DNA of 64,000 nucleotides from Gemmatimonadota bacterium (GTDB lineage Bacteria; Gemmatimonadota; Gemmatimonadetes; Gemmatimonadales; GWC2-71-9): the NCBI GenBank assembly GCA_009692185.1, contig SHZT01000002.1, positions 97,455 to 161,454 on the forward strand, read 5' to 3'. A program made the position numbers and the translations under genes. Below the pieces are notes generated by a model. The model did no database searches. It was not told where the DNA came from and worked only from the letters and a program-made list of their open reading frames with translations. This document shows, piece by piece, positions 1 to 64,000 of this stretch; the first letter of the stretch is position 1, and every line of letters begins with the position of its first letter.

Positions 1-2
1 AG

Positions 3-1091
3 AAGTTTGCCAACACCCTGCTCGGCGTGAACACGTTTCACCTGCGGCGCCGGCCCAACGTAAATGTCGGCGACACGCCGGAAGAACAGTGGCGCGCCTG
101 GGCCCGTCGGCCGCGCATTACCTACGACGACGCCATCGCGGTCGCCGAGGCGATCAAGACACCGGTGCTGACGGCGTGGGAATCGCAGGACCGCGCAACG
201 GTCGAGTACAACGGCAGGGTGGCGCGCGACGTCAACCTGACCGGCGCCACGGAGGACTATTTCGAGATCAAGGACTTCACGATCGCGTCGGGGCGCGCGT
301 TTTCCGCCCAGGAGGCGCGGGCCGGCCTGCCGGTCGTCGTCATGGGCTGGGAACTGGCCGACAAGTTGTTTGAGGGCATAGACCCGATCGGCAAGGAAGT
401 CCGCATCGCCGGGATACCGTACCGCGTCATCGGCGTGGTGGCGGCGCAGGGAACGCTCTTCGGGATCTCGCTCGACAAGTTCGTGATTGCCCCGGCCATT
501 TCGCCCATCAAGCGCCTGGTCAATCCACCGCGCATCGTGGACGCGCTCGTCGTCAAAGCGGACGATATCCCCACGATGGAGGCCGCGCTGGCCGAGGCCC
601 AGTCCATCATGCGGAGCCGCCGACACCTCCGGCCGGGCCAAGAAGACGATTTCACCCTGGAAACCTCGCAGGGAGTCCTGGACTTCTGGGGCAAGATCAG
701 CGGCATTCTCTTCTTTGCCGGGCCCCTCCTCGCCGGCATTTCACTGGTCGTGGGCGGCATCGTGATCATGAACATCATGCTCATGTCCGTGGCTGAACGC
801 ACCCGCGAAATCGGCATCCGCAAGGCGCTGGGCGCCAAGCGGCGCGACATCCTACGCCAGTTCCTGGTCGAGTCCGCGACCGTGGCCACCGTGGGAGCGA
901 TCCTCGGTGTCCTCATGGGCATCGCGATCGCCGTCATCATCTCGTCCACCACCTGGCTTCCCGCCACGGTGGCCCCGTGGTCCGTCGTCCTCGGGGTCGT
1001 GGTCGGCACGGGCGTCGGCGTGATCTCCGGCGTGTACCCCGCGACCCGCGCGGCCAGGCTCGACCCCATCGTCGCATTGCGGTTCGAATGA
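3..1091 (+). CDS. MacB/FtsX-type ABC transporter permease (5' end outside window)
   Basis: The reading frame is open from the window edge, so the N-terminal membrane helix is missing; the GTG at 27 is internal. What remains is the MacB periplasmic core domain followed by the FtsX domain. The family signature ERTREIGIRKALGAKRRDIL lies just after the first FtsX helix, and two more helices lie near the C-terminus before the usual ending RAARLDPIVALRFE. Such permeases pair with a MacB-like ATPase and a periplasmic adaptor to move lipids, peptides or drugs across the envelope. The stop overlaps the next start (ATGA), so the two permeases form a coupled pair. The substrate cannot be told. Confidence 0.9.
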   Translation, partial: KFANTLLGVNTFHLRRRPNVNVGDTPEEQWRAWARRPRITYDDAIAVAEAIKTPVLTAWESQDRATVEYNGRVARDVNLTGATEDYFEIKDFTIASGRAFSAQEARAGLPVVVMGWELADKLFEGIDPIGKEVRIAGIPYRVIGVVAAQGTLFGISLDKFVIAPAISPIKRLVNPPRIVDALVVKADDIPTMEAALAEAQSIMRSRRHLRPGQEDDFTLETSQGVLDFWGKISGILFFAGPLLAGISLVVGGIVIMNIMLMSVAERTREIGIRKALGAKRRDILRQFLVESATVATVGAILGVLMGIAIAVIISSTTWLPATVAPWSVVLGVVVGTGVGVISGVYPATRAARLDPIVALRFE

Positions 1092-2329
1092 ACGGGCTTA
1101 CCTCACTCACCGAGGGCGTGGGCATCGCCCTCGATTCGCTCCGGGCGAGCAAGGTGCGGGCGGCCCTGACCATCCTCGGCGTAGCGATCGGCGTGTTCGT
1201 GGTGATGGTGATTTCGGCAATGGTCACCGGCATCAATCATTCGGTGACCGCGATGCTGGAGTCCACCGGCCCGAAGACGTTCTTTGTTTACCGGTTCTTC
1301 CGGGAGGGCCCAGTCATTTCGGACGGCTCGGACGAAATGAGCCCGTGGCGCAAGAATCCACCGCTCAACGTAATCGAGGCCCGCCGCCTCGCCGAGCTAC
1401 CGACGATTGCCTTCGTGGCGTGGGGCGAGAACTCGGGCGCGCCGGTCGAGTACCAGAACCAGAAACTCAATATCGACGTCATCGGGCTGAGCTACGAATG
1501 GCCCAAGGTGGCCGGCGGCGATGTGTTTCCCGGCCGCTCCTACAGCGCGCTGGAGGACGCGGCCAACGCCGAGGTGGCCGTCGTGACGAAGGACCTGTCC
1601 GACCAGTTCTTCGGCCAGCTCGACCCCATCGGCCGGCGCATCAAGATCAGCGGCATGCCCTTCACCGTGATCGGCGTCTGGGCTTCGCCGGCGGGGCTGT
1701 TCAAGCACGGCGGCGACCGCCAGGTCATCATCCCCCATGGCACGTTCACCAAGCACGTGGATTTCTTCAAAGGCTGGATGCAGGTCCGCGCGGCACCCCG
1801 CGACGGTTACACGGTCGGCCAGGCTATCGAAGAGGTCACGACCGCGATGCGCTCCATGCGGAACCTGCGGCCCGGCCAGGCCAACAATTTCGCCGTGGTG
1901 ACCCAGGAAAAACTCCTGGAGTCGTTCAACTCGGTCACCAGCGGGTTCTTCATGGTCATGATCGCGCTCTCATGCGTCGGTCTCATGGTGGGTGGCGTCG
2001 GCGTGGTGGCCATCATGATGATCTCCGTCACGGAACGGACCCGCGAAATCGGCGTCCGGAAGGCGCTGGGCGCCACCCGCCGGGAAATCCTGTGGCAGTT
2101 CCTGGTGGAGGCCGCCACGCTTACGGTCGTGGGCGGCGCCGTCGGCATGCTCCTCGGTGGCCTGGGGTCGCTGATGGTGAACAAGCTCACCCCGATTCCC
2201 GCGGCTGTCCCCTTCTGGGCCATTGTCGCGGCGCTCGGGGCATCGGTGGTCACCGGGGTCGGCTTCGGCCTGTATCCCGCCGCGAAGGCGGCGAAACTGG
2301 ATCCGGTAGAAGCTCTTCGATTCGAATAG
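1088..2329 (+). CDS. MacB/FtsX-type ABC transporter permease, second of pair
   Basis: A 413-residue inner-membrane permease. An N-terminal helix (about residues 20-45) is followed by a MacB core domain, then three C-terminal FtsX helices with the signature ERTREIGVRKALGATRREIL. It ends AAKLDPVEALRFE as in the family. The ATG at 1088 overlaps the previous stop as ATGA, which decides this start over the longer open frame. It probably forms a heterodimer with the upstream permease. No ATPase or adaptor gene for the pair lies downstream; they may lie before the window. Confidence 0.9.
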   Translation: MNGLTSLTEGVGIALDSLRASKVRAALTILGVAIGVFVVMVISAMVTGINHSVTAMLESTGPKTFFVYRFFREGPVISDGSDEMSPWRKNPPLNVIEARRLAELPTIAFVAWGENSGAPVEYQNQKLNIDVIGLSYEWPKVAGGDVFPGRSYSALEDAANAEVAVVTKDLSDQFFGQLDPIGRRIKISGMPFTVIGVWASPAGLFKHGGDRQVIIPHGTFTKHVDFFKGWMQVRAAPRDGYTVGQAIEEVTTAMRSMRNLRPGQANNFAVVTQEKLLESFNSVTSGFFMVMIALSCVGLMVGGVGVVAIMMISVTERTREIGVRKALGATRREILWQFLVEAATLTVVGGAVGMLLGGLGSLMVNKLTPIPAAVPFWAIVAALGASVVTGVGFGLYPAAKAAKLDPVEALRFE

Positions 2330-2330
2330 G

Positions 2331-2401
2331 GCGGATGAGCGGTTGAGCGGATGAGCGGACGCCCGCGACCAACCGCCTATCCGCTTAACCGCCCAACCGC
2401 C
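2331..2401. repeat. Intergenic dyad of 8-bp tandem repeats
   Basis: The left arm is four copies of GCGG followed by a variable 4-mer (ATGA, TTGA, ATGA). The right arm is four copies of CCGC followed by a variable 4-mer (CTAT, TTAA, CCAA). The arms are inverted and could fold into a long imperfect hairpin between the permease pair and the sensor kinase. Similar elements occur near 29826 and 53700. Confidence 0.75.
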
Positions 2402-2414
2402 TATCTTCTCCCCC

Positions 2415-3101
2415 ATGCCTTCCCGCAAGCGCGACGCTCCCTCGAAGGCCTCTCGCCGTCTTCTCGCGGCCAATGAACGCGAGCTGGGACGGATCGTGCT
2501 CGACATGCACGACGGCCCGGTCCAGGACATTTTCGCCGCGTTGTCGCAGCTCCAGGTACTGGACCGGGCCCTGGAGCACGACGAGGCGTCCCAGCGTCGC
2601 GTGCGCCAGGCCATGGCCCTGCTTGAGCGGGTGCTGGGCGAAATCCGGAATTTCATCGGCGCGTTTCGCCCCCCGGGATTCGAGCGGCGGGAACTGGCCG
2701 AGATCATCGAGGGCCTGGCGGTCCAGCACGAGACGCTGACGGACCAGGTGGTCCAGTTGACGGTCGCGCCAAACGTGGGGGAATGCGCGCTGGAGACCAA
2801 GATCGCCCTCTATCGCATTCTCCAGGAGGCGCTGGCGAACGGGTTTCGTCACAGCGGGGCCACGCGGCAGGCGGTGACGGTCGAGCGCCGGGCCGAGACC
2901 ATCACGCTCGCCGTGTCGGACGACGGCCGCGGGTTCAGCACCCGGCAGGTCCTGGCGCGGGAAGAGGACGTCGGGGTCGAAGGCGGGCACTTTGGCCTGC
3001 GTGGCATCCAGGACCGGGTTGCCATGCTGGGCGGCACGTTCACGCTAACCAGCGTTGTCGGCAAAGGCACAACCATGACCATCGCCCTGCCCGCCGAATG
3101 A
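2415..3101 (+). CDS. NarL-family sensor histidine kinase (cytosolic)
   Basis: This 228-residue kinase has a HisKA_3 dimerisation domain at about residues 18-85, with the phospho-accepting His in LDMHDGPVQD, then a HATPase domain with the N-box region (EALANGFRHSGA), DDGRGF and GLRGIQDR glycine boxes. It has no membrane helix and no sensor domain, so its signal is cytosolic or comes through a partner. It overlaps the response-regulator gene by ATGA and is surely its cognate kinase. The membrane neighbours upstream do not show what it controls. Confidence 0.9.
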   Translation: MPSRKRDAPSKASRRLLAANERELGRIVLDMHDGPVQDIFAALSQLQVLDRALEHDEASQRRVRQAMALLERVLGEIRNFIGAFRPPGFERRELAEIIEGLAVQHETLTDQVVQLTVAPNVGECALETKIALYRILQEALANGFRHSGATRQAVTVERRAETITLAVSDDGRGFSTRQVLAREEDVGVEGGHFGLRGIQDRVAMLGGTFTLTSVVGKGTTMTIALPAE

Positions 3102-3784
3102 CGCCCAAGGTCCGCGTCCTCCTTGCCGACGATCACGCGATCGTGCTGGAAGGCCTGCGGGCCCTGGTTGACGGCGAGCCCGATCTCCAAGTGGTCGGCT
3201 CGACCACCGACGGAACGGCGGTCGCGGACCTCGTGGTCCAGCTCCGGCCGGACGTCGTGGTACTCGACCTGGAGCTGGCCGGCATTCGCGGAACCGAGGT
3301 GCTGGCGGCTCTCCGCGCGCTCAAGGAGCCACCGAAGGTCCTGATCCTAACCGCGTACAATGACGGCGAGTCCATCCGGTCGGCGCTGGACGCCGGGGCC
3401 GAGGGCCTGGCGCTCAAGACCCAGTCGCCCCAGCAGACCATAGCGGCGATCCGGCAGGTACACGCAGGCCAGCTGGTGTTTCCCCAAGCGGCCCGGCGCT
3501 GGCTCGAGGAACGGGCCGGGAGCGGTCGCGGCGGCCGGGAGGGCGCCGACCTTACCCAGCGGGAACGCGAAGTGTGGGCCTTGGTAGCTCGTGGCCTGCC
3601 GAACAGCGAGATCGCGAAAAAACTCGGGCTCTCAGCCAACACGGTCAAATTCCACGTTCAGCACCTGTTTCACAAGCTGGGGGTGAAGAACCGGACGGCG
3701 GCCGCGCTCAAGCATGCTTCGGCCGAGCGGCCGTCCCCGTCCCCCGGTCAACCGCGTACTGGTGGGCTCTCACGCTTTCCATAG
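3098..3784 (+). CDS. NarL/FixJ-family response regulator
   Basis: A 228-residue two-domain regulator. The receiver domain (about 1-120) has the acidic pair in LLADDH, the phospho-acceptor Asp in VVVLDLEL, and T and K equivalents in LILTAYN and ALKTQS. The LuxR-type helix-turn-helix (about 155-215) reads LTQREREVWALVARG then SNSEIAKK-like and TVKFHVQHLFHKLGVKNR. The start is fixed by the ATGA overlap with the kinase gene. It is a DNA-binding transcription factor; its targets are not visible here. Confidence 0.92.
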   Translation: MTPKVRVLLADDHAIVLEGLRALVDGEPDLQVVGSTTDGTAVADLVVQLRPDVVVLDLELAGIRGTEVLAALRALKEPPKVLILTAYNDGESIRSALDAGAEGLALKTQSPQQTIAAIRQVHAGQLVFPQAARRWLEERAGSGRGGREGADLTQREREVWALVARGLPNSEIAKKLGLSANTVKFHVQHLFHKLGVKNRTAAALKHASAERPSPSPGQPRTGGLSRFP

Positions 3785-3834
3785 CTTGAGAATCTTCGTA
3801 GTCGTTGCAGGGCCACTGTCAGGAGGTGAGCCCT

Positions 3835-3957
3835 ATGAAATGGGTAATCACGGAACGCGTGCACTACGACCGGGTGGCTTCGTGCTGGTTGATCAAGAAC
3901 TTCATCGACAAGGAAGCGTAGTTCCTTAACAACGTCTTCTCGAAGCTGTTCGGTTGA
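3835..3957 (+). pseudogene. ChrB-domain (chromate-resistance) gene remnant, 5' end only
   Basis: A strong Shine-Dalgarno AGGAGGTGA (3821-3829) sits five bases before ATG 3835. The frame begins MKWVITERVHYDRVASCWLI and continues KNFIDKEA, then TAG at 3919-3921. This matches the start of ChrB-domain proteins (MKW-TRE---DR-ACPWLI-RFID-EAEF) from memory of the family. Beyond the TAG the same frame reads FLNNVFSKLFG and stops at 3957, which fits a nonsense change at the family's Glu followed by loss of the rest of the gene. It could instead be a real 28-residue peptide, since the translation signals are intact. Confidence 0.65.
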
Positions 3958-3971
3958 GCATGGCGCAGGAC

Positions 3972-4001
3972 GAGGAGCCCGGCCGGTTGGCCGGGCTCTT
4001 C
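3972..4001. terminator. Bidirectional hairpin terminator
   Basis: A 13-bp stem with one G-U pair and a 4-nt loop (core GAGCCCGGCC / GGCCGGGCTC). It lies between the convergent ChrB remnant (+) and the secreted-protein gene (-), whose stop is at 4007. There is no long T-run on either side. Confidence 0.6.
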
Positions 4002-4006
4002 GTGTT

Positions 4007-4906
4007 TCAGCAGGCGTACGGCACGTACCTGACCGGCACCGGGCGGCGGAGCCGGCCTTCGATCGCTTCCAGGTCCGCCCTCCCATCCGGTACGCCTTTC
4101 TCCCCGCGCCCGTCCGGGTGGACCGTCGCCGTGACGGGAACCGTGAACACCTTCTTCGAGCGTGCGACGACGATCTGCAGCCCGTCGGTCGAGATCGTCA
4201 TGCGGGACTCCACCACCTCTCCCTCGCCGATCAACCGAAACAAGAGACCCAGGAGCCCCGTCGTCGGGCGGCCGGAGAGGCCGCGAACCTGGTCGTAGAC
4301 GATCTTGTCGTCGAACTCGAGCAGGCGGAACGTGATCATCTGCTGATTCGTCACGCTGAGGTTGGGCGTCGAAATGGTATCGCGATAGCTGTACTTTGAC
4401 GGACCGCTGGGTATCGGTTCCCACCAGATCCGGACGTTCATGGCATTCAGCGGTTTTGGTCCGTCTCCCGGCTCCTCGATGACGTGGTCCGTTCGGTAGT
4501 CGAGCTGGGTCAGCTGTCCGACTTCGAGGGCCCGCCGTATCGCTTCGGGAGCCGTCTCACGCGTCACCCCGGTCACTTCCGCGTATCCCTGGAACCAGTC
4601 TTCCGGACCGACGAACAGCGGATCGCCCTGCGGGCTGCGACTCCGCGCCCATCGGGCGAGCTGGAGAAAGACGTCGGTCTGGAACCGGGCGAGGTTCGGG
4701 GTCGCAACGAGGTTGTAGTTCCCGTGGAGGCGCATCGCCCGCAACAGCTCGGCGCGCGACACAACCTGCACCTCGCATGTCTGGGCCGAAACCGCTAACG
4801 GGTGGACGACGTGAACCATGAGACCGGTGACGAGGGCCCATGCCCAACGAACGAAGAGCCCGGCCGTCCGGCCGGGCTCTTCAGTTACAGCCGGTGTCGC
4901 AATCAC
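4007..4906 (-). CDS. Hypothetical secreted protein
   Basis: I do not recognise this protein. From the GTG at 4906, which overlaps the tal stop, it has 299 residues. A signal-peptide-like stretch (an Arg, then WAWALVTGLMVHVVHPLAV) ends SAQ before TCEV at about residue 42. The mature part has no transmembrane helix and looks like a mixed alpha/beta envelope protein. The only other plausible start, ATG 4819, leaves a 13-residue leader with no basic residue. Against the long form, a perfect hairpin (4853-4882) that looks like the tal terminator lies inside its first codons. The start is therefore unsettled. Confidence 0.6.
   Translation of the reverse strand: MIATPAVTEEPGRTAGLFVRWAWALVTGLMVHVVHPLAVSAQTCEVQVVSRAELLRAMRLHGNYNLVATPNLARFQTDVFLQLARWARSRSPQGDPLFVGPEDWFQGYAEVTGVTRETAPEAIRRALEVGQLTQLDYRTDHVIEEPGDGPKPLNAMNVRIWWEPIPSGPSKYSYRDTISTPNLSVTNQQMITFRLLEFDDKIVYDQVRGLSGRPTTGLLGLLFRLIGEGEVVESRMTISTDGLQIVVARSKKVFTVPVTATVHPDGRGEKGVPDGRADLEAIEGRLRRPVPVRYVPYAC
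4853..4882 (-). terminator. Hairpin terminator after the Calvin-cycle operon
   Basis: A perfect 13-bp stem (GAAGAGCCCGGCC / GGCCGGGCTCTTC) with a 4-nt loop, 20 bases beyond the tal stop on the minus strand. It is nearly identical to the hairpin at 3972-4001. No T-run follows, so termination strength is uncertain. Confidence 0.6.
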
Positions 4907-6063
4907 ACGCCCGTCAGCTGCGCCGCTTTCTTCTCCACCACGGTGAGGAGCTGAGCATAGGATTGCGCGAACTTCTCGACGCCCTCCTTCTCCAACGCTT
5001 CCGTCACCGCCGCGAGATCCACGCCCACTACCGCCAGCTGTTCCAGCCGGGCCCTGGCCTCCGGAATCTGCTCCGGGATCCGTACTGCGGGCGAGCCGTG
5101 ATCGCGATACGCGTTCATCGTCTCGGGCGGCAGGGTGTTGACCGTGTGCGGGGCGATGAGGCCCTCGACATAGATCGTGTCCTGGTACGCCGGGTTCTTG
5201 GTGCTGGTGGAAGCCCAGAGCGGCCGCTGGGGCCGGGCACCCTTGCGAGCCAGCACGCGCCAGTCGGAGCCGCGGAACGCGTGCTCGAACCGCTCGTACG
5301 CCACTTGCGCGTTGGCCAGCGCGATCGTGCCCTTGAGCGCCTTCGCCTCCGGTGTCCCGATCTTGTCGAGCATGGGATCAATCTTCCCATCCACTCGACT
5401 GACGAAGAAACTCGCGACAGAAGCGAGACGGTCCAGCGGCATGTTCCGCACCAGCCGCTGCTGCTGGCCGGCAAAATAGGCCGCGATGACCCGCTCATAG
5501 CGGCTCACCGCGAAGAGCAACGTCACGTTGATGTTGATGCCCAGCGCCAGGCACTTCTCGATGGCACTCAGACCCTCGGCCGTGCCAGGGATCTTGATCA
5601 TGGAGTTGGGCCGCGCGACAGCGCCCCACAGGCGGCGCGCTTCACGCACGGTGCCTTCGGCGTCGTACGCCAGGGTCGGCGAGACCTCGATTGACACGTA
5701 GCCATCCTGCACGTGGGTCCGGTCGTATACGCCGCGGAAAATGTCACACGCCTTCTGCACGTCGGCGACGGCCAGCGCCTCGAATACCTGCGGCGGCGAC
5801 TGGCCTTCGTCCGTCAGGCGACGAATGTCGGCGTCATACAGGTCGCTCTCGGCGACCGCCTTCTCGAAGATGGTGGGGTTCGTGGTCATGCCCCGGAGCC
5901 CGTCCTGCTCAATCATCCGCTCCAGGTCCCCCGACACCAGGAGGTCCCGCGTGATGTAGTCGAGCCAGGGACTCTGACCCAGGAGCGTGAGCCTGACGAG
6001 AGGATTGGTTGAGTCCAGAGCCGGAGCCCCGGCAGAAGCCCGTCCGTTGCCGTTGTCCATCAT
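4903..6063 (-). CDS. tal: Transaldolase
   Basis: A 386-residue transaldolase of the long (about 370-390 residue) type seen in cyanobacteria and actinobacteria. The N-terminal strand motif is MTTNPTIFEKA, and the Schiff-base Lys lies in MIKIPGTAEGL. Further barrel motifs are NINVTLLFAVSRYE and SVASFFVSRVDGKID. It transfers a dihydroxyacetone unit between sugar phosphates. ATG 6063 overlaps the prk stop as ATGA, so it is the last gene of the Calvin-cycle operon, where it would help regenerate pentose phosphates alongside a transketolase encoded elsewhere. The open frame extends far upstream but that part is antisense-like shadow of prk. Confidence 0.93.
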   Translation of the reverse strand: MMDNGNGRASAGAPALDSTNPLVRLTLLGQSPWLDYITRDLLVSGDLERMIEQDGLRGMTTNPTIFEKAVAESDLYDADIRRLTDEGQSPPQVFEALAVADVQKACDIFRGVYDRTHVQDGYVSIEVSPTLAYDAEGTVREARRLWGAVARPNSMIKIPGTAEGLSAIEKCLALGININVTLLFAVSRYERVIAAYFAGQQQRLVRNMPLDRLASVASFFVSRVDGKIDPMLDKIGTPEAKALKGTIALANAQVAYERFEHAFRGSDWRVLARKGARPQRPLWASTSTKNPAYQDTIYVEGLIAPHTVNTLPPETMNAYRDHGSPAVRIPEQIPEARARLEQLAVVGVDLAAVTEALEKEGVEKFAQSYAQLLTVVEKKAAQLTGV

Positions 6064-7040
6064 CGACTCCCTGCCGCTGCCGCGGCTTCTGCATGAAGCT
6101 GTTCCTGCTTGACGATCAGCGCGCTTGTTTTCACCAGGTAGTACGTCAACACCAACTGCGTCACCGCCAGGGCGTTGGACCGCCGCTCGATCTTCCCGTC
6201 CTGGAACACGCCCAGGCGGCCGGAGCGCAGGTGCCTGGCCGCCGCCATGTGGTCCCACATGCGGTTCTCGATGGCGCGGGTGGCATCGTCGGAGAGCTTG
6301 CCGCTGATCTCCAGCGAATCCACGCCGTCGGAGCCCCGCTGAATACGGAGCTCGCCATTCCCGTTCTTGCCCCGCACCACGGCCAGGGCGTCTTCCAGAT
6401 CGGGCAACGGAATCGGATGCCTGAGGAGAATGCGCACGTCGAGCTTGGTATCGTCCCGCGCCTGCCCGTAGTCCGACGGAGGCAGGAACGAAATGACGAT
6501 GTCCGCCTTCTCCTTCTGCGGCTCCACGTACGCCTCCGAATCGTGGCGCCGGTGCTCGAGCTCCTGCACCACCTGTTCGCTGGTGTAGCCACGCCGGCCG
6601 GTGTCGCGCTTGATCTTCCAGTCGACGCGGAGCGTGGGATGAGGATCCAGGAAGACAGAAACATCCCAATGGCGGCGCAGCTCGGCCGTGAGGAGCCCGT
6701 GCAGGCCATGGATCAGCACGATGGGCTTCGGCGTCACGAACTCCGGCTTGGAGAACGTGCCGTCGGAATGGTCGTAGACCGGCTTGAAAATCGTCTCGCC
6801 GTTCCGGAGCAGCCGGACGTGCTGCGCCAGGAGATCCAGGTGGTTGCAGTCGGGGTGGAGCGCCGTGATGTTGCGCGCGCTCCGGCCCACGCGATCGAGC
6901 GAGTGGTAGTCGTCCATGCAGACGTCCACCACGCGCTCCCTGCCCAGGATCTCGACGCATCCGCGCGAGAGCGTGGACTTCCCGGCCCCGGAGTCACCGA
7001 CGAGGCACAGCATGATGGGGCGACCGGCGCTAAACGGCAT
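6060..7040 (-). CDS. prk: Phosphoribulokinase (class II-like)
   Basis: This 326-residue kinase phosphorylates ribulose 5-phosphate to make the RuBisCO substrate. Walker [10 protein letters not shown] is at residues 15-23 and the substrate-binding Asp pair at 43-44 (MDDYHSLDR). It carries the class II blocks [27 protein letters not shown] and [10 protein letters not shown]. At residue 111 the Glu usually found in (I/Y)EGLHG is His (IHGLHGL), which is odd. ATG 7040 overlaps the end of cbbX by 11 bases, and the stop overlaps tal. A uridine-kinase-like relative is possible but the operon context argues for prk. Confidence 0.9.
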
Positions 7041-7989
7041 CCTTGCCTCCTCGATGCGGAGTATCGGTGCTGTCTTCCCCATCGTCCGCGAACACCCTGC
7101 TCTGCCGAATGTCGTCGGCGTCAATTCTCGTGAGTTCCCCCCGCGCCACCGTCCCGCCCTTCTTCACCAGGCGGTTCGCCTGGCGGAGCTTGGCGCGGTC
7201 AATCGCGTTCCGGACGCTCCGCGCGTTGGCGAAGTGCGGCATGGTCATGCGCCGCTCGAGGTATTCCCGGAACGCCCGCCGGGCGGTGCCGTCGAACTCG
7301 TAGTGCTGTGAGGCAAGCATGAGTTCCGCGATTCCCATGAGTTCGTCGGTCTCGTAGTCGGGAAAGTCGAGGTGGTGCGCCACCCGGGAGTGGAAACCGG
7401 GATTCGAATGGAAGAACGTGTCCATCCGGTCCTTGTAGCCGGCCAGCACCACCACGAGGTCATCCCGGTTGTTCTCCATGACCTGCAAGAGCATCTCGAT
7501 CGCCTCTGGTCCGTAGTCTCGTTCGTTCTCGGGGCGATACAGGTAGTAGGCCTCGTCGATGAACAGCACGCCGCCCATGGCCCGCTTGATGACTTCTTTC
7601 GTCTTGGGCGCGGTGTGGCCGACGTACTGGCCCACCAGGTCGTCTCGCGTGGCCACCACCAGGTGTCCTTTGCGGACATAGCCCAGGTGGTTGAGGATCT
7701 TGGCCATCCGCATCGCGACCGTCGTCTTGCCCGTTCCCGGCCGGCCGGTGAACGACATGTGGAGCGTTGGCCGGTCGGTCGTAAGTCCCTGCGTTTCCCG
7801 AAGCTTCGCCACCAGCAGCAGCGCGGCGATCTCCCGGATGCGGGTTTTCACCGGCTTCAGGCCGACGAGTTCCCGATCCAGCTCGTCCAGCAGGGCGTCA
7901 ATGTTGGAATCGCGGTAGGCCTGACCGAGGTCCACCCCGGACGTGAGCCCGGGGTCAGCAGCAGGCGGGGATTCGGCCTTGCTGACCAC
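7030..7989 (-). CDS. cbbX: Red-type RuBisCO activase CbbX
   Basis: A 319-residue AAA+ protein that remodels inhibited red-type RuBisCO by pulling on the large-subunit C-terminus. Walker [10 protein letters not shown] is at residues 82-90, the pore-loop segment QYVGHT at 121-126 and Walker [11 protein letters not shown] at 140-149. The Arg-rich sensor regions follow, and the C-terminal helical domain ends in a variable acidic tail. GTG 7989 shares one base with the cbbS stop (TAGTG). This decides the start over a longer open frame whose N-terminus does not resemble the family. Confidence 0.94.
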
Positions 7990-8405
7990 TAGTACCGTTC
8001 GCCCTCGGGCTTGTCGGTCGCGTAGGAGTGCAAGGTGTAGCGAATCACGCGGTCGGTGCTCTCTTGACGCTCGAGCCGGAACCCGGGCTCGTTCTTCGGT
8101 CGCTGGACAATGAACGAGAGCCCGACCGTCTGCCGGCCATACCGGCGGTCGTAGCCGTTCACCCGGATGTAGCGTTCCGGCTTGGCCGCACGGCACGCCT
8201 GGACCTCGTTCATGACGCCGGCCGAGTCCTTCACGTCGAACATCGGCAGACCCCACATGTCCCAGTAGGCGTTCCGCGGGTGCGGGTCGTCGGTGAACTC
8301 GATCGAGACGGCCCAGTCCTGGTCCAGGCAGTACTGCACCTGCGCGCGTATCTGGACGTCGCTCAGGGGCGGCAGGTAGGAAAAGGTTCCTTGGGTGATG
8401 TGCAT
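7989..8405 (-). CDS. cbbS: RuBisCO small subunit, red type
   Basis: A 138-residue small subunit starting [14 protein letters not shown] with the block [19 protein letters not shown]. It has the C-terminal extension ([11 protein letters not shown], then [17 protein letters not shown]) found in Form IC/D enzymes and absent from green-type ones. It caps the L8 core of the cytosolic enzyme. It starts seven bases after the cbbL stop. Confidence 0.96.
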
Positions 8406-8412
8406 GGCTCCC

Positions 8413-9885
<1,473 letters not shown>

Positions 9886-9969
9886 TTAGCCCAACTCGAT
9901 CTATGGCGAAGTCTAGAAGGACGACACATAGAGTAGGAACGCGCTAATGGATGGGGGCAAAGGGGTGGG

Positions 9970-9992
9970 AAAAACCCGCCCGAATGGGTGGG
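9970..9992 (-). promoter_or_regulatory. Terminator-shaped hairpin in the cbbL upstream region
   Basis: Read on the minus strand, CCCACCC-ATTC-GGGCGGG is followed at once by five T (9974-9970). The 7-bp stem has one G-U pair. It lies about 105 bases before the cbbL start. It could be a leader attenuator, or a barrier against antisense transcription from the divergent permease region. Confidence 0.45.
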
Positions 9993-10034
9993 AGGGACGA
10001 CGCCCGCCCCACCCGCCCTTGGTAAGTTCCCCAA

Positions 10035-11279
10035 ATGCCGCTCCTCGAGGGAATCCGCCTGGCCATCCAGGCGATCCTCGGCCACAAGCTCCGGTCGTTC
10101 TTCACCCTGCTCGGGATCATCGTGTCCGTGGCGTTCCTCGTGGCCACGGTCGCCGTGATCCAGGGGATGAACGCCTACGTGCGCGAGAACCTGGCCGGGG
10201 CGATCGTTGGACGGAACGCGTTCCAGGTGCGCCGGGATCCCATCCAGATCGGCCTGATTGATGACGAGACGCTCGACGAGATGCGCCGCCGGCCGATCAT
10301 CGCGCCGGAAGACGTGCCCTACGTCGAACGCGCCATTCCCGATGCCGAGGCGATTTCTCTCCAGTCCGGGTGGCCGTCGCCCATGGCGGACGTGGTCTGG
10401 CGGAACCGCACGGTGGGAGACGCGTTCATCAATGGCGTCACCGCGTCGTTTGTCGAGGTGCAGGACTATGCGGTGGCTGCGGGCGAACCTATCACCGAGA
10501 TCGATGTGCGGGAGCGCCGGCCGGTGGCCGTGCTGGGGTATGACGTGGCGAGCAAGCTGTTCGGCGACCTCGAGATCGCCATCGGGAAGAAGATCCGCAT
10601 CGTCGGGGCCGAGTTCGTGGTGAAAGGCGTGATCGCGGCAAAGGGAACAGTGTTGGGCCAGTCGTGGGACGGGTTCGTGATGCTCCCGTTCACGACGTTT
10701 GAGACGATCTACGGCCGACGCCGCACCACCGTCATTTCGGTCAAAATGCGCGAGGCAGACCAGGTCGCGAGCGCCATGGCCCGGGCGGAGGAGGCCATGC
10801 GCATCGCGCATCGCCTGCGGCCCAACGAGCTCAACGACTTCACCGTCGATACCGCCGAAGGGTTGATCGCGTTCTGGGAGGGCCTGACGCGAATTCTGTT
10901 CCGCGTCATCCCCGCCGTGGTTGCCATCGGGGTCGTGGTCGGCGGCATTGTCATCATGAACATCATGCTGATGACGGTGAATGAGCGCACCCGCGAGATC
11001 GGAATCCGGAAGTCGCTTGGGGCCACTCGGCGGGACATCCTGCGCCAGTTCATGGCCGAGGCGGTGACGCTCACGATGCTGGGTGGGGTGCTGGGATTGG
11101 CAGGGGGCATGTCGTTCGCCCTGCTCATCAACCTCCTGTCACCCCTGCCGGCCCGGGTCACCTGGTGGTCGGCCGCAATCGCGGTCACGCTGGGCGCCGT
11201 CGTGGGGATCGTGTTCGGAGTGTACCCCGCGTCGCGCGCCGCGAGACTGGACCCGATTGTCGCCTTGAGGCGCGAATGA
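10035..11279 (+). CDS. MacB/FtsX-type ABC transporter permease
   Basis: A complete 414-residue paralogue of the permease at the window start. It has an N-terminal helix (about 18-42), a MacB core domain, then FtsX helices with ERTREIGIRKSLGATRRDIL and an ending RAARLDPIVALRRE. It is coupled to the next gene by ATGA. It is transcribed divergently from the RuBisCO operon across a 170-bp spacer. No ATPase or adaptor gene accompanies the pair, so the partners must be encoded elsewhere. Confidence 0.92.
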   Translation: MPLLEGIRLAIQAILGHKLRSFFTLLGIIVSVAFLVATVAVIQGMNAYVRENLAGAIVGRNAFQVRRDPIQIGLIDDETLDEMRRRPIIAPEDVPYVERAIPDAEAISLQSGWPSPMADVVWRNRTVGDAFINGVTASFVEVQDYAVAAGEPITEIDVRERRPVAVLGYDVASKLFGDLEIAIGKKIRIVGAEFVVKGVIAAKGTVLGQSWDGFVMLPFTTFETIYGRRRTTVISVKMREADQVASAMARAEEAMRIAHRLRPNELNDFTVDTAEGLIAFWEGLTRILFRVIPAVVAIGVVVGGIVIMNIMLMTVNERTREIGIRKSLGATRRDILRQFMAEAVTLTMLGGVLGLAGGMSFALLINLLSPLPARVTWWSAAIAVTLGAVVGIVFGVYPASRAARLDPIVALRRE

Positions 11280-12547
11280 GCCGGCCGTCCATCAGCGTGG
11301 CGTCGGCAGCCAATGCCGTCGGCGAGGGCGTCGGGATCGCCTTCGACGCCATCCGCACCAACAAGCTCCGCTCGGCCCTGACGATCCTCGGTGTCGTGAT
11401 CGGCGTGGCGACGGTCATGGCGATGGCGTCCATCGTGCAGGGCATGCGGCAACAGATCGTGAGCACGCTCGAGGTCACCGGGCCGACGACGCTCCGGATC
11501 GTCCGGTTCTTCTCCTCGACGCCACTCAATCCCGATGCCCTGCCACGGGAGGTGCGGATCCGGCCGGTGATGCACCCGGACGAGGCCCGCGCGATCGGCG
11601 AGCTGCCCCAGATTCACTACTCGGCGATGTGGACCCAGGTATTCGAGCGGCTGGAGTACCAGAGCGTTCGCACGCAGCTGGTGAGCCTGTTCGGCGCCGA
11701 TGTGCGGTTCATGGAGATCATGGGTGGCGGCATGATCGGCGGGCGGCTGTTTACGCCGGCCGAGGCTAACGCGGGCGCCCCTGTCGTGGTGCTCGAACTG
11801 GAGGCGGCCGAGCACGTATTCGGGCGGCTGAACCCCCTCGACCGCACGCTCCGGGTGGGCGGCCGGCCGCTACGCGTCATCGGCCTTTACCAACGGCCCC
11901 AGAATTTCTTCGAGCCGCCGGGAGCCCCCAAGATCGCCGCAATCGTGCCGTTCGAAACGGTGCGCCGCCTGTATACCTACGACGAAACCAGCGCCCTGGT
12001 GATCGCGGTAAAGCCGCGGTCGGATGTCACGGTATCCGAAGCCATTGACGCCATCACGGTACTGCTCCGCCGAATGCGCGGGATCCGGACCGAAGCGCCC
12101 AACACCTTTGACATCATCACGTCGGAGCAGATCCTCGGCGTCTTCGACCGCCTGACCAGCGTGTTCTTCTTCGTGATGATCATCCTGTCATCGGTGGCCC
12201 TCCTGGTGGGCGGCATCGGCGTCATGGCCATCATGACCGTGTCCGTCACCGACCGGACGCGGGAGATCGGCGTTCGCAAGGCACTCGGCGCCACGCGGCG
12301 GGAGATCCTCTGGCAATTCCTGGTTGAAGCGGCGACGCTCACGCTCGTGGGCGGGGCCGTCGGGATCCTGATCGGCATCGGCACCGGCGAGGTGCTGAAG
12401 CGGGCGCTGGGATTCGAGGCCGGGGTGCCGCTGTGGAGCGCCGGGGTCGCCACGCTGGTCTCGGTGGGTATCGGGCTGGCCTTTGGGCTGCTTCCGGCGA
12501 ACCGGGCGGCGAAGATGGATCCGGTGGAAGCCCTGCGGTACGAGTAA
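11276..12547 (+). CDS. MacB/FtsX-type ABC transporter permease, second of pair
   Basis: A 423-residue permease with the same architecture as the gene at 1088-2329 (N-terminal helix, MacB core, ERTREIGVRKALGATRREIL-like motif written DRTREIGVRKALGATRREIL here, three C-terminal helices). It ends NRAAKMDPVEALRYE. ATG 11276 overlaps the previous stop. The gene order and overlap copy those of the first permease pair, so the two pairs probably arose by duplication of a two-gene unit. Confidence 0.92.
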   Translation: MSRPSISVASAANAVGEGVGIAFDAIRTNKLRSALTILGVVIGVATVMAMASIVQGMRQQIVSTLEVTGPTTLRIVRFFSSTPLNPDALPREVRIRPVMHPDEARAIGELPQIHYSAMWTQVFERLEYQSVRTQLVSLFGADVRFMEIMGGGMIGGRLFTPAEANAGAPVVVLELEAAEHVFGRLNPLDRTLRVGGRPLRVIGLYQRPQNFFEPPGAPKIAAIVPFETVRRLYTYDETSALVIAVKPRSDVTVSEAIDAITVLLRRMRGIRTEAPNTFDIITSEQILGVFDRLTSVFFFVMIILSSVALLVGGIGVMAIMTVSVTDRTREIGVRKALGATRREILWQFLVEAATLTLVGGAVGILIGIGTGEVLKRALGFEAGVPLWSAGVATLVSVGIGLAFGLLPANRAAKMDPVEALRYE

Positions 12548-12556
12548 ATTGCCCCA

Positions 12557-13279
12557 ATGCCCGACCCCGTGGATCTCCTCGCCATTGCCGCCCATCCCGA
12601 CGACGTCGAACTGACGTGCGGCGGGACGCTCATCAGGACGGCCCGCGCGGGCCAGCGCACCGGCATCCTGGATCTTACCGCCGGCGAGACTGGCACCCGC
12701 GGCAGCCGCGAGATCCGGGCACAGGAAGCCGCCGAAGCAGCGAAGACCCTGGGCGTCAGTGAACGGGCGAACGCCGGCCTCCCCGACGCGCACCTCCACA
12801 ACACCGACGAGACCCGGCGGGTCGTGGTGAAGTGGCTCCGGCACTTCCGCCCGAAGACGGTCATTCTCCCGTACCCCGTCGGCCGGCATCCCGATCACCG
12901 GGCGGCCTCGGACCTCGGGAGAGACGCGTGTTTCCTCTCGGGCCTCAAGAACTACGATGCCGAGGGCGAGGCGCACCGGCCGCAGAAGATCCTGTACGCG
13001 CTGGCATACCGGGAAGACCCGGTGAAGCCGACGTTCGTGGTGGACATCTCCGCCGAGTTTGACACCAAGATGGCCGCGATCAAGTGCTACGCGTCGCAAT
13101 TCGAGGGCGCCAAGGCCGCCGGTGAGATTTTCCCCACCGGGCACAACCTGTACGAACTCGTGCGGGTGCACAGCGCGCACTACGGCAGTCTCATTCGCAC
13201 CGCCTACGGCGAACCGTTCATGACGTTCGAGACGGTTCGCGTCGATGACGTAGTGCGAATGGGCGTTATCTCGATGTAA
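12557..13279 (+). CDS. bshB1: Bacillithiol biosynthesis deacetylase BshB1
   Basis: A 240-residue LmbE/PIG-L-family zinc deacetylase. The metal-binding motif HPDD is at residues 13-16, with the partner motif GRHPDHRAA near 108 and the block TAGETGTRGS typical of BshB1. It would remove the acetyl group from N-acetylglucosaminyl-malate, the second step of bacillithiol synthesis. bshA and bshC are not in the window. The next two genes handle cysteine sulfur and tRNA thiolation, so this is a small sulfur/thiol cluster. Confidence 0.88.
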   Translation: MPDPVDLLAIAAHPDDVELTCGGTLIRTARAGQRTGILDLTAGETGTRGSREIRAQEAAEAAKTLGVSERANAGLPDAHLHNTDETRRVVVKWLRHFRPKTVILPYPVGRHPDHRAASDLGRDACFLSGLKNYDAEGEAHRPQKILYALAYREDPVKPTFVVDISAEFDTKMAAIKCYASQFEGAKAAGEIFPTGHNLYELVRVHSAHYGSLIRTAYGEPFMTFETVRVDDVVRMGVISM

Positions 13280-13291
13280 ATTCCCACGGCC

Positions 13292-14464
13292 ATGACCCAG
13301 TCCGTCTACCTCGACAACGCCGCTACTACCCCGATCCGTCCGGAGGTGCTGGAGGCTATGATGCCATACCTCACCGCCGACAAGTTCGGCAACCCCAGCT
13401 CGGCGCACACCCACGGGCGTGCCGCCAAGGCCGGGGTGGAGGGCGCGCGTCGCCAGGTGGCCACGGCCCTCGGCTGTGACGCCCGCGAGGTCATCTTCAC
13501 CTCGGGTGGGACCGAGTGCGACAACCTGGCCATCCTGGGCGGAGCGTTCGCGGCGCGAGCGGCCGGGCGGCCGTTCCGGGTGGCCGTGACATCTACTGAT
13601 CACAAGGCCATGCTGGCCGCGGCGCACGCGGTGGAGCACCTGGGGGGTGAGGCCATTGTGTTGCCGGTGGACCGGCAGGGTGCCGCTGACCTCGAGGCCG
13701 TGGACGCCGCGCTCGCCAAGGGCATCGGCGTCCTGGGCACGATGTGGGTCAACAACGAGACCGGTGTGATCCAGGACGTGGCCGCGCTCGGCGCCCGGTG
13801 TGCGGCGGCCGGCACGCCCTTCCACGTGGACGCCGTACAGGCATTGGGGAAAATCCAATGTCGCATGGGGGACACCACCGCGACGTTCCTGGCCGTTTCC
13901 GGTCACAAGATTGGTGGGCCCAAGGGAATCGGCGCGCTCGTGGTCAAGAACCGCGAGGCACTCGAGTCCCTCCTGCACGGCGGGGGGCAGCAGTGGGGCA
14001 TCCGGCCCGGCACGGAGAACGTTCCGGGCATCGTCGGCCTGGGCCGTGCGGCCGAGCTGGCGGTAGCCGAGGTCGGGACCACGAGCGCGCACGTGGCCTC
14101 GCTCCGTGACGAACTGGAGCGATGTCTTCGCGAGCGCATCCCGGACCTCGTCGTCAACGGCGCCGACGCCGTGCGCGCACCCCACGTTTCCAATGTCACC
14201 ATCCCCGGCACCGACAGCAGCACGCTCCTCATGCACCTGGACCTGGACGGCATCGCGTGCTCCGCAGCATCAGCCTGCAGCACCGGCGCGGCCGAACCGT
14301 CACACGTGCTGATCGCCATGGGCCTCGCGCACGACCTGGCGGCCTCCTCGCTGCGGTTCTCGTTCGGAAAGCAGAACACGAAGGCCGATGTCGCTTGGGT
14401 CGTCGAGATCCTCCCCGAGGCTGTTTCCCGGGCACGGCAGGTGGCGGGGGCACTGGGGAGATGA
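13292..14464 (+). CDS. Cysteine desulfurase (NifS/IscS family)
   Basis: A 390-residue PLP-dependent class V aminotransferase-fold enzyme. The N-terminal signature is YLDNAATTPIRPEV, the PLP Lys is Lys206 in SGHKIGGPKG and the persulfide-forming Cys is Cys329 in the loop SACSTGAAEPSHVL. It releases sulfur from cysteine for Fe-S clusters or thionucleosides. Its stop overlaps the mnmA start (ATGA), which suggests it feeds MnmA directly. Confidence 0.94.
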   Translation: MTQSVYLDNAATTPIRPEVLEAMMPYLTADKFGNPSSAHTHGRAAKAGVEGARRQVATALGCDAREVIFTSGGTECDNLAILGGAFAARAAGRPFRVAVTSTDHKAMLAAAHAVEHLGGEAIVLPVDRQGAADLEAVDAALAKGIGVLGTMWVNNETGVIQDVAALGARCAAAGTPFHVDAVQALGKIQCRMGDTTATFLAVSGHKIGGPKGIGALVVKNREALESLLHGGGQQWGIRPGTENVPGIVGLGRAAELAVAEVGTTSAHVASLRDELERCLRERIPDLVVNGADAVRAPHVSNVTIPGTDSSTLLMHLDLDGIACSAASACSTGAAEPSHVLIAMGLAHDLAASSLRFSFGKQNTKADVAWVVEILPEAVSRARQVAGALGR

Positions 14465-15546
14465 CGACGGGTAGACGGGTAGACGGGTCGACGGGTGGAC
14501 GCGTCCTCGTGGCCATGTCAGGGGGAGTCGATTCCTCCGTCGCCGCTGCATTGCTCGTCGAGCAGGGCTACGAGGTCATCGGTGCCACCATGCGCCTGTT
14601 CTGCTACAGCGACAAGGACGTGGCCGACCGGCCGTGCTGCTCCATGGACTCCATTGCGGACGCGGCAGCAGTCGCCGCGAAGCTGGGGATCCCCCACTAC
14701 ACGCTCAACCTGGCCGACCGCTTCGGCCGCGACGTGATCGGCGATTTCGTCGCCGAGTACTCGCGGGGCCGGACGCCGATTCCATGCGTGCGGTGCAATT
14801 CGTTCACCAAGTTCCGCGACCTGCTGACCCATGCGGACGCGCTCGCGTGTGACTACATCGCGACCGGGCACTACGCGATCGCCCGCGACGGCGCCCTGTT
14901 CCGCGGCCGGGACCCTGGGAAGGACCAGAGCTATTTCCTGTGGGGCATTGACCGGCAGGTGATCGCGCGGATGCTCACCCCGGTGGGCGAGCAGACCAAG
15001 CCCGAAACCCGCGCCGCCGCCCGCAACCTGGGGTTGATCACCGCGGACAAGGCCGAATCGGTGGAGATCTGTTTCGTTCCCGATGGCGACTATGTGAAGA
15101 TCCTGGAGGAAAACCTTCCGAGCGACGCGCCCGCTCTTGCGCCCGGGCCGGTCGTCACCACGAGCGGGCGCATGGTAGGGGAACACGAGGGGTTCGCGCG
15201 CTACACGATCGGCCAGCGGCGGCGCCTGCCCGCGCTGGGCGAGCCGATGTACGTCGTGAGCATCCAGCCCGAGACACGCTCGGTGGTCGTCGGCACGGCT
15301 GATGAGTTGTTCGGCCACCGGGTGGAGCTCGACGAGCTGAACTGGCTCGCGACGCCGCTCGGGGTGGGTGACACGTGCCAGGTGCAGATTCGCTATCGCA
15401 GCAAGGCCGTTCCCGCCCGGGTAAGCACGATCAGCGGCGCGAGCCTGACGCTGGACCTGAGCGAGCCGGCGCGCGCGATTACCCCCGGACAGTCGGGCGT
15501 GCTGTACGACGGCGAACGCGTGTTGGGCGGAGGATTGATCGCCTGA
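14461..15546 (+). CDS. mnmA: tRNA-specific 2-thiouridylase MnmA
   Basis: A 361-residue enzyme that thiolates U34 of Lys, Glu and Gln tRNAs. The PP-loop SGGVDSS is at 20-26, the catalytic Cys109 with Cys112 in PCVRCNSFTKF, the second catalytic Cys204 in ICFVPDGDY, and the tRNA-binding motif near GKDQSYFLW. About 14 extra N-terminal residues (TTGRRVDGSTGG) are encoded by an 8-bp tandem repeat inserted right after the start codon. The start is coupled to the desulfurase gene by ATGA. Confidence 0.95.
   Translation: MTTGRRVDGSTGGRVLVAMSGGVDSSVAAALLVEQGYEVIGATMRLFCYSDKDVADRPCCSMDSIADAAAVAAKLGIPHYTLNLADRFGRDVIGDFVAEYSRGRTPIPCVRCNSFTKFRDLLTHADALACDYIATGHYAIARDGALFRGRDPGKDQSYFLWGIDRQVIARMLTPVGEQTKPETRAAARNLGLITADKAESVEICFVPDGDYVKILEENLPSDAPALAPGPVVTTSGRMVGEHEGFARYTIGQRRRLPALGEPMYVVSIQPETRSVVVGTADELFGHRVELDELNWLATPLGVGDTCQVQIRYRSKAVPARVSTISGASLTLDLSEPARAITPGQSGVLYDGERVLGGGLIA
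14464..14505 (+). repeat. 8-bp tandem repeat inside the mnmA 5' coding end
   Basis: Five imperfect copies of GACGGGTA (variants GACGGGTC, GACGGGTG, GACGCGTC) directly after the mnmA start codon. They are in frame and translated. There is no inverted second arm here. Confidence 0.8.
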
Positions 15547-16124
15547 GCGTCAAGCCAAACGTTCTTTTGGGCGTGGGACTTGGCCTGTTCGTCCTCATCA
15601 TCGCCGCACTCCTGGTCCCCACGTTCATCCACACCGAGACCCCGGCCTATCGGCCCCGCATCGTCGGCATCGCGATTCCTGCAATGGGACTCGCGATCGA
15701 CACGGTGACGATCGACGCGGGGGCCGAGCACCGCTGGCGCTTCTTCGATTTCGAGCGGGGCCTGGTCTCCGATCCGCCGGACACAACGGGCTGGGACATC
15801 GCGTTCCAGCGGTTTCATGTCATCCCTTCGGGGGAAATCGCGAACCTGGGCTCGCTCGCGTTCGACTCGGTACTCCAGGCACCCGACTCGGGGTATGTGC
15901 GGACGACGTTCGGGCGGGACACGGTCAACGCGGCGACGGCGCGCTGGTACACCTACAGCTACTTCAGCCACCTGCTGACGCCGAAGCCCGATGTGTTCGC
16001 GCTGCGGACACGCGAGGGGCGGCTCGTGAAACTGCAGATCTTCAGCTACTACTGCCCCGGGCCGACGCCGGGGTGTGTCACGTTCCGCTACGGGTGGCTG
16101 GGAGCCGGCCGGGGGGTTCAGTAA
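15543..16124 (+). CDS. HmuY-like membrane-anchored protein
   Basis: One N-terminal helix (VLLGVGLGLFVLIIAALLV) anchors an extracytoplasmic beta domain of about 150 residues. The spaced motifs TGWDIAFQRFHVI, WYTYSYFSHLLTPKPDVFALRT and LVKLQIFSYY resemble the HmuY heme-binding family, judged from memory. The start is unclear: CTG 15543 would overlap the mnmA stop as CTGA and give a basic residue before the helix, while TTG 15567 and GTG 15573 are the next choices. The 3' end overlaps the convergent gene by 47 bases. Confidence 0.65.
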   Translation: MSVKPNVLLGVGLGLFVLIIAALLVPTFIHTETPAYRPRIVGIAIPAMGLAIDTVTIDAGAEHRWRFFDFERGLVSDPPDTTGWDIAFQRFHVIPSGEIANLGSLAFDSVLQAPDSGYVRTTFGRDTVNAATARWYTYSYFSHLLTPKPDVFALRTREGRLVKLQIFSYYCPGPTPGCVTFRYGWLGAGRGVQ

Positions 16125-17592
16125 CGAGCGTCGAAAATGCGGCGGTGAGAATGCGTCCGCCCCGTTTCACCTGGACCCAGATCCGGTAGCTGCCGGGGCT
16201 CGGAAACGAGTATGGGAATGCCAGGTTGCTCGCCAGACCACCTTCGTGCGCCATCGCGTCATGCCCCACCAGTTTCCGAGTCACCGATCCCGCCAGTGTA
16301 TCCGCGGCCGTTCGCAGAACAAAGGTCTGCTGGGCTGCCCAGGAGATCGTTCCCATCGGGTGGAGATGCACGAAGACCTCTCCGTCGTCCCGGACGATGA
16401 CGGCATGGCCGGCCATCCCCATGTAAGGCTGCAATTCCGCCGTTTTGCCGCTGGGCCCGGCGACGCTGAACTCGAGGCGCGCGTCCGTCCCTACGACCAT
16501 CGGCCCCGCTCCGCGGTGCCAGACCATCGTCGCGCCGTCGCCCAACGACGCAACCGTGTCTGCGATGACGCGAGGGGCAACCCACCAGCCATCATCGGGA
16601 TCGCCGGCTTCACCCTTCGGCGCCGCCAGGTCTACCGAGTCCCTCACGGTTTCGCTGAACCCACTCTCGTGCACCAGGTCGGCATAGACGCGATAGGGCC
16701 CGGCCGGGAGCGGCGGGAGTGGCGTCGCGAAAGTGTTGGAGTCCGTGGGGACGGGATGCAGGTGCGCGAAGGCACCGACGTCGGAGCGAACCAGAAAGAG
16801 GTGCATGAGGTGCCCGTGATCGGGAATGAACGGCGTCCAGCGCCGGTCCCGCACGGCATCGTTGAGCGTCAGCAGGAATCGACCATCACTGCCGAGGGAA
16901 GCGTGCGCTCCGGTCGGCCGGTAGATCGTCCGCTGGTATGCCCGGTCGACGTCGTTCCACCAACCGCGCCCGAGAAACAGGCCGATGCCAACCCCCGCCG
17001 TGGCAATGCCGGTCGCGATCCGGCCGTGGCGCCGGTTCCGTGGAGCCGGCGGCTCGCCGGGCGGCACCACGCTCTCCCGCGCCGCGGCGCGCGCGATCGT
17101 GATCAGACCAATGACCAGGAAGGCGGCGATCGCGCCCAGGCCCAGGGCCATGCCCTGCCCCATTTCCAGGCGCCGCGTGGCGACCGCCTGGACCGGCACG
17201 TTGACCATGCCGCTTCCCGCTGCCCCTGACACCGTCACCCGCACTGCGTAGGAGCCGCCGGTCATGAGCCACAACTGCGCGGAGTAGAGCAGCGAATCCC
17301 CGGGAACCAGCCGGGCGGTGTCGGCTGGAGGCGGCGCGGCGGTCCGAGGGTCCCAGTAGACCGGCACGACGGTCACCGCGTCCGGGCGCCCGCCCGAGAG
17401 CACCCGCACCGTAATGTCCGCCTGTCCGGGAACGACCGCCGCCGCGCGTACAATCACGCGCACGGCGTAGGGGCCGGCGTTCCCCTCGAAGTAGACGTTG
17501 GGGCTGCCGACGTGCGCGGACAAAGCCACGACCATTGCCGCCACGCTGATCAGCCGCCGCGCGCGCTTCACCGCCTGACCCGTGACATCCAC
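16078..17592 (-). CDS. Membrane protein with DHGH and HLHP histidine motifs
   Basis: A 504-residue protein of unknown function. Residues 1-25 look like a signal peptide. A beta-rich domain follows (about 30-140), then two helices (about 147-168 and 191-208), then a large outer part with DHGH at 258-261, MHLF at 263-266 and HLHP at both 277-280 and 409-412. The His pattern suggests metal, perhaps copper, binding, but that is inference. Its start overlaps the preceding multi-pass protein gene by 25 bases, so the two are likely partners. Confidence 0.75.
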   Translation of the reverse strand: MDVTGQAVKRARRLISVAAMVVALSAHVGSPNVYFEGNAGPYAVRVIVRAAAVVPGQADITVRVLSGGRPDAVTVVPVYWDPRTAAPPPADTARLVPGDSLLYSAQLWLMTGGSYAVRVTVSGAAGSGMVNVPVQAVATRRLEMGQGMALGLGAIAAFLVIGLITIARAAARESVVPPGEPPAPRNRRHGRIATGIATAGVGIGLFLGRGWWNDVDRAYQRTIYRPTGAHASLGSDGRFLLTLNDAVRDRRWTPFIPDHGHLMHLFLVRSDVGAFAHLHPVPTDSNTFATPLPPLPAGPYRVYADLVHESGFSETVRDSVDLAAPKGEAGDPDDGWWVAPRVIADTVASLGDGATMVWHRGAGPMVVGTDARLEFSVAGPSGKTAELQPYMGMAGHAVIVRDDGEVFVHLHPMGTISWAAQQTFVLRTAADTLAGSVTRKLVGHDAMAHEGGLASNLAFPYSFPSPGSYRIWVQVKRGGRILTAAFSTLVTEPPGRLPATRSGT

Positions 17593-18725
17593 GATCCCAG
17601 CGCCAGCCCCACCCGGCTGGTCACCGCTGCGGCCAGCGCCGCGATACAGAGTTGGCGCAGGAAGCTCGCGCGACTCGGGTTAAGGTCCCAGAACTCGTGC
17701 TCGAACGTACCGGGGCGGCTGTTGTAGTTCCACCGGCCCACCCCGAAGAACCAGTTCTCCGATGCGGGCGAAATCTGGAACATGCTCACGTACCACTGGG
17801 TCACCAGCAGCAGCGCAATGAACGTGACGCCGATTGCCGGCGCGACAAGCCAGTCGCTGCGGTGCTGCCAGCGACGCATCAGCCAGTCCACGCCGGCGGC
17901 CGGGACAATCATGATGATCGGGAAGGGCGGCGGCACCATGTGCGTGATCTCCCGGTACACCGGCGCCAGCCCCGGCGTGGCGGGAAGCACTTCGAGCAAC
18001 CACAACATGACGGCGGTGATCGTCATGTAGACCGCGGCGGCGAACGTCGCGGGCCATGGGATCTTCGCTACCCGGGCGCCCAGCGCCAGGACCGCCGGAA
18101 ACGCGAGCGCGGACGAGATGTAGTACACGCCGTTGTGGGCCGCGTTTGGGAACCCGTTGTACTCGAACGTGAAGAGCGAGTAGTTGGTGAGCAAGACGCC
18201 CGCGCCGAATGCCACGAGGTATCCCGGCAGCTTCCCGAGGGAGCCGGCCGCGCGATTCTGGAACGACGTCACCATGAGCAGGGCGCCCAGCTCGATAGCG
18301 GTGAAGCCGAGCCCGAGGATGCTGTGCGGCGGGCTCAGGATTCTCACGTCGAGGCCGTAGGCGTCGTGCCACCAGTTGTCGAACGGGGCCGAGGCGACCA
18401 TGGCGAACGAGCCCCAGATGGCCACCCACGCACCGAGGGGTCCGCGGAATCCCCAGAAACTCACGCTGGCCGAGCGCTCGTCGATGGTCCCGGCAAACGT
18501 GGTCTTGAGCACCAGCCAGCCACACGTCAGCCCCGCGATCGTTCCGCTCGCGTAGATCATCATGTGCGCGGGCGTCCAGAATGTGTCGCGCCCAATGCCG
18601 CGGTGCCACGAGATATCCCACGTGACGCCGATGACGGCGCACGCGGCCGCGACGAGCACGGCGGGGACATACCACGGGATGCCCGGCGGCAAACCGGCGG
18701 TGTCGGCCGGGAGTGTCGTTGCCAT
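17568..18725 (-). CDS. Multi-pass membrane protein, unknown function
   Basis: A 385-residue protein with about nine hydrophobic helices and short loops. Conserved-looking polar residues inside or next to helices include WDISWHRGIGRDTFWTPAH near residue 33 and WWHDAYGLDV. I do not recognise a family; the His/Asp-bearing first loop could be a metal or heme ligand site. ATG 18725 shares one base with the upstream MOSC stop (TGATG), and its 3' end overlaps the DHGH protein gene, so all three are one transcript. Confidence 0.75.
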   Translation of the reverse strand: MATTLPADTAGLPPGIPWYVPAVLVAAACAVIGVTWDISWHRGIGRDTFWTPAHMMIYASGTIAGLTCGWLVLKTTFAGTIDERSASVSFWGFRGPLGAWVAIWGSFAMVASAPFDNWWHDAYGLDVRILSPPHSILGLGFTAIELGALLMVTSFQNRAAGSLGKLPGYLVAFGAGVLLTNYSLFTFEYNGFPNAAHNGVYYISSALAFPAVLALGARVAKIPWPATFAAAVYMTITAVMLWLLEVLPATPGLAPVYREITHMVPPPFPIIMIVPAAGVDWLMRRWQHRSDWLVAPAIGVTFIALLLVTQWYVSMFQISPASENWFFGVGRWNYNSRPGTFEHEFWDLNPSRASFLRQLCIAALAAAVTSRVGLALGSWMSRVRR

Positions 18726-19036
18726 CAGGATTCTCCTTCCCAGCGCACGTGATCGCCGACGGAGATGACGCCCTCGTCCAGCACCTCGCCGAACGCGCCG
18801 CCTCGCCAATCAGGATGCATCGCGGCTTCGAGTCCGTCGAGGGCCTCCTCCATTCGCTCGCACGGCTTGGTCTCGCCCAGCACCCGCAACCGGCACGCGC
18901 CGATCACCAGCACCTTGCCACGCGTGTCTTTGAGGGGAATGCCGCTGACCATCAGGTTGGCCCTTCGGGATGCGGGATCCATCGGGCCTTTGTGGAAGCG
19001 CTTGATCCAGATCGCTTCTAGCCGACCCCCGCTCAC
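18725..19036 (-). CDS. MOSC-domain protein with an internal deletion
   Basis: Only 103 residues, against about 145-160 for the family. The N-terminus ([17 protein letters not shown]) runs straight into [18 protein letters not shown] and the conserved Cys of [10 protein letters not shown], then [11 protein letters not shown]. The middle stretch with the glycine-rich GRGI-G and RQVTL-E blocks, about 40-45 residues, is absent, while the frame is intact. MOSC proteins handle molybdenum-cofactor sulfur; this copy may be inactive. It lies four bases after the barrel-protein gene and overlaps the next gene. Confidence 0.75.
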
Positions 19037-19040
19037 CGGG

Positions 19041-19559
19041 TCAGCGGCCCGGGGGCACCTGGATGATGCCCAACGTCATGTCCACCGTAGTGCCCTGCCA
19101 GGGGTCAACCGAACGCGCCCGAACCTCAGCCCTGAGGCCGAAGCGACGGGTCAGATAGAACCGCACGCCCGCTGCGGCGTGCAGCGTGAAAAAGTTCTGC
19201 TGCAGGCCCGGCGCCGTCCGGGTGGGCGTCGAGTAGCCGAGACCGCCACCGATGTACGGATGCATGCGGCCGACGTAGCCCTGCACCTGGAGCCCCAGTT
19301 CAGGCATGAGGTGGGTGGACGCCGTACCCGTGAGCGGCTGCCAGCGGAGGAACGAGAGGCTTGGCTCGATGATCATGTACAGGCGGGCCGGGACCTCGAA
19401 GCGGAACGCGCCGACGAGCCCGTTCCCCGTGGCACCCTGGAGATTGTACCGTGACACGCCGCCCGCAATCGTGGCTCCGCCCCGCTGGGCGTGCGCCGGG
19501 GATACCCGGGCCGCAAGCAGGATGCACGCCGTCACGATCAGCCTCGATCTATGTCGCAT
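19041..19559 (-). CDS. Small outer-membrane beta-barrel protein
   Basis: A 172-residue protein with a signal peptide (about 1-24, ending AHAQ), then alternating hydrophobic strands ending in paired aromatic residues, as in small OmpW/OmpA-like barrels ([30 protein letters not shown]). No specific family is recognised. It opens the minus-strand run that includes the MOSC, multi-pass and DHGH genes. Confidence 0.65.
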
Positions 19560-19686
19560 TGATAGTTGACCCCTTCACTGGCACCGGAAGAAAAGCCTGC
19601 GGTCGGAAGTACGACCCGCCCGTCCGAAAAAGTAGCGGATTGGCTCAGGGCGTGCCGCCGAAACCAGCCCGAACAGCCTCGCGCCT

Positions 19687-20874
19687 TCAGAACGACGCGG
19701 AGACCTCGAGCGCAAACCAGAAGCCGGACACGGGATCCGAGAAAACTGCCGCGGGGACGGTGACGGAGATCCCGCGGGCACCGGTGGAGGTAAGGAACAA
19801 GTCACTCCGCACGGTGCCACCGACGAACCCGGCTTCGGGCGTGAAGGACAGGTGCCGACCCACCGGAACGTCCAAACCCAGGGACCCGCTGACCGCCAGG
19901 CCGGAGCCTTCCAGAGTGAGTTGCTGGCCGAGGAACGTTTCCGCCGCCTTGCTCGACTCGCGGGTAACGGACAGCGACGGCAGAACGAAAAGCCGGCCCG
20001 CGGGCAGCAGCAGGCCGGCGCTCGCGCCGGCGAAGTCGCCCGTGGGAATCAGGCGGTTGGCCTGAATCGGGCGGTTGAGAGCAAGCGGCCGGAAGTAGAA
20101 CGCGGAAATATTGGCCAGTGTGGCGTTGGTGCCCACGAGGCCGGTGGCGTCGGCGCGCAACGCGAAGGAGCCACCGCCCGGAAAGAGGTTTCGACCCCCC
20201 AGCGAATCGCTGAAGCTCTTCGCGACGTCGAGGCCACCGGTGATACGGAACTCGCCGGCGAACCCCGTCACGCTCCCGCCGGCGCGGACAGTCGTGCCGC
20301 GCCAGTAGACGGAATTCCCGACGCCCGGACGCGGCTCCACCTCGACGCCGCCCCGGAGCCCCAGGACCACGGTCCCTACCGCCCGGGCGAAGGCCACCTG
20401 GGCCCCCCCGGCCGCCGGCGTGCCGAGGGCAATGCTTTCGAGATCCAGCGTCCCGGTGCCGACACTTCCGAGGACGGCAGTCTGAGTCGCCGTCAGCGAG
20501 GACGGCGCACTCGGCGTCCGTGCGCTGATTCGCACGGTGTCCATGCGCCCCACCCGGAAATCAAGGGTCAGCTGCGCCGGCGTTGCCCCGGAAATGGCGG
20601 TCACGCCATCCGAGAACCGGAGGGGTTCGCCGCTGACGCGGACCCTCACGCGGCCCGCGGACAGCGCGTATTCGACACTCCCGGTCTGCTCGGTGACGGT
20701 CGTGGTGTCAACCGAATAGCGGCGGAAGACGGGGCGGAGAGTGAGGACTTCCTTAAGCGCCGAGCCGGTGGACCGCGAGGAATCCTTGGGGCCGGCCGGA
20801 CTCTGCTGGGCCGAGCAGGGGGCACAAAAAAGCGCCGCGACGACAAAGGTCGCCGCGGCGCCCGGCTGTCGCAC
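19687..20874 (-). CDS. Outer-membrane beta-barrel protein, unknown
   Basis: A 395-residue protein. GTG 20874 lies four bases after the stop of the upstream small gene and is followed by a signal peptide ending CSAQQ. The body is low in charge, rich in Gly, Ser and Thr with repeated strand-turn patterns, and the last residue is Phe (EVSASF), the usual barrel-assembly signal. A terminator-shaped hairpin with six T lies within its signal-peptide codons (20826-20861), so its expression may depend on read-through. Confidence 0.7.
   Translation of the reverse strand: MRQPGAAATFVVAALFCAPCSAQQSPAGPKDSSRSTGSALKEVLTLRPVFRRYSVDTTTVTEQTGSVEYALSAGRVRVRVSGEPLRFSDGVTAISGATPAQLTLDFRVGRMDTVRISARTPSAPSSLTATQTAVLGSVGTGTLDLESIALGTPAAGGAQVAFARAVGTVVLGLRGGVEVEPRPGVGNSVYWRGTTVRAGGSVTGFAGEFRITGGLDVAKSFSDSLGGRNLFPGGGSFALRADATGLVGTNATLANISAFYFRPLALNRPIQANRLIPTGDFAGASAGLLLPAGRLFVLPSLSVTRESSKAAETFLGQQLTLEGSGLAVSGSLGLDVPVGRHLSFTPEAGFVGGTVRSDLFLTSTGARGISVTVPAAVFSDPVSGFWFALEVSASF
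20826..20861 (-). terminator. Intrinsic terminator inside a signal-peptide coding region
   Basis: On the minus strand a 12-bp GC-rich stem with one mismatch (GCGCCGCGGCGA / TCGTCGCGGCGC-like) and a 6-nt loop is followed immediately by TTTTTT. It starts about 18 bases downstream of the 107-residue gene's stop and falls within codons 5-17 of the barrel gene. Confidence 0.65.
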
Positions 20875-20878
20875 GGGC

Positions 20879-21202
20879 TCAGCCTTGTGGTCTGGGCGGC
20901 CGGTTTGCCTGGATCCAGGCCCTGAGCGCTTGGCGAGCGCCCAGCCGATCCAGCGTCCCGGCCTTTACCTGATCCCGAATGCCACCACGCTCGGAGCGGA
21001 GGGCCTGGAAGAAGGCTTTCTGTTCAGGGGTCATGTTTTCGAACCGATGCCGCATGGCATCGCGATGCTGCTGCATTGCCTCATGCCGGGCGCGCATCGC
21101 TTCACGACGCGTCTGCGGATCGGGCTGCTGGCGCTGCTGGGCCTGGGCGGTGCCTGCCGCAAGCAAGAGGCCAAGAGCGAGGAACGTCAGTCTCGTCTTC
21201 AT
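20879..21202 (-). CDS. Small periplasmic Spy/CpxP-like protein
   Basis: A 107-residue protein with a clear signal peptide (MKTRLTFLALGLLLAAGTAQAQ). The mature part is Gln/Arg/His-rich and helical, with an LTxxQ-like element (MTPEQKAFFQALR) typical of Spy/CpxP stress chaperones. ATG 21202 is preceded by GGAGA and chosen over a longer frame with no leader. It lies directly upstream of the barrel gene and could be a chaperone for envelope proteins; that is inference. Confidence 0.65.
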   Translation of the reverse strand: MKTRLTFLALGLLLAAGTAQAQQRQQPDPQTRREAMRARHEAMQQHRDAMRHRFENMTPEQKAFFQALRSERGGIRDQVKAGTLDRLGARQALRAWIQANRPPRPQG

Positions 21203-21312
21203 TCGAGTCTCCTTTAGTCCGGGCGGTGTTCCTAAGGCGCACCAGCTTCGACGCCAGACCGACCGTCCTGTTAATACCGCACAATCTCCCCTGTCTGGCA
21301 AGCCCCGGGGGT

Positions 21313-22053
21313 CTACCGGATGGCGCCGGCGGCCCACACCAGGCCGCCGGCCAAGTGCTCAACAAAGGCCGCCTCGGCGTAGGACTCCGTGGTATGCCCC
21401 ATGGCTGTATACCAGGCCCGCCCGCCTTCGTAGGTGTGATACCAGGAAATAGGGTGATCTGCCCCCATCCCGCCTCCTGAATAGGTGGCCTCGTCTACCA
21501 CCATGACGACGCTGACGCGGGCTTTCGGGTTGTCCTGAAAGTCATACCACTCGTCCGTGCGAACGATTGTCGCAGGAATCGCGTTGGTGGACGGGTGGCC
21601 CCGGTCCACTGCGCGGACGGTCGCCTGCTGCACGGCGGCGTGGGTCGAGAAGTACGTCCCCACCAGCCTGCCGTACCACGCCCAGTCGTATTCCGTGTCC
21701 GCGGCGGAGTGGACGCCGACGAACGCCCCGCCGCGGTGAATGTAGGTCTCGAATACCGCCTGCTGGGCATCGTTCAGCACGTCCCCGCTGGTGCAGAGGA
21801 ACACCACCACGGTGAAACGGGCGAGGTTGGTCTCCGTGAACGCGGCCGGGTCTTCGGTGGCTTCAACGCTGAAGCTCCGCGCAATCCCGATGTCCTTGAT
21901 CGCCGCGATACCGGCCGGAATGGATTCATGCCGGAACCCGGCCGTCCGCGAGAATACCAGGACCGAATACTTTTCCGGCACGCCCTGGACGGTCCCGCCG
22001 CACGCGAGGGAAATGAGGGCAACTACGAACGTTGATCTCCACATGTCGCTCAT
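21313..22053 (-). CDS. ThuA-domain secreted protein
   Basis: A 246-residue protein with a lipoprotein-like leader (LISLACGG) and a glutamine-amidotransferase-like ThuA fold. Family motifs seen are VLVFSRTAGFRHESI at the start, GGAFVGVHSAADTEYDW in the middle and DHPISWYHTYEGGRAWYTAMGH near the end. ThuA proteins are linked to sugar metabolism, though many secreted copies have unknown roles. The gene overlaps the end of the upstream remnant by 4 bases (ATGA-type). Confidence 0.87.
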   Translation of the reverse strand: MSDMWRSTFVVALISLACGGTVQGVPEKYSVLVFSRTAGFRHESIPAGIAAIKDIGIARSFSVEATEDPAAFTETNLARFTVVVFLCTSGDVLNDAQQAVFETYIHRGGAFVGVHSAADTEYDWAWYGRLVGTYFSTHAAVQQATVRAVDRGHPSTNAIPATIVRTDEWYDFQDNPKARVSVVMVVDEATYSGGGMGADHPISWYHTYEGGRAWYTAMGHTTESYAEAAFVEHLAGGLVWAAGAIR

Positions 22054-22437
22054 GGCTCGTCTTCTTCATCCTCGCCGAAGGCCTCGTCCGCATCCTCGAC
22101 CTCCATCTTGGCCGAACGCCACACGGCCGGATTCAGAGGGGCCAAATTCGCGGCCTTGAGCTTTTCGTTGAGCGCGGTGACGTCCTTGGTCTTGATCGCT
22201 TCCCACCGTGCCAGGATCGGCGCAATAGCTCCCTGCGCCTGTGTCACCGCCGCCACCAGCTGCGTGGTGGGCGCCACGTCGGCGCCCTGGAGAAGATTGA
22301 GCAGCGAGCTCAGCGTACCATTCAAGCCCGTGAGTGTGGAGCGGTCTCCGCCACCACCCCCGCCACCTCCACCGCCTCCCCCGCCGCCTCCCTCGAGGGC
22401 ACCCGCTTTCTGGTCCAGCTCATCTATGGCTCGGTAA
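22050..22437 (-). pseudogene. C-terminal remnant of a sortilin/VPS10-like propeller protein
   Basis: From the junction near 22430 the frame reads AIDELDQKAGALEGG, a run of about 15 glycines, then a helical segment (TLTGLNGTLSSLLNLLQGAD, then ALNEKLKAANLAPLNP) and an acidic end. This is the usual tail of large extracellular sortilin-like propeller proteins, as I recall the family. The propeller itself is gone. Upstream of the junction this frame only shadows the adaptor fragment. Confidence 0.6.
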
Positions 22438-22732
22438 CGAAGAGGTCTTCCAACCGGCCCGCCACCTTGGACGACACGGACGCCTTGGTTTCGGCCACGA
22501 CATAGCCGTTTGCGCTGATGCCCGCAGGCGCCCCGGAACCCGAACCAGAGATCTGCACGATGGTTGCCTGCACGTCGACCGGCCCGGACCCGCGTGACCA
22601 CAGCAGAAAGCCACCCACCATGACCGCCGCGCCGGTGAACAGGTAGATGCTGAGCTTCAACCCCCGCCGCATTTCGGGCGAGGGTTCGTCGCGGTTGATC
22701 CGCAGGCGGGAAAGGTCGGCTGGCTGCGTCAC
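22424..22732 (-). pseudogene. N-terminal fragment of a periplasmic efflux adaptor (MFP/HlyD-type)
   Basis: A 102-residue frame: a cytosolic start, one helix (YLFTGAAVMVGGFLLW), then the start of the adaptor's beta-barrel and lipoyl region (SANGYVVAETKASVSSKVAGRLEDLFVTE). It stops two codons later, where the family continues with G-x-V-K-K-G. The other about 300 residues are missing and the DNA switches to the tail of an unrelated gene. Adaptors of this kind serve MacB-type exporters, which this genome keeps nearby. Confidence 0.75.
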
Positions 22733-22873
22733 GTAGTTGTCTGGGAAGCTTCACAGGTTAGACGTGAACGAGGCCTTAGGATACCGAACAGACACCGAAC
22801 CCACAAGACCCGTGCCGGTCGCATTCCCTATTCATTCAGTTTCTGTTCCGTCCCTCGCTAGGTTCCCCCCCGC

Positions 22874-24835
22874 ATGACACAGCTTTCGTTCGGCGGCGTC
22901 GGCGTGGACTTTGGCGCGACCACCGTCTTCTCGAATATCACGTTCACCGTCGCGGCGGGGGAACGCTGGGGCATCGTGGGCCGGAACGGGACCGGCAAGA
23001 CCACGTTGTTCCGCCTGCTCACGCGCGAAATGGAGCCGACGCGGGGCAGCGTCGCCCGCCCGCCCAACCTCACGATCTCCCTGCTCGAGCAGCACCGGGA
23101 CTTCGGCGACGCGATCACCGTATGGGAAGCCGCCGCCGGCGGGCTGGGCGAGCTGCTCCAGCTGGAGAAGTCGCTGGTGGACCAGGCGGCCGGCCTGGCG
23201 GAAGACGCGTCCGAACAGGCGCTCGAGCGTTACGGCCGGGACCTCGAACGATTCGAACGGGCCGGCGGCTATACGATCACGTCGCGCGTAGACGCGGTGC
23301 TTCACGGCCTGGGGTTCGACCCCGCACGCGCCCGGGCGACCGCGGTATCATCGCTCTCGGGCGGCGAGCGCGGCCGGCTGGGGCTCGCCCGGCAGCTCAT
23401 GGCCAGCGCGGACGTCCTGCTGCTCGACGAACCGACCAATCACCTGGATCTCGACACCACGCGCTGGCTCGAGCAGTACCTCACGGAAATCAACAAGACC
23501 GTCCTGCTGGTGAGCCACGACCGCGCATTTCTCGCCGCGACGGTGGACCACGTGCTCCATTTCGAAGGCGGCTCGGCCACCGCGTACACGGGCAGCTACC
23601 GGGCGTTCGTCACCCAGCGGGCGGAGCGGCGGCTCGCCCAGCAGCGCTCGTTCGACCAGCAGCAGAAGACGATCGCGAGCGAGAAGGACTACATCGCACG
23701 GAACATCGCGGGCCAGAACAGCCGGCAGGCCAAGGGCCGCCGCACCAAGCTCGCCCGCCTGCCCCGCCTCTCGTCCCCGGTGGAGTCCAACGAAACGATG
23801 GCCCTGCGGTTCGAGTCGGCGGGACGCGGCGGCGACCAGGTCGTCGTCGCCAAGGACGTCACAATCGGCGTCGGCGGCCGGACGCTGGTCGAGCGTTTTT
23901 CCGGGGTCGTGCCGCGGAACGACGTGCTGGGCCTGCTCGGCCCCAACGGCGCCGGCAAGTCCACGCTGCTCAAGGCGCTCCTCGGCGAGCATCCCACGGA
24001 CGCGGGCGAGCTCAAGATCGGCGGCTCGGTCGAGGCCGCCTACTACCGGCAGGATCTCTCGCAGGTGCCGCTCGACAAGACGATCTATGCCTGCATCAGC
24101 GACGAGCGCCCCACCTGGGAGCGGCGCACCATCCAGGGGCACCTGGGCCGGTTCGGGTTCTCCGACGACGAAGTGATGCGAAGGGCGGGGTCGTTGTCGG
24201 GCGGCGAACGGGCGCGCGTCGCGCTCGCGATCCTCATGCTGTCCAAGGTCAACCTGCTGGTGCTCGACGAGCCGACCAATCACCTCGACGTTGAGTCCAT
24301 CGAGGCGCTGGAAGACGCCATCGAGAGCTTCGAGGGAACCGTGCTGCTGGTCAGTCATGACCGGGAGCTGTTGCGCTCGCTCACGACCCGGGTCTGGGTA
24401 CTGCACGAGCGCCACATCACCGAGTTCGCCGGGGGGTTCGCGGAGTGGGAGGAAGTGAGCGCCGAGCGGGCCCATGCCGCGCGGGTCCGGTCACAGGAAG
24501 AGGAGATGCTCAACCGGGTGCACGAACGGCAGCGGGTCGCGCGGGTGCCCAAGCCCGCTCAAAAAGAGGAGGCGGACGACCCCCGGAAGAAACTCCGGCG
24601 TGCGCAGCGGGATCTGGAAAGCGCCGAGGTAACGGTCGCGGAACTGGAGAAGAAGGTGGCGTCGGCGACGGCCGCCCTCGAAGACCCCGCGCTGTACACG
24701 CGGCCGGGCGGCGTGGCCGAGGCCAAGCGCATGGGTGGTGAGCTGGAAAAGCTCAAGCGGGATCTCGACAAGGCGCTGGAGCGCTGGACCCGGGCGAGCG
24801 AGTCCGTGACACCGTTGCAGGCTTCCGGGTCATGA
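22874..24835 (+). CDS. ABC-F family ATPase (Uup/EttA-like)
   Basis: A 653-residue cytosolic protein with two ABC domains. Domain 1 has Walker A GRNGTGKTT (about 36-44), signature LSGGERGRL and LLLDEPTNHLDLD. Domain 2 has [18 protein letters not shown] and LVLDEPTNHLDVE. An Arg/Lys-rich linker (about 245-300) separates them, and a coiled coil forms the C-terminal 100 residues, as in Uup and YheS. Such proteins act on ribosomes. No drug-resistance subtype can be assigned. Confidence 0.93.
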   Translation: MTQLSFGGVGVDFGATTVFSNITFTVAAGERWGIVGRNGTGKTTLFRLLTREMEPTRGSVARPPNLTISLLEQHRDFGDAITVWEAAAGGLGELLQLEKSLVDQAAGLAEDASEQALERYGRDLERFERAGGYTITSRVDAVLHGLGFDPARARATAVSSLSGGERGRLGLARQLMASADVLLLDEPTNHLDLDTTRWLEQYLTEINKTVLLVSHDRAFLAATVDHVLHFEGGSATAYTGSYRAFVTQRAERRLAQQRSFDQQQKTIASEKDYIARNIAGQNSRQAKGRRTKLARLPRLSSPVESNETMALRFESAGRGGDQVVVAKDVTIGVGGRTLVERFSGVVPRNDVLGLLGPNGAGKSTLLKALLGEHPTDAGELKIGGSVEAAYYRQDLSQVPLDKTIYACISDERPTWERRTIQGHLGRFGFSDDEVMRRAGSLSGGERARVALAILMLSKVNLLVLDEPTNHLDVESIEALEDAIESFEGTVLLVSHDRELLRSLTTRVWVLHERHITEFAGGFAEWEEVSAERAHAARVRSQEEEMLNRVHERQRVARVPKPAQKEEADDPRKKLRRAQRDLESAEVTVAELEKKVASATAALEDPALYTRPGGVAEAKRMGGELEKLKRDLDKALERWTRASESVTPLQASGS

Positions 24836-24842
24836 AACAAAA

Positions 24843-24866
24843 GGGCCGCCGATAAACCGGCGGCCC
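24843..24866 (-). terminator. Rho-independent terminator of the arsR unit
   Basis: A perfect 9-bp stem (GGGCCGCCG / CGGCGGCCC) with a 6-nt loop is followed on the minus strand by TTTTGTTT. It lies 20 bases beyond the micropeptide stop and just after the convergent ABC-F stop. Confidence 0.85.
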
Positions 24867-24886
24867 CGTGAATCATCAGCCCGGCT

Positions 24887-24955
24887 CTAGCAGCAGCCGC
24901 CCGAGGGGCAGCACTGATCAGTGTCTTCCGGACCGTTGCAACAGGATCGGTTCAT
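24887..24955 (-). CDS. 22-residue Cys-rich micropeptide
   Basis: The peptide reads MNRSCCNGPEDTDQCCPSGG then CC. It has three vicinal Cys pairs (5-6, 15-16, 21-22), six Cys in 22 residues. A strong Shine-Dalgarno (GGAGG, 24965-24961) lies five bases before the ATG, which supports real translation. It is 36 bases downstream of arsR and 20 bases before a terminator, so arsR and the peptide form a two-gene unit. Paired Cys resemble those of ArsD and metallothioneins; binding of arsenite or a soft metal is an inference. I know no named family. Confidence 0.7.
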   Translation of the reverse strand: MNRSCCNGPEDTDQCCPSGGCC

Positions 24956-24991
24956 TGAGACCTCCAGAAGGAAGAACGGTAGACGAACTGC

Positions 24992-25318
24992 TCAACAACA
25001 CCCTGCATCACAGCAACCTGCATGCTTCCCGGGACGCACCGCCTGCAAGAATGCATTCATTTCGTCCAGCGCATCCCGGTTTACGGAGTAGTACATCCAG
25101 CGCCCGTCCCGCCGGTCGGTGACCAGGCCGGCGTCCCTGAGGGCCTTCAGATGAAACGAGAGACGGGACTGAGCCGCACCAACTACGTCCATCAACTCGC
25201 AAACGCAGCGCTCGCCGTGGGAGAGCATGGTGATGATCTCCACCCGGGTTTCATCGGAAAGCGCGTGAAACCAGGTCGCGACCCTGGCAGCCGATGGCAG
25301 CGTGGCGGTGTGGGGCAT
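24992..25318 (-). CDS. arsR: ArsR-family metalloregulator
   Basis: A 108-residue winged-helix repressor. The metal box GERCVCELMDVV holds Cys38 and Cys40, as in arsenite-sensing ArsR (ELCVCDL). The recognition helix is AAQSRLSFHLKALRDAGL and the wing DRRDGRWMYYSV. The C-terminus ends GCCDAGCC with two more Cys pairs, like those in the micropeptide downstream. ATG 25318 is only five bases after the -10 box, so the mRNA is likely leaderless. It would repress its own unit until arsenite or antimonite binds. No arsC, acr3 or arsM is nearby. Confidence 0.93.
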   Translation of the reverse strand: MPHTATLPSAARVATWFHALSDETRVEIITMLSHGERCVCELMDVVGAAQSRLSFHLKALRDAGLVTDRRDGRWMYYSVNRDALDEMNAFLQAVRPGKHAGCCDAGCC

Positions 25319-25323
25319 AACGC

Positions 25324-25351
25324 AATATATCAAGTTTGGTTGATATGTCAA
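25324..25351 (-). promoter_or_regulatory. arsR promoter with embedded operator
   Basis: On the minus strand, TTGACA (25351-25346), a 16-bp spacer and TATATT (25329-25324) form a near-consensus sigma-70 promoter. The spacer holds a perfect inverted repeat ATATCAA-N6-TTGATAT (25327-25346), the kind of site ArsR proteins bind. The repressor would block polymerase directly. Confidence 0.85.
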
Positions 25352-25378
25352 TCGCACCCGATACGGAACTGAGATCCT

Positions 25379-25921
25379 CTACTTCTTGAGCCGGTCGAAG
25401 AACGTCTTGCGGGCCTTGGCGACCTTGGGACCGACCACGGTACGGCAATACCCGGTGTTCGGGTTCCGCGCGTAGTAGTCCTTGTGATACTCCTCGGCGG
25501 GGTAGAACACGTCGAGCTGCGTCACCTCGGTCACGATCGGGTCATCAAAGACATGGTCCTCCGTGAACTTTGCGATCGTCGCTTCAACGGCCTTCTTCTG
25601 CTCGGGGGAGTGATAGTAGACGGCAGACCGGTACTGGGTGCCGGTATCAGGCCCCTGCCGGTTGAGCGTCGTCGGATCGTGGACCGTGAAGAAGATGTCG
25701 AGCAGGTCGTTGTACGTGATCGCCGACGGGTCGAACGTGACCTGGACGACCTCCGCGTGGCCGGTGGTGCCGGTGCACACGGCTTCGTAGCTCGGGTTCT
25801 TCGCCTGGCCCCCGGCGTAGCCGGACTGGGCCTGGTCCACGCCCCTGAGCTGCTGGAAAATGGCTTCGAGGCACCAGAAGCAGCCGCCCGCGAGGGTGGC
25901 AAGTTCGCGCTGAGAAGTCAT
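25379..25921 (-). CDS. msrA: Peptide-methionine (S)-S-oxide reductase MsrA
   Basis: A 180-residue repair enzyme for oxidised methionine. The catalytic motif GCFWC is at residues 13-17 (Cys14 nucleophile), followed by SGYAGG, GHAEVVQVTFDP and DPTTLNRQGPDTGTQYRS blocks. A likely resolving Cys lies in NPNTGYCRTVV near the end. It is divergent from hutU and lies behind the arsR promoter region. Confidence 0.96.
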   Translation of the reverse strand: MTSQRELATLAGGCFWCLEAIFQQLRGVDQAQSGYAGGQAKNPSYEAVCTGTTGHAEVVQVTFDPSAITYNDLLDIFFTVHDPTTLNRQGPDTGTQYRSAVYYHSPEQKKAVEATIAKFTEDHVFDDPIVTEVTQLDVFYPAEEYHKDYYARNPNTGYCRTVVGPKVAKARKTFFDRLKK

Positions 25922-26030
25922 GGGATTGGCTGCCTGTGGATGTCCGCCATCAAGAACGTCAGGCGACTCGGGGAAGTTCCCCTGGGCGCGGTGCTGGTCA
26001 CAGCGACTAGTCTAGCGTAGCGTTTTAGTC

Positions 26031-27689
26031 GTGACCACCGGCCCCCACCACGTCCGCGCCCCCCGCGGTGCCGCGTTGACCTGCAAGACCTGGCAGGCCG
26101 AGGCGGCCATGCGGATGCTCATGAACAACCTGGATGCGGAGGTGGCGGAGGACCCCGATCACCTCGTGGTCTATGGCGGCCGGGGGCAGGCTGCGCGTTC
26201 GTGGCCGGCGTACGAGGCCATCGTCCGCCTGCTCAAGAACCTGGGCGCCGACGAGACCCTGTTGATCCAGTCCGGCAAACCGGTCGGTGTCGTCCGGACG
26301 CACCCTGACGCGCCGCGTGTCCTGATCGCGAACAGCAACCTCGTCGCGCACTGGGCTACGCAGGAGCATTTCGACGACCTCGCGGCACGCGGGCTCATGA
26401 TGTACGGCCAGATGACCGCGGGGTCGTGGATTTACATCGGCACGCAGGGAATACTCCAGGGCACGTACGAGACGTTTGCCGAGTGTGCCCGCCAGCATTT
26501 CGGCGGGACGCTCGAGGGGCGCCTCGTGGTCACCGCGGGCTGTGGCGGCATGGGCGGCGCCCAGCCGCTTTCGGTGACCATGAACGGTGGTGTGCATCTC
26601 ATCGCCGACGTGGACCCCGAGAAACTCGAACGCCGGAAGGCATACCGGTATCTCGACGAGATCGCGCCCACGCTCGACGCCGGGATCGACCGTGCCATCG
26701 CCCTGAAACGTGAACGCGCGGCGCGGTCTGTCGGCGTGGCGGCCAACGCCGTGGATCTTCTCGAGCGCCTGATCGCGCGCGGCGTGACTCCCGATGCGCT
26801 CACGGACCAGACGTCCGCGCACGACGTCCTGTCCTACGTACCGGCAGAACTCTCTCTTGAGGAAGCGCGGCAGGTTCGCGAGAACGACCCGACGCGATAC
26901 AGTGATCGCAGTCTCGACACGATGGTGCGCCACGTGACGGTGATGGTCGCCCTTCAGAAGAAGGGAGCGATCACGTTCGACTACGGCAACAACATCCGGC
27001 AGAAGGCGAAGGAGCGCGGGTATGCCGAGGCGTTTTCGTTCCCCGGATTCGTCCCGGCGTACATTCGCCCGCAGTTCTGCGTGGGACGAGGGCCCTTTCG
27101 CTGGGTGGCGCTGTCGGGAAACCCAGAGGACATCTATACGATCGACCGGGCCCTGATCGAACTGTTCCCGGAAGACGCCGGACTCAAGCGCTGGCTCACG
27201 CTCGCGCGGGAGCGGGTGCAGTTCCAGGGACTGCCGGCCCGCATCTGTTGGCTGGGACTCGGCCAGCGCGCGAAGGCGGGCCTCCTGTTCAATGACCTGG
27301 TTCGAGACGGCAAGGTGGGCGCGCCGATCGTGATCGGGCGGGATCACCTGGACGCCGGCTCGGTCGCGTCACCCAACCGCGAGACCGAAGGAATGAAAGA
27401 CGGCACCGATGCGGTGGCGGACTGGCCGCTCCTGAACGCGCTGGTAAACACGGCGAGCGGCGCGTCGTGGGTGAGTATCCATCACGGCGGCGGTGTCGGT
27501 ATCGGGTACTCGCAGCACGCGGGCCAGGTGATCGTCGCCGACGGAACCGCGGACGCCGCCCGCCGGCTGGACCGCGTGCTCACGAACGACCCCGCGCTGG
27601 GCGTCCTGCGCCACGCCGACGCGGGGTACGAGGAAGCGCTCCGGTGCGCCTCCGAGGAACACCTCATCGTGCCTATGCGGAGCGACTGA
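26031..27689 (+). CDS. hutU: Urocanate hydratase
   Basis: A 552-residue NAD-dependent urocanase, second step of histidine degradation. It has the NAD-binding loop [15 protein letters not shown], the family blocks RQKAKERGY and [26 protein letters not shown], and the C-terminal [22 protein letters not shown]. The start is GTG 26031. One base separates it from hutG. Histidine ammonia-lyase (hutH) is not in the window. Confidence 0.97.
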
Positions 27690-27690
27690 C

Positions 27691-28644
27691 ATGCGCATCC
27701 CCCACACCACGACAGGCACGTGGCCGAAGCTGGCCGCCGACCGGTTCGCGTCCAAGATCCGCACCGGCACGCCAGACGGATGCCGTGTCGCCCTCCTCGG
27801 TCTCCCGGATGACACCGGGGTCAGCCTGCTCGGCGGCCGGCCCGGAGCCGCCCACGGACCCGGCGCGTTTCGCGCGGCGCTCGCGGCATTCGGCACGACC
27901 TGGGACGGCCTCGCGGGCCGGGCCCTCGACGTGCCGGTGTTCGATGCCGGCGACGTCACGCCGGCATCTGGCGGCAACGAGGCCGCGATGTTCGAAACCC
28001 ATGCGCGGGTGACCGCTGCCGCATTGGCCCTGCACGAGCGGGGACTCGTGGTGGCTTGCATCGGCGGCGGACATGACCTCTCGCTGCCCACCATTGCGGC
28101 GCTGGCGAAGACAACGGGCGGCCGGGTCGGAGGGATTAACCTCGACGCGCACACCGACGTGCGGGAGACCGTGGGATCCGGCATGCCGTTCCGCCGGCTC
28201 ATCGAAACGAACGCCGTTGATCCCCGGCGTTTTGTCGAAGCCGGGCTCGGCCGTTTCACGAACGCCAGGGAACACGTTGAGTGGCTCTCGTCTCGCGGAG
28301 CGACTCTCGTGCCGATGGAAGAAGTGCTCGAACTCGGAGTGCTCGCGCGCAACTGGCTGGATGCGGCGCTCTCGGGCCCGGATCCAAAGAAGGCCTCGGC
28401 ATTCGTGAGCATCGATCTCGATGTGATCGACGGCGCGGCAATGCCCGGCGTCAGCGCGGTGAACCCCATGGGCCTGTCCGTTCTCGGAGCGTGTCACCTG
28501 GCCGAGGTGGCGGGCGCGGAGTCGCGCGTCCGGCACTTCGACTTGATGGAGCTGTCGCCGCCCCACGACCCCTCTGGCAGAAGCGCCCGGGTCACCGCCC
28601 TGCTCTTCCTGTCGTTCATCGCCGGCTTCGCGACGCGCAAATGA
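27691..28644 (+). CDS. hutG: Formimidoylglutamase (arginase family)
   Basis: A 317-residue ureohydrolase-fold enzyme with the Mn-binding motifs GGGHDLSLP, NLDAHTDVRE and SIDLDVIDG. Its place between hutU and hutI points to hydrolysis of N-formimidoyl-glutamate to glutamate and formamide, rather than arginase or agmatinase activity. The stop overlaps the hutI start (ATGA). Confidence 0.92.
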   Translation: MRIPHTTTGTWPKLAADRFASKIRTGTPDGCRVALLGLPDDTGVSLLGGRPGAAHGPGAFRAALAAFGTTWDGLAGRALDVPVFDAGDVTPASGGNEAAMFETHARVTAAALALHERGLVVACIGGGHDLSLPTIAALAKTTGGRVGGINLDAHTDVRETVGSGMPFRRLIETNAVDPRRFVEAGLGRFTNAREHVEWLSSRGATLVPMEEVLELGVLARNWLDAALSGPDPKKASAFVSIDLDVIDGAAMPGVSAVNPMGLSVLGACHLAEVAGAESRVRHFDLMELSPPHDPSGRSARVTALLFLSFIAGFATRK

Positions 28645-29849
28645 GGGATCAGGGGTCAGGGGTCGGGGGTCAGGGCCTGGTTATTCGGGGCGCCCGGGTA
28701 GTCGTTGGAGATGGAACGTTCCTTCCACGAGCCGATGTCCACGTGAAAGATGGCTTGATCTCCGCCGTCGGAGCGCACACACCCGTCACGTCGGACACGA
28801 TCATCGAGGCGTGGGGCCGCGTCCTGATGCCCGGGTTCGTGGACGCTCACACCCATGCGCTCTGGGCCGGCAGCCGCCTGGATGAATTCGAGAAGATGCG
28901 CCGGGGCACGCCCTACCTCGACATTCTCGCGGCCGGTGGCGGGATCCTTTCGACCGTCCGCGCGGTACGCGAGACCTCCGAGGCGCGGCTCGCGGATTAC
29001 CTCCGCCGGCGGCTCGAGATCATGCTGCACGACGGCACCACCACCGTCGAGGTGAAATCCGGCTACGGGCTCACCACCGAGCACGAGCTCAAGATGCTGC
29101 GCGCCATCGCGCGTGCGGCACAGGACTCTCCGGTTACGGTCGTCCCCACGGCATTGCTCGGCCACGCGTTGGACCCCGAGCGCCCCACGCTGGTCGACGA
29201 TGTCATCAACGAGACATTGCCGGCGGTGCACGCCGAGTTCCCCGGGGTCGCGATCGATGCCTTTTGCGAGACCGGCGCCTGGACGGTGGACGACTGCCGG
29301 CGGCTATTCGAGAAGGCCAGCGCACTCGGCCACGCGGTACGCCTTCACGCCAATCAGTTCAATCGCCTGGGCGGGCTCGAGCTGGCGGTGGAACTGGGTG
29401 CGCTGAGCGTGGACCACCTGGAGGCGACGTCACCCGGGGATCTCATTCACCTCGCCGAGTCGTCCACGTTCGGCGTGATGCTCCCCGTGGCCGGGTTCCA
29501 CACCGATGGCCGCTACGCGGACGGCCGGGCCTTCCTGGACGCGGGCGGCAAGCTGGTACTTGCGACCAACTGCAACCCCGGCAGCGCACCGACGTCGTCC
29601 GTGCCGTTCGTCGTGGCCGTCGCCGTGCGCCACCTCGGCGTGACGGCCGCCGAGGCGATCCAGGCGGTGACCAGCCGGCCCGCGGAGATGCTCGGCTTCA
29701 CGGACCGGGGAAGAATCGCGGTGGGTTGCCGGGCAGACCTGGTACTGCTGCGGCACGCGGACGAGCGGATGCTGGGTTACGAAGTCGGAGGGAATCCGGT
29801 GGACCGGGTGTGGTGCGGAGGGAAAGCGGATGAGCGGATGAGCGGATGA
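28641..29849 (+). CDS. hutI: Imidazolonepropionase
   Basis: A 402-residue amidohydrolase. The metal ligands His70 and His72 lie in DAHTHALWAG, with further catalytic or ligand His in LHANQFN (236) and VDHLEA (259). Position 310, usually the metal-ligand Asp of ATDxNPG, is Asn here (ATNCNPGS). Both ends carry translated tandem repeat: the N-terminus DQGSGVGGQG and the C-terminus ADERMSG. It opens 4-imidazolone-5-propionate in histidine degradation. Confidence 0.94.
   Translation: MRDQGSGVGGQGLVIRGARVVVGDGTFLPRADVHVKDGLISAVGAHTPVTSDTIIEAWGRVLMPGFVDAHTHALWAGSRLDEFEKMRRGTPYLDILAAGGGILSTVRAVRETSEARLADYLRRRLEIMLHDGTTTVEVKSGYGLTTEHELKMLRAIARAAQDSPVTVVPTALLGHALDPERPTLVDDVINETLPAVHAEFPGVAIDAFCETGAWTVDDCRRLFEKASALGHAVRLHANQFNRLGGLELAVELGALSVDHLEATSPGDLIHLAESSTFGVMLPVAGFHTDGRYADGRAFLDAGGKLVLATNCNPGSAPTSSVPFVVAVAVRHLGVTAAEAIQAVTSRPAEMLGFTDRGRIAVGCRADLVLLRHADERMLGYEVGGNPVDRVWCGGKADERMSG
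28646..28678 (+). repeat. 7-8 bp tandem repeat in the hutI 5' coding end
   Basis: Four imperfect copies of GGGGTCA (variants GGGATCA, GGGGTCG) right after the hutI start codon, in frame and translated as a Gly/Gln/Ser-rich extension absent from typical imidazolonepropionases. Confidence 0.75.
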
Positions 29850-29897
29850 GCGGATGCGAACTTCCGTCCGCCTATCCGCCCTATCCGCCCCTACACC
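29826..29897. repeat. Dyad of 8-bp tandem repeats after hutI
   Basis: The left arm is four exact copies of GCGGATGA, and it encodes the last hutI codons and stop. The right arm is CCGCCTAT / CCGCCCTAT / CCGCCCCTA with the same inverted core. The unit is the same as at 2331-2401. It sits between convergent hutI and phoD. Confidence 0.8.
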
Positions 29898-31432
29898 CGC
29901 TCAATCCCCGGCTTCCCTCTCCTGACCAGCCACTCACTCGCGGTTGCAACTGGGGCATCCGGTTTCGTGATGAACGGAATCGTGCGGTAACTGGTCTTCC
30001 ATTCGTCACCGGTCACGTTGCATGTGACGTAGCCGCGCCGAGCGTTGTTCCACTTGTAGTGCGGGTTTTCCGCGCGGGCGGCGCTCGTCCACGAAGCGCT
30101 GTTGTCCGCCCCATCCCCGCCGGAACTGATGCTCGTTCCCACGAATTCCGCCCCAATGGTCGGGGCATCCGCCTGTTCGTACCGCCGGCGCAGCTCGCTG
30201 ACCCAGTTCGAGTGAATATCTCCCGTCAGAACGACAGCGCGGTTCTCCGCGTGCCGGGCGATCAGGGCCATCAGTTTCTCCAGGGACGCCGGATACCCGC
30301 TCCACGAGTCCATCCACATGCCGCGCGCCGGGCCCACGGTCTGGTCGAACGGTGCCACGGTGACCTGATTGGCAAACACCTGCCACAGCGCCCGCGAGGC
30401 CGGCAGTCCGGCGGATAGCCACTGCTCCTGCGCCGGCCCCATGATCGTACGTGTCGGGTCCGCCCAATCGCCGCACGGCGCATCGTGGAGTCCGTTGCCG
30501 CAGGCCTGCTTGGTTCGATACTGCCGCGTGTCCAGCACCCAGAACCGCGCCAGCGCGCCCCAATTGATCGTTCGCGTGATCGCGAGGTCGGCCCAGCCCC
30601 GCGCGCGCGGCACCCGCACCGGCTGGTGCTCCCACCACGCCTGGTAGGCCGCGGCCCGGCGATCGTGCATTTGCTCTTCCGACTCCATCATGTTCTCGCC
30701 GCTCAACCCGGCGTAGTCGTTGTCCACCTCGTGGTCGTCCCACGTGACGACCCAGGGACAGCGGGCGTGCGCGCGCTGGAGGGACTGGTCGCTCTTGGTC
30801 TGGGCGTAGCGGGCGCGATACTGGTCGAGCGTGCGCACCTCGGCCGTGGCGTACTTCCGAACCCGCCCGTCGGCGCCGCCATACTCGTAGATGTAGTCGC
30901 CCAGGTGCGCGACGAGGTCCAGATCCTCGCGCGCCATGTGCTCGTAGGCCGTGTAGTAGCCGTTCTCGTAGTGCTGGCACGATGCGAACGCGAAGCGGAG
31001 CGGAGTCACCGCGCCATCGGCTGGCGTCGTGCGCAGGCGGCCCACGGGACTGGACCCGGCCGGTAGCGTGAAGCGGTAGTAGTACCAGCGGTCCTCCAGC
31101 AGGCCGGGAACGTCTACATGAATCGAATAGCCCAGCTCGGGGGCCGCGGTCGCGCGGCCTTTCTGGACGATCTTCGAAAACTGCTCGTCTTCGGCCACTT
31201 CCCAGTTCACCGCCGCGCGCTGGCCATCCATGCCGCCGTCCGACTCGAGCAGGCGGGGGGCGAGCCGGGTCCAGATCATGGCGCCATTTGGCGCCGGGTC
31301 CCCGCTGGCGACGCCCAGCGTAAACGGGTCATCCAGCAGGTGGGGGCGTCCGGTGACACGCCAGATCCCGGGGACTCCGGCGCAGAGCACGGAGTAGCGG
31401 GCGAGGTCGAGGAGAAAATCGCGGCGGCGCAT
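29891..31432 (-). CDS. PhoD-like alkaline phosphatase / phosphodiesterase
   Basis: A 513-residue exported enzyme. It starts MRRRDFLLDLARYSVLCAG, a signal of Tat type although only the double Arg-Arg-D-F part of the motif is present. An N-terminal Ig-like domain is followed by the metallophosphatase core: VAHLGDYIYEYGG, TWDDHEVDNDYAG and LTGDIHSNWV supply the metal ligands. PhoD enzymes use Fe and Ca to release phosphate from phosphodiesters outside the cell. Confidence 0.93.
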   Translation of the reverse strand: MRRRDFLLDLARYSVLCAGVPGIWRVTGRPHLLDDPFTLGVASGDPAPNGAMIWTRLAPRLLESDGGMDGQRAAVNWEVAEDEQFSKIVQKGRATAAPELGYSIHVDVPGLLEDRWYYYRFTLPAGSSPVGRLRTTPADGAVTPLRFAFASCQHYENGYYTAYEHMAREDLDLVAHLGDYIYEYGGADGRVRKYATAEVRTLDQYRARYAQTKSDQSLQRAHARCPWVVTWDDHEVDNDYAGLSGENMMESEEQMHDRRAAAYQAWWEHQPVRVPRARGWADLAITRTINWGALARFWVLDTRQYRTKQACGNGLHDAPCGDWADPTRTIMGPAQEQWLSAGLPASRALWQVFANQVTVAPFDQTVGPARGMWMDSWSGYPASLEKLMALIARHAENRAVVLTGDIHSNWVSELRRRYEQADAPTIGAEFVGTSISSGGDGADNSASWTSAARAENPHYKWNNARRGYVTCNVTGDEWKTSYRTIPFITKPDAPVATASEWLVRRGKPGIERV

Positions 31433-31446
31433 GGTCGTTCAGACCG

Positions 31447-31728
31447 TCAGTTGGCCGGCCCCTGAAGGCGGTCGCGCTCGCTGTTCCGCGCCAGCAAGCG
31501 CTCCGCGAAGTCGAGGCGTTCCTGCACCTCGCCGAGCTCCCGGCGAACCAGGTCGACCTCGTTCCGGATGTCCTCGATCTCGTGGGACGACTCCGGCGCC
31601 ACGCCCCGCGCCTTTGCTTCCTCGATCCGGAGCTTGATGATCTTCTGCCAGCCGTTCAGGATTACGGCGGACAGCGGGATCAGCATGACGATGACCGGGA
31701 TCATGACCGCGAGTGTCTGCTTATCCAT
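31447..31728 (-). CDS. Small membrane-anchored coiled-coil protein
   Basis: A 93-residue protein: one N-terminal helix (LAVMIPVIVMLIPLSAVIL), then a charged coiled coil (IEDIRNEVDLVRRELGEVQERLDFAERLL). It resembles PspB/C-like or LapA-like small envelope proteins in layout only. Function unknown. It is followed closely by phoD. Confidence 0.75.
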   Translation of the reverse strand: MDKQTLAVMIPVIVMLIPLSAVILNGWQKIIKLRIEEAKARGVAPESSHEIEDIRNEVDLVRRELGEVQERLDFAERLLARNSERDRLQGPAN

Positions 31729-31756
31729 GCGTTGTCTCCCGGGTTAGACCGCCGAT

Positions 31757-32299
31757 TCAGTCGCGAGCAGGCCGCGAACTGCCCATGTCGAAGACGAACC
31801 GCCAGGTGCCATCGGGCTCGAGCCGCCAGACGGTCGCGTACTTGGAAAAACTAACCGCGGTGCCGCCGGGCGGCCCAGTCGTGGCCTCGCCCACGGTGAT
31901 CGCCAATCCGCCACTGGCGACGCCCAGATCCCTGGTCGGCGCCCACATGAGCCGCTGGTCTGGCGGGAAGCCGTTGAACCGGGCGCGGATCGAGTCCGGC
32001 CCCATGGGCGGCATGGGGCGGGTGCCGAGCAGCATGCCATCGATGGCGGCGAACCGGCCGAACGCGGGCCCGGGCCCCATGTCCAGGGCGACGCGCGCGA
32101 AGAGTTCGTCCGCGTCGAGCGCGCCCTCGAGCCCCACGGTCGGGCCGGTGGACGAATGCGGCCACGTCGCGACGGCTACATCGGCGTCCTGGTCCGGCGG
32201 CGACTCTCCCGCCCTCGCCAGCAGGACGATCATCCACGCGCCATCGTTCCGGCGGCGCCAGCAGTTGAGATACCGGCCGTGACGCAGCGAGTCGCCCAC
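31757..32299 (-). CDS. NTF2-like (SnoaL/DUF4440) protein, N-terminally truncated
   Basis: A 180-residue frame from GTG 32299. The first about 30 residues (SLRHGRYLNCWRRRNDGAW) look like the last strands of one NTF2-like domain, and a second complete domain follows, ending SKYATVWRLEPDGTWRFVFDMG. The first half of domain one is missing, and the gene abuts the upstream metallo-beta-lactamase gene by two bases. It may be a deletion product; the role is unknown. Confidence 0.6.
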   Translation of the reverse strand: MGDSLRHGRYLNCWRRRNDGAWMIVLLARAGESPPDQDADVAVATWPHSSTGPTVGLEGALDADELFARVALDMGPGPAFGRFAAIDGMLLGTRPMPPMGPDSIRARFNGFPPDQRLMWAPTRDLGVASGGLAITVGEATTGPPGGTAVSFSKYATVWRLEPDGTWRFVFDMGSSRPARD

Positions 32300-32301
32300 C
32301 G

Positions 32302-33309
32302 TCAGGTGACCGGCGCCGGTCGTGCGCCCGGCGCCCGAATGGCAGGGTAGTGCGCCGCGTGAGACCGCATGTCGATCTGCCGCGCCGCGTCTTCGGCGGT
32401 CACGCCCCGGGCGTGCATCGCGCCCGCCTTAGCCCACAGGTCCCGCAGGTAGGCCTGCTGGAAATCAATGCGTTCTCGGTCCCGGAACGCGGCGCCGTGC
32501 CCCGGCAGGACGACGTCGAATGCCAGCGGCTTGAGTTTCTCCAGCGTCTCGGCCCACTCGTTCAGGAACCCGTCGCCCATGAACGGGAGACCGGGCAACA
32601 GGAGGTCACCGGCCACCAGCACCCGCTCCCGCGGGAGGTAGACGACGATATCGCCTGCCGTGTGCCCGTGCCCGAGGTAGAGCAGTTCGATTTCGCGCCC
32701 ACCCCGGAACAGGGTCATGCGCTGGGACAGGGTGACATTGGGCGGGGTCGGTACCACGGCGTTCGTCGCCGTCACCTCGTCCTGGAGGAACGTCCGCCTG
32801 GCCATCAGGCTGTCCCTGATCCGCGGAACCGTCGCCGAGTCGATCTGGCGGGTCAGGGCGGCGACCTGCGCCGGGAGGGTCCCGATGAACCGGTCGTACG
32901 TCCGCCCCACCTTAGATTTTCCGGCCGAGAGCATTTCGCGGGTGAACTCGTGGCCGATTATTTCCACGTCCCTCGGGAACACCTGGTTCCCGTGCGCGTG
33001 GTCGAAATGGAAATGGGTGTTCACGACGTATCGCACGGGCTTCGGCGTAATCGTCCTGAGCTCGGCCAGGAGGGCATTGGCGGCCGAGGGCGAAATGTGC
33101 GAATCCACCACCAGCACGTCGGCCTCGTTGACGATGATGGCCGCGTTAGCGCCCACCGCCATGTCGCCGGTGCCCACGGCCTGATAGATGTCGTCCTGAA
33201 TCTTGTTGAACGTGAACGCGCGGGCCGGCGCCGTGGTTCGCCCCGCGAGGAGGGACAGCGCCAGCGCGGCGATCGTGAGCACCGAAGCAGACAGGCCGGA
33301 GCGGCGCAT
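32302..33309 (-). CDS. Secreted metallo-beta-lactamase-fold hydrolase
   Basis: A 335-residue protein with a signal peptide (about 1-30) and an MBL core. Zinc ligands are in NTHFHFDHAHGN (HxHxDH), with the later ligands in LGHGHTAGD and VLPGHGAA. This layout is close to subclass B3-like quinoprotein-relay/MBL proteins; a true beta-lactamase is unlikely but not excluded. ATG 33309 has AGGGAGG seven bases upstream, which decides the start. Confidence 0.9.
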   Translation of the reverse strand: MRRSGLSASVLTIAALALSLLAGRTTAPARAFTFNKIQDDIYQAVGTGDMAVGANAAIIVNEADVLVVDSHISPSAANALLAELRTITPKPVRYVVNTHFHFDHAHGNQVFPRDVEIIGHEFTREMLSAGKSKVGRTYDRFIGTLPAQVAALTRQIDSATVPRIRDSLMARRTFLQDEVTATNAVVPTPPNVTLSQRMTLFRGGREIELLYLGHGHTAGDIVVYLPRERVLVAGDLLLPGLPFMGDGFLNEWAETLEKLKPLAFDVVLPGHGAAFRDRERIDFQQAYLRDLWAKAGAMHARGVTAEDAARQIDMRSHAAHYPAIRAPGARPAPVT

Positions 33310-33319
33310 CGTTTCCTCC

Positions 33320-33751
33320 CTAGACGTCGAGGCGTTGTTCGTACGGGACCATCTCACCGTGCTCGATGTAGCGTCGCAGGATGCGGAGATACATGGCCCA
33401 GCAGTGACAGGACACTCGGTAATGCTCGTTGAGCTGGGGCCAGCCGGTGTGGTGGAACCGAACCGTGGTCGAGTCTCCGCTGGCCTCCAGGTGAAACCCG
33501 ACGCGCGTGCCGGTCCAGTCCGGGTCGGCCCGGGTGAATTCCAGCTCGAACTCCACGCCGGGGACGCTTCGCGTCACCTTCGCCCGCCAGTCGTACTCGG
33601 GCCCAAACCACAACTCGTATTCGCTTCCGATGAGCGGCTGTCCGGCTGACTTCTTCGTCCACCAGGCATCCAGCCCGGCCGGCGAACTGAGTACGCCGAA
33701 GACCCGCTCGGGTGTTGCCTTGATGGGAAGGTCCTGGAAGATGTCGGGCAC
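33320..33751 (-). CDS. SRPBCC (AHSA1-like) domain protein
   Basis: A 143-residue single-domain protein. It starts with DIFQDLPIKATPERVFGVLSSPAGLDAWWT, the usual first helix-grip segment, and ends with a long amphipathic helix (CWAMYLRILRRYIEHG). The fold binds hydrophobic ligands or acts as a stress co-chaperone. Its substrate is unknown. It is ten bases upstream of the MBL gene in the same run. Confidence 0.85.
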   Translation of the reverse strand: MPDIFQDLPIKATPERVFGVLSSPAGLDAWWTKKSAGQPLIGSEYELWFGPEYDWRAKVTRSVPGVEFELEFTRADPDWTGTRVGFHLEASGDSTTVRFHHTGWPQLNEHYRVSCHCWAMYLRILRRYIEHGEMVPYEQRLDV

Positions 33752-33760
33752 GAGGCCCTC

Positions 33761-34207
33761 CTACACTCCGAACTGCTTGAAGTGGTGGTTCATGTGCTTG
33801 TAGCCAAAGGCTCCCCACATGTGGCGGGTCATGACCCCGAACGCGGTATGCTCGGGCATCTGCGCGTCTGGCGGCAGGCTTCCGACCTTCTCCAGCAGAT
33901 CCGGCATCGCGTCCATTTCATGCTGAAACTGGGCTTTGTCAATTCGGAGCAGTATCTCGGGAGACGTTGGCGTTCCCCTGGGCCACGGCAGGACATAGAC
34001 GATGAGCCGCTGCATGACGTACGACTTGAACGGCGTCTTCCTCGGCTTGGTCTTCAGGTCTCCCAGCGCAACGCAGAGGCCGTCGTTCACGTGCGCGAGC
34101 ATCTGGGGGCAGGTGAACTTGCCCCACCGGGCCGGCCTGTCCGGCGTCAGGCGGGCGAGCCGCGTGCGCAGGCGGTCGCGATCCGTCGCCTTCCAGAGTG
34201 ACCCCAC
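33761..34207 (-). CDS. DUF1569 / DinB-superfamily protein
   Basis: A 148-residue helical protein. GKFTCPQMLAHVNDGLCVALGD and EHTAFGVMTRHMWGAFGYKHMNHHFKQFG hold the paired His expected for the DinB four-helix fold. The start is GTG 34207, which follows the symporter stop by two bases. The role is unknown; the superfamily includes metal-dependent thiol transferases. Confidence 0.85.
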   Translation of the reverse strand: MGSLWKATDRDRLRTRLARLTPDRPARWGKFTCPQMLAHVNDGLCVALGDLKTKPRKTPFKSYVMQRLIVYVLPWPRGTPTSPEILLRIDKAQFQHEMDAMPDLLEKVGSLPPDAQMPEHTAFGVMTRHMWGAFGYKHMNHHFKQFGV

Positions 34208-34209
34208 GA

Positions 34210-35433
34210 TCAGCCCGCCCTTCCGCTACGCCGTCCCAGGACAACCGCCACACCCATGTCCGCCGTCACGTTGAGCGTGGTCTTGAACATGTCCGGAATC
34301 GTATCGATCGCAATGAGAATGCCGAGCGCTTCCACCGGCAGGCCGACCTGCGCGTACAGCGGGGCCTGGATCAGCAAGCCCCCGCTCGGAATACCCGGCG
34401 TCGCGGCGTTCAAGAGGATCGACGCGAGCGCGATCGTCAGGAGCTGGGTGGGCGCCAACTCAATTCCGTAGATCCTGCCAACAACCATCGCCCCGAGCGT
34501 CCAGTAGATCGGACTGGTCAGCTTGAACGCCGAAACCGCGAACGGTATCACGAACCCGGTGATGTCGGCCGGGAGCTTCAGCTGATCGCGCCCGCCCTCG
34601 ACCATGGCCGGCAGGGCCGCGAGGGACGACCGCGTTGTGAAGGCCACGACCTGGGCCGGGAACACCGCCCGGGCGAACCGGCTGAGCGGCACGCCGCCGC
34701 CGAGCACCGCGAATGCGTAGACGCCGGCCCCCGTGACAACGTGGAGCACAATCACGAGTCCCACGTAGTAACCCAGCGCCTTGGCCGCCGTATCCGAACC
34801 CAGCTTTGAACCCAGGGCGAAGGCGAGCGCGAATACACCCACCGGGGCCAGGGCCAGCACCCACTTCACGATCACCAGCATGGCCTGCGAGATGCTCTCG
34901 AACACTTTGAGCGGCGCCTGTTTCACGTTCGGCTCGAGTTTCGCCAGCGCGAACGCAAAGGCGAGCGTGAACACGAGGATCGGGAGCATGGCGCCGTCGG
35001 CCACGGCCTTCACCGGGTTCGCGGGAATCAGCGACAGGGCCCAACCGGTGAACGAGACGTCTGCCGAAGTCGGCTGAAGGTGCGCGCCAGCGCGGAGTGT
35101 CGCGCTGGCAACCGGGTCCACGGGAAGAAACCGGAACGCAAAGGGGGCGATGATTGCCGTGAACGCGCCTGCGACCGCGAGGAGCAGCAGGAACAGGCCG
35201 AACGCTTTGAGCCCGAGCGTACCCACGTCCTTGCTGCTCGCCGCCGACACGACGCCCACGATCAGCAGGGAGACGATCAGCGGAATGACGGTCATGCGGA
35301 GGGCGTTGACCCAGAGTGTCCCCACGGGCTCCAGCGTCCGCGCCGTTTCATGGAGGGATGGAATGGCGCCGAGGGCCAGCCCAGCGACCAGGGCGCCCAG
35401 AGCAAGCGTTCCGACCGATGGGCGCGAGGTCAC
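34210..35433 (-). CDS. Dicarboxylate/amino acid:cation symporter (DAACS)
   Basis: A 407-residue transporter with about eight helices and two hairpins. Motifs seen are VNALRMTVIPLIVSLL, the serine-rich re-entrant loop AFTTRSSLAALPAM, the substrate region FVIPFAVSAFKL and NAATPGIPSGGLL. It would import glutamate, aspartate or C4-dicarboxylates with H+ or Na+. GTG 35433 overlaps the preceding stop (GTGA), which fixes the start inside a longer open frame. Confidence 0.93.
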   Translation of the reverse strand: MTSRPSVGTLALGALVAGLALGAIPSLHETARTLEPVGTLWVNALRMTVIPLIVSLLIVGVVSAASSKDVGTLGLKAFGLFLLLLAVAGAFTAIIAPFAFRFLPVDPVASATLRAGAHLQPTSADVSFTGWALSLIPANPVKAVADGAMLPILVFTLAFAFALAKLEPNVKQAPLKVFESISQAMLVIVKWVLALAPVGVFALAFALGSKLGSDTAAKALGYYVGLVIVLHVVTGAGVYAFAVLGGGVPLSRFARAVFPAQVVAFTTRSSLAALPAMVEGGRDQLKLPADITGFVIPFAVSAFKLTSPIYWTLGAMVVGRIYGIELAPTQLLTIALASILLNAATPGIPSGGLLIQAPLYAQVGLPVEALGILIAIDTIPDMFKTTLNVTADMGVAVVLGRRSGRAG

Positions 35434-35918
35434 GGCGCCACGGGCGCGGGGGGTGCGCGTCGCTTCCTGATCCACACCCACACCTCGAACCCCCAGGTGC
35501 CCAGCAGGGCGAGGAGGGCCACGAGCGCGGCGTAGGCGCCGTACGCGCGGTCTCCGACCTCTGAGAACAGGATGATGAGATACCCGGACACGCAGATCAG
35601 CAGTGGCTCGAGCCACCACAGCACCCGGCTCGTGCGCGGCAGGCGGCGCCGGTATCCGATAGCCAGGAACAGCAACGGCCACGAGAACGCCGTGACCGTG
35701 ATCCACGTCTCGATCCGCGTCGGCCCGAAGTTCTCCAGCGCATAGTGCGGCTGGTTGTAGACGTGATAGGCGCTCGAGTCCGCCCCAGCGGGAATCGAGT
35801 CCGTGACGAAACCATCCGGCCCGCGGAGTCGCGCACAGGTGTACTGCGGCAGGAAGAGCGTGACCGCGAGCAGCGCGGCCGCGGCGAACTTGAAGCGGGT
35901 CAAGAGGCGGCTGTTCAC
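35430..35918 (-). CDS. Hypothetical membrane protein
   Basis: A 162-residue protein with four predicted helices: one N-terminal (FKFAAAALLAVTLFLPQY), then three in the second half (WPLLFLAIGY, LEPLLICVSGYLIILFS, AALVALLALLGTWGF). It ends in a basic tail. A loop of about 60 residues between helices one and two probably faces outside. The family is unknown. GTG 35918 overlaps the stop of the upstream fragment (GTGA). Confidence 0.75.
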   Translation of the reverse strand: MNSRLLTRFKFAAAALLAVTLFLPQYTCARLRGPDGFVTDSIPAGADSSAYHVYNQPHYALENFGPTRIETWITVTAFSWPLLFLAIGYRRRLPRTSRVLWWLEPLLICVSGYLIILFSEVGDRAYGAYAALVALLALLGTWGFEVWVWIRKRRAPPAPVAP

Positions 35919-36184
35919 GGGGTTGAACCTATCCCGCGCGTACGCGGCGGGTCCCAAGGTGCCAGCGTTCCGCGCCCGTCGCTGGCAAACCGCGACACGG
36001 AAGCCACGAACAGCCGGAGCCCGATGGCCATCATCATGGCGCCGAATACCTGGACCGCCACCGCTCCGGCGGACCATCCCATGACCAGGGCCGTGCCGTT
36101 TCTCCGGGCGATCCAGAGCGGCACGAGCACGGTGATGGTGAACGGCAGTACGACGATAGCGAACAGGTGGCGAAGCACAATCAT
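35915..36184 (-). pseudogene. N-terminal fragment of an isoprenylcysteine-carboxyl-methyltransferase-like protein
   Basis: An 89-residue frame with two or three helices and the family phrase RFASDGRGTLAPWDPPR, after which ICMT/NnrU-type methyltransferases go on with GPYRYVRNPM and about 100 more residues. Here the frame diverges (TRGIGSTP) and stops. The catalytic C-terminal half is absent. It may still be expressed, since the next gene starts on its stop codon. Confidence 0.65.
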
Positions 36185-36196
36185 CTATGCGCCCCC

Positions 36197-36679
36197 CTAG
36201 GGTGCGCGCTGCTGACCGTCCACGAACACCGGATCCGGGTGCACCTGGTCCACCTGCCACATCAGCCACCCCTCGGGCGCCCGCACCCAGAGCTCCCGCT
36301 GAACGGCCCCGGTCTGCACGAAATGCACCGAGCCGTCCATCAGCCGCTGACGCCGCGCCGTGCGTTGACGCATCACGACGATCGCCGTGTCGCCCTTCAC
36401 CGTGAGGGAATCGATGGCGAACGTAAGCGTGTCGAACTGGACGATGGCCCCGAGGAGCACGCCGGTGCGCGTTTCGAACTGCGCTCGGGTGTTGGCCTGC
36501 CCCGCCGCGTCCACGGTGTGAAACGCCGGGTGGCGCAAGCGGAGCACGGCGCCCGAATCCCGCGCCATGAATGCCCTACGATTCTCCTCGTAGCGGCGTT
36601 CGATTTCGGTCCTGACGGAAGGGGATTGCGGTGCGGGGACGGCGGCGATCAGGCCGGCAAGCACGAGCAGTCTCTTCAC
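36197..36679 (-). CDS. Secreted NTF2-like (SnoaL/DUF4440) protein
   Basis: A 160-residue protein with a signal peptide (MKRLLVLAGLIAAVPA). One NTF2-like domain follows: helix EIERRYEENRRAFMARD, then strands through TLTFAIDSLTVKGDTAIVVM and the closing ELWVRAPEGWLMWQVDQVH. The fold is a ligand-binding cone with many roles; none can be assigned. Confidence 0.8.
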   Translation of the reverse strand: MKRLLVLAGLIAAVPAPQSPSVRTEIERRYEENRRAFMARDSGAVLRLRHPAFHTVDAAGQANTRAQFETRTGVLLGAIVQFDTLTFAIDSLTVKGDTAIVVMRQRTARRQRLMDGSVHFVQTGAVQRELWVRAPEGWLMWQVDQVHPDPVFVDGQQRAP

Positions 36680-36692
36680 TCGACCTTGGGCG

Positions 36693-37190
36693 TCATCGTG
36701 GGGGCTGGTCCTTCCTCATCTCCGGCACGGGCGTTGGGCTCAACCGCGGAAACTGGTGCGGCCCGATTCGCAGGCTGGCGGTCGCGAGGAATATCTCGCG
36801 GAGAAACGACACGAGCCCGAGCAACAGCGCGCCCATTCCGGCGATGAACAGCAGGGCCACCGGCACGGCCATGTCGAACTGCAAGAAGGCGCTCAGGAAC
36901 AGGATCGCGATGACCGCGGCAATCAGGAGCGCGGTCATCGTGCACAGCGTAATGGCCTCGTTGATCAGCTTCGCGCGGCGGAACAGCACCTTCATCTCGG
37001 CCCCGATGGTCGCTGCCTGAGACATGTCGGGGGGCAGGACGGCTTCCAGCGCGCGCGAACGATCCACGATGCGGCTCAACCGGCTGGTGAGCACGGCAAG
37101 GAGGGCCGCGATACCGGATATGAGGAATACGGGGGCGATCGAGAGCTCGATCGTGTGGGCAATGGCGGAGACTGCCGTGTCCTGTTGCAT
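36693..37190 (-). CDS. DUF2721 membrane protein
   Basis: A 165-residue protein with three helices: IAPVFLISGIAALLAVLTSRLSRI-type N-terminal segment with the conserved RLSRIVDRSR, then two adjacent helices in the second half. This matches DUF2721. The function is unknown. It lies 13 bases upstream of the NTF2-like gene. Confidence 0.88.
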   Translation of the reverse strand: MQQDTAVSAIAHTIELSIAPVFLISGIAALLAVLTSRLSRIVDRSRALEAVLPPDMSQAATIGAEMKVLFRRAKLINEAITLCTMTALLIAAVIAILFLSAFLQFDMAVPVALLFIAGMGALLLGLVSFLREIFLATASLRIGPHQFPRLSPTPVPEMRKDQPPR

Positions 37191-37245
37191 GCGTACAAAG
37201 CTCGCTATTCAAGCGGGGGGATGCCAGAACCCGTGCTTGTGAACC

Positions 37246-37634
37246 TCACTTCCGGGGGACGGCCAGGTACCGGCGTCGTAACGCCTCAGGAAACCGTTCG
37301 ATGGCATAGCGCAGCATGGTCCGGGGCATTGCTCGGCCGCTTCGCCCCGGACGTACCGGCCCACCAGGATGATCAGCGCGACCGAGCGCGCCTCGTGCCA
37401 GGGAGACTTGAGGAGACGCATCACCTGACCCAGTGGCAAATCCCTGAACTCACGGCTGATCTCGCGAATGAACGGCAGGGTCAGACCAAGGAACCGGTCG
37501 CCCTCGCCGTACTCCCCCGGGCCGGTCTTGAAGTACCGGGCGATGCCGAGGGCCCGGACCGGGTCGGCCGCGGCCCGGAGCCGCCGCAAAGCCACCGAGC
37601 TCGTCAGGAGCGACGATCGAACGCTCACGGGCAT
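37246..37634 (-). pseudogene. AlkD-like DNA alkylation repair gene with a central deletion and frameshift
   Basis: From ATG 37634 the frame reads ALRRLRAAADPVRALGIARY, FKTGPGEYGEGDRFLGLTLP and then VGRYVRGEAAEQ, which matches the first about 100 residues of AlkD-like HEAT-repeat glycosylases. The frame then shifts: the next frame reads MPRTMLRYAIERFPEALRRR and YLAVPRK before TGA at 37248-37246, the family's C-terminus. About 90-100 central residues, including the catalytic Asp region, are lost. Confidence 0.75.
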
Positions 37635-37749
37635 CTCTCCATGGAAGACTCGATCCCTGTCACCCGTTGCAACGCCCAACAATCGCACCGCTTCGTCAGT
37701 CGCGCTATCGTGAACCATCGGACACACAACACCTGACACCGAGGCACCG

Positions 37750-38481
37750 ATGCTGACAGCCGCGTTGATGCTCATCTCCGCCGCCCTACCGAGCAGCGAA
37801 CCCCAGTCCCCCCGGACCGGGGAAGCCCTGATACACCAGATGTACCAGCGCTACGCCGGCACGTGGTACTCCACGCTCACGTTCGTGCAAAGCACGAAGT
37901 TCCCGAACGGGACTTCGCAGATCTGGTACGAAGCCGCGAAGTTCCCCGGCATGCTGCGCATCGACATTGCACCGCTCGACTCGGGCCGTGCCATTCTCTT
38001 CCGGAACGACTCCATCTACCAGTTCAATCACGGCGCCCTCACGGCGGGCAGGCCGTTCGTCCACCCGCTGATGGTTTTGGGCTTCGACGTGTATTTCGAC
38101 CAGCCCGAGAAGACCATCGGGAAGCTCAAGGGCCTGAGCTTCGACCTTTCGAAAGTGCAGGCCGGCACCTGGCAGGGGAAAGCCGTGTGGATCGTGGGGA
38201 CCGCAACACCCGGCGATACGGCGACATCTCAATTCTGGGTGGACCAGGAGAACCTCCTGTTCGTGCGCATGTTTCAGCGGGGACCGCAGGGAATGACCAA
38301 CGAGGTCCAGTTCAACAAGTACGCCCGGTTCGGCGGCGCCTGGATCTCGCCCGAGGTGCTACAGTTCAGCAACGGACAGCCGGGTATCATCGAGGAGTAC
38401 AACGACGTGAAGATCGGCATGACGTTCGGGGATGACCTGTTCGACCCGGCGCGGTTCGGGAAAGCGGCGTGGATAAAGTGA
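37750..38481 (+). CDS. Exported LolA-like / outer-membrane lipoprotein-sorting-like protein
   Basis: A 243-residue protein with a short leader. The body is built of beta strands with WYSTLTFVQSTKF, WYEAAKFPGMLRIDI and FWVDQENLLFVRM, then a final GMTFGDDLFDPARF. This arrangement is like LolA/LolB-type half-barrels that carry lipids, a structural guess. No close family is recognised. It lies 28 bases before another exported protein gene. Confidence 0.65.
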   Translation: MLTAALMLISAALPSSEPQSPRTGEALIHQMYQRYAGTWYSTLTFVQSTKFPNGTSQIWYEAAKFPGMLRIDIAPLDSGRAILFRNDSIYQFNHGALTAGRPFVHPLMVLGFDVYFDQPEKTIGKLKGLSFDLSKVQAGTWQGKAVWIVGTATPGDTATSQFWVDQENLLFVRMFQRGPQGMTNEVQFNKYARFGGAWISPEVLQFSNGQPGIIEEYNDVKIGMTFGDDLFDPARFGKAAWIK

Positions 38482-38509
38482 CGGACGGACGAGACGGTAT
38501 GGTGACTCC

Positions 38510-39274
38510 GTGGTAACGACCATCCTCCTTTTCGCGGTGCAGGCGGCTGGTCTGGTTCCGCCACCGCGGGACACCATCCGGGTCGGCACGATGTTCCGGC
38601 GGGACCGGCTGGAGCCGCGCGTGAGCATCCAGCGCCTGTACAACGTGCGGAACGGGGAGCCCCGGCCCGCGGGAATGCTGGTACGGCGGTTGGAGCCGGA
38701 TGGATCGCGCTGGCTGTTCATCCGCGAGTCCTACTCGCCCACCGGCAAGGGCGAATCGTGGGACACGCTCGCGGTGGACGGACAGACACTCGCCCCGCGC
38801 TGGCACCGGTCGCACGCGGCCCACGATTCGGCGTCGGTCGAGTACCTGGGGATCAGCGTACGCGGGTGGAGCCGGCTGCAGGGTCAGCCGAGACGCGACA
38901 TCAACACGTCTCTTCCCTCTCGGCCCTTCCCCGAAGGCATGCTGGAAGACCTGGTGGGGCTGGTCTCCCTCTCATCGACTTACAGCGCCCACGTCGAGCT
39001 CTATGACATGTGGAGTGATTCCACGATGTCGCTCGATATCCGGGTCAGCGGGACGGACCAGATTTCCCGGAACGGGCGGCTGGTTGTCACCTGGGTGGTG
39101 GACAAGCTCCATGACCGGGGAATCCGGCAAATGTGGATCGCCCGCGGCGACGGCGTTCTCCTCCGCACGCATGACCGCCTGCCACAGATGCCCGCGGACG
39201 ATGGCTCGTGGAAGGAGACAACGGAAACGGGAGCCCCGGCCTCACCGGAGCAAAGAGGACGGGGTCAGCTCTAG
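38510..39274 (+). CDS. Hypothetical exported beta-rich protein
   Basis: A 254-residue protein with a weak leader (TTILLFAVQAAGLVPP). The pattern DTLAVDGQTLAPRWHRSH and the ending WIARGDGVLLRTHDRLP recall DUF3108-like proteins, which share a fold with LolA. It follows the LolA-like gene on the same strand, perhaps as a functional pair. The last about 15 residues are low-complexity and may be non-conserved. Confidence 0.6.
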   Translation: MVTTILLFAVQAAGLVPPPRDTIRVGTMFRRDRLEPRVSIQRLYNVRNGEPRPAGMLVRRLEPDGSRWLFIRESYSPTGKGESWDTLAVDGQTLAPRWHRSHAAHDSASVEYLGISVRGWSRLQGQPRRDINTSLPSRPFPEGMLEDLVGLVSLSSTYSAHVELYDMWSDSTMSLDIRVSGTDQISRNGRLVVTWVVDKLHDRGIRQMWIARGDGVLLRTHDRLPQMPADDGSWKETTETGAPASPEQRGRGQL

Positions 39275-39290
39275 CGCGTCGGCGGCGCGA

Positions 39291-39923
39291 TCACTTGATC
39301 ATCACGTACCGTTCCAGCCGCGCCACTTCCTTCTGGTCCACGTATTTCCCGATCTCCTTGCGGAACTTCTCGAGCCCGTCATAGGGCCGGTACTCCTTGA
39401 ACTCCCGCACCATGCGGCGGCCGGCGCCCGGAATCGAGAGAATGTCCTCGTCGCTCGCGGTATTCAGGTTGATGGGGATGAACAGGTATTGCTCCAGGCG
39501 CGCGACTTCGGTCGAATCCACGTACTTCCCGATTTCCTTCCGGAACTGCGCGAAGCCGCCCGTGTACGGCCGGTACTCGGTGAACTCGCGCACCATGCGC
39601 GGGCCCGCGCCGGGAATCAGCAGGATTTCGTCTCGCGTCCCCATCTCCAGGTTCACGTGGACGAAGAGCTTGCCGTAGAGCGGGGCGATCTGTTCCCGCT
39701 TCAGGCCCTGCTGCTGAAGGAACTGGTCCAGTTCGACGATGCTCATGAACGGCCGCTTCGCCACGAGCGCCTTGGCGACATCCGCACCCAGGCCCGCCGC
39801 CGCCAGCTCGGCCTCCGTGGCGACGTTGGGATCCTTGAGCCCCTGCTGCCGCCCCAATTGCGCCCCGGACGTATTCGCGATGAGGAGCAATGCGCCGGCG
39901 ACCAGTGCGATTCTCAGCATCAT
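39291..39923 (-). CDS. Exported helix-hairpin-helix protein with tandem units
   Basis: A 210-residue protein with a signal peptide ending SGAQ. Residues about 90-150 and 150-210 are near copies: each has a ComEA-like hairpin (LIPGAGPRMVREFTEYRPY / SIPGAGRRMVREFKEYRPY), then FRKEIGKYVD and EVARLEQY or EVARLERY. A weaker third hairpin lies near residues 35-60. HhH units bind DNA non-specifically, so a periplasmic DNA-uptake role is possible. ATG 39923 overlaps the upstream stop (ATGA). Confidence 0.8.
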   Translation of the reverse strand: MMLRIALVAGALLLIANTSGAQLGRQQGLKDPNVATEAELAAAGLGADVAKALVAKRPFMSIVELDQFLQQQGLKREQIAPLYGKLFVHVNLEMGTRDEILLIPGAGPRMVREFTEYRPYTGGFAQFRKEIGKYVDSTEVARLEQYLFIPINLNTASDEDILSIPGAGRRMVREFKEYRPYDGLEKFRKEIGKYVDQKEVARLERYVMIK

Positions 39924-40363
39924 GTTGTCTCCCGACCACCTGCGCGGTCCTGTTTGGTTCCCGCTATCAAACCCAGCAATCCAATGGCGATCATGGCGCC
40001 CGGCGCCAGGATGGGCGGCGACGTCCCCTTCAATGTTTCGCGCACCAGGGCGAATCCGCTGAGCGACTGGTTGCGCTCCAGGGCAAACTCCAGTTTTCCC
40101 TTGTAGTGAAGCAGCGTTCCAACGAGGCCGCTGAGAATGAAAAGCGCCATAAGGCTCCGCGTGAGGCCCGTGCTGGCGCCCACCAGGGCCACGACCAGCC
40201 CGGCCCCGAGCAGCACCAGCGGCACCACCTGCCATACCCCGTCCCAGTGCTTCGTCAACAACAGTTCGGCCAGCATGCCGACGATGCTGAAAACGAGCAG
40301 GAGATGCAGCCTGCGGTGCAAGTGTCGTTCGCTCGTTCCTGCGTTCGCTCGTTCCCCCGTCAA
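39920..40363 (-). CDS. Four-helix membrane protein
   Basis: A 147-residue protein with helices at about 20-36, 45-62, 68-84 and 117-134. The segment LKGTSPPILAPGAMI before the last helix looks conserved. The family is unknown. The likely start is TTG 40363, which lies inside an 8-bp tandem repeat, so the first residues (GERANAGTSER) are repeat-encoded; an internal start is possible. It is two bases downstream of the true end of the glycosyltransferase gene. Confidence 0.7.
   Translation of the reverse strand: MTGERANAGTSERHLHRRLHLLLVFSIVGMLAELLLTKHWDGVWQVVPLVLLGAGLVVALVGASTGLTRSLMALFILSGLVGTLLHYKGKLEFALERNQSLSGFALVRETLKGTSPPILAPGAMIAIGLLGLIAGTKQDRAGGRETT
40325..40360. repeat. 8-bp tandem repeat at a gene start
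   Basis: Alternating GTTCGCTC and GTTCCTGC-like units, about four copies, covering the first codons of the four-helix membrane protein. The same GTTCGCTC core recurs near 51226-51256. Confidence 0.7.
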
Positions 40364-40364
40364 G

Positions 40365-41551
40365 CTACATCCCGCTGGTCACGCTGGCCGAGTCGTACGT
40401 CCGCCCGCGCCACGTCACCCGGCCGAGGATACCGGTGATCCACACCGAGCGGATCGTGACCGCGCACCAGAAGAGCATCATGAATATGGGTGCCCGAACA
40501 GCGCGTTGTCCAGCCGGTAGCGCAGGTCGCGGAAGAGAATCACCCGGCTCGAAGTAATGAGCCCGACCGTCACCATGCTCACGCGGTCTCCCATGAACGG
40601 GAACGCGTACGGCAACAGGTTACAGATGACGGCGAGACTCAACCAGAACAACGCCGCCAGATAGTTCCGGCCGAACGCCGAGAACATGTTCTTGGTGAAG
40701 CCCCGCAGAATCTCGCCGCCGCCGTGGTACATGCGGAGCCGGACCAGGTCGTCGGCGCGGACGACGATCGTGCGCCCCCGGTGGCGGCGCACCAACCGGG
40801 CCAGGCCGATGTCGTCCACCACGGCCGACTTGAGCACCTCGTGCCCGCCGACCCGGTCATAGTCGGCGCGTCGCACCAGGTTCCCCGTTCCGCCGCCGAT
40901 GGCCATCCACGGCACCCTTGTGCGGTTCACGAACCAGGTGGGAAGCATCGTGAAGAGGGTGAACCCGAGGCCGGGCATCGCGACGTTCTCCCAGAACCCC
41001 CGCATCTCGATGTACGGCAGGAGCGTGAGCAGGGCCGCGCCGTCCCGATTCACTTCGGCCACCGCGGCTGACAGCGCGTCCTGGTCGTAGATCACGTCGG
41101 CATCCACGAACAGCAGGAGATCCCCGCTCGCCCGCTTGCTCCCCTCGTGCATTGCCCATGGCTTCCCCAGCCAGCCCGCCGGCGGCTCCACGCCGTGGAT
41201 CACGACCAGGCGTGGATTCTCCGCGGCCATGCGCCGGAGAATCTCCTCGGTCGCATCGGTTGAGCGATCGTTGACGACGATGATCTCGAACGGGTCGTAG
41301 CGCTGGCCCAGCCAGGCCCGCACCGTGCGCTCGATGGTCCGGGCTTCGTCGCGCGCGGGAATGATCACCGACACTCGAGGCCCGGTGGCGGGTGCACCGG
41401 CACGGAGTCGAGGAACGAGCGCCAGGTTGAGCAGGGTCCGGAAGAACGCCAGGACCCACGCCACCAGGGCGATGTATGCGAGGACTACGATGTTCGCCTG
41501 GGCGCCGCGGGGGCCGGGACCGGCGGCGGCAGCGCGTCGCCGAACCGCCAC
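40365..41551 (-). CDS. Glycosyltransferase family 2, membrane-anchored, frameshifted near its 3' end
   Basis: One N-terminal helix is followed by a GT-A domain: VSVIIPARDEARTIE, VVNDRSTDATEEI, LLFVDADVIY (DxD) and the acceptor motif VVDDIGLARLVRRHRGR. Helices follow near the end. It resembles the GT2 enzymes with membrane C-termini that act on lipids (HpnB-like). The frame stops at 40478, but one extra C in the CCC run near 40490 would restore a fourth helix (MMLFWCAVTIRSVWITGIL) and a typical basic tail ending at 40365. The start, ATG-like at 41551, overlaps the DUF885 gene by 67 bases; a later GTG is possible. Confidence 0.82.
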
Positions 41552-43377
41552 GGCGGCGCGCCATCACGCGTGAGCGGCACTTTCGCCAGCCGGGCGCGGA
41601 CCATCGCCACGGGCATGGCCCCGCCCTCGAGGATCGCGTCGTGGTATTGGCGGTCTGTCATCTTCTTCGTGTCCACCAGCTCCTTGTACAACGCCCGGAA
41701 CTCGAGGCCGCCGATCATGTAGGCCACCTGGTACAGCGGCGAATACTGGCCGCCAAATGAGCGGCGGACCTCTCCTTCGGCGTTGGCGCGTTCGAACCCC
41801 ACCGTGTCCACCAGGAACTGGATCGCCTGGGGCGGCGTCATTTTCCCCAAGTGAAACGACAGCGAGAAAATGATCCGCGCGCTCCGGTGCATGCGCCAGA
41901 ACAGTGCGCCGACCCGGTCCTCGGGACTCACCTGGAAGCCGTGGTCCCACAGGAACATTTCCCAGTAGAGCGCGTTGCCTTCGCTCCAGAACGGCGTGGC
42001 AAACAGCCGGCGGTGCGGGTTGTAGCGCGCCTGCATGAATCCCTGGAGATGGTGCCCCGGGTTCAGTTCGTGGAACACGGTCGCGTGGGAGAAGTGCGGA
42101 TTGTTCCCCCGCAGGCTCATCAACTTCTCTTCGTTTGACATGCCGTCCGTCGGGTAGGACACCTGGATCATCTCGCCGCCCAGGAAGAACGGCGCCACGC
42201 GCTGCCGCTCGGGCGTCATCATTTCCATGCGCCAGTCCTCGCGCGCCAGCGGCGGAATCGTCACCCAATCGTGCTGGTCGAAGAACGCCTCGGCCTGCCG
42301 GGCGAGATCGCGAATCAGTTCCGGCTGTTTTCCCGGCTCGACGTAGGTGTTCTTGACCTTCTCCATGGCCGCTTTCCAGTCGTCACCGAAACCCATTTCG
42401 CGCGCGGCCTTCTTGATTTCGCTCAGGGAGAACGCGTACTCGCGCTCGGCGATGGCGATCAGCTCTTCGGGCGTGTAGGGAATCATCTCGTAACGCAAGT
42501 CTTCCTTGAGCCCCTCCGCGCCGATCGGGTCCCCAATGATCGGGCCGGTATTGTCGCCCCGCCCCGCCTCGTCCGCCGCGTTCCCTCTCGGTGCCGCACT
42601 GCTCGCCGACTCGGCCGGCTTCATGCCCACGACCTTCTCGCGCAGCATTTTCGAATACTTCGTGAGGGCGTCGTCCAGCTTCGCCTGGGGATCCTTTACC
42701 CACCACGAGAACATCGGGTCGTAGCCGTCGTAGTACTTGAACCACGCGCGTACCGTGCCGCGTACCTGGTCCACGTCGTCGGCCGCACGGTTCGCGACCG
42801 TCTTGGACACGTGTGGCGCGCTCCTGCCCGCGGGGGGGTCAAACTGAGCCCGCAGGCTGTCTAGCGCCTTCGTCACTTCTGAGAGTGTCCGCGCTGCGAT
42901 CCTGGGATCCACATCCTGGAGGTTTCGGCGTGAGTCCTGGAGCGCGAGCAGGCGGTCTGCGAATGGAAGAAGCCCGGCCTCCTCGGCACGCTGCTTGTCG
43001 GCGCGGTCCAGGAGGGCGAGCTGATGAACGAGGTAGTTGTTCATCAGGATATAATCGACCCTGCCCTCCTGCCCCATCTTGTCGAAGTCCAGTTCCTTGA
43101 GCCGCGTCTGCCACCCCGAGTAGAACCCCCGCATCCTCCCCCGTTGATCGGGCGAATCGGGTGCGTCATAGCGGCGGGTCAGCGAACCCTGATCGGTGTT
43201 GAAGCGGGCGACCACGTCCGCCAGCTCGCTTCCCGGCCGGGCCGCGATCGCCTGGAGTTTCGGGACGGTGGCGAGCGGATCAGCGTAGGGCGACGCGGTG
43301 GCGGGCTTCTGCTGGGAGAAGCCCACGGCCGGAAGCGCAAGCGCGGCGACGAGTGCCGGGAGGAGCCGAGCGATCAC
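41485..43377 (-). CDS. DUF885 family exported protein
   Basis: A 630-residue protein with a signal peptide (about 1-22, ending GFSQQ). The DUF885 core in the second half carries HELNPGHHLQGFM, an HExxPGH motif that resembles a metallopeptidase site, then FWSEGNALYWEMFLWDHGF and a distal Glu region. A low-complexity insert lies near 245-275 (SASSAAPRGNAADEAGRGDN). A peptidase role is plausible but unproven for the family. Confidence 0.92.
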   Translation of the reverse strand: MIARLLPALVAALALPAVGFSQQKPATASPYADPLATVPKLQAIAARPGSELADVVARFNTDQGSLTRRYDAPDSPDQRGRMRGFYSGWQTRLKELDFDKMGQEGRVDYILMNNYLVHQLALLDRADKQRAEEAGLLPFADRLLALQDSRRNLQDVDPRIAARTLSEVTKALDSLRAQFDPPAGRSAPHVSKTVANRAADDVDQVRGTVRAWFKYYDGYDPMFSWWVKDPQAKLDDALTKYSKMLREKVVGMKPAESASSAAPRGNAADEAGRGDNTGPIIGDPIGAEGLKEDLRYEMIPYTPEELIAIAEREYAFSLSEIKKAAREMGFGDDWKAAMEKVKNTYVEPGKQPELIRDLARQAEAFFDQHDWVTIPPLAREDWRMEMMTPERQRVAPFFLGGEMIQVSYPTDGMSNEEKLMSLRGNNPHFSHATVFHELNPGHHLQGFMQARYNPHRRLFATPFWSEGNALYWEMFLWDHGFQVSPEDRVGALFWRMHRSARIIFSLSFHLGKMTPPQAIQFLVDTVGFERANAEGEVRRSFGGQYSPLYQVAYMIGGLEFRALYKELVDTKKMTDRQYHDAILEGGAMPVAMVRARLAKVPLTRDGAPPWRFGDALPPPVPAPAAPRRTS

Positions 43378-43446
43378 GGGAACCTCTTCGGATTGTACGT
43401 GGGACTACCAGTTTACCGCAGGAACCGGTGCTCGCCTAGAAGGACC

Positions 43447-43971
43447 TCAGTCGCCCGGCAGCCACTCGGGCGCGGGTCGCTCGAGCCACAGCCATGCGAT
43501 GTAATCCACCAGCGGCGGCTCGGCACCCATCTCGCGGAGCCGCGTGTTTACCTGGGCACGGTGGTAGTGAGTATGGTACGCCACCTGGAGCATGGTTTCC
43601 CCTAGCGTGGTGGGCGCCGCCGTCCGGGCGAGCTGCCCCTCGAAGAGCCTCACCCACGGAGGGGAGACCCGCCGGTCGAGGTCCGATCCGTCGAGGGTGC
43701 CCAGAAACGACCCGGCATCGGCATGGAAGGACCGGGCCCATGGGCAGAGCTCGGGCAGCGTCGGGAACCGCTTGGGATCGTAACGGTCCACCTTCTGTCC
43801 GGTCCATACCTGCAGAAACGCGCGCTGGGTGAAGTGAAAGTGGAAGCGGAGGTCGTGCAGCCGAGGGTCGGTCGGCTGGTTCTTCCGGCCGAGGACCGAC
43901 GCCCAGATTCGCGCGTCGGCCCATTCCATGTGGATGTACAGATCGCGGATGGTTTCGAGCGGGATACTCAC
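43447..43971 (-). CDS. DinB-family protein
   Basis: A 174-residue four-helix protein. The metal-site His residues fit in HDLRFHFHFTQRAFLQVW and MLQVAYHTHYHRAQVNTRLREMG. GTG 43971 overlaps the stop of the neighbouring DinB gene (GTGA), so the two are cotranscribed and may form a heterodimer. The reaction is unknown; relatives use bacillithiol, and bshB1 is present in this genome. Confidence 0.87.
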   Translation of the reverse strand: MSIPLETIRDLYIHMEWADARIWASVLGRKNQPTDPRLHDLRFHFHFTQRAFLQVWTGQKVDRYDPKRFPTLPELCPWARSFHADAGSFLGTLDGSDLDRRVSPPWVRLFEGQLARTAAPTTLGETMLQVAYHTHYHRAQVNTRLREMGAEPPLVDYIAWLWLERPAPEWLPGD

Positions 43972-44507
43972 GTCGTCAGCTTAGCCAGGTACCGCTCCTT
44001 GATCACGCCGAGATGGTGCCGCTCGTGACCCGCGATGATGAACGGAATGGCGCGCATGACATACTCGCGGCTGTTCGCCGTCCCGCGCCGGAGCAGGGCC
44101 TCAGCAGAAAGGCCCGACAGAAACGAGACCGTCGCGGCCCGCTGCGTGCGAAACTCGTCGAGGTGGGCCACCAGGGACTTGCCGTCGGCGCCGGAGTTGG
44201 CGGCGTACACGTTCTCGTCGAACCCGGGGAGCGGGTTGGTTTCCCCGCGGGCGAAACAGACGGCGCGGTAGACGAAGATCCGTTCGGTATCGACCACATG
44301 CCCGACCACCTCGCGAATGCTCCACTTCCCCGGCGCGTACCGGAACCCGGCTTCCGCCTCCTTCACCGCGGACAGCGTCTTCATCGTGTCCTCGACCTGG
44401 CTCTTGAGCAGATCGATCACGTCACCGTCGGGAACCTGCTCGATGTACTGGGCGAAGTAGGGCGGGTAGTCGGCGGCGACGGGACGGGGAATGGTAACGG
44501 TGGCCAT
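43968..44507 (-). CDS. DinB-family protein
   Basis: A 179-residue protein with the DinB signature: GKWSIREVVGHVVDTERIFVYRA provides the first His, and IPFIIAGHERHHLGVIKERYL the second pair. This is the subfamily usually named DinB-like damage-inducible. ATG 44507 has GAGGAG nine bases upstream, chosen over a longer frame without family similarity. Confidence 0.9.
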   Translation of the reverse strand: MATVTIPRPVAADYPPYFAQYIEQVPDGDVIDLLKSQVEDTMKTLSAVKEAEAGFRYAPGKWSIREVVGHVVDTERIFVYRAVCFARGETNPLPGFDENVYAANSGADGKSLVAHLDEFRTQRAATVSFLSGLSAEALLRRGTANSREYVMRAIPFIIAGHERHHLGVIKERYLAKLTT

Positions 44508-44532
44508 CGAAGGCTCCTCAAATGTGGGCGGT

Positions 44533-44566
44533 GGTAATCTACTAACCGTCCAACCAACTAACCGCT
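44533..44566. repeat. Short 8-bp tandem repeat near the MFS gene end
   Basis: Imperfect units ACTAACCG, TCCAACCA, ACTAACCG cover the MFS stop codon and part of the 50-bp spacer to the DinB gene. There is only one clear arm. Confidence 0.5.
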
Positions 44567-45130
44567 TCCCTGCCGTCCGTACGTTTCCAACAACCCCATC
44601 AACCCCAACGTCCCGAGCACCAGCACCCCGCTCACCCAGAACGGCACGGCGCGGCCGAAGGAGTCCATGAGCAGGCCCGCACCCGCAGGGAACACCACCC
44701 GGGAAATCCCGCCGAACGACTGCTGGACGCTCAGGTACAGCCCGCGATCGCGTGACGTCACCACCCGCGACAGGAGCCCGGTGATGCAGGGGAAAATGAA
44801 GGCTGTACCCAGGGGCATCAGCGTGAGCGCGACCCACAGCACCGCGTAGGAATGAACGAACGACACCAGCGCCAGGCCGGCCGCAAGAAGGACCACGCCG
44901 AGCCGGGCAAGGCGCGCCTCACCCAGCGCTTTCACCATCCGTCCAAGGAGGAGCGAGCGAACGATGACCCCTACTCCACCCAGGTACATGATGAAGTAGC
45001 CGACCGTGTGCATGGTGACGCCGAGTCGCTCCGACAGGAGCAGGGGCATGGTGGGCACGGTGCCGTAGAAGGCGCCGATGGCAATCGCGTAGATCCAGAT
45101 CAGGCGGGGGACCGGCTCGACAGCGGCTTC
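44558..45130 (-). CDS. MFS transporter, C-terminal half (split by frameshift)
   Basis: The last about 190 residues of an MFS protein, helices 7-12 (IWIYAIAIGAFYGTVPTMPLLLSE-type helix 7 onward). Its frame joins that of the N-terminal half at a GGGG run (45130-45133, minus strand): one more G would fuse the two into a single protein of about 390 residues. The longer open frame upstream of 45133 is only a shadow. Either the gene is broken or the sequence has lost one base. Confidence 0.75.
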   Translation of the reverse strand, partial: EAAVEPVPRLIWIYAIAIGAFYGTVPTMPLLLSERLGVTMHTVGYFIMYLGGVGVIVRSLLLGRMVKALGEARLARLGVVLLAAGLALVSFVHSYAVLWVALTLMPLGTAFIFPCITGLLSRVVTSRDRGLYLSVQQSFGGISRVVFPAGAGLLMDSFGRAVPFWVSGVLVLGTLGLMGLLETYGRQGSG

Positions 45131-45696
45131 CCCGGGGCGGCGTGCGCCGCGGACGGCCGCGCGCTCGATTCGGCGAGGAACCTCCACGCGAACACGCTGA
45201 CCAGCATGCAGAGCGCCGACGACGCGAGTCCGGGGGCCTTGGGCCCCCACATGTCGCTGAGTGCGGAGCCCAGCGCCGGGCCGGCCACGGCCCCGAGGCT
45301 GGTCACGGCCGAGAGCCACCCCAGCCCTTTCACGCGGTCTTCCGGCTCGCTCGAATCGGCGACGTAGGCCTGCACGACGCCGATGGTCCCGCCGCCGAAC
45401 CCCTGCACCAGCCGGGAAAGCAGCAACAAGAGAATTGACCCCGCGAACACGAGGTACGCGGCGGCGGATATCCAGAGCCCGGCAAGGATAGCCGGCCGCC
45501 GGCCGCGTTGATCCGAGAACTTCCCCCAGACCGGCGCCGAAATGAGTTGGGCAACGGAGAATGCCGAGATGAGGACGCCCACCGTCGTGGCGGTGGCGCC
45601 AAAGCGGACCGCGTAAAACGGCAGCAGCGGTACCAGCATGACGAGGCCCACCATGTCCACGAAGGCCACGACCATCAGAACAACGAGTTTTCCCAC
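45100..45696 (-). CDS. MFS transporter, N-terminal half (split by frameshift)
   Basis: A 198-residue frame with helices 1-6 of a drug:H+ antiporter-type MFS protein. The loop 2-3 signature GKFSDQRGRRPAIL and the motif VQAYVADSSEPEDRVKGLG are clear. After a loop rich in Ala and Ser the frame runs into a stop at 45100, while helix 7 continues in another frame. GTG 45696 lies one base after the stop of the upstream gene, with GAGG upstream. Confidence 0.8.
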   Translation of the reverse strand: MGKLVVLMVVAFVDMVGLVMLVPLLPFYAVRFGATATTVGVLISAFSVAQLISAPVWGKFSDQRGRRPAILAGLWISAAAYLVFAGSILLLLLSRLVQGFGGGTIGVVQAYVADSSEPEDRVKGLGWLSAVTSLGAVAGPALGSALSDMWGPKAPGLASSALCMLVSVFAWRFLAESSARPSAAHAAPGKPLSSRSPA

Positions 45697-45699
45697 GAA

Positions 45700-46167
45700 C
45701 TACCTCACGATCAACGCCGCGATCCCCGCTTTCGCGACCTGGGCATCTTGCGCAGACGTGCCTCCGCTGACGCCAACGGCGCCGATGGTCTGGCCATCTA
45801 CGACGATGTTGACCCCACCCTCCAGAGGAAAAGCGTCCGAGGCAAGGAACTGCACGCGGCCAGCCGTCACCATCGAGTCGAGGAGCCTGGTTTCCCGCTG
45901 GTAGCGCGCAGCGGTGCGCGCCTTGGCGAGCGCGAAGTCCACGTTGGACGGCCGGGCGCCGTCACCCTTGTGAAACAGGACCAGCCCGCCCGCCGCATCG
46001 ACGATCGCGTACGCCATGTTCCAGCTGTTCTTCTTCGCTTCCGCCTCGGCCGCGTTGACGATATTCTTGGCGCCTTCGAGTGTCAGGACCTTGGCGTCGC
46101 GGACCTGGGCGGGGGCGTTGGTGGCGCTGAGCAGGAGCAGAGTGGTGAGCAGAGTGACTCGTCGCAC
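45700..46167 (-). CDS. Exported GlcG/HbpS-family protein
   Basis: A 155-residue protein with a signal peptide (RRVTLLTTLLLLSATNAPAQ). The GlcG/HbpS core has NSWNMAYAIVDAAGGLVLFHKGDGA, the helix ALAKARTAARYQRET and the closing GGVNIVVDGQTIGAVGVSGG. HbpS binds heme; other members are of unknown role. GTG 46167 is preceded by GGGAGG six bases away, which favours it over the earlier ATG. Confidence 0.88.
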   Translation of the reverse strand: MRRVTLLTTLLLLSATNAPAQVRDAKVLTLEGAKNIVNAAEAEAKKNSWNMAYAIVDAAGGLVLFHKGDGARPSNVDFALAKARTAARYQRETRLLDSMVTAGRVQFLASDAFPLEGGVNIVVDGQTIGAVGVSGGTSAQDAQVAKAGIAALIVR

Positions 46168-46292
46168 GTTAGACCTCCCAGATGGGACCGACATGGTCCA
46201 GGACACACTACTAGGGTACGGAGAAAGGGATACTGTTGGCACTTCCGTGGCCGCCTCCGGTTGCCGGGATGCGGCGCGCCGGGCCAGGAGAC

Positions 46293-47057
46293 TCAGTCGC
46301 TGGCGGGCGGCTTGCCGGCTTCCGAAACGTATGGCTGCCGCAGATGCACCGCCGCGGCCCGGGCCCGGACACGCAGATTCAACATCTCTACGCCCAGGGA
46401 AAACGCCATCGCGAAGTAGATGTAGCCCTTCGGGATATGGCGATCGAGGCCCTCGCCGATGAGCGCGACTCCGATCAGCAGCAGAAAGCTCAGAGCCAGC
46501 ATCTTGATCGTCGGGTGCCGTTCCACGAACTCGCTGATCGCCCGAGCGAACACCAGCATGGTCCCGACGGCGATGACCACCGCCGCGACCATCACCGCGA
46601 CCTCCTCCACCATGCCGACGGCCGTGATCACCGAATCGAGCGAGAAGACGATATCGAGCAGCACGATCTGGGTGAGCACGCTCCGCATTGAGGGCCGCAC
46701 GCGAAGGGATTTCTCTCCTTCCTCGCCCTCCAGCCGATCGTGCATCTCGTGGGTGCTCTTCGCGATCAGGAAAAGACCACCGACCAGCAGGACCAGATCG
46801 CGACCCGAGATGTCGTTCGACAGGACCGTGAAGAGCGGGCTCGTCAGACGAATGATCCACGCCAGGGACAGCAGCAGCGCGATCCGCATGAGCATCGCGA
46901 GGGCCAAGCCAAGCTTCCGCGCCCTCTCGCGTTCTTCCGGCGCGAGCTTTCCAGCGAGAATGGAGATGAAAACGACGTTGTCGATGCCCAGAACAACTTC
47001 GAGGGCCGTAAGCGTCGTCAGGGCAATCCAGATTTGCGGATCACTCAGCCAGTTCAT
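46293..47057 (-). CDS. TerC-family integral membrane protein
   Basis: A 254-residue protein with about seven helices. The TerC signature ALEVVLGIDNVVFISILAGKL is at the start, and the second acidic motif LLDIVFSLDSVITAVGM in the middle. Family members affect tellurite resistance or export Mn2+ to metalate secreted enzymes. ATG 47057 is chosen because the family begins at this point. Confidence 0.92.
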   Translation of the reverse strand: MNWLSDPQIWIALTTLTALEVVLGIDNVVFISILAGKLAPEERERARKLGLALAMLMRIALLLSLAWIIRLTSPLFTVLSNDISGRDLVLLVGGLFLIAKSTHEMHDRLEGEEGEKSLRVRPSMRSVLTQIVLLDIVFSLDSVITAVGMVEEVAVMVAAVVIAVGTMLVFARAISEFVERHPTIKMLALSFLLLIGVALIGEGLDRHIPKGYIYFAMAFSLGVEMLNLRVRARAAAVHLRQPYVSEAGKPPASD

Positions 47058-47146
47058 AGTTGCTCGGTTGTCAGAAGTGCGGTCGGAACCTGGATTCGAC
47101 TTCCTCAATCTACGCGAACACCTTTCCGCTTAGGCGCTTTCGGGCG

Positions 47147-47152
47147 TATTAT
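47147..47152 (+). promoter_or_regulatory. -10 box of a likely leaderless mRNA
   Basis: TATTAT lies seven bases before ATG 47160, so transcription would start at or next to the start codon. No Shine-Dalgarno is visible. A clear -35 box is not seen. Confidence 0.45.
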
Positions 47153-47159
47153 AGCGCGC

Positions 47160-48167
47160 ATGAGCCGACTCCCCGCGGCCTTGATGGGCCTCGCCATCGC
47201 CATCGCCGCCGCCAACCCGGCGCTGGCCCAGAACCAGCTCCAGCTCCGCCTGACCCCGGAACGCCTCCAGCTCAAGAGCGGTGAGCGGGCGGCCGTCGTG
47301 GTCACGGCGAGCACCAACGACGGCAGTCCCGTTCCGGCCTTCGCGCTGACGTGGACCTCGACCGACACCGGAGTCGTCCAGGTGGAGGCCGACGCCGAGT
47401 CCCCGGAAGTGGGGCGCCTCGTGGCCGGGCATGCGGGCACCGCCGTCGTGCAGGCGGTCTCCGGGCCGGTATGCGGCTTCGTCGCGGTCCGGGTGGAGGC
47501 GGCCCCTGCCGCTCCGCCGACGCCGCCTCCCCCGCCGGTCCGGCGATCGATTGACCTTCCTGCGATCGCCCAGGCGAATCGCGAGGCCGTCGCCCTGGTC
47601 ACCATGTGGGCCGGCCCCGAGAGCTTCGATGCGACGGGCTTCGTGATCTCGCCTGCCGGGTACCTCGTCACGACGCGCTCGGCGGTCAGTCGCCAGGGAC
47701 TGAACGCCGATTCAGTGCTGGTAACGCTGTCTGACCGGCGCGAGTCCCAGCGCGCCGACATCCTGAACGTGGGAGAGGTTGGCGTTGACCTGGCCGTGCT
47801 GCGGGTGCGGGACTATCACGGCCCGTTCGTCCGCCGGGTGGACTGGTCTGGCAACCGCGTACGGCAAACTGAGCCGGCCGCCGTCATCGGGTTCCCGGGC
47901 GGCGCTTCACGCGCGCTCGATGCAACGGGCGTCCCTCACGCCTCGATCTATGGCGGGACTTTCAACCTCGTCTCCCCCGAGCGCCTGCAGTACGACGCCC
48001 TCACGTCTCCGGGATCGGGCGGGAGCCCGGTCTTCAACGCCGACGGCGACGTGGTCGGGGTGCACCGCGCCAGAATGTCTGACGGGTCTACCGGTATCGG
48101 CGTCCCGATTGGAGATCTCGTCCGCCTGATGCCGCCAGGGCTCAAGGCAGAACTGGGAATCAATTGA
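47160..48167 (+). CDS. Exported trypsin-like protein lacking the catalytic His
   Basis: A 335-residue protein with a signal peptide (about 1-22), a bacterial Ig-like domain (about 30-110), a Pro-rich linker and a trypsin/HtrA-like domain. The Asp motif VGVDLAVLRV and the Ser motif SPGSGGSPVF are present. The His motif is altered: GFVISPAGYLVTTRSAVS, where proteases read T-x-R-H-V-V. It is probably a binding protein, not a protease. Confidence 0.8.
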   Translation: MSRLPAALMGLAIAIAAANPALAQNQLQLRLTPERLQLKSGERAAVVVTASTNDGSPVPAFALTWTSTDTGVVQVEADAESPEVGRLVAGHAGTAVVQAVSGPVCGFVAVRVEAAPAAPPTPPPPPVRRSIDLPAIAQANREAVALVTMWAGPESFDATGFVISPAGYLVTTRSAVSRQGLNADSVLVTLSDRRESQRADILNVGEVGVDLAVLRVRDYHGPFVRRVDWSGNRVRQTEPAAVIGFPGGASRALDATGVPHASIYGGTFNLVSPERLQYDALTSPGSGGSPVFNADGDVVGVHRARMSDGSTGIGVPIGDLVRLMPPGLKAELGIN

Positions 48168-48202
48168 CGTCCAGTCCGGGTGACCTTAAGTTCTCCAGCA
48201 CA

Positions 48203-48292
48203 ATGACTTGCTGCCGCTCACTGTGCCTGTGCTGCTGTCCCTGCCCCTGTTGTATGCCAAACCGGGGGAGCAGCCATTTGGTGCGTGATTAA
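48203..48292 (+). CDS. Poly-cysteine leader peptide (29 residues)
   Basis: The peptide begins MTCCRSLCLCCCPCPCCMP and ends with a hydrophilic tail of ten residues. It has nine Cys codons between residues 3 and 17. In actinobacteria, short ORFs with poly-Cys runs act as cysteine-responsive leaders upstream of sulfur genes. Here it lies 43 bases before a perfect hairpin and upstream of a flavin-reductase remnant, an ATP-grasp enzyme and an FMNH2-dependent monooxygenase. No strong Shine-Dalgarno is seen. The call rests on composition and context. Confidence 0.65.
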   Translation: MTCCRSLCLCCCPCPCCMPNRGSSHLVRD

Positions 48293-48334
48293 GAAGGAAT
48301 AGGAATCGGGCAGACGCCCACGCAAGCAAGTCCA

Positions 48335-48373
48335 AATCGGCCGCGACCCTCGAGCAGAGAGTCGCGGCCGATT
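48335..48373 (+). terminator. Perfect hairpin downstream of the Cys leader (attenuator candidate)
   Basis: A 13-bp perfect stem (AATCGGCCGCGAC / GTCGCGGCCGATT) with a 13-nt loop (48348-48360). No T-run follows, so it may be a Rho-dependent or translation-linked control element rather than a simple terminator. Confidence 0.6.
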
Positions 48374-48436
48374 CGCGTTACGAACGCAGGTGCACGGCGA
48401 GGTGCCCCATGGAACCGACCACTGAACGCGCGGCGC

Positions 48437-48702
48437 TCATTTCAGGCGGACGCGCTCGAAGGGAAGGTCGGCATCCCGATTCTCACTGGCGGCAGCCTCG
48501 CGCACCTGCTGGCGCTAGATCACAGTTTCCGGCCCCCGTTCGCCTCCATCGGGGCCACGGTCGTCTCGGGCGGCGTGTACGGCTACGACGCTCAGTTCAG
48601 GTCGGGTGGGCCCGATACGGCATTGTCGAACTGGTAGATCGTGCAGTGGAAGAAGCCGTGGCGCTGGCGCGGGCCGGCGCCGAAGCAGTCGCGAAGCACT
48701 AG
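48437..48702 (+). pseudogene. NADPH-dependent FMN reductase (SsuE-like) remnant
   Basis: One frame reads ALEGKVGIPILTGGSLAHLL, ALDHSFRPPFASIGATVVSG and GVYGYD, the C-terminal half of SsuE-like flavin reductases, to a TAG at 48635. The next frame then continues with the final helix LVDRAVEEAVALARAGAEAV and stops at 48702, so there is a frameshift. The N-terminal FMN-binding half is missing. The intact enzyme would have supplied FMNH2 to the monooxygenase downstream. Confidence 0.7.
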
Positions 48703-48711
48703 AGAGGAATC

Positions 48712-49671
48712 ATGGCAGCCACGAAAGAACGTCCGATCGCGATCTACTACGAGCACCCCGACTGGTACCGGCCGCTGTTCGCGGAGCTGGACCGCCGGGG
48801 AACGCCGTACGTGAAGGTCCACGCCGCCCGGCACCGGTTCGACCCGACGGCCGAGGTACCCTACTCGCTGGTGTTCAACCGCATGAGCCCATCGGCATGG
48901 CTGCGCGGGAATGGGCATGCGATCTTCTACACGCTCCAGTACCTCCAGCACCTGAAGACGCTGGGCGTACGTGTGGTGAACGGATACGACGCGTTCGTCA
49001 CCGAGACGTCCAAGGCCTACCAGCTCTCGCTGATCCACAACCTGGGCCTTCCCGCGCCCGCGGCGCGCGTGGTCAACCACGCGGAGGAGGTTCCCGCCGC
49101 CGCTGATGGCCTGCGATTCCCCATCATCGTGAAGCCGAACATCGGCGGCAGCGGCGCGGGCATCCGGCGGTTCAACACGCCCCAGCAGCTAGCCGAGGCC
49201 GCGAAGAACGGCGGGTTCGACTTCGGCATCGATCACACGGGCATCGTGCAGGAGTTCATCCCCCAGCAGGACGGGCGGATCGTCCGGGTCGAAGTGCTGG
49301 GCGGCTGCTACCTCTACGCCATTCGGATTTACACCCCGGGCGACTCGTTCAACCTCTGCCCCGCCGATGTCTGCCAGACCGTGGGTGGTGAGGAGCTGGT
49401 TCGGGCCGCGTGCCCCGTGGACGCACCCAGGAACCAGCTCAAGGTCGAGGGCTACACGCCGCCCGCCCAGCAGATCATGGACGTGGAGCGCATCATGCAG
49501 GCTGCCGGCATTGAGGTGGGCGGCATCGAGTACTTCGTGGATGAGCGCGACGCCAAGCTCTACTACTACGACGTCAACGCGCTGTCCAACTTCGTGGCCG
49601 ATGCACCCCGCGTCGTGGGCTTCGATCCGTTCGTCCGGCTGGTCGACTATCTCGAGCAGGAGGCCTCGTGA
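48712..49671 (+). CDS. ATP-grasp enzyme (RimK-like)
   Basis: A 319-residue enzyme with an ATP-grasp domain in the second half: FPIIVKPNIGGSGAGIRRF is the Lys- and Gly-rich ATP loop, IVQEFIPQQDGRIVRVEVLGG a metal-side strand, and GIEYFVDERDAKLYYYDVNAL the Mg ligands. Such enzymes ligate a carboxylate to an amine or thiol through an acyl phosphate. ATG 48712 follows AGAGGA by four bases. Its stop overlaps the monooxygenase start, so the two are coupled; the product is unknown. Confidence 0.85.
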   Translation: MAATKERPIAIYYEHPDWYRPLFAELDRRGTPYVKVHAARHRFDPTAEVPYSLVFNRMSPSAWLRGNGHAIFYTLQYLQHLKTLGVRVVNGYDAFVTETSKAYQLSLIHNLGLPAPAARVVNHAEEVPAAADGLRFPIIVKPNIGGSGAGIRRFNTPQQLAEAAKNGGFDFGIDHTGIVQEFIPQQDGRIVRVEVLGGCYLYAIRIYTPGDSFNLCPADVCQTVGGEELVRAACPVDAPRNQLKVEGYTPPAQQIMDVERIMQAAGIEVGGIEYFVDERDAKLYYYDVNALSNFVADAPRVVGFDPFVRLVDYLEQEAS

Positions 49672-50762
49672 CGATGCGGTTCGGGTACTGGCTCCCGGTC
49701 TTCGGCGGGTGGCTCCGCAACGTGGACGACGAGCGCATGGCGGCCACATGGGAATACGTGAGCCGCCTGGTGACGCGGAGCGAGGAGATCGGGTTTGACG
49801 TCACGCTCATCGCGGAGCTGAATCTCAACGACATCAAGGGGATAGACGCGCCGTCACTGGACGCCTGGAGCACCGCGGCGGCGCTCGCGGCCATCACCCG
49901 GAAAATCGAGCTCATGGTGGCGGTGCGGCCGACGTTTCACGAACCGGCGCTCCTCGCCAAGCAGGCGGCCAACATCGACCACGTATCGCGCGGCCGTCTC
50001 ACGATCAACGTGGTTTCGTCGTGGTGGAAGGAAGAGGCGCGGCAGTACGGCACCCAGTTCGACGAGCACGACCAGCGTTACGCCCGTACGTCGGAGTGGC
50101 TGGACGTGGTGGACGGCCTGTGGTCCAAGCCCCGGTTCTCACACGCCGGCAAGTTCTACAACGTCGAAAACACCATTCTCGAGCCGAAGCCGGTGCGGAA
50201 GCCCCGGCCCACGATCTACGCGGGTGGGGAGTCGCCCGCGGCCAAGGACCTCATCGCCCGCAAGTGCGATGCCTACCTCATGCACGGAGACCCACCGGAA
50301 CGGATCGGCCAGAAGATCGCCGACATGCGCGCCCGTCGCCTGACGACCGGCCTCGGTCGCATGAAGTACGGCCTGGCCGGCTACGTGGTATGTCGCGGGA
50401 CGACCCGCGAAGCGAACAAAGAGGTGGCGCGCATTACCGACGTCAAACAGAACGCCAAGGGTTACGCGAACTACCAGGATTGGCTCTCGAACACGAAGCT
50501 CGAGCAGAAGGTGTCGCTCGAGGACTACTCGGTGTCGAACCGCGGCCTGAAATCAGGTCTCGTCGGGACGCCCGAGCAGATCGCGGACCAGATCCGTGCG
50601 TTCGAGGACGCCGGTGCGGAATTACTGCTCTTGCAGTTCAGTCCCCAGCTGGAAGAGATGGAGCGGTTTGCGGAAGAGGTGATTCCGCTTGTCCGCCAGG
50701 GCTCGGGGCCGGCGACGGTACCGCGGCGCGAACCGGCGACGGTTGGAGGGAGTAAGAAGTGA
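49668..50762 (+). CDS. FMNH2-dependent monooxygenase (LLM class, SsuD/SfnG-like)
   Basis: A 364-residue luciferase-like TIM barrel. Motifs are FGYWLPVFGGWL at the start, DHVSRGRLTINVVSSWWKEEARQYG and KPRPTIYAGGESPAAKDL, typical of the alkanesulfonate (SsuD) and dimethylsulfone (SfnG) monooxygenase branch. It would cleave C-S bonds to free sulfite for growth when sulfur is scarce. GTG 49668 overlaps the ATP-grasp stop; ATG 49674 is an alternative. The flavin-reductase partner upstream is broken. Confidence 0.88.
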   Translation: MTMRFGYWLPVFGGWLRNVDDERMAATWEYVSRLVTRSEEIGFDVTLIAELNLNDIKGIDAPSLDAWSTAAALAAITRKIELMVAVRPTFHEPALLAKQAANIDHVSRGRLTINVVSSWWKEEARQYGTQFDEHDQRYARTSEWLDVVDGLWSKPRFSHAGKFYNVENTILEPKPVRKPRPTIYAGGESPAAKDLIARKCDAYLMHGDPPERIGQKIADMRARRLTTGLGRMKYGLAGYVVCRGTTREANKEVARITDVKQNAKGYANYQDWLSNTKLEQKVSLEDYSVSNRGLKSGLVGTPEQIADQIRAFEDAGAELLLLQFSPQLEEMERFAEEVIPLVRQGSGPATVPRREPATVGGSKK

Positions 50763-50812
50763 GATGTAAGAAGTGACAAGGGGTTCGTCTCCTTCTCACT
50801 TCTCACGTCTCA
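50752..50812. repeat. Inverted intergenic repeat between convergent genes
   Basis: The left arm AGTAAGAAGTGAGATGTAAG and the right arm CTTCTCACTTCTCACGTCTC are inverted copies built from AGAAGTGAG-like units, with a short loop. It probably forms a terminator-like hairpin for both genes. Confidence 0.7.
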
Positions 50813-51187
50813 CTGCCCCTTTGTCCTCCAGACCTGGACCTTCGGTCCCTCCCCCACGTAGCTGTTCGCCAGCCCGCCGATAATCCCCACGATGATCGAC
50901 GCCTGGATCGCCGTCATCAGGCCGCCGACGTGGAATGACGGCATCATCCACGCCACCAGGTAGATCATCAGGCCATTGATCACGAACAGAAACAGGCCGA
51001 GTGTGAGCAGGGTGAACGGGAACGTGAGGAAGATGAGAATCGGTCGCACGATCGCGTTGACGAACCCCAAAAGGAGGGCGCCGAGGAACAGCGGTGCCGC
51101 GCCGTCGAAGCTGATCCCGTCAAGCAGCATGTCGGCGAGCCAGAGGCCGAACGCGGTTATGACCAGGCGGGAGACGAACGTTTTCAC
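50810..51187 (-). CDS. Phage-holin-family (four-helix) membrane protein
   Basis: A 125-residue protein of the mycobacterial-type phage holin family 4 / YvlD-like group: helices near 5-25, 30-47, 55-78 and 95-115, with the conserved segment LLLGFVNAIVRPILIFLTFP. The family is common in chromosomes and not a sign of prophage. GTG 51187 lies six bases after a TATACT box, so the mRNA may be leaderless. Confidence 0.85.
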   Translation of the reverse strand: MKTFVSRLVITAFGLWLADMLLDGISFDGAAPLFLGALLLGFVNAIVRPILIFLTFPFTLLTLGLFLFVINGLMIYLVAWMMPSFHVGGLMTAIQASIIVGIIGGLANSYVGEGPKVQVWRTKGQ

Positions 51188-51225
51188 AACGCAAGTATAG
51201 CGATTTTCCTGCACAACCATCTCGT

Positions 51226-51256
51226 TCGCCCGTTCGCTCGTTCCGTTCTATCTTTC
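51226..51256. repeat. 8-bp tandem repeat (GTTCGCTC type)
   Basis: CTCGTTCG / CCCGTTCG / CTCGTTCC units in the 96-bp spacer between two divergent genes. It shares its unit with 40325-40360. Confidence 0.6.
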
Positions 51257-51283
51257 ACGCGACTTCCATCCTCGGGGTCCAAC

Positions 51284-53698
51284 ATGCATCGCGGCGCCTT
51301 CCGCTCTCTCTTCCTTCTCTCAATCGTCGCCACTCCCCTGTCCGCCCAGAGCTACGCGGGCGCGCCCGGCGCCGGGGCCATGACTGGTTTTGGCATGTCA
51401 CTCGCTGTCGGGGACGGCGAGGTGTTCGTGGGCGAGCCCAACAACAATTTCCGGCCCGGCCAGGTATACGTATACCGGAAGACCGGCACGACGTGGCGCC
51501 AGGCCACCACCATCAACGCACCCGACTCCGGGCTGGGCGACCGTTTCGGCGCGTCGCTCGCGGTGGGCGGCACCACGTTGTTCGTCGGTTCCACGCGTGG
51601 CACCGGCGCGGTCTACGTGTTCCGCAAGGAAGGCAGCGCCTGGAAAGGCACCGGCACCCTCACGGCGGCCGACCTGGCGACCGGCGACGGCTTCGGCGCC
51701 ACGATTGCGGCGTCGGGTGACTGGCTGCTGGTGAGCGCGCCGTTGCAGGGGGCGGCAATTGCCGGCACGTTGAACGGGCGCACCGGCGCGGTGTACTTCT
51801 TCCACCGCGGCGGGAACGGCGAGTGGACCCAGGCCGCGAAAATCGCCGTGCCGGATCCCAAGGCCAATGACGGGTTCGGCGCGTCCATAGCGCTCAGCGG
51901 CTCGCGCGCCCTCGTGGGTGCGCCGGGGAAGAACAATCGCCAGGGCATCGCTTACGTGTATCAGTTGGACTCCGCCGGCACGTGGCAGGAAGCCGGCCGC
52001 ATCGCCCGCACCAACGCGCAGGCCAACGACGTATTGGGGAGCATCGTCCGTCTCCTGCAGGACGACGCCGCCCTGGTCGGCGCCCCAACCCACGACGGCG
52101 GCTACGGCGCCGTATTCGTATTCCGGCTCGACCCCCGCCGCCATCAGTGGACCGAGCGAGGCCGCATCACGGGCACCGGAAACCCGCGTAACGAGCGATT
52201 CCCCAGCTCCGTTGCCGTGAGCGGCAGCCAGGTCTGGATCGGGTCGGCCAATTCCCTGCCCGCGGGCCACCTCTTCACGTTCACGACAGATACCGCCCGC
52301 ATGCCCGGCGACCGGCGGCCACTGGCGGGCTCAGACGTGCTGACGGACCGGTTCGGCCAGGTAATCGCGCTCAACGGGAACCTCGGCGCGGTCGCGGCCC
52401 TGGGGGCCGACGCGGGCGGGGGAAGCGTCGCCATCTACGAACGGAGCGCGGCCGGAGACTGGCGCGCGGCAAACCAGTTGTTGTCCACGGTGGATGTCCT
52501 GCCCGCGATCACCGGCGGCGAGCGGAAATGCAGCCCCGACGGAACAGTGTCCATCTTCGCGTGCAAAGCGGCGGACCTGCGTGGCTTCCTGCCGACCAAC
52601 CGGATCACCACCCAGGGACGCAACTCGCACCTGAGCGGGATGTGGGGGTGGACGGACCCGGAAACGAATCGGGAAATCGCGCTGATCGGCCGCACCGACG
52701 GCACCGCCTTCGTGGACGTGACCGACCCGACCAACCCGGTCTTCCTCGGCGATCTCCCGATGACCAAGGGCACGTTCCGCAATTCCTGGCGGGAAATAAA
52801 GACGTACAAGAACTACGCGCTGATCATCTCGGAAGGTCCCGGACACGGTATGCAGGTGTTCGACCTCACGCAGCTCCGGAAGGCCCCGGCGCGCACCGGC
52901 GGCAAGCCCATGGCGTATGCACCGACGGTGACGTACGACAAGGTGGGCAGCGTGCATGGCGTGGTGGTCAACGAGGAGTCGGGGTTCGCGTACCTCGTTG
53001 GCTCGGGGCAGTCGGACTGCAACGCGGCGCTCCACATGGTTGACATGCACGATCCCACCCATCCCGCCTACGCGGGCTGCTTCGCTGATTCGCTCAGCGG
53101 GCGGTCACGCAATGGCTACATCCATGATGCCCAATGCGTCATGTACCGGGGCCCCGACTCTCGATACGCGGGCCGGGAGGTCTGCATCGCCGCCGCCGAG
53201 ACCGGCATCAGCATCCAGGACGTCACGGACAAGGCGCATGCGAAGGTCATTTCGCGCGCCAGCCACACGAACGTGGGGTACGCGCACCAGGGCTGGTTCA
53301 CGGAAGACCAGAAGTACTGGTACATGGACGACGAGCTGGACGAGGTCGGGGGCAACGCGCCGCTCACCCGGACGATCATCTGGGACCTGACCGACCTGGA
53401 GAAGCCGACGTTCACCGAGTTCCAGGGCACCACGGCCGCGAGCGACCACAACCTCTACATCGTCGGCAACACGATGTACCAGTCGAACTACCAGGCGGGG
53501 CTCCGCATTCTCGACATCACCGACCGGCTGAAGCCGGTCGAGGTGGGCTACTTCGACACCGCTCCCTACGAGGACAACGTCGCCGGGTTCGGCGGCAGCT
53601 GGAGCAACTACCCGTTCTTCAAGAGTGGCACGATCGTGGTGAGCAGCGCAAACGAGGGGGTGTTCATGATCAAGAAAGCGGAGGGGCTCACGCCCTGA
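51284..53698 (+). CDS. Exported choice-of-anchor-B propeller protein (FG-GAP plus LVIVD repeats)
   Basis: An 804-residue protein with a signal peptide ending LSAQ. The first half is about seven FG-GAP-like repeats (for example GDGFGATIAASGDWLLVSAP, NDGFGASIALSGSRALVGAP). The second half is an LVIVD-type propeller with DVTDPTNPVFLGDLP, DITDRLKPVEVGYF and the family phrase YIHDAQCVMYRGPD. These are surface-associated proteins without a known enzymatic role. It ends next to a tandem-repeat dyad. Confidence 0.9.
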   Translation: MHRGAFRSLFLLSIVATPLSAQSYAGAPGAGAMTGFGMSLAVGDGEVFVGEPNNNFRPGQVYVYRKTGTTWRQATTINAPDSGLGDRFGASLAVGGTTLFVGSTRGTGAVYVFRKEGSAWKGTGTLTAADLATGDGFGATIAASGDWLLVSAPLQGAAIAGTLNGRTGAVYFFHRGGNGEWTQAAKIAVPDPKANDGFGASIALSGSRALVGAPGKNNRQGIAYVYQLDSAGTWQEAGRIARTNAQANDVLGSIVRLLQDDAALVGAPTHDGGYGAVFVFRLDPRRHQWTERGRITGTGNPRNERFPSSVAVSGSQVWIGSANSLPAGHLFTFTTDTARMPGDRRPLAGSDVLTDRFGQVIALNGNLGAVAALGADAGGGSVAIYERSAAGDWRAANQLLSTVDVLPAITGGERKCSPDGTVSIFACKAADLRGFLPTNRITTQGRNSHLSGMWGWTDPETNREIALIGRTDGTAFVDVTDPTNPVFLGDLPMTKGTFRNSWREIKTYKNYALIISEGPGHGMQVFDLTQLRKAPARTGGKPMAYAPTVTYDKVGSVHGVVVNEESGFAYLVGSGQSDCNAALHMVDMHDPTHPAYAGCFADSLSGRSRNGYIHDAQCVMYRGPDSRYAGREVCIAAAETGISIQDVTDKAHAKVISRASHTNVGYAHQGWFTEDQKYWYMDDELDEVGGNAPLTRTIIWDLTDLEKPTFTEFQGTTAASDHNLYIVGNTMYQSNYQAGLRILDITDRLKPVEVGYFDTAPYEDNVAGFGGSWSNYPFFKSGTIVVSSANEGVFMIKKAEGLTP

Positions 53699-53701
53699 GA
53701 C

Positions 53702-53764
53702 GGATGAGCGGATGAGCGGATGGAACGTCACCTGTCCCGCCCAACCGCCCAACCGCCCAACCGC
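53702..53764. repeat. Dyad of 8-bp tandem repeats (GCGGATGA type)
   Basis: The left arm is GCGGATGA twice with an ACGGATGA copy. The right arm is CCGCCCAA three times, then CCGCCTAT. It lies between the convergent propeller gene and the S9 peptidase gene and matches the elements at 2331 and 29826. Confidence 0.8.
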
Positions 53765-56149
53765 CTATGTCGTTTTCCTCGCCGGCTTCACGTGCTTGTC
53801 ATACCACTCGATCATCCGGGCCACCACGTCACCCACCGACTCGCGCGCGAGGTATCCGTGCGCCTCGTTGGGGAGCTGGATGTAGTCCACCGTGGCGCCC
53901 AGCCCCTTGAGCGCGGCGTACATGCGCTCGGACTGGACGGGGAACGTGCCGGTGTTGTCGTCGGCCATGCCGTGGATCAGCATGATCGGCTCGTTGATCT
54001 TGTTCGCGACCTGGAACGGCATCATGTTGAGGTAGACCTCGGGCGCCTCCCAGTAGAGCCGCTGCTCGTTCTGGAATCCGAACGGCGTAAGCGTGCGGTT
54101 GTATGCCCCGCTCCGCGCCACGCCCGCCTTGAAGAGATCGGAATGCGCCAGCAGGTTCGCGGTCGTGAACCCGCCGTAACTGTGCCCGCCCACGCCGAAG
54201 TTGCCGTCCGACATTCCCTTCTGGACCAGAAAGTCCACCGCGGCCTTGGCACCGGCGACCGTCTGCTCGACATAGGTGTTGTTCGCGCTATCGCCACCCA
54301 CGACCGGGAGCGACGGGTTGTCCAGCACGGCATAGCCCTGGGTGAGCAGGAACATCTGGGAAGCGCCCGTCGGCCAGAGGAACGTGTTGTCGCTCCCCCG
54401 CACTTGTGCGGCCGCGCTCGCCGACGCGAACTCCGCCGGGTAGACCCAGAAGATGGTAGGCACCTTCTGTCCTTCCTTGTAGTCGGTCGGGTAGTAGAGC
54501 GTGCCCGACAACTCGAGCCCGTCGTTCCGCTTGTACTTGACGATTTCCCGCTTGACCGTCGCGAGCTCGGGGATCGGCGGCGCGATCTTCGTCACCGGGG
54601 TCACCGTCTTCGCCACGAGGTCCCGCACCGCGTAGTTGTCCGGCATGGACCGCGATTCCTGTTGCACGACGATCCGCCGGGCGTCCGCGTCGAGCACGGT
54701 GGACAGGGTCTCGTAGACGTCCGTGCCGGACTGCCACAGCCGATCGGTCTTGCCCGTCGCAAGGTTCCGCCGGTCGAGGAACGGACGGTCGCCCTGGGGC
54801 GACGCGCCGGGACCCGAGAGGTAAATCGAATTCCCGTCGGTGGATTGGAGCAGGACCGCGTCGCCCGAAGCGTCGCGGGTCTGCACCGGCGACCCCGGAT
54901 CGCCGTAGCGGTCCTCGGAACTGCGCTCGAACAGGACGGTCTTGTCCGCGCCCGGCTTGAGGAGCCACGTCCGTGTCATCCGGGTGGTACGGTCGGACTC
55001 CGAAACCAGCGTGAGTCCGTTCCGGCCGTAGGCAGTACCGCCGTACCGGAACGCGAGCCGCGCCACTTCCTTCTGCTGGGCGAAGGGCTGGGCGGACTCG
55101 ACCACCTTGTCCCGTACGTCGGCCTTGCGCCGGGTCATGCCGCCGTCGAGGGCCTCGACCCACACGAGCGTGGCAGGTTCGGCGGGCTTCCAGCGCACGT
55201 TTCGCGGGCCCGTCCGCACGCCGCCGATCGGGACATCCTCGGCCGCGGCAACTTTCGCGACCGTGTGCCGCGCGTCGCCGATCAGCGACCAGACCTCAAT
55301 GTCCTGCGCGAACGAGCCGAGCGGGACGTGATAGGAAAACGGGCGATTCACGCGCGAGACCAGAATGGCCTGGCCCGGGGGGGCGAAACTGATGTCGCGA
55401 TAGATGGCCGGCGAGCCGATGTCGGTGCGCTTGCCGGTGGCGGGGTCCACCCGGGCCAGCTGGACCGTGGCGAAGTATTCGAAGAGCGTTTCATCGTAGG
55501 GAGATGCCAGCAGGTCTTCAAACGTCGGAGCCGGCGTCGGCTTGCCTTCATTCCGCTGGACGATCGGCCCGATCGGCGCCGCCGGTTCCTTCGGGAGCGC
55601 GCCGCGACCCGCCGGAATGAACTTGCAGAGCAATTCCGTGGAGCGCGGATGCCACTGGCACGCCTCACCCGTCACGGCGTCGAGGTTGCGCCCGGTAAGC
55701 GCCCTGGCCTCCGCGGTCACCGGGTTCACGATCCAGAGGTCAATGCCCTCGTTCGTCGTGGATGTGAACGACACCCAACGGCCATCTGGGGACCAGCGGG
55801 GTAACTGGAGCCGGGCGCCCGCCGGGGTCTTCACCACCCGCTCGGCGCCGGTCGCCGCGTCCCTGAGCACGAGGCCGCGGAACCCCACCGGCAGGTGCGG
55901 GCCGCTGGTGTTCGGATTGATCCGGAGTCCCGCCAGCCGGAGCATCGGCTGGGACACGTCGGCGATCGATGGCACCGGCACCGGCTGGGCGAGGACAAAC
56001 ATGCGGCCGTCGGGTGAAGCCACGAGACTGGGCAGGCGCGGAGCATCGAGAATCTTTTCGACGACGGCCGGGGGCCGCTTGTAGGCCTCCTGCGCGGCGA
56101 CCGGTGATACGAATGCGCCAATGGCGAGCAAGGACAGGACGGAACGCAT
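53765..56149 (-). CDS. S9-family prolyl oligopeptidase-like serine peptidase
   Basis: A 794-residue exported peptidase with a signal peptide ending PVAAQ. An N-terminal beta-propeller (about 40-510) precedes an alpha/beta-hydrolase domain. The catalytic triad is complete: Ser657 in GVGGHSYGGF, Asp730 in LIHGMADDNTG and His764 in PNEAHGYLA. ATG 56149 has GGGAGG eight bases upstream. It probably degrades peptides in the periplasm. Confidence 0.94.
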   Translation of the reverse strand: MRSVLSLLAIGAFVSPVAAQEAYKRPPAVVEKILDAPRLPSLVASPDGRMFVLAQPVPVPSIADVSQPMLRLAGLRINPNTSGPHLPVGFRGLVLRDAATGAERVVKTPAGARLQLPRWSPDGRWVSFTSTTNEGIDLWIVNPVTAEARALTGRNLDAVTGEACQWHPRSTELLCKFIPAGRGALPKEPAAPIGPIVQRNEGKPTPAPTFEDLLASPYDETLFEYFATVQLARVDPATGKRTDIGSPAIYRDISFAPPGQAILVSRVNRPFSYHVPLGSFAQDIEVWSLIGDARHTVAKVAAAEDVPIGGVRTGPRNVRWKPAEPATLVWVEALDGGMTRRKADVRDKVVESAQPFAQQKEVARLAFRYGGTAYGRNGLTLVSESDRTTRMTRTWLLKPGADKTVLFERSSEDRYGDPGSPVQTRDASGDAVLLQSTDGNSIYLSGPGASPQGDRPFLDRRNLATGKTDRLWQSGTDVYETLSTVLDADARRIVVQQESRSMPDNYAVRDLVAKTVTPVTKIAPPIPELATVKREIVKYKRNDGLELSGTLYYPTDYKEGQKVPTIFWVYPAEFASASAAAQVRGSDNTFLWPTGASQMFLLTQGYAVLDNPSLPVVGGDSANNTYVEQTVAGAKAAVDFLVQKGMSDGNFGVGGHSYGGFTTANLLAHSDLFKAGVARSGAYNRTLTPFGFQNEQRLYWEAPEVYLNMMPFQVANKINEPIMLIHGMADDNTGTFPVQSERMYAALKGLGATVDYIQLPNEAHGYLARESVGDVVARMIEWYDKHVKPARKTT

Positions 56150-56172
56150 CGAAGAACCTCCCGGGGGGACGG

Positions 56173-57198
56173 TCAGTAATACTCCGTAAGTCGGGGCGTG
56201 TCGAGACTGGGCGGCGTGCGCGGCAAGTCGAACCAGACGGCGTCCATTGCGGCCTTGAGGTCGGCCGGCAACGTAATTGCGGTGCCCCTGACCTGGTCCG
56301 CCAACTGCTCGGCCCGGGACACGCCGGTGATGGCGGACGTGACGTCCGGATTCGCGAGCGTCCACGCGACCGCGCCGGTCACCAGCGAGAACCCATTGGC
56401 CTCGCATCTCGTCTTCAGGTCCTGCGCAATCTCCAGGAACCGGTCATTCCAGTAACGCCCGCGATAGACCCGGCCCGAATCGCCCATGGTGAACCGCGTC
56501 CCTTCGGCCGGCGCCGTTCCGGGTTTGTGTTTCCCGGTCAGCAGGCCGCCGGCGAGCGGGTTATAGACCATCGTGCCGAGCCCAAACCGGCGAGCCAGCG
56601 GGAAGAGTGATTCCTCGGGTTCACGAAACAGCAGGTTGTAACGCGGCTCGAGACCCTGGAACCCGGTGACGCCGAGCCGAGTGGCCTCGACCAGCGCGGC
56701 CGCCATTTCGTGCGCCCGCAGGTTCGAGATACCCGTGTAGTGGATCTTCCCCGCCGCTTGCAGATCCTCGAGGGCGCGAAGCGTCTCTTCCAGCAGCACC
56801 GTCGGGTCCCAGCCGTGACACAGGAAAAGATCGATACGGTCAGTGCCCAGGCGCCGGAGCGAGTCCTCGACAGAGGCCTTGATGTGAAGCCGTGAGTTGC
56901 CGCGTTGCGTCGGCCATGGACCCATCGAGAAATAGGCCTTGGTCGCCACGACCCACTCGTCCCGCACCTTGCGCTGCTTGAACCACCTCCCGATCAGCTC
57001 CTCGGTGTGGCCGGAGGTCTCGATGGTGATGGGGATGGGATAACAGTCCGCGGTGTCCATGAACCTGATACCGGCGGCGTGCGCCGCATCGAGGATCGCG
57101 AAACTCTGCTTCTCGTCGGCCTGGCCCGCCAGCGTCATCGTGCCGAGACACAGTTCGGTCACTTTGAGGCCGGAGGTGCCGAAAGATTTCCATTTCAT
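56173..57198 (-). CDS. Aldo/keto reductase
   Basis: A 341-residue NADPH-dependent TIM-barrel oxidoreductase. The catalytic tetrad is recognisable: Asp and Tyr in MDTADCYPI, Lys in VVATKAYFS and His in LFLCHGWDP. The cofactor-binding C-terminus has YNPLAGGLLTGKH and SAITGVSRAEQLADQ. It belongs to the YhdN/Tas-like group; its substrate is unknown. It lies 23 bases upstream of the S9 peptidase gene on the same strand. Confidence 0.93.
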   Translation of the reverse strand: MKWKSFGTSGLKVTELCLGTMTLAGQADEKQSFAILDAAHAAGIRFMDTADCYPIPITIETSGHTEELIGRWFKQRKVRDEWVVATKAYFSMGPWPTQRGNSRLHIKASVEDSLRRLGTDRIDLFLCHGWDPTVLLEETLRALEDLQAAGKIHYTGISNLRAHEMAAALVEATRLGVTGFQGLEPRYNLLFREPEESLFPLARRFGLGTMVYNPLAGGLLTGKHKPGTAPAEGTRFTMGDSGRVYRGRYWNDRFLEIAQDLKTRCEANGFSLVTGAVAWTLANPDVTSAITGVSRAEQLADQVRGTAITLPADLKAAMDAVWFDLPRTPPSLDTPRLTEYY

Positions 57199-57238
57199 GC
57201 GGGTAATGTAATCGCCAGTCTCCAGTTAGTTTTCCGCC

Positions 57239-59296
57239 ATGCACGACATTCCGCTCCTCCGCGACCTCGTCATCCTGGTCGTCGTCGCCATCCCGGTCGT
57301 GGTCCTCGCCCACCGGCTCAAAGTGCCGACGGTCGTGGGCTTCCTGCTCACCGGCATCGCCATCGGCCCGCACGGCCTGGCCCTCATCGGCCAGCCGGAA
57401 TCGGTATCCGAGCTGGCGGAGATCGGCGTCGTCCTGCTCCTCTTCGCCATCGGGCTCGAGCTGTCGCTCTCGCGCATCATCAAGCTCGGCCGCCTGGTCC
57501 TGATCGGCGGCGGCCTCCAGATGGTCGGGACCATCGCGGTCATTGCCCTGGCCGCCTGGCTGGTCTCGGTCCCGACCAACCAGGCCGTGTTCTTCGGGAT
57601 CCTCGGCGCCCTCTCGTCCACCGCGATCGTCCTCAAGGTCTACAATGACCGGGGCGAACTGGACACGCCGCAGGGCCGAGTCGTCATCGCGATCCTGTTG
57701 TTTCAGGATCTCTGTGTCGTCCCGCTCATGATCTTCGTCCCGCTTCTCGCCGGGGGGAGCGCCACGACGGCGCAGCCGCCCGCGTTGCAGATCGCCATTT
57801 CGCTGGTCGTGACCACGGCGCTGGTGCTGGTTGGGCGACTGGCAGTCCCCAAGGTCCTGGAGCGAGTCGCCGCGCTCCGCAACCGCGAAATCTTCACGCT
57901 TTGCATCGTGGTCATCGGATTGGGTGCGGCGTACGTGACGGCGAGCTTCGGCCTGTCGCTGGCCTTGGGCGCGTTCATCGCCGGCCTGGTCATCTCGGAG
58001 TCCGAGTACGGCGTCCAGGCCCTGTCGGACATCCTGCCGTTCCGCGACACGTTCAGCGGCATCTTCTTCACCTCAGTCGGCATGCTGCTGGACATTGGCT
58101 ATGTAGCGGCACACCCCGTGCTGGTGGTCGGCGCCACGTTTGCGTTGATCGCCTTCAAGGCCATCACGGCCACCGGGGTCGTCCGCGTGCTGCGTCGCTC
58201 TCTCCCGGTCAGCATCGTCTCCGCCCTCGCCCTGGCCCAGGCGGGAGAGTTCTCGTTCATCCTCGCGGCTGTCGCCCAGCCGCTCGGCTTGTTCACCGAG
58301 TCCACCTATCAGCTGTTCCTCGGTACGTCCGTGCTGTCCATGCTGGCCACGCCGTTCATCATCCAGGCCAGCGGGCCATTTGCCCGGTGGGTCCAGTCCC
58401 GGCTCGGCCACGAGCCGGCCTCCATGGGGCGGGCATCGGAACTCGAGATGGCTAAGGATCTGCTGGACCACGTCATCATCGTCGGGTACGGCTTGAACGG
58501 CCGGAACCTCGCGCGGGTGCTCAAGGGGGCGGAGATCCCCTACGTGATCCTCGAACAGAACGGGCAGGTGGTCCGGCAGGCACGGCTGAATCGCGAGCCC
58601 ATTCTTTTCGGGGACGCGACGCGGGCCGAGGTACTCGAGAAAGTGGGGATCGAACGTGCGCGGGCGATCGTGTTCGCGATTTCGGCGCCGGCCGAGGAGC
58701 GCCGCGGCGTGGCCGTGGCCCGGCACCTGAACCCCAAGGTCTGGATCATCGTCCGGACCCGCTACCTCCGGGAGATGGAGGAGCTGAGCGCGCTGGGCGC
58801 GGACCAGGTCATTCCGGAAGAGTTTGAGACTTCACTCGAGATTTTCTCCCGGGTGCTCCGGCTGTACGGCGTGCCCTCCAACTCCATCCGGCGGGAAGTG
58901 GATGCCGTTCGGGGCGAGCACTACGGCATGCTGCGCGGCGTGTCACTGCCTTCTCTCAAGCTCGACGCCCTGCGGCACCTCGGCCTCAAGGTGGGCATGG
59001 AGTCCATCGAGGTGGAGGAAGGCTCCGAGGCCGTAGGCGAGAATCCAATGACCCTGACCCTTCGCACCCGGACGGGTTGCAGCGTGGTAGCGGCTCTCCG
59101 CGGAACCGAGGTGTTCTACGCCCCTGACCGGGAATTCCGGTTCCAGCCGAAAGACGTCGTGGTCGTGGTCGGGAAGGCGGACGCACTTGAGGCGGGAAGC
59201 ATCATGTTCCGGAAGCGGCCGGCGGAGGGTCCCCGCCCCGTCCGGCCGTCGGGCTCATTGCGATTGGCCAATCCGCAACCCGGGATCGGCGACTAG
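57239..59296 (+). CDS. CPA2-family K+/H+ antiporter (KefB-type) with RCK domains
   Basis: A 685-residue membrane protein. About 12 helices (1-385) include the family motifs VVGFLLTGIAIGPHGL and GALSSTAIVLKVYNDRGE, then a cytosolic TrkA-N domain (VIIVGYGLNGRNLARVLKGA, the NAD-binding loop) and a TrkA-C domain (about 575-665). It exports K+ in exchange for H+ under ligand control. The 3' end overlaps the convergent pdxH by four bases. Confidence 0.94.
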   Translation: MHDIPLLRDLVILVVVAIPVVVLAHRLKVPTVVGFLLTGIAIGPHGLALIGQPESVSELAEIGVVLLLFAIGLELSLSRIIKLGRLVLIGGGLQMVGTIAVIALAAWLVSVPTNQAVFFGILGALSSTAIVLKVYNDRGELDTPQGRVVIAILLFQDLCVVPLMIFVPLLAGGSATTAQPPALQIAISLVVTTALVLVGRLAVPKVLERVAALRNREIFTLCIVVIGLGAAYVTASFGLSLALGAFIAGLVISESEYGVQALSDILPFRDTFSGIFFTSVGMLLDIGYVAAHPVLVVGATFALIAFKAITATGVVRVLRRSLPVSIVSALALAQAGEFSFILAAVAQPLGLFTESTYQLFLGTSVLSMLATPFIIQASGPFARWVQSRLGHEPASMGRASELEMAKDLLDHVIIVGYGLNGRNLARVLKGAEIPYVILEQNGQVVRQARLNREPILFGDATRAEVLEKVGIERARAIVFAISAPAEERRGVAVARHLNPKVWIIVRTRYLREMEELSALGADQVIPEEFETSLEIFSRVLRLYGVPSNSIRREVDAVRGEHYGMLRGVSLPSLKLDALRHLGLKVGMESIEVEEGSEAVGENPMTLTLRTRTGCSVVAALRGTEVFYAPDREFRFQPKDVVVVVGKADALEAGSIMFRKRPAEGPRPVRPSGSLRLANPQPGIGD

Positions 59297-59940
59297 GGAG
59301 AGAGACGCTCCACGATCCATGCGCTTCCCTCGCGGCGATACCTGAGCCGATCGTGCAAACGGTCCGCCCGGCCCTGCCAGAACTCCAGCATGTCGGGATT
59401 GAGGCGGAACCCGCCCCAGTGCGGCGGGCGCGGCACGTCGCCATCGGGATACTGTTTCGTCAGTTCCCTGACTCGGCGATCCAGCTCTTCGCGGCTCGCG
59501 AGCACCGTGCTTTGCGCCGAGGCGATGGCGCCGATGCGGCTCCCGGCCGGCCGGGTGGCGAAGTACACGTCGGACTCCGCATCCGGCACGCGCGTCACCG
59601 CGCCGGACACCTTCACCTGCCGTTCGAGTTTGCCCCACCAGAACACCAGGGCCGCCCGCGGGTTCTCGCCGAGCTCCCTGCCCTTCTGGCTTTCGTAGTT
59701 GGTGAAGAACACGAACCCGCGGCGGTCCACCCCCTTGAGGAGGAGGACCCGGGCGGAAGGAACGCCCGCGCGCGTCGTCGTCGCGAGCGTCATGGCGGTC
59801 GGTTCGATCACGCGGGCGCGCCGGGCGTCATCCAGCCACAGCTCGAACTGCCGGATCGGGTTAGGATCGGCATCGCGCTCGAGCAGGTATCGTGGGGAGG
59901 AGCCCTGCGGCTTCTTTCGCCTTGCTTTCTTCTTGGCCAC
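59293..59940 (-). CDS. pdxH: Pyridoxamine 5'-phosphate oxidase
   Basis: A 215-residue FMN enzyme that makes pyridoxal 5'-phosphate. FMN- and substrate-binding motifs are RVLLLKGVDRRGFVFFTNYE, SQKGRELGENPRAALVFWW and ERQVKVSGAV, with the C-terminal PHWGGFRLNPDMLEFWQGR. The N-terminus has a short basic extension (AKKKARRKKPQ). It supplies the PLP used by the cysteine desulfurase and others. Confidence 0.96.
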   Translation of the reverse strand: MAKKKARRKKPQGSSPRYLLERDADPNPIRQFELWLDDARRARVIEPTAMTLATTTRAGVPSARVLLLKGVDRRGFVFFTNYESQKGRELGENPRAALVFWWGKLERQVKVSGAVTRVPDAESDVYFATRPAGSRIGAIASAQSTVLASREELDRRVRELTKQYPDGDVPRPPHWGGFRLNPDMLEFWQGRADRLHDRLRYRREGSAWIVERLSP

Positions 59941-59989
59941 GACTCAAATCTCGACGGAACGTGAAACCAACGCCACCCCAAGGCCCTGA

Positions 59990-60862
59990 ATGACCTCCCA
60001 CGCAGATGCCGCACGCCTGGCAACGGACGTCCGCGCCCTCGAAGGTGAACGCCACCCGCGCACCTCGCCGGGGGGCCTGGCGAAGGCAGCCGACTACATC
60101 GAGCGCGAGCTTGGGGCCGCCGGGCTGGTACCCGAGCGCCGCCCGTTCTCCTTTGGGGGTGAGACCTACATAAACATCGCCGCGGTAAAGCCCGGCGCCG
60201 ACCCCGAGCGCCCGCGCGTGCTGGTGGGAGCGCACTTTGACAGCGTGGCTGGCACACCCGGCGCGGACGACAATGCCAGCGGCGTCGCGGGTATGCTCGA
60301 GGCCGCGCGACTACTGGCTGGTGAGCGCCTCGACGCCACGGTCGAGTTCGTCGCGTTCAACCTGGAAGAGCTGCAGACCTGGACCTATCGGGTGGGAAGC
60401 CGGCGGTACGCCGCCGCCCAGCGCCGCGCCGGAGTCAGGTACGCGGGCGCGCTGGTGCTGGAAATGCTGGGCTATGTCTCACCCACGCGTCCGTCGGTGC
60501 CCGCGCTTCTCTTTTGGAAGAAGATCCCCCGGACGTCCACGTTCGTCGTCGCCACCGGCGACGGTCAGTCCCGCGACCTGCTCCGCACCTTTGCCGCTTC
60601 TGCCGCTTCTGCCGCTCCTGCCCTCCCAGTAGTCACACTCCACTCGCCGTTCCGTGGCTGGCTCGTCCCCCACACCCGGCTTTCGGACAACGCCTCGTTC
60701 TGGGACAACGGCTATCCGTCGTTGATGATCACGGACACGGCGTTCCTCAGAAACCCGCACTATCATCGCCGCACCGATTCTGCGGCGACGCTGGACTTCA
60801 ATTTCATGGCGGATGTGGTAACGGCGGTCGCGGCCACGGTCGTGGCGGCTGCCGGGGGTTAG
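59990..60862 (+). CDS. M28-family zinc aminopeptidase-like protein
   Basis: A 290-residue peptidase-fold protein with VLVGAHFDSVAGTPGADDNASG (zinc His and Asp) and EFVAFNLEELQ (catalytic Glu then Glu; the usual motif is FxxEExG, so the second Glu is displaced). A later zinc His is likely in the NPHYHRRTDSAATLD segment. There is no clear signal peptide. A 9-bp tandem repeat encodes AASAASAAP near residue 203. Confidence 0.88.
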   Translation: MTSHADAARLATDVRALEGERHPRTSPGGLAKAADYIERELGAAGLVPERRPFSFGGETYINIAAVKPGADPERPRVLVGAHFDSVAGTPGADDNASGVAGMLEAARLLAGERLDATVEFVAFNLEELQTWTYRVGSRRYAAAQRRAGVRYAGALVLEMLGYVSPTRPSVPALLFWKKIPRTSTFVVATGDGQSRDLLRTFAASAASAAPALPVVTLHSPFRGWLVPHTRLSDNASFWDNGYPSLMITDTAFLRNPHYHRRTDSAATLDFNFMADVVTAVAATVVAAAGG

Positions 60863-60890
60863 ACGTGAAGGGATCAACCCAAAGGGATTC

Positions 60891-60913
60891 GGATCGGCGG
60901 GTGCCCGCTCGCG
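60891..60913. repeat. 23-bp repeat, left copy
   Basis: The copy here and that at 61846-61868 match at 20 of 23 positions (core GGATCGGCGGG and CCGCTC). Each contains a small palindrome (GCGGG / CCCGC or GCGG / CCGC). They bracket the DUF4160/DUF2442 pair in direct orientation. Confidence 0.6.
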
Positions 60914-61047
60914 CTTGAATCCTCAGGAGTCCAACCCTGCGGAGGCGTTCCTCACCGCCGATCCTGAGCTTGTTAGCGCATCATTTTGATCCCGCCCGCG
61001 GTTTCTTGATGACGATCCTGTTCATGTTGCACGATACCCTGTGCCGC

Positions 61048-61305
61048 ATGCCAGAGATCTCCCGCTTCCTGGGCATCGTAATCAGCATGTACCACACGGA
61101 GCATGGAGTTCCTCATTTCCATGCGGCCTATGGGGAGCACAAGGTCTCAGTGGAGGTGGAATCCGGCGCTTTACATGGTAGGTTTCCCAGCCGGGCGGCC
61201 CGACATGTTCTCGAGTGGGCGGGTCTTCATCGAGAAGAGTTGTTGACCAACTGGGAACTGGCCCGGAAACGGAAACCGCTCAACAGGATTACGCCCCTGG
61301 AGTGA
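61048..61305 (+). CDS. DUF4160 protein
   Basis: An 85-residue protein that begins MPEISRFLGIVISMYHTEHG and continues VPHFHAAYGEHKVSVEVESG, the full DUF4160 pattern with its HFH motif. DUF4160 genes usually sit beside DUF2442 genes, as here, and the pair has been suspected to be a toxin-antitoxin-like or mobile module. ATG 61048 is chosen from the family start; an earlier ATG at 61009 is possible. Confidence 0.9.
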   Translation: MPEISRFLGIVISMYHTEHGVPHFHAAYGEHKVSVEVESGALHGRFPSRAARHVLEWAGLHREELLTNWELARKRKPLNRITPLE

Positions 61306-61309
61306 TGCA

Positions 61310-61555
61310 ATGGACTACGACGTCTTAGAGGCCCGGTACGTTGGCGACTATGTGATCTGGCTCCGGTTCCGCGACGGCACGGCCGGGGAGGTGGACCTCC
61401 GCCCAGAGTTGTGGGGAGAGGTGTTCGAGCCGTTGCTCGATCTGAGCTACTTCAAGACCTTCACCGTGCATCCAGAGTTTCAAACGTTGGTCTGGCCAAA
61501 CGACGCCGACTTCGCTCCCGAGTTCTTGCACGACGCGGTGCGCGTGACGACCTAG
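61310..61555 (+). CDS. DUF2442 protein
   Basis: An 81-residue protein with the DUF2442 pattern: GDYVIWLRFRDGTAGEVDLR, then a Leu-rich middle and TLVWPNDADFAPEFLHDAV at the end. It starts four bases after the DUF4160 stop and is its standard partner. The function is unknown. Confidence 0.9.
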   Translation: MDYDVLEARYVGDYVIWLRFRDGTAGEVDLRPELWGEVFEPLLDLSYFKTFTVHPEFQTLVWPNDADFAPEFLHDAVRVTT

Positions 61556-61845
61556 TCGTCCTCGATGCGGAAATATCACCGCAGGAGCGGGATCGCCTTG
61601 GCACGGTTGGCGACCCGCACGCCCTGATCCAGACGAGCCTGCCCGCCTCTTCCGAAGGCATCAAGCCGCCAGACGCGTGGCGGCTCCTTCAGGTTGTCGC
61701 GGAAGCCATGTGTGACGTGAAGGCACGGCGTGTTGCCGGCGGGACTTCCCTGACCACACTGGGTAACAAAGGCTTGATAGGCGCCAAGGACACCTCGAAG
61801 ATCGACCTCAACGCCGAAGGCGTGCTCGGACTATTACGGGGGCGC

Positions 61846-61868
61846 GGATCGGCGGGCGTCCGCTCACG
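61846..61868. repeat. 23-bp repeat, right copy
   Basis: Direct-orientation partner of 60891-60913, with three mismatches. It overlaps the stop codon of the small minus-strand protease remnant. Confidence 0.6.
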
Positions 61869-61914
61869 TCGTACTCTCGACATCCACTCTGAATGTGCCC
61901 ATGTCGTCGGCCAT
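61864..61914 (-). pseudogene. 5' remnant of a clan AA aspartic protease-like gene
   Basis: GGGAGG lies four bases before an ATG; the 16-codon frame reads MADDMGTFRVDVESTT. MGTFRVDVE is how many small clan AA (retropepsin-like) proteases begin. The frame stops exactly where the right 23-bp repeat starts, as if the repeat replaced the rest of the gene. Confidence 0.45.
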
Positions 61915-62012
61915 AGTACCTCCCAAGGCATAGCCGAGTAGTACCCGATCATCGCGGCGCCCTTGGCGCTACGGCGAACGCCCTCAAGGGCCTGCTGGTT
62001 GTGATCGCGAGT

Positions 62013-62039
62013 TCCCCTCTCCCGGTACGGGAGAGGGGA
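62013..62039. repeat. GGGAGAGGGG-type intergenic hairpin repeat
   Basis: A perfect 12-bp stem (TCCCCTCTCCCG / CGGGAGAGGGGA) with a 3-nt loop, followed by CAGGGGTGAGGG. Elements of this wording are scattered through many bacterial genomes. It lies 12 bases beyond the small minus-strand ORF and could terminate it. Confidence 0.7.
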
Positions 62040-62051
62040 CAGGGGTGAGGG

Positions 62052-62192
62052 TTACGCCGCCACAGCGGCCGGCGCCGGGCCAGCGTCCACCAGCTGCGCG
62101 GCGCCGGCATCCTCCAGCCAGGCCCGGAAGGCCTCGCGGTCAATGCCCGAAGAGGGCAACGTGGTCTCGTCCATGATCTTGAATCCTACCAT
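62052..62192 (-). CDS. Small hypothetical peptide (46 residues)
   Basis: The frame begins MVGFKIMDETTLPSSG, has an amphipathic helix (DREAFRAWLEDAGAAQLVDA) and ends Ala/Pro-rich. An AGGA element lies six to nine bases before each of the two possible starts (62192 and 62174), and a hairpin follows. It might be a small protein or a remnant; the family is unknown. Confidence 0.4.
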   Translation of the reverse strand: MVGFKIMDETTLPSSGIDREAFRAWLEDAGAAQLVDAGPAPAAVAA

Positions 62193-62228
62193 AGCGATCC
62201 TCGCCCGGTACAGCCATTGTTCATCCTT

Positions 62229-63209
62229 ATGACGGCACGCCGAATCCGCGCCCTGCTGCTCGCCACGCTCCTCACGGGGTGCGGCGACGGGCTGGGCACC
62301 GAGAGCTTCGACCCGATGGCGTCGAGCCAGAAGGCCCAGCAGGCCTTTGGCATTGTCACCAGCAATCCGGCGGTGCAGGACTTTGCCGCACTATCCGGGG
62401 CGTTCACCTGGACCGGCGCGCCGCCGCTCCTTCCGTCTCCTCTTTCGCCTGCCTCCGCCAGCCCGATGGACATCCTGCCGGCCACCGCGCTCGGCAAGAC
62501 GTTCACCTACAACCCACAGACCGGGAAATACGCCTCAAGCGGCCAGCCGGGCGCTCCGGCGAATGGCGTCCGCTACCTGCTGTACAAGGTGGATAACACT
62601 ACGAAAGCCATCGTTCTTCCGGCCGAGTCTGTGGGATACCTCGACCTGACCAACGAAACCACGCCTTCGCCGAATTCCCTGGGAATCAAGGCGGTGGTCA
62701 ACAACATCACCGTGCTCGACTACAAGGCGACCGGCACCGCCTCGGGGGCGAGCATCAGCCTCACGGCCAAGGGCAACGTGGCCAACGCGACCGGTCAACT
62801 GGCCTTCGACTTGTCCCAGAACCACGTCCCCACAACCGGGATCAAGGTGGACTACAAGGTCACCGCCCCGACGCCGGACGTGAGCATCCAGGTCGTGCTG
62901 AGCGCGCCCCCGGGCAGCGGGGTCAAGAGCACGGTCACATTGACCGTGACCGAGGGCAGGAACAAGCTCGAGGTCAACGCGATCGGGAACGACGCGGCTG
63001 TCGAAGGTTCGGTCCGGTACAACAAATCCACGCTGGCCAAGATTTCCGGCTCGGGTGCGAACCCGGTGTTCACCGGACAGGGCGGGCGCCAGCTGTCCGC
63101 ACAGGACCTCGAAGGACTGAAAACACTGTTCGCCTTCGTCGACGAACTCTTCGACGGGATCGACAACCTGCTCGCTCCCGCCTACTTCGTGCTCGGGTTC
63201 ACCCTGTGA
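62229..63209 (+). CDS. Hypothetical lipoprotein
   Basis: A 326-residue protein with a lipobox (LLATLLTGC at about residue 20). The mature part is Ser/Thr/Gly-rich and beta-stranded (VVNNITVLDYKATGTASGAS, STVTLTVTEGRNKLEVNAIG), with a short helical end. I do not recognise the family. ATG 62229 is preferred over TTG 62217. The stop overlaps the next start (GTGA). Confidence 0.8.
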   Translation: MTARRIRALLLATLLTGCGDGLGTESFDPMASSQKAQQAFGIVTSNPAVQDFAALSGAFTWTGAPPLLPSPLSPASASPMDILPATALGKTFTYNPQTGKYASSGQPGAPANGVRYLLYKVDNTTKAIVLPAESVGYLDLTNETTPSPNSLGIKAVVNNITVLDYKATGTASGASISLTAKGNVANATGQLAFDLSQNHVPTTGIKVDYKVTAPTPDVSIQVVLSAPPGSGVKSTVTLTVTEGRNKLEVNAIGNDAAVEGSVRYNKSTLAKISGSGANPVFTGQGGRQLSAQDLEGLKTLFAFVDELFDGIDNLLAPAYFVLGFTL

Positions 63210-64000
63210 AGCAGAAGACGCGACTGGCCCTCTCCCTTCTCCTGGGCATCCCCTCGTGCGGGGGACGGGCCAGCAGCATTCAGCCGATTTTCGTCGAAGG
63301 GCACGCCGTCACGATGGCCGGTGACAGTCTGTTCGCGGTCACCCTGTCCGGACAGCCCGGCCTGCTGATTCGCAACCGTGCGACCGGCAAGGGCCAGATG
63401 ATCGGGACGGCCGTCCTGCACAACCCGGCCCACGCGCAGTGGTTCGACGGAACGTGGTACGTCTCCGATGTCGAGAACGGCCGGCCCGAGATCGCCGTCC
63501 TCGCCGCGGATGGCACGCTCAAGGAACGCATCGCCCTGGGCGGCGTCACCAACACGCCGCACCAGTTCGCCGTCATGCCCGGAGGGGAGATCGTCGTGGA
63601 AGGCCAGGGCGGGAAACTGGTAATGCTCAAGGGCGGTAAGACGTCCACCTACGCGGAGACCGAGTCCAGCGGCCGGACCGGCCTCCTGGTCGCGGCGGGC
63701 GGGGGCGTGGTGCACGGGATTCCCGACAAGTACGTCACGCTCTACAACGGGTTCGGCCACATTCGCTGGCGCATCGACTGGCCTTGGGCCAAGACCGCGT
63801 TCATCAGCGATATCGCGGTGGACTACAACGGACGTATCCACCTCATCGGCGGCGTTCCGAGGGACGGCACGTTCGTCGTGTATACACTGTCAACGGCGAC
63901 GGGCGAGGTGGTGCGGTGGTCCATTCCCGGCCCCAAGGCGACGTTCACGGTGAACGTCCCCGGAAACCTCGAGCCGACCGACGCGGCCCAATGGACGAAG
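63206..64000 (+). CDS. Beta-propeller lipoprotein (3' end outside window)
   Basis: GTG 63206 overlaps the previous stop, and the frame is open to the window end (265 codons). The leader KQKTRLALSLLLGIPSCGG has a lipobox-like end. Repeated propeller-blade phrases follow (LLIRNRATGKGQMIGTAV, WFDGTWYVSDVENGRPEIAV, DIAVDYNGRIHLIGGV), as in NHL/SMP-30-like sensors or carriers. It is coupled to the upstream lipoprotein, so the two may form an outer-membrane pair. Confidence 0.8.
   Translation, partial: MKQKTRLALSLLLGIPSCGGRASSIQPIFVEGHAVTMAGDSLFAVTLSGQPGLLIRNRATGKGQMIGTAVLHNPAHAQWFDGTWYVSDVENGRPEIAVLAADGTLKERIALGGVTNTPHQFAVMPGGEIVVEGQGGKLVMLKGGKTSTYAETESSGRTGLLVAAGGGVVHGIPDKYVTLYNGFGHIRWRIDWPWAKTAFISDIAVDYNGRIHLIGGVPRDGTFVVYTLSTATGEVVRWSIPGPKATFTVNVPGNLEPTDAAQWTK

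Follow-up and report, generated by a model that had tools for sequence, protein, structure and literature searches.

A cysteine-codon leader ORF with features of a transcription attenuator precedes an ATP-grasp/flavin monooxygenase operon in Gemmatimonadota and Acidobacteriota

Polycysteine leader ORFs have been predicted in Actinobacteria including mycobacteria, with the Cys codons close to the stop and without a conserved terminator hairpin (PMC1262725), and mycobacterial leaderless poly-Cys small ORFs (sORFs) have been linked to cysteine-responsive attenuation (Canestrari et al. 2020, as cited in PMC9094748 and PMC13236596). A further predicted case is uORFC-8-2, a cysS attenuator of the Rhodobacterales within the alphaproteobacteria (PMC8632094). 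The classical trp, his and leu attenuators of Proteobacteria combine a regulatory codon run with mutually exclusive antiterminator and terminator structures. Almost none of the attenuators of Acidobacteria have assigned functions (PMC2965389), and no described amino-acid leader peptide was found for Gemmatimonadota or Acidobacteriota in the literature searched. The first-pass annotation of the DNA analysed here had regarded Cys leaders as known in actinobacteria and not in an organism of this kind. The latter part agrees with the literature searched; the restriction to actinobacteria does not hold in view of the predicted Rhodobacterales attenuator (PMC8632094).

The leaders described below share with the actinobacterial sORFs a short Cys-run ORF upstream of a sulfur-related operon and a leaderless start, which is deduced here from promoter position. 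They differ in that a tail of several to ~30 codons usually follows the Cys run and leads to an intrinsic terminator with a covarying antiterminator, whereas the actinobacterial Cys codons are close to the stop and no terminator hairpin is conserved; in addition, they belong to other phyla and precede ATP-grasp and luciferase-like flavin monooxygenase (LLM) genes instead of cys genes. Cys codons in an upstream ORF, an intrinsic terminator and predicted readthrough upon stalling are also features of uORFC-8-2, which however contains two tandem Cys codons and occurs exclusively upstream of cysS, whereas the present family precedes SsuE-like, ATP-grasp and LLM genes. Compared to the trp, his and leu attenuators, to which the codon run and the mutually exclusive structures correspond, the present family uses cysteine (with methionine) and its leader is apparently leaderless. 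The mechanism class is thus classical, and what is new are the phyla, the operon, the Met-Cys runs, and the pairing of an intrinsic terminator with a start that is apparently leaderless.

The window, the whole 64-kb stretch of DNA that was analysed, is part of a 2.6-Mb genome, and the closest relatives of its locus are Gemmatimonadota MAGs, as judged by a homologue search with the LLM and by an LLM tree. The features of the locus are summarized in Table 1. Translation yielded the 29-codon ORF that had been annotated in the first pass, with nine Cys all located within residues 3-17, and the perfect 13-bp hairpin, the remnant of an SsuE-like reductase and the ATP-grasp enzyme listed there behind it were all found again. 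The absence of a U-tract after the hairpin and the loss of ~80 internal codons from the reductase gene had gone unmentioned.

Table 1. Features of the leader region and the operon in the window.
Feature	Position	Strand	Remarks
Candidate sigma-70 promoter	48164..48192	+	-35 TTGACG (48164-48169), 17-nt spacer, -10 TAAGTT (48187-48192)
Cys-rich leader ORF, 29 codons	48203..48292	+	Translation MTCCRSLCLCCCPCPCCMPNRGSSHLVRD, then stop; outlier within the window
Regulatory codon run, nine Cys codons (six TGC, three TGT)	48209..48253	+	
Position homologous to the antiterminator strand of relatives, CGGGGGAGCAGCCA	48263..48276	+	Pairing with the hairpin 5′ arm, -17.5 kcal/mol
Perfect 13-bp hairpin, homologous to the terminator stem-loop of relatives	48335..48373	+	U-tract missing
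Pseudogene, SsuE-like NADPH:FMN reductase	48409..48702	+	~80 internal codons deleted, frame shifted
ATP-grasp ligase, predicted RimK/LysX/ArgX-like fold, 319 aa	48712..49671	+	
Luciferase-like flavin monooxygenase (LLM), PF00296	49668..50762	+	4-nt overlap with the ATP-grasp stop

The Cys-rich leader ORF of the window is confirmed as real and lies far above chance level. The runner-up among the 875 short ORFs of the window contains five Cys in 15 codons compared to nine in the leader, and 40 simulated 64-kb sequences yielded 51,729 short ORFs, not one of which reached seven.

Close homologues of the LLM with an adjoining ATP-grasp gene were detected in Gemmatimonadota, Acidobacteriota and other phyla; after removal of duplicates, 112 distinct ATP-grasp/LLM loci had sufficient upstream sequence. 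Within 1 kb upstream, the best short ORF carried at least five Cys in 12 codons on the operon strand in 29 of the 112 loci, compared to a single locus (1/112) on the opposite strand. An ORF was counted as a leader when it contained at least three Cys and was followed by a terminator 15-60 nt past its stop, or when it contained at least five Cys alone. By these criteria, a Cys-run leader is present at the equivalent place in 39 of the 112 loci, from both Gemmatimonadota and Acidobacteriota, and 35 loci have the terminator, which answers positively the question of conservation in related genomes that the first-pass annotation had raised as a check. Examples are MGCLCCMCNCMCPCQGTAGWRT in L031, the closest relative, MCCHLCCPMCCTGSGRSG... 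in L033 and ...RACACRCCCMCFARGGHGGSSV in L089 of the Acidobacteriota. Alignment of the leader peptides showed that the Cys columns alone are (nearly) invariant, the N-termini and tails being variable; the number and spacing of Cys also differ between leaders. The remaining 73 of the 112 loci contain no leader by the same criteria, and on the LLM tree the leader-bearing loci form clusters with gaps, presence and absence switching at least 13 times. The loci retrieved from cultured Granulicella, Acidipila and Pyrinomonas are without a leader by these criteria, too. The Cys leader is therefore not obligatory for the ATP-grasp/LLM pair, and its history is either that of an old element with many losses or one of repeated gain. 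An Rfam search of 17 loci without the leader gave no riboswitch, and thus no alternative RNA sensor was found in these 17 loci.

An intrinsic terminator consisting of a GC-rich stem and a T-run is located 15-60 nt past the leader stop in the 35 loci; the gene next to it encodes either the ATP-grasp enzyme or an intact SsuE-like reductase. Potential antitermination was evaluated in these loci as the duplex of the segment past the last Cys codon with the 5′ arm of the terminator. Real tails paired better than dinucleotide-shuffled tails (mean z -1.02; Fisher p 7.5e-7, a value which overstates independence as the loci are related), and the pairing segment mostly begins within ~25 nt of the Cys run. 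When terminators were swapped between 34 loci, the own terminator was superior to those of other loci for pairing with the tail (p 5e-5, inflated by kinship), and the same was observed with the 23 loci that have distinct arms (p 0.0015, the loci again being related). The terminator sequences themselves diverge widely between lineages, as seen from GGCCGCTC, CCTCTCC, CGCTCCGATCC and GGCCGCGACTC, for which the matching tails read GAGCGG, GGGAGAGG, GGGTCTGGGCG and GGGGAGCGG, respectively. Judged by sequence, the tail is complementary to the arm of its own terminator, as expected of an antiterminator, and at the family level the shuffle and swap tests argue for a mutually exclusive antiterminator strand past the codon run. 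Screening of the leader region against Rfam 15 yielded no match at gathering score, and at E <= 1 only matches far below the cut-off, none of them over the leader.

The position of the promoters provided a further line of evidence. In 27 of 33 leaders, the -10 box of the best sigma-70-like promoter ends 5-10 nt ahead of the first in-frame ATG or GTG, a spacing found in 0 of 33 cases for either of the other two frames, and this in-frame spacing indicates that the leader ORF is translated. RNA synthesis would thus begin on the start codon itself or a few bases away from it, too close to accommodate a Shine-Dalgarno site, and by its promoter position the leader ORF is probably leaderless, as in mycobacteria. 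The window agrees with its relatives in showing a spacing of 10 nt between the -10 box and the ATG, and its promoter scores at p = 0.015 against shuffles; a consensus promoter scan of the window does not list this promoter, the -10 box of which matches at only 3/6 positions. As a start site ~7 nt past the -10 box would fall a few bases from the ATG, the window leader is a candidate for a (nearly) leaderless ORF. Codon usage is also distinctive, since TGT accounts for 92 of the 189 Cys codons in the runs, whereas the downstream genes use it for 32 of 177 (p 4e-10), and Met for 45 of the 128 non-Cys residues in the runs, whereas the tails have it at 14 of 441 (p 7e-21). The leader may consequently read both sulfur amino acids, Cys and Met; alternatively, the AUGs inside the Cys runs may represent extra start codons.

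We consider it highly probable that the leader family represents a ribosome-mediated transcription attenuator that responds to how much charged tRNA-Cys is available, and perhaps to methionine as well. What supports this proposal is visible in the sequences: a conserved ORF, promoters at a set spacing from it, terminators, and tails complementary to these. Transcription would start at or beside the AUG of the Cys-rich ORF, which ribosomes would translate without a Shine-Dalgarno site. With ample cysteine, the ribosome would pass the Cys codons and proceed to the stop, the tail would be covered, and the GC-rich hairpin with its U-tract would end transcription soon after. Under cysteine scarcity, the ribosome would stall in the Cys run and leave the tail exposed, which could then pair with the 5′ arm of the terminator; terminator formation would be prevented and the (ssuE-like)-ATP-grasp-LLM operon transcribed. 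Ribosome stalling, cysteine as the signal and sulfur scavenging as the purpose of this control are what we infer from the arrangement. The first-pass annotation had proposed for the window that ribosome stalling at the Cys run would couple sulfur supply to the operon. For the family, this idea is strengthened by the occurrence in two phyla, the terminator, the covarying antiterminator and the in-frame, near-leaderless promoter, whereas the window copy, which has no U-tract and an antiterminator pairing not above chance, may be eroded.

The window copy indeed deviates from its relatives. Its stem (AATCGGCCGCGAC / GTCGCGGCCGATT, with a loop of 13 nt) is located 42 nt from the leader stop, the same distance as in the relatives, and is followed by CGCGTTACG where these have TTTTT; between the leader and the first structural gene, 35 relatives thus possess an intrinsic terminator, while the window has a stem without U-tract. 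Antiterminator pairing in the window was not above that of shuffles (p 0.20-0.28), and in L031 the terminator is present and the antiterminator weak (z -0.43). The reductase gene of the window retains its start (ALISGG) and its end, the end portion showing 68% identity over 59 residues to an intact 174-aa relative before the frame shifts. With the U-tract and the reductase lost, the window copy is probably weak, dependent on a different terminator mechanism, or inactive, and it may be partly eroded. A serious contender, to which we give a little less than even weight, is that decay has left the window with a remnant that no longer functions and with unattenuated expression of the operon, within a family that is itself real; this is compatible with an attenuator at the family level. 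The missing T-run, the antiterminator pairing not above shuffles and the internal deletion in the SsuE-like gene all favour such decay, whereas the intact nine-Cys run, reading frame, promoter spacing and perfect 13-bp stem speak for continued selection or very recent decay, and the ATP-grasp and LLM genes are intact as well.

That the leader works without an intrinsic terminator, via Rho-dependent termination or translation of the downstream gene, appears unlikely. Such a mode would suit a window copy devoid of a U-tract and has a proposed precedent in the cys operons of Mycobacterium (PMC1262725 and PMC13236596). Nevertheless, in most leader-bearing relatives a canonical terminator occurs at a constant position, along with a matching antiterminator, and the window hairpin ends 36 nt before the next start codon and includes no ribosome-binding site.

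The association of the leader with this operon was evaluated by blind searches using a profile of the leader peptides. Among 298 Gemmatimonadota genomes, nine of the ten matches at E <= 0.01 precede the ATP-grasp/LLM genes, as do all five matches below E 0.05 in the genomes of the Acidobacteriota carriers; some of the matches had been used to build the profile, and its sensitivity is limited, as it missed the window's own leader. A second regulated operon did not turn up in these profile searches of Gemmatimonadota and Acidobacteriota genomes. In the window's own genome neither the known leader nor a second one was detected by the profile, and the codon pattern CCCxC gave 15 sites, a number below the control, of which the known leader alone looked right. 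The weak profile matches L168-L172 and L202-L204 were rejected, as they showed no link to the ATP-grasp/LLM pair, which is absent at the likewise rejected match L195, too.

ATP-grasp and LLM form the sole pair conserved throughout, with the ATP-grasp gene present in 113 of 119 loci. An SsuE-like reductase occurs in 19 loci besides the broken one of the window; an intact homologue (L031:2454-2975) matches TIGR03567 at 3e-39, below the cut-off of this family. The predicted model of the ATP-grasp protein (pLDDT 90) is closest to ArgX/LysX and RimK (Z 25-27), the comparison with ArgX and LysX giving Z 27.4 over 272-275 residues with an rmsd of 2.4-2.5 and a TM of 0.77, and it also resembles the RiPP ligase PsnB. 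On this model, the protein has a ligase fold of the RimK/LysX type. It reaches no curated family cut-off (64.9 bits for TIGR00768 vs 143.4 needed), and we claim no substrate because the functions of RimK, LysX/ArgX and D-Ala ligase are not told apart by VIA-align and Foldseek.

The gene following it had been described in the first pass as an SsuD/SfnG-like FMNH2 monooxygenase of a sulfonate/sulfone cluster. A luciferase-like monooxygenase is encoded there; its assignment to sulfonates or sulfones is putative. The LLM stays under the cut-offs for SsuD/MsuD (TIGR03565, 177.6 bits vs 518.2) and for SfnG (TIGR04021, 254.2 bits vs 382.95). Sulfonate is bound in MsuD by W195, R225 and R296, which are essential there (PMC8234197). 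W195 corresponds to His206 and R225 to Ala237 in the LLM, both invariant in the LLM family, and the counterpart of R296 is ambiguous (Asn291 or Arg292). With two of the three MsuD residues replaced, both of them essential there, the sequence argues that the LLM is not a canonical sulfonate monooxygenase. Like the SsuE/SsuD, MsuED and SfnG organosulfur systems, the operon pairs a flavin reductase with a group C flavin monooxygenase; it differs from them by the additional ATP-grasp ligase and by an LLM without equivalents of MsuD W195 and R225.

The operon contains no known cysteine-biosynthesis gene, and its link to sulfur consists of the organosulfur-type LLM and the SsuE-like reductase, the pathway being putative. 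In Spirosoma, a related ATP-grasp/LLM pair flanks two amino-acid permeases, and in Deinococcus deserti a relative of the LLM is preceded by a D-cysteine desulfhydrase, an amino-acid racemase and another ATP-grasp gene; no Cys leader was found in these Spirosoma and Deinococcus operons. Salvage of an amino-acid-like organosulfur compound is a plausible, putative role. A more far-reaching proposal, which we regard as doubtful in its entirety, places under a dedicated Cys/Met-codon attenuator an undescribed route of organosulfur salvage by two enzymes, in which the ATP-grasp enzyme would cap an amino-acid-like sulfur compound and the non-sulfonate LLM would cleave it, the interleaved Cys and Met codons would read both amino acids, and the leaderless poly-Cys form would have evolved in parallel to that of Actinobacteria.

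It is very improbable that the peptide itself is the product, with the ATP-grasp ligase and the flavin monooxygenase modifying it as a Cys-rich precursor or carrier in a RiPP-like or LysW-like manner. The ATP-grasp fold is closest to ArgX/LysX, enzymes acting on LysW as a carrier, and resembles PsnB, which would fit a product of this kind. However, neither the number and spacing of Cys nor the N-terminus or tail is conserved between leaders, the tails vary along with the terminator, most loci with both enzymes have no peptide, and a terminator stands between peptide and enzymes. Equally remote is the sensing of a metal such as Cu(I) by a Met/Cys-rich nascent peptide instead of cysteine supply, as the alternating Met-Cys runs look like soft-metal ligands and a copper-related nascent exported protein under translational control is known (PMC9973294), but the leaders have no visible signal peptide, the over-use of the rare TGT points to decoding speed rather than side chains, and the downstream genes of this operon are not metal-handling.

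As an attenuator reading charged tRNA-Cys, the family provides a concrete, testable case of amino-acid attenuation for two large, mostly uncultured soil phyla. Since the blind searches place the leader almost solely before the ATP-grasp/LLM genes, this uncharacterised ATP-grasp/flavin-monooxygenase operon is marked by its sequence context as a probable response to cysteine shortage. The likeness to the mycobacterial leaderless poly-Cys ORFs, combined with a different downstream mechanism, would represent either deep conservation or convergence, and the Met codons interspersed in the runs hint that both sulfur amino acids are sensed.

Loci scored as lacking the Cys-rich leader ORF (L154, L152, L070, L057 and L037) often retain a terminator, a short ORF encoding two to three Cys plus Met or His (for example MPMCMWRHAACM in L152), or both; some leaders may be in decay or shifting specificity. 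In the window, the leader ORF begins ~35 nt after the end of the trypsin-like/HtrA-type protease gene.

The stop codon of the luciferase-like monooxygenase (LLM) gene is followed closely, ahead of a convergent gene, by two imperfectly inverted repeat arms (GAAGTGAGATGTAAGAAGTGAC ... CTTCTCACTTCTCACGTCTCAC) with a lower GC content than the flanking DNA, possibly representing a bidirectional terminator or a small repeat element. Weak Rfam microRNA matches at this repeat were attributed to chance.

The ATP-grasp protein (window 48712-49671) carries three invariant cysteines, C216, C221 and C234, which may bind a metal or serve as a substrate-thiol site; they fall in the lowest-confidence part of the structure model.

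Coordinates of neighbouring features and of plasmid loci in Spirosoma and Deinococcus
Feature	Location	Strand	Remark
HbpS-like domain protein	window 45700-46860	minus	neighbour, outside the finding
Trypsin-like/HtrA-type protease	window 46740-48167		neighbour, outside the finding
Imperfect inverted repeat	window 50752-50815
Spirosoma oryzicola plasmid genes	L188 5986-11218		ATP-grasp, two amino-acid permeases, LLM
Deinococcus deserti plasmid operon	L189 2879-7026		D-cysteine desulfhydrase, amino-acid racemase, ATP-grasp, LLM

The gene set on the Spirosoma oryzicola plasmid hints at an amino-acid-like substrate. The ATP-grasp enzyme of Deinococcus deserti differs in belonging to another subfamily, ending in TCAC, and a cysteine synthase family gene is located ~3 kb downstream of this operon. 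The gene content of the Deinococcus deserti operon and its surroundings suggests a role of the LLM in sulfur amino-acid metabolism.
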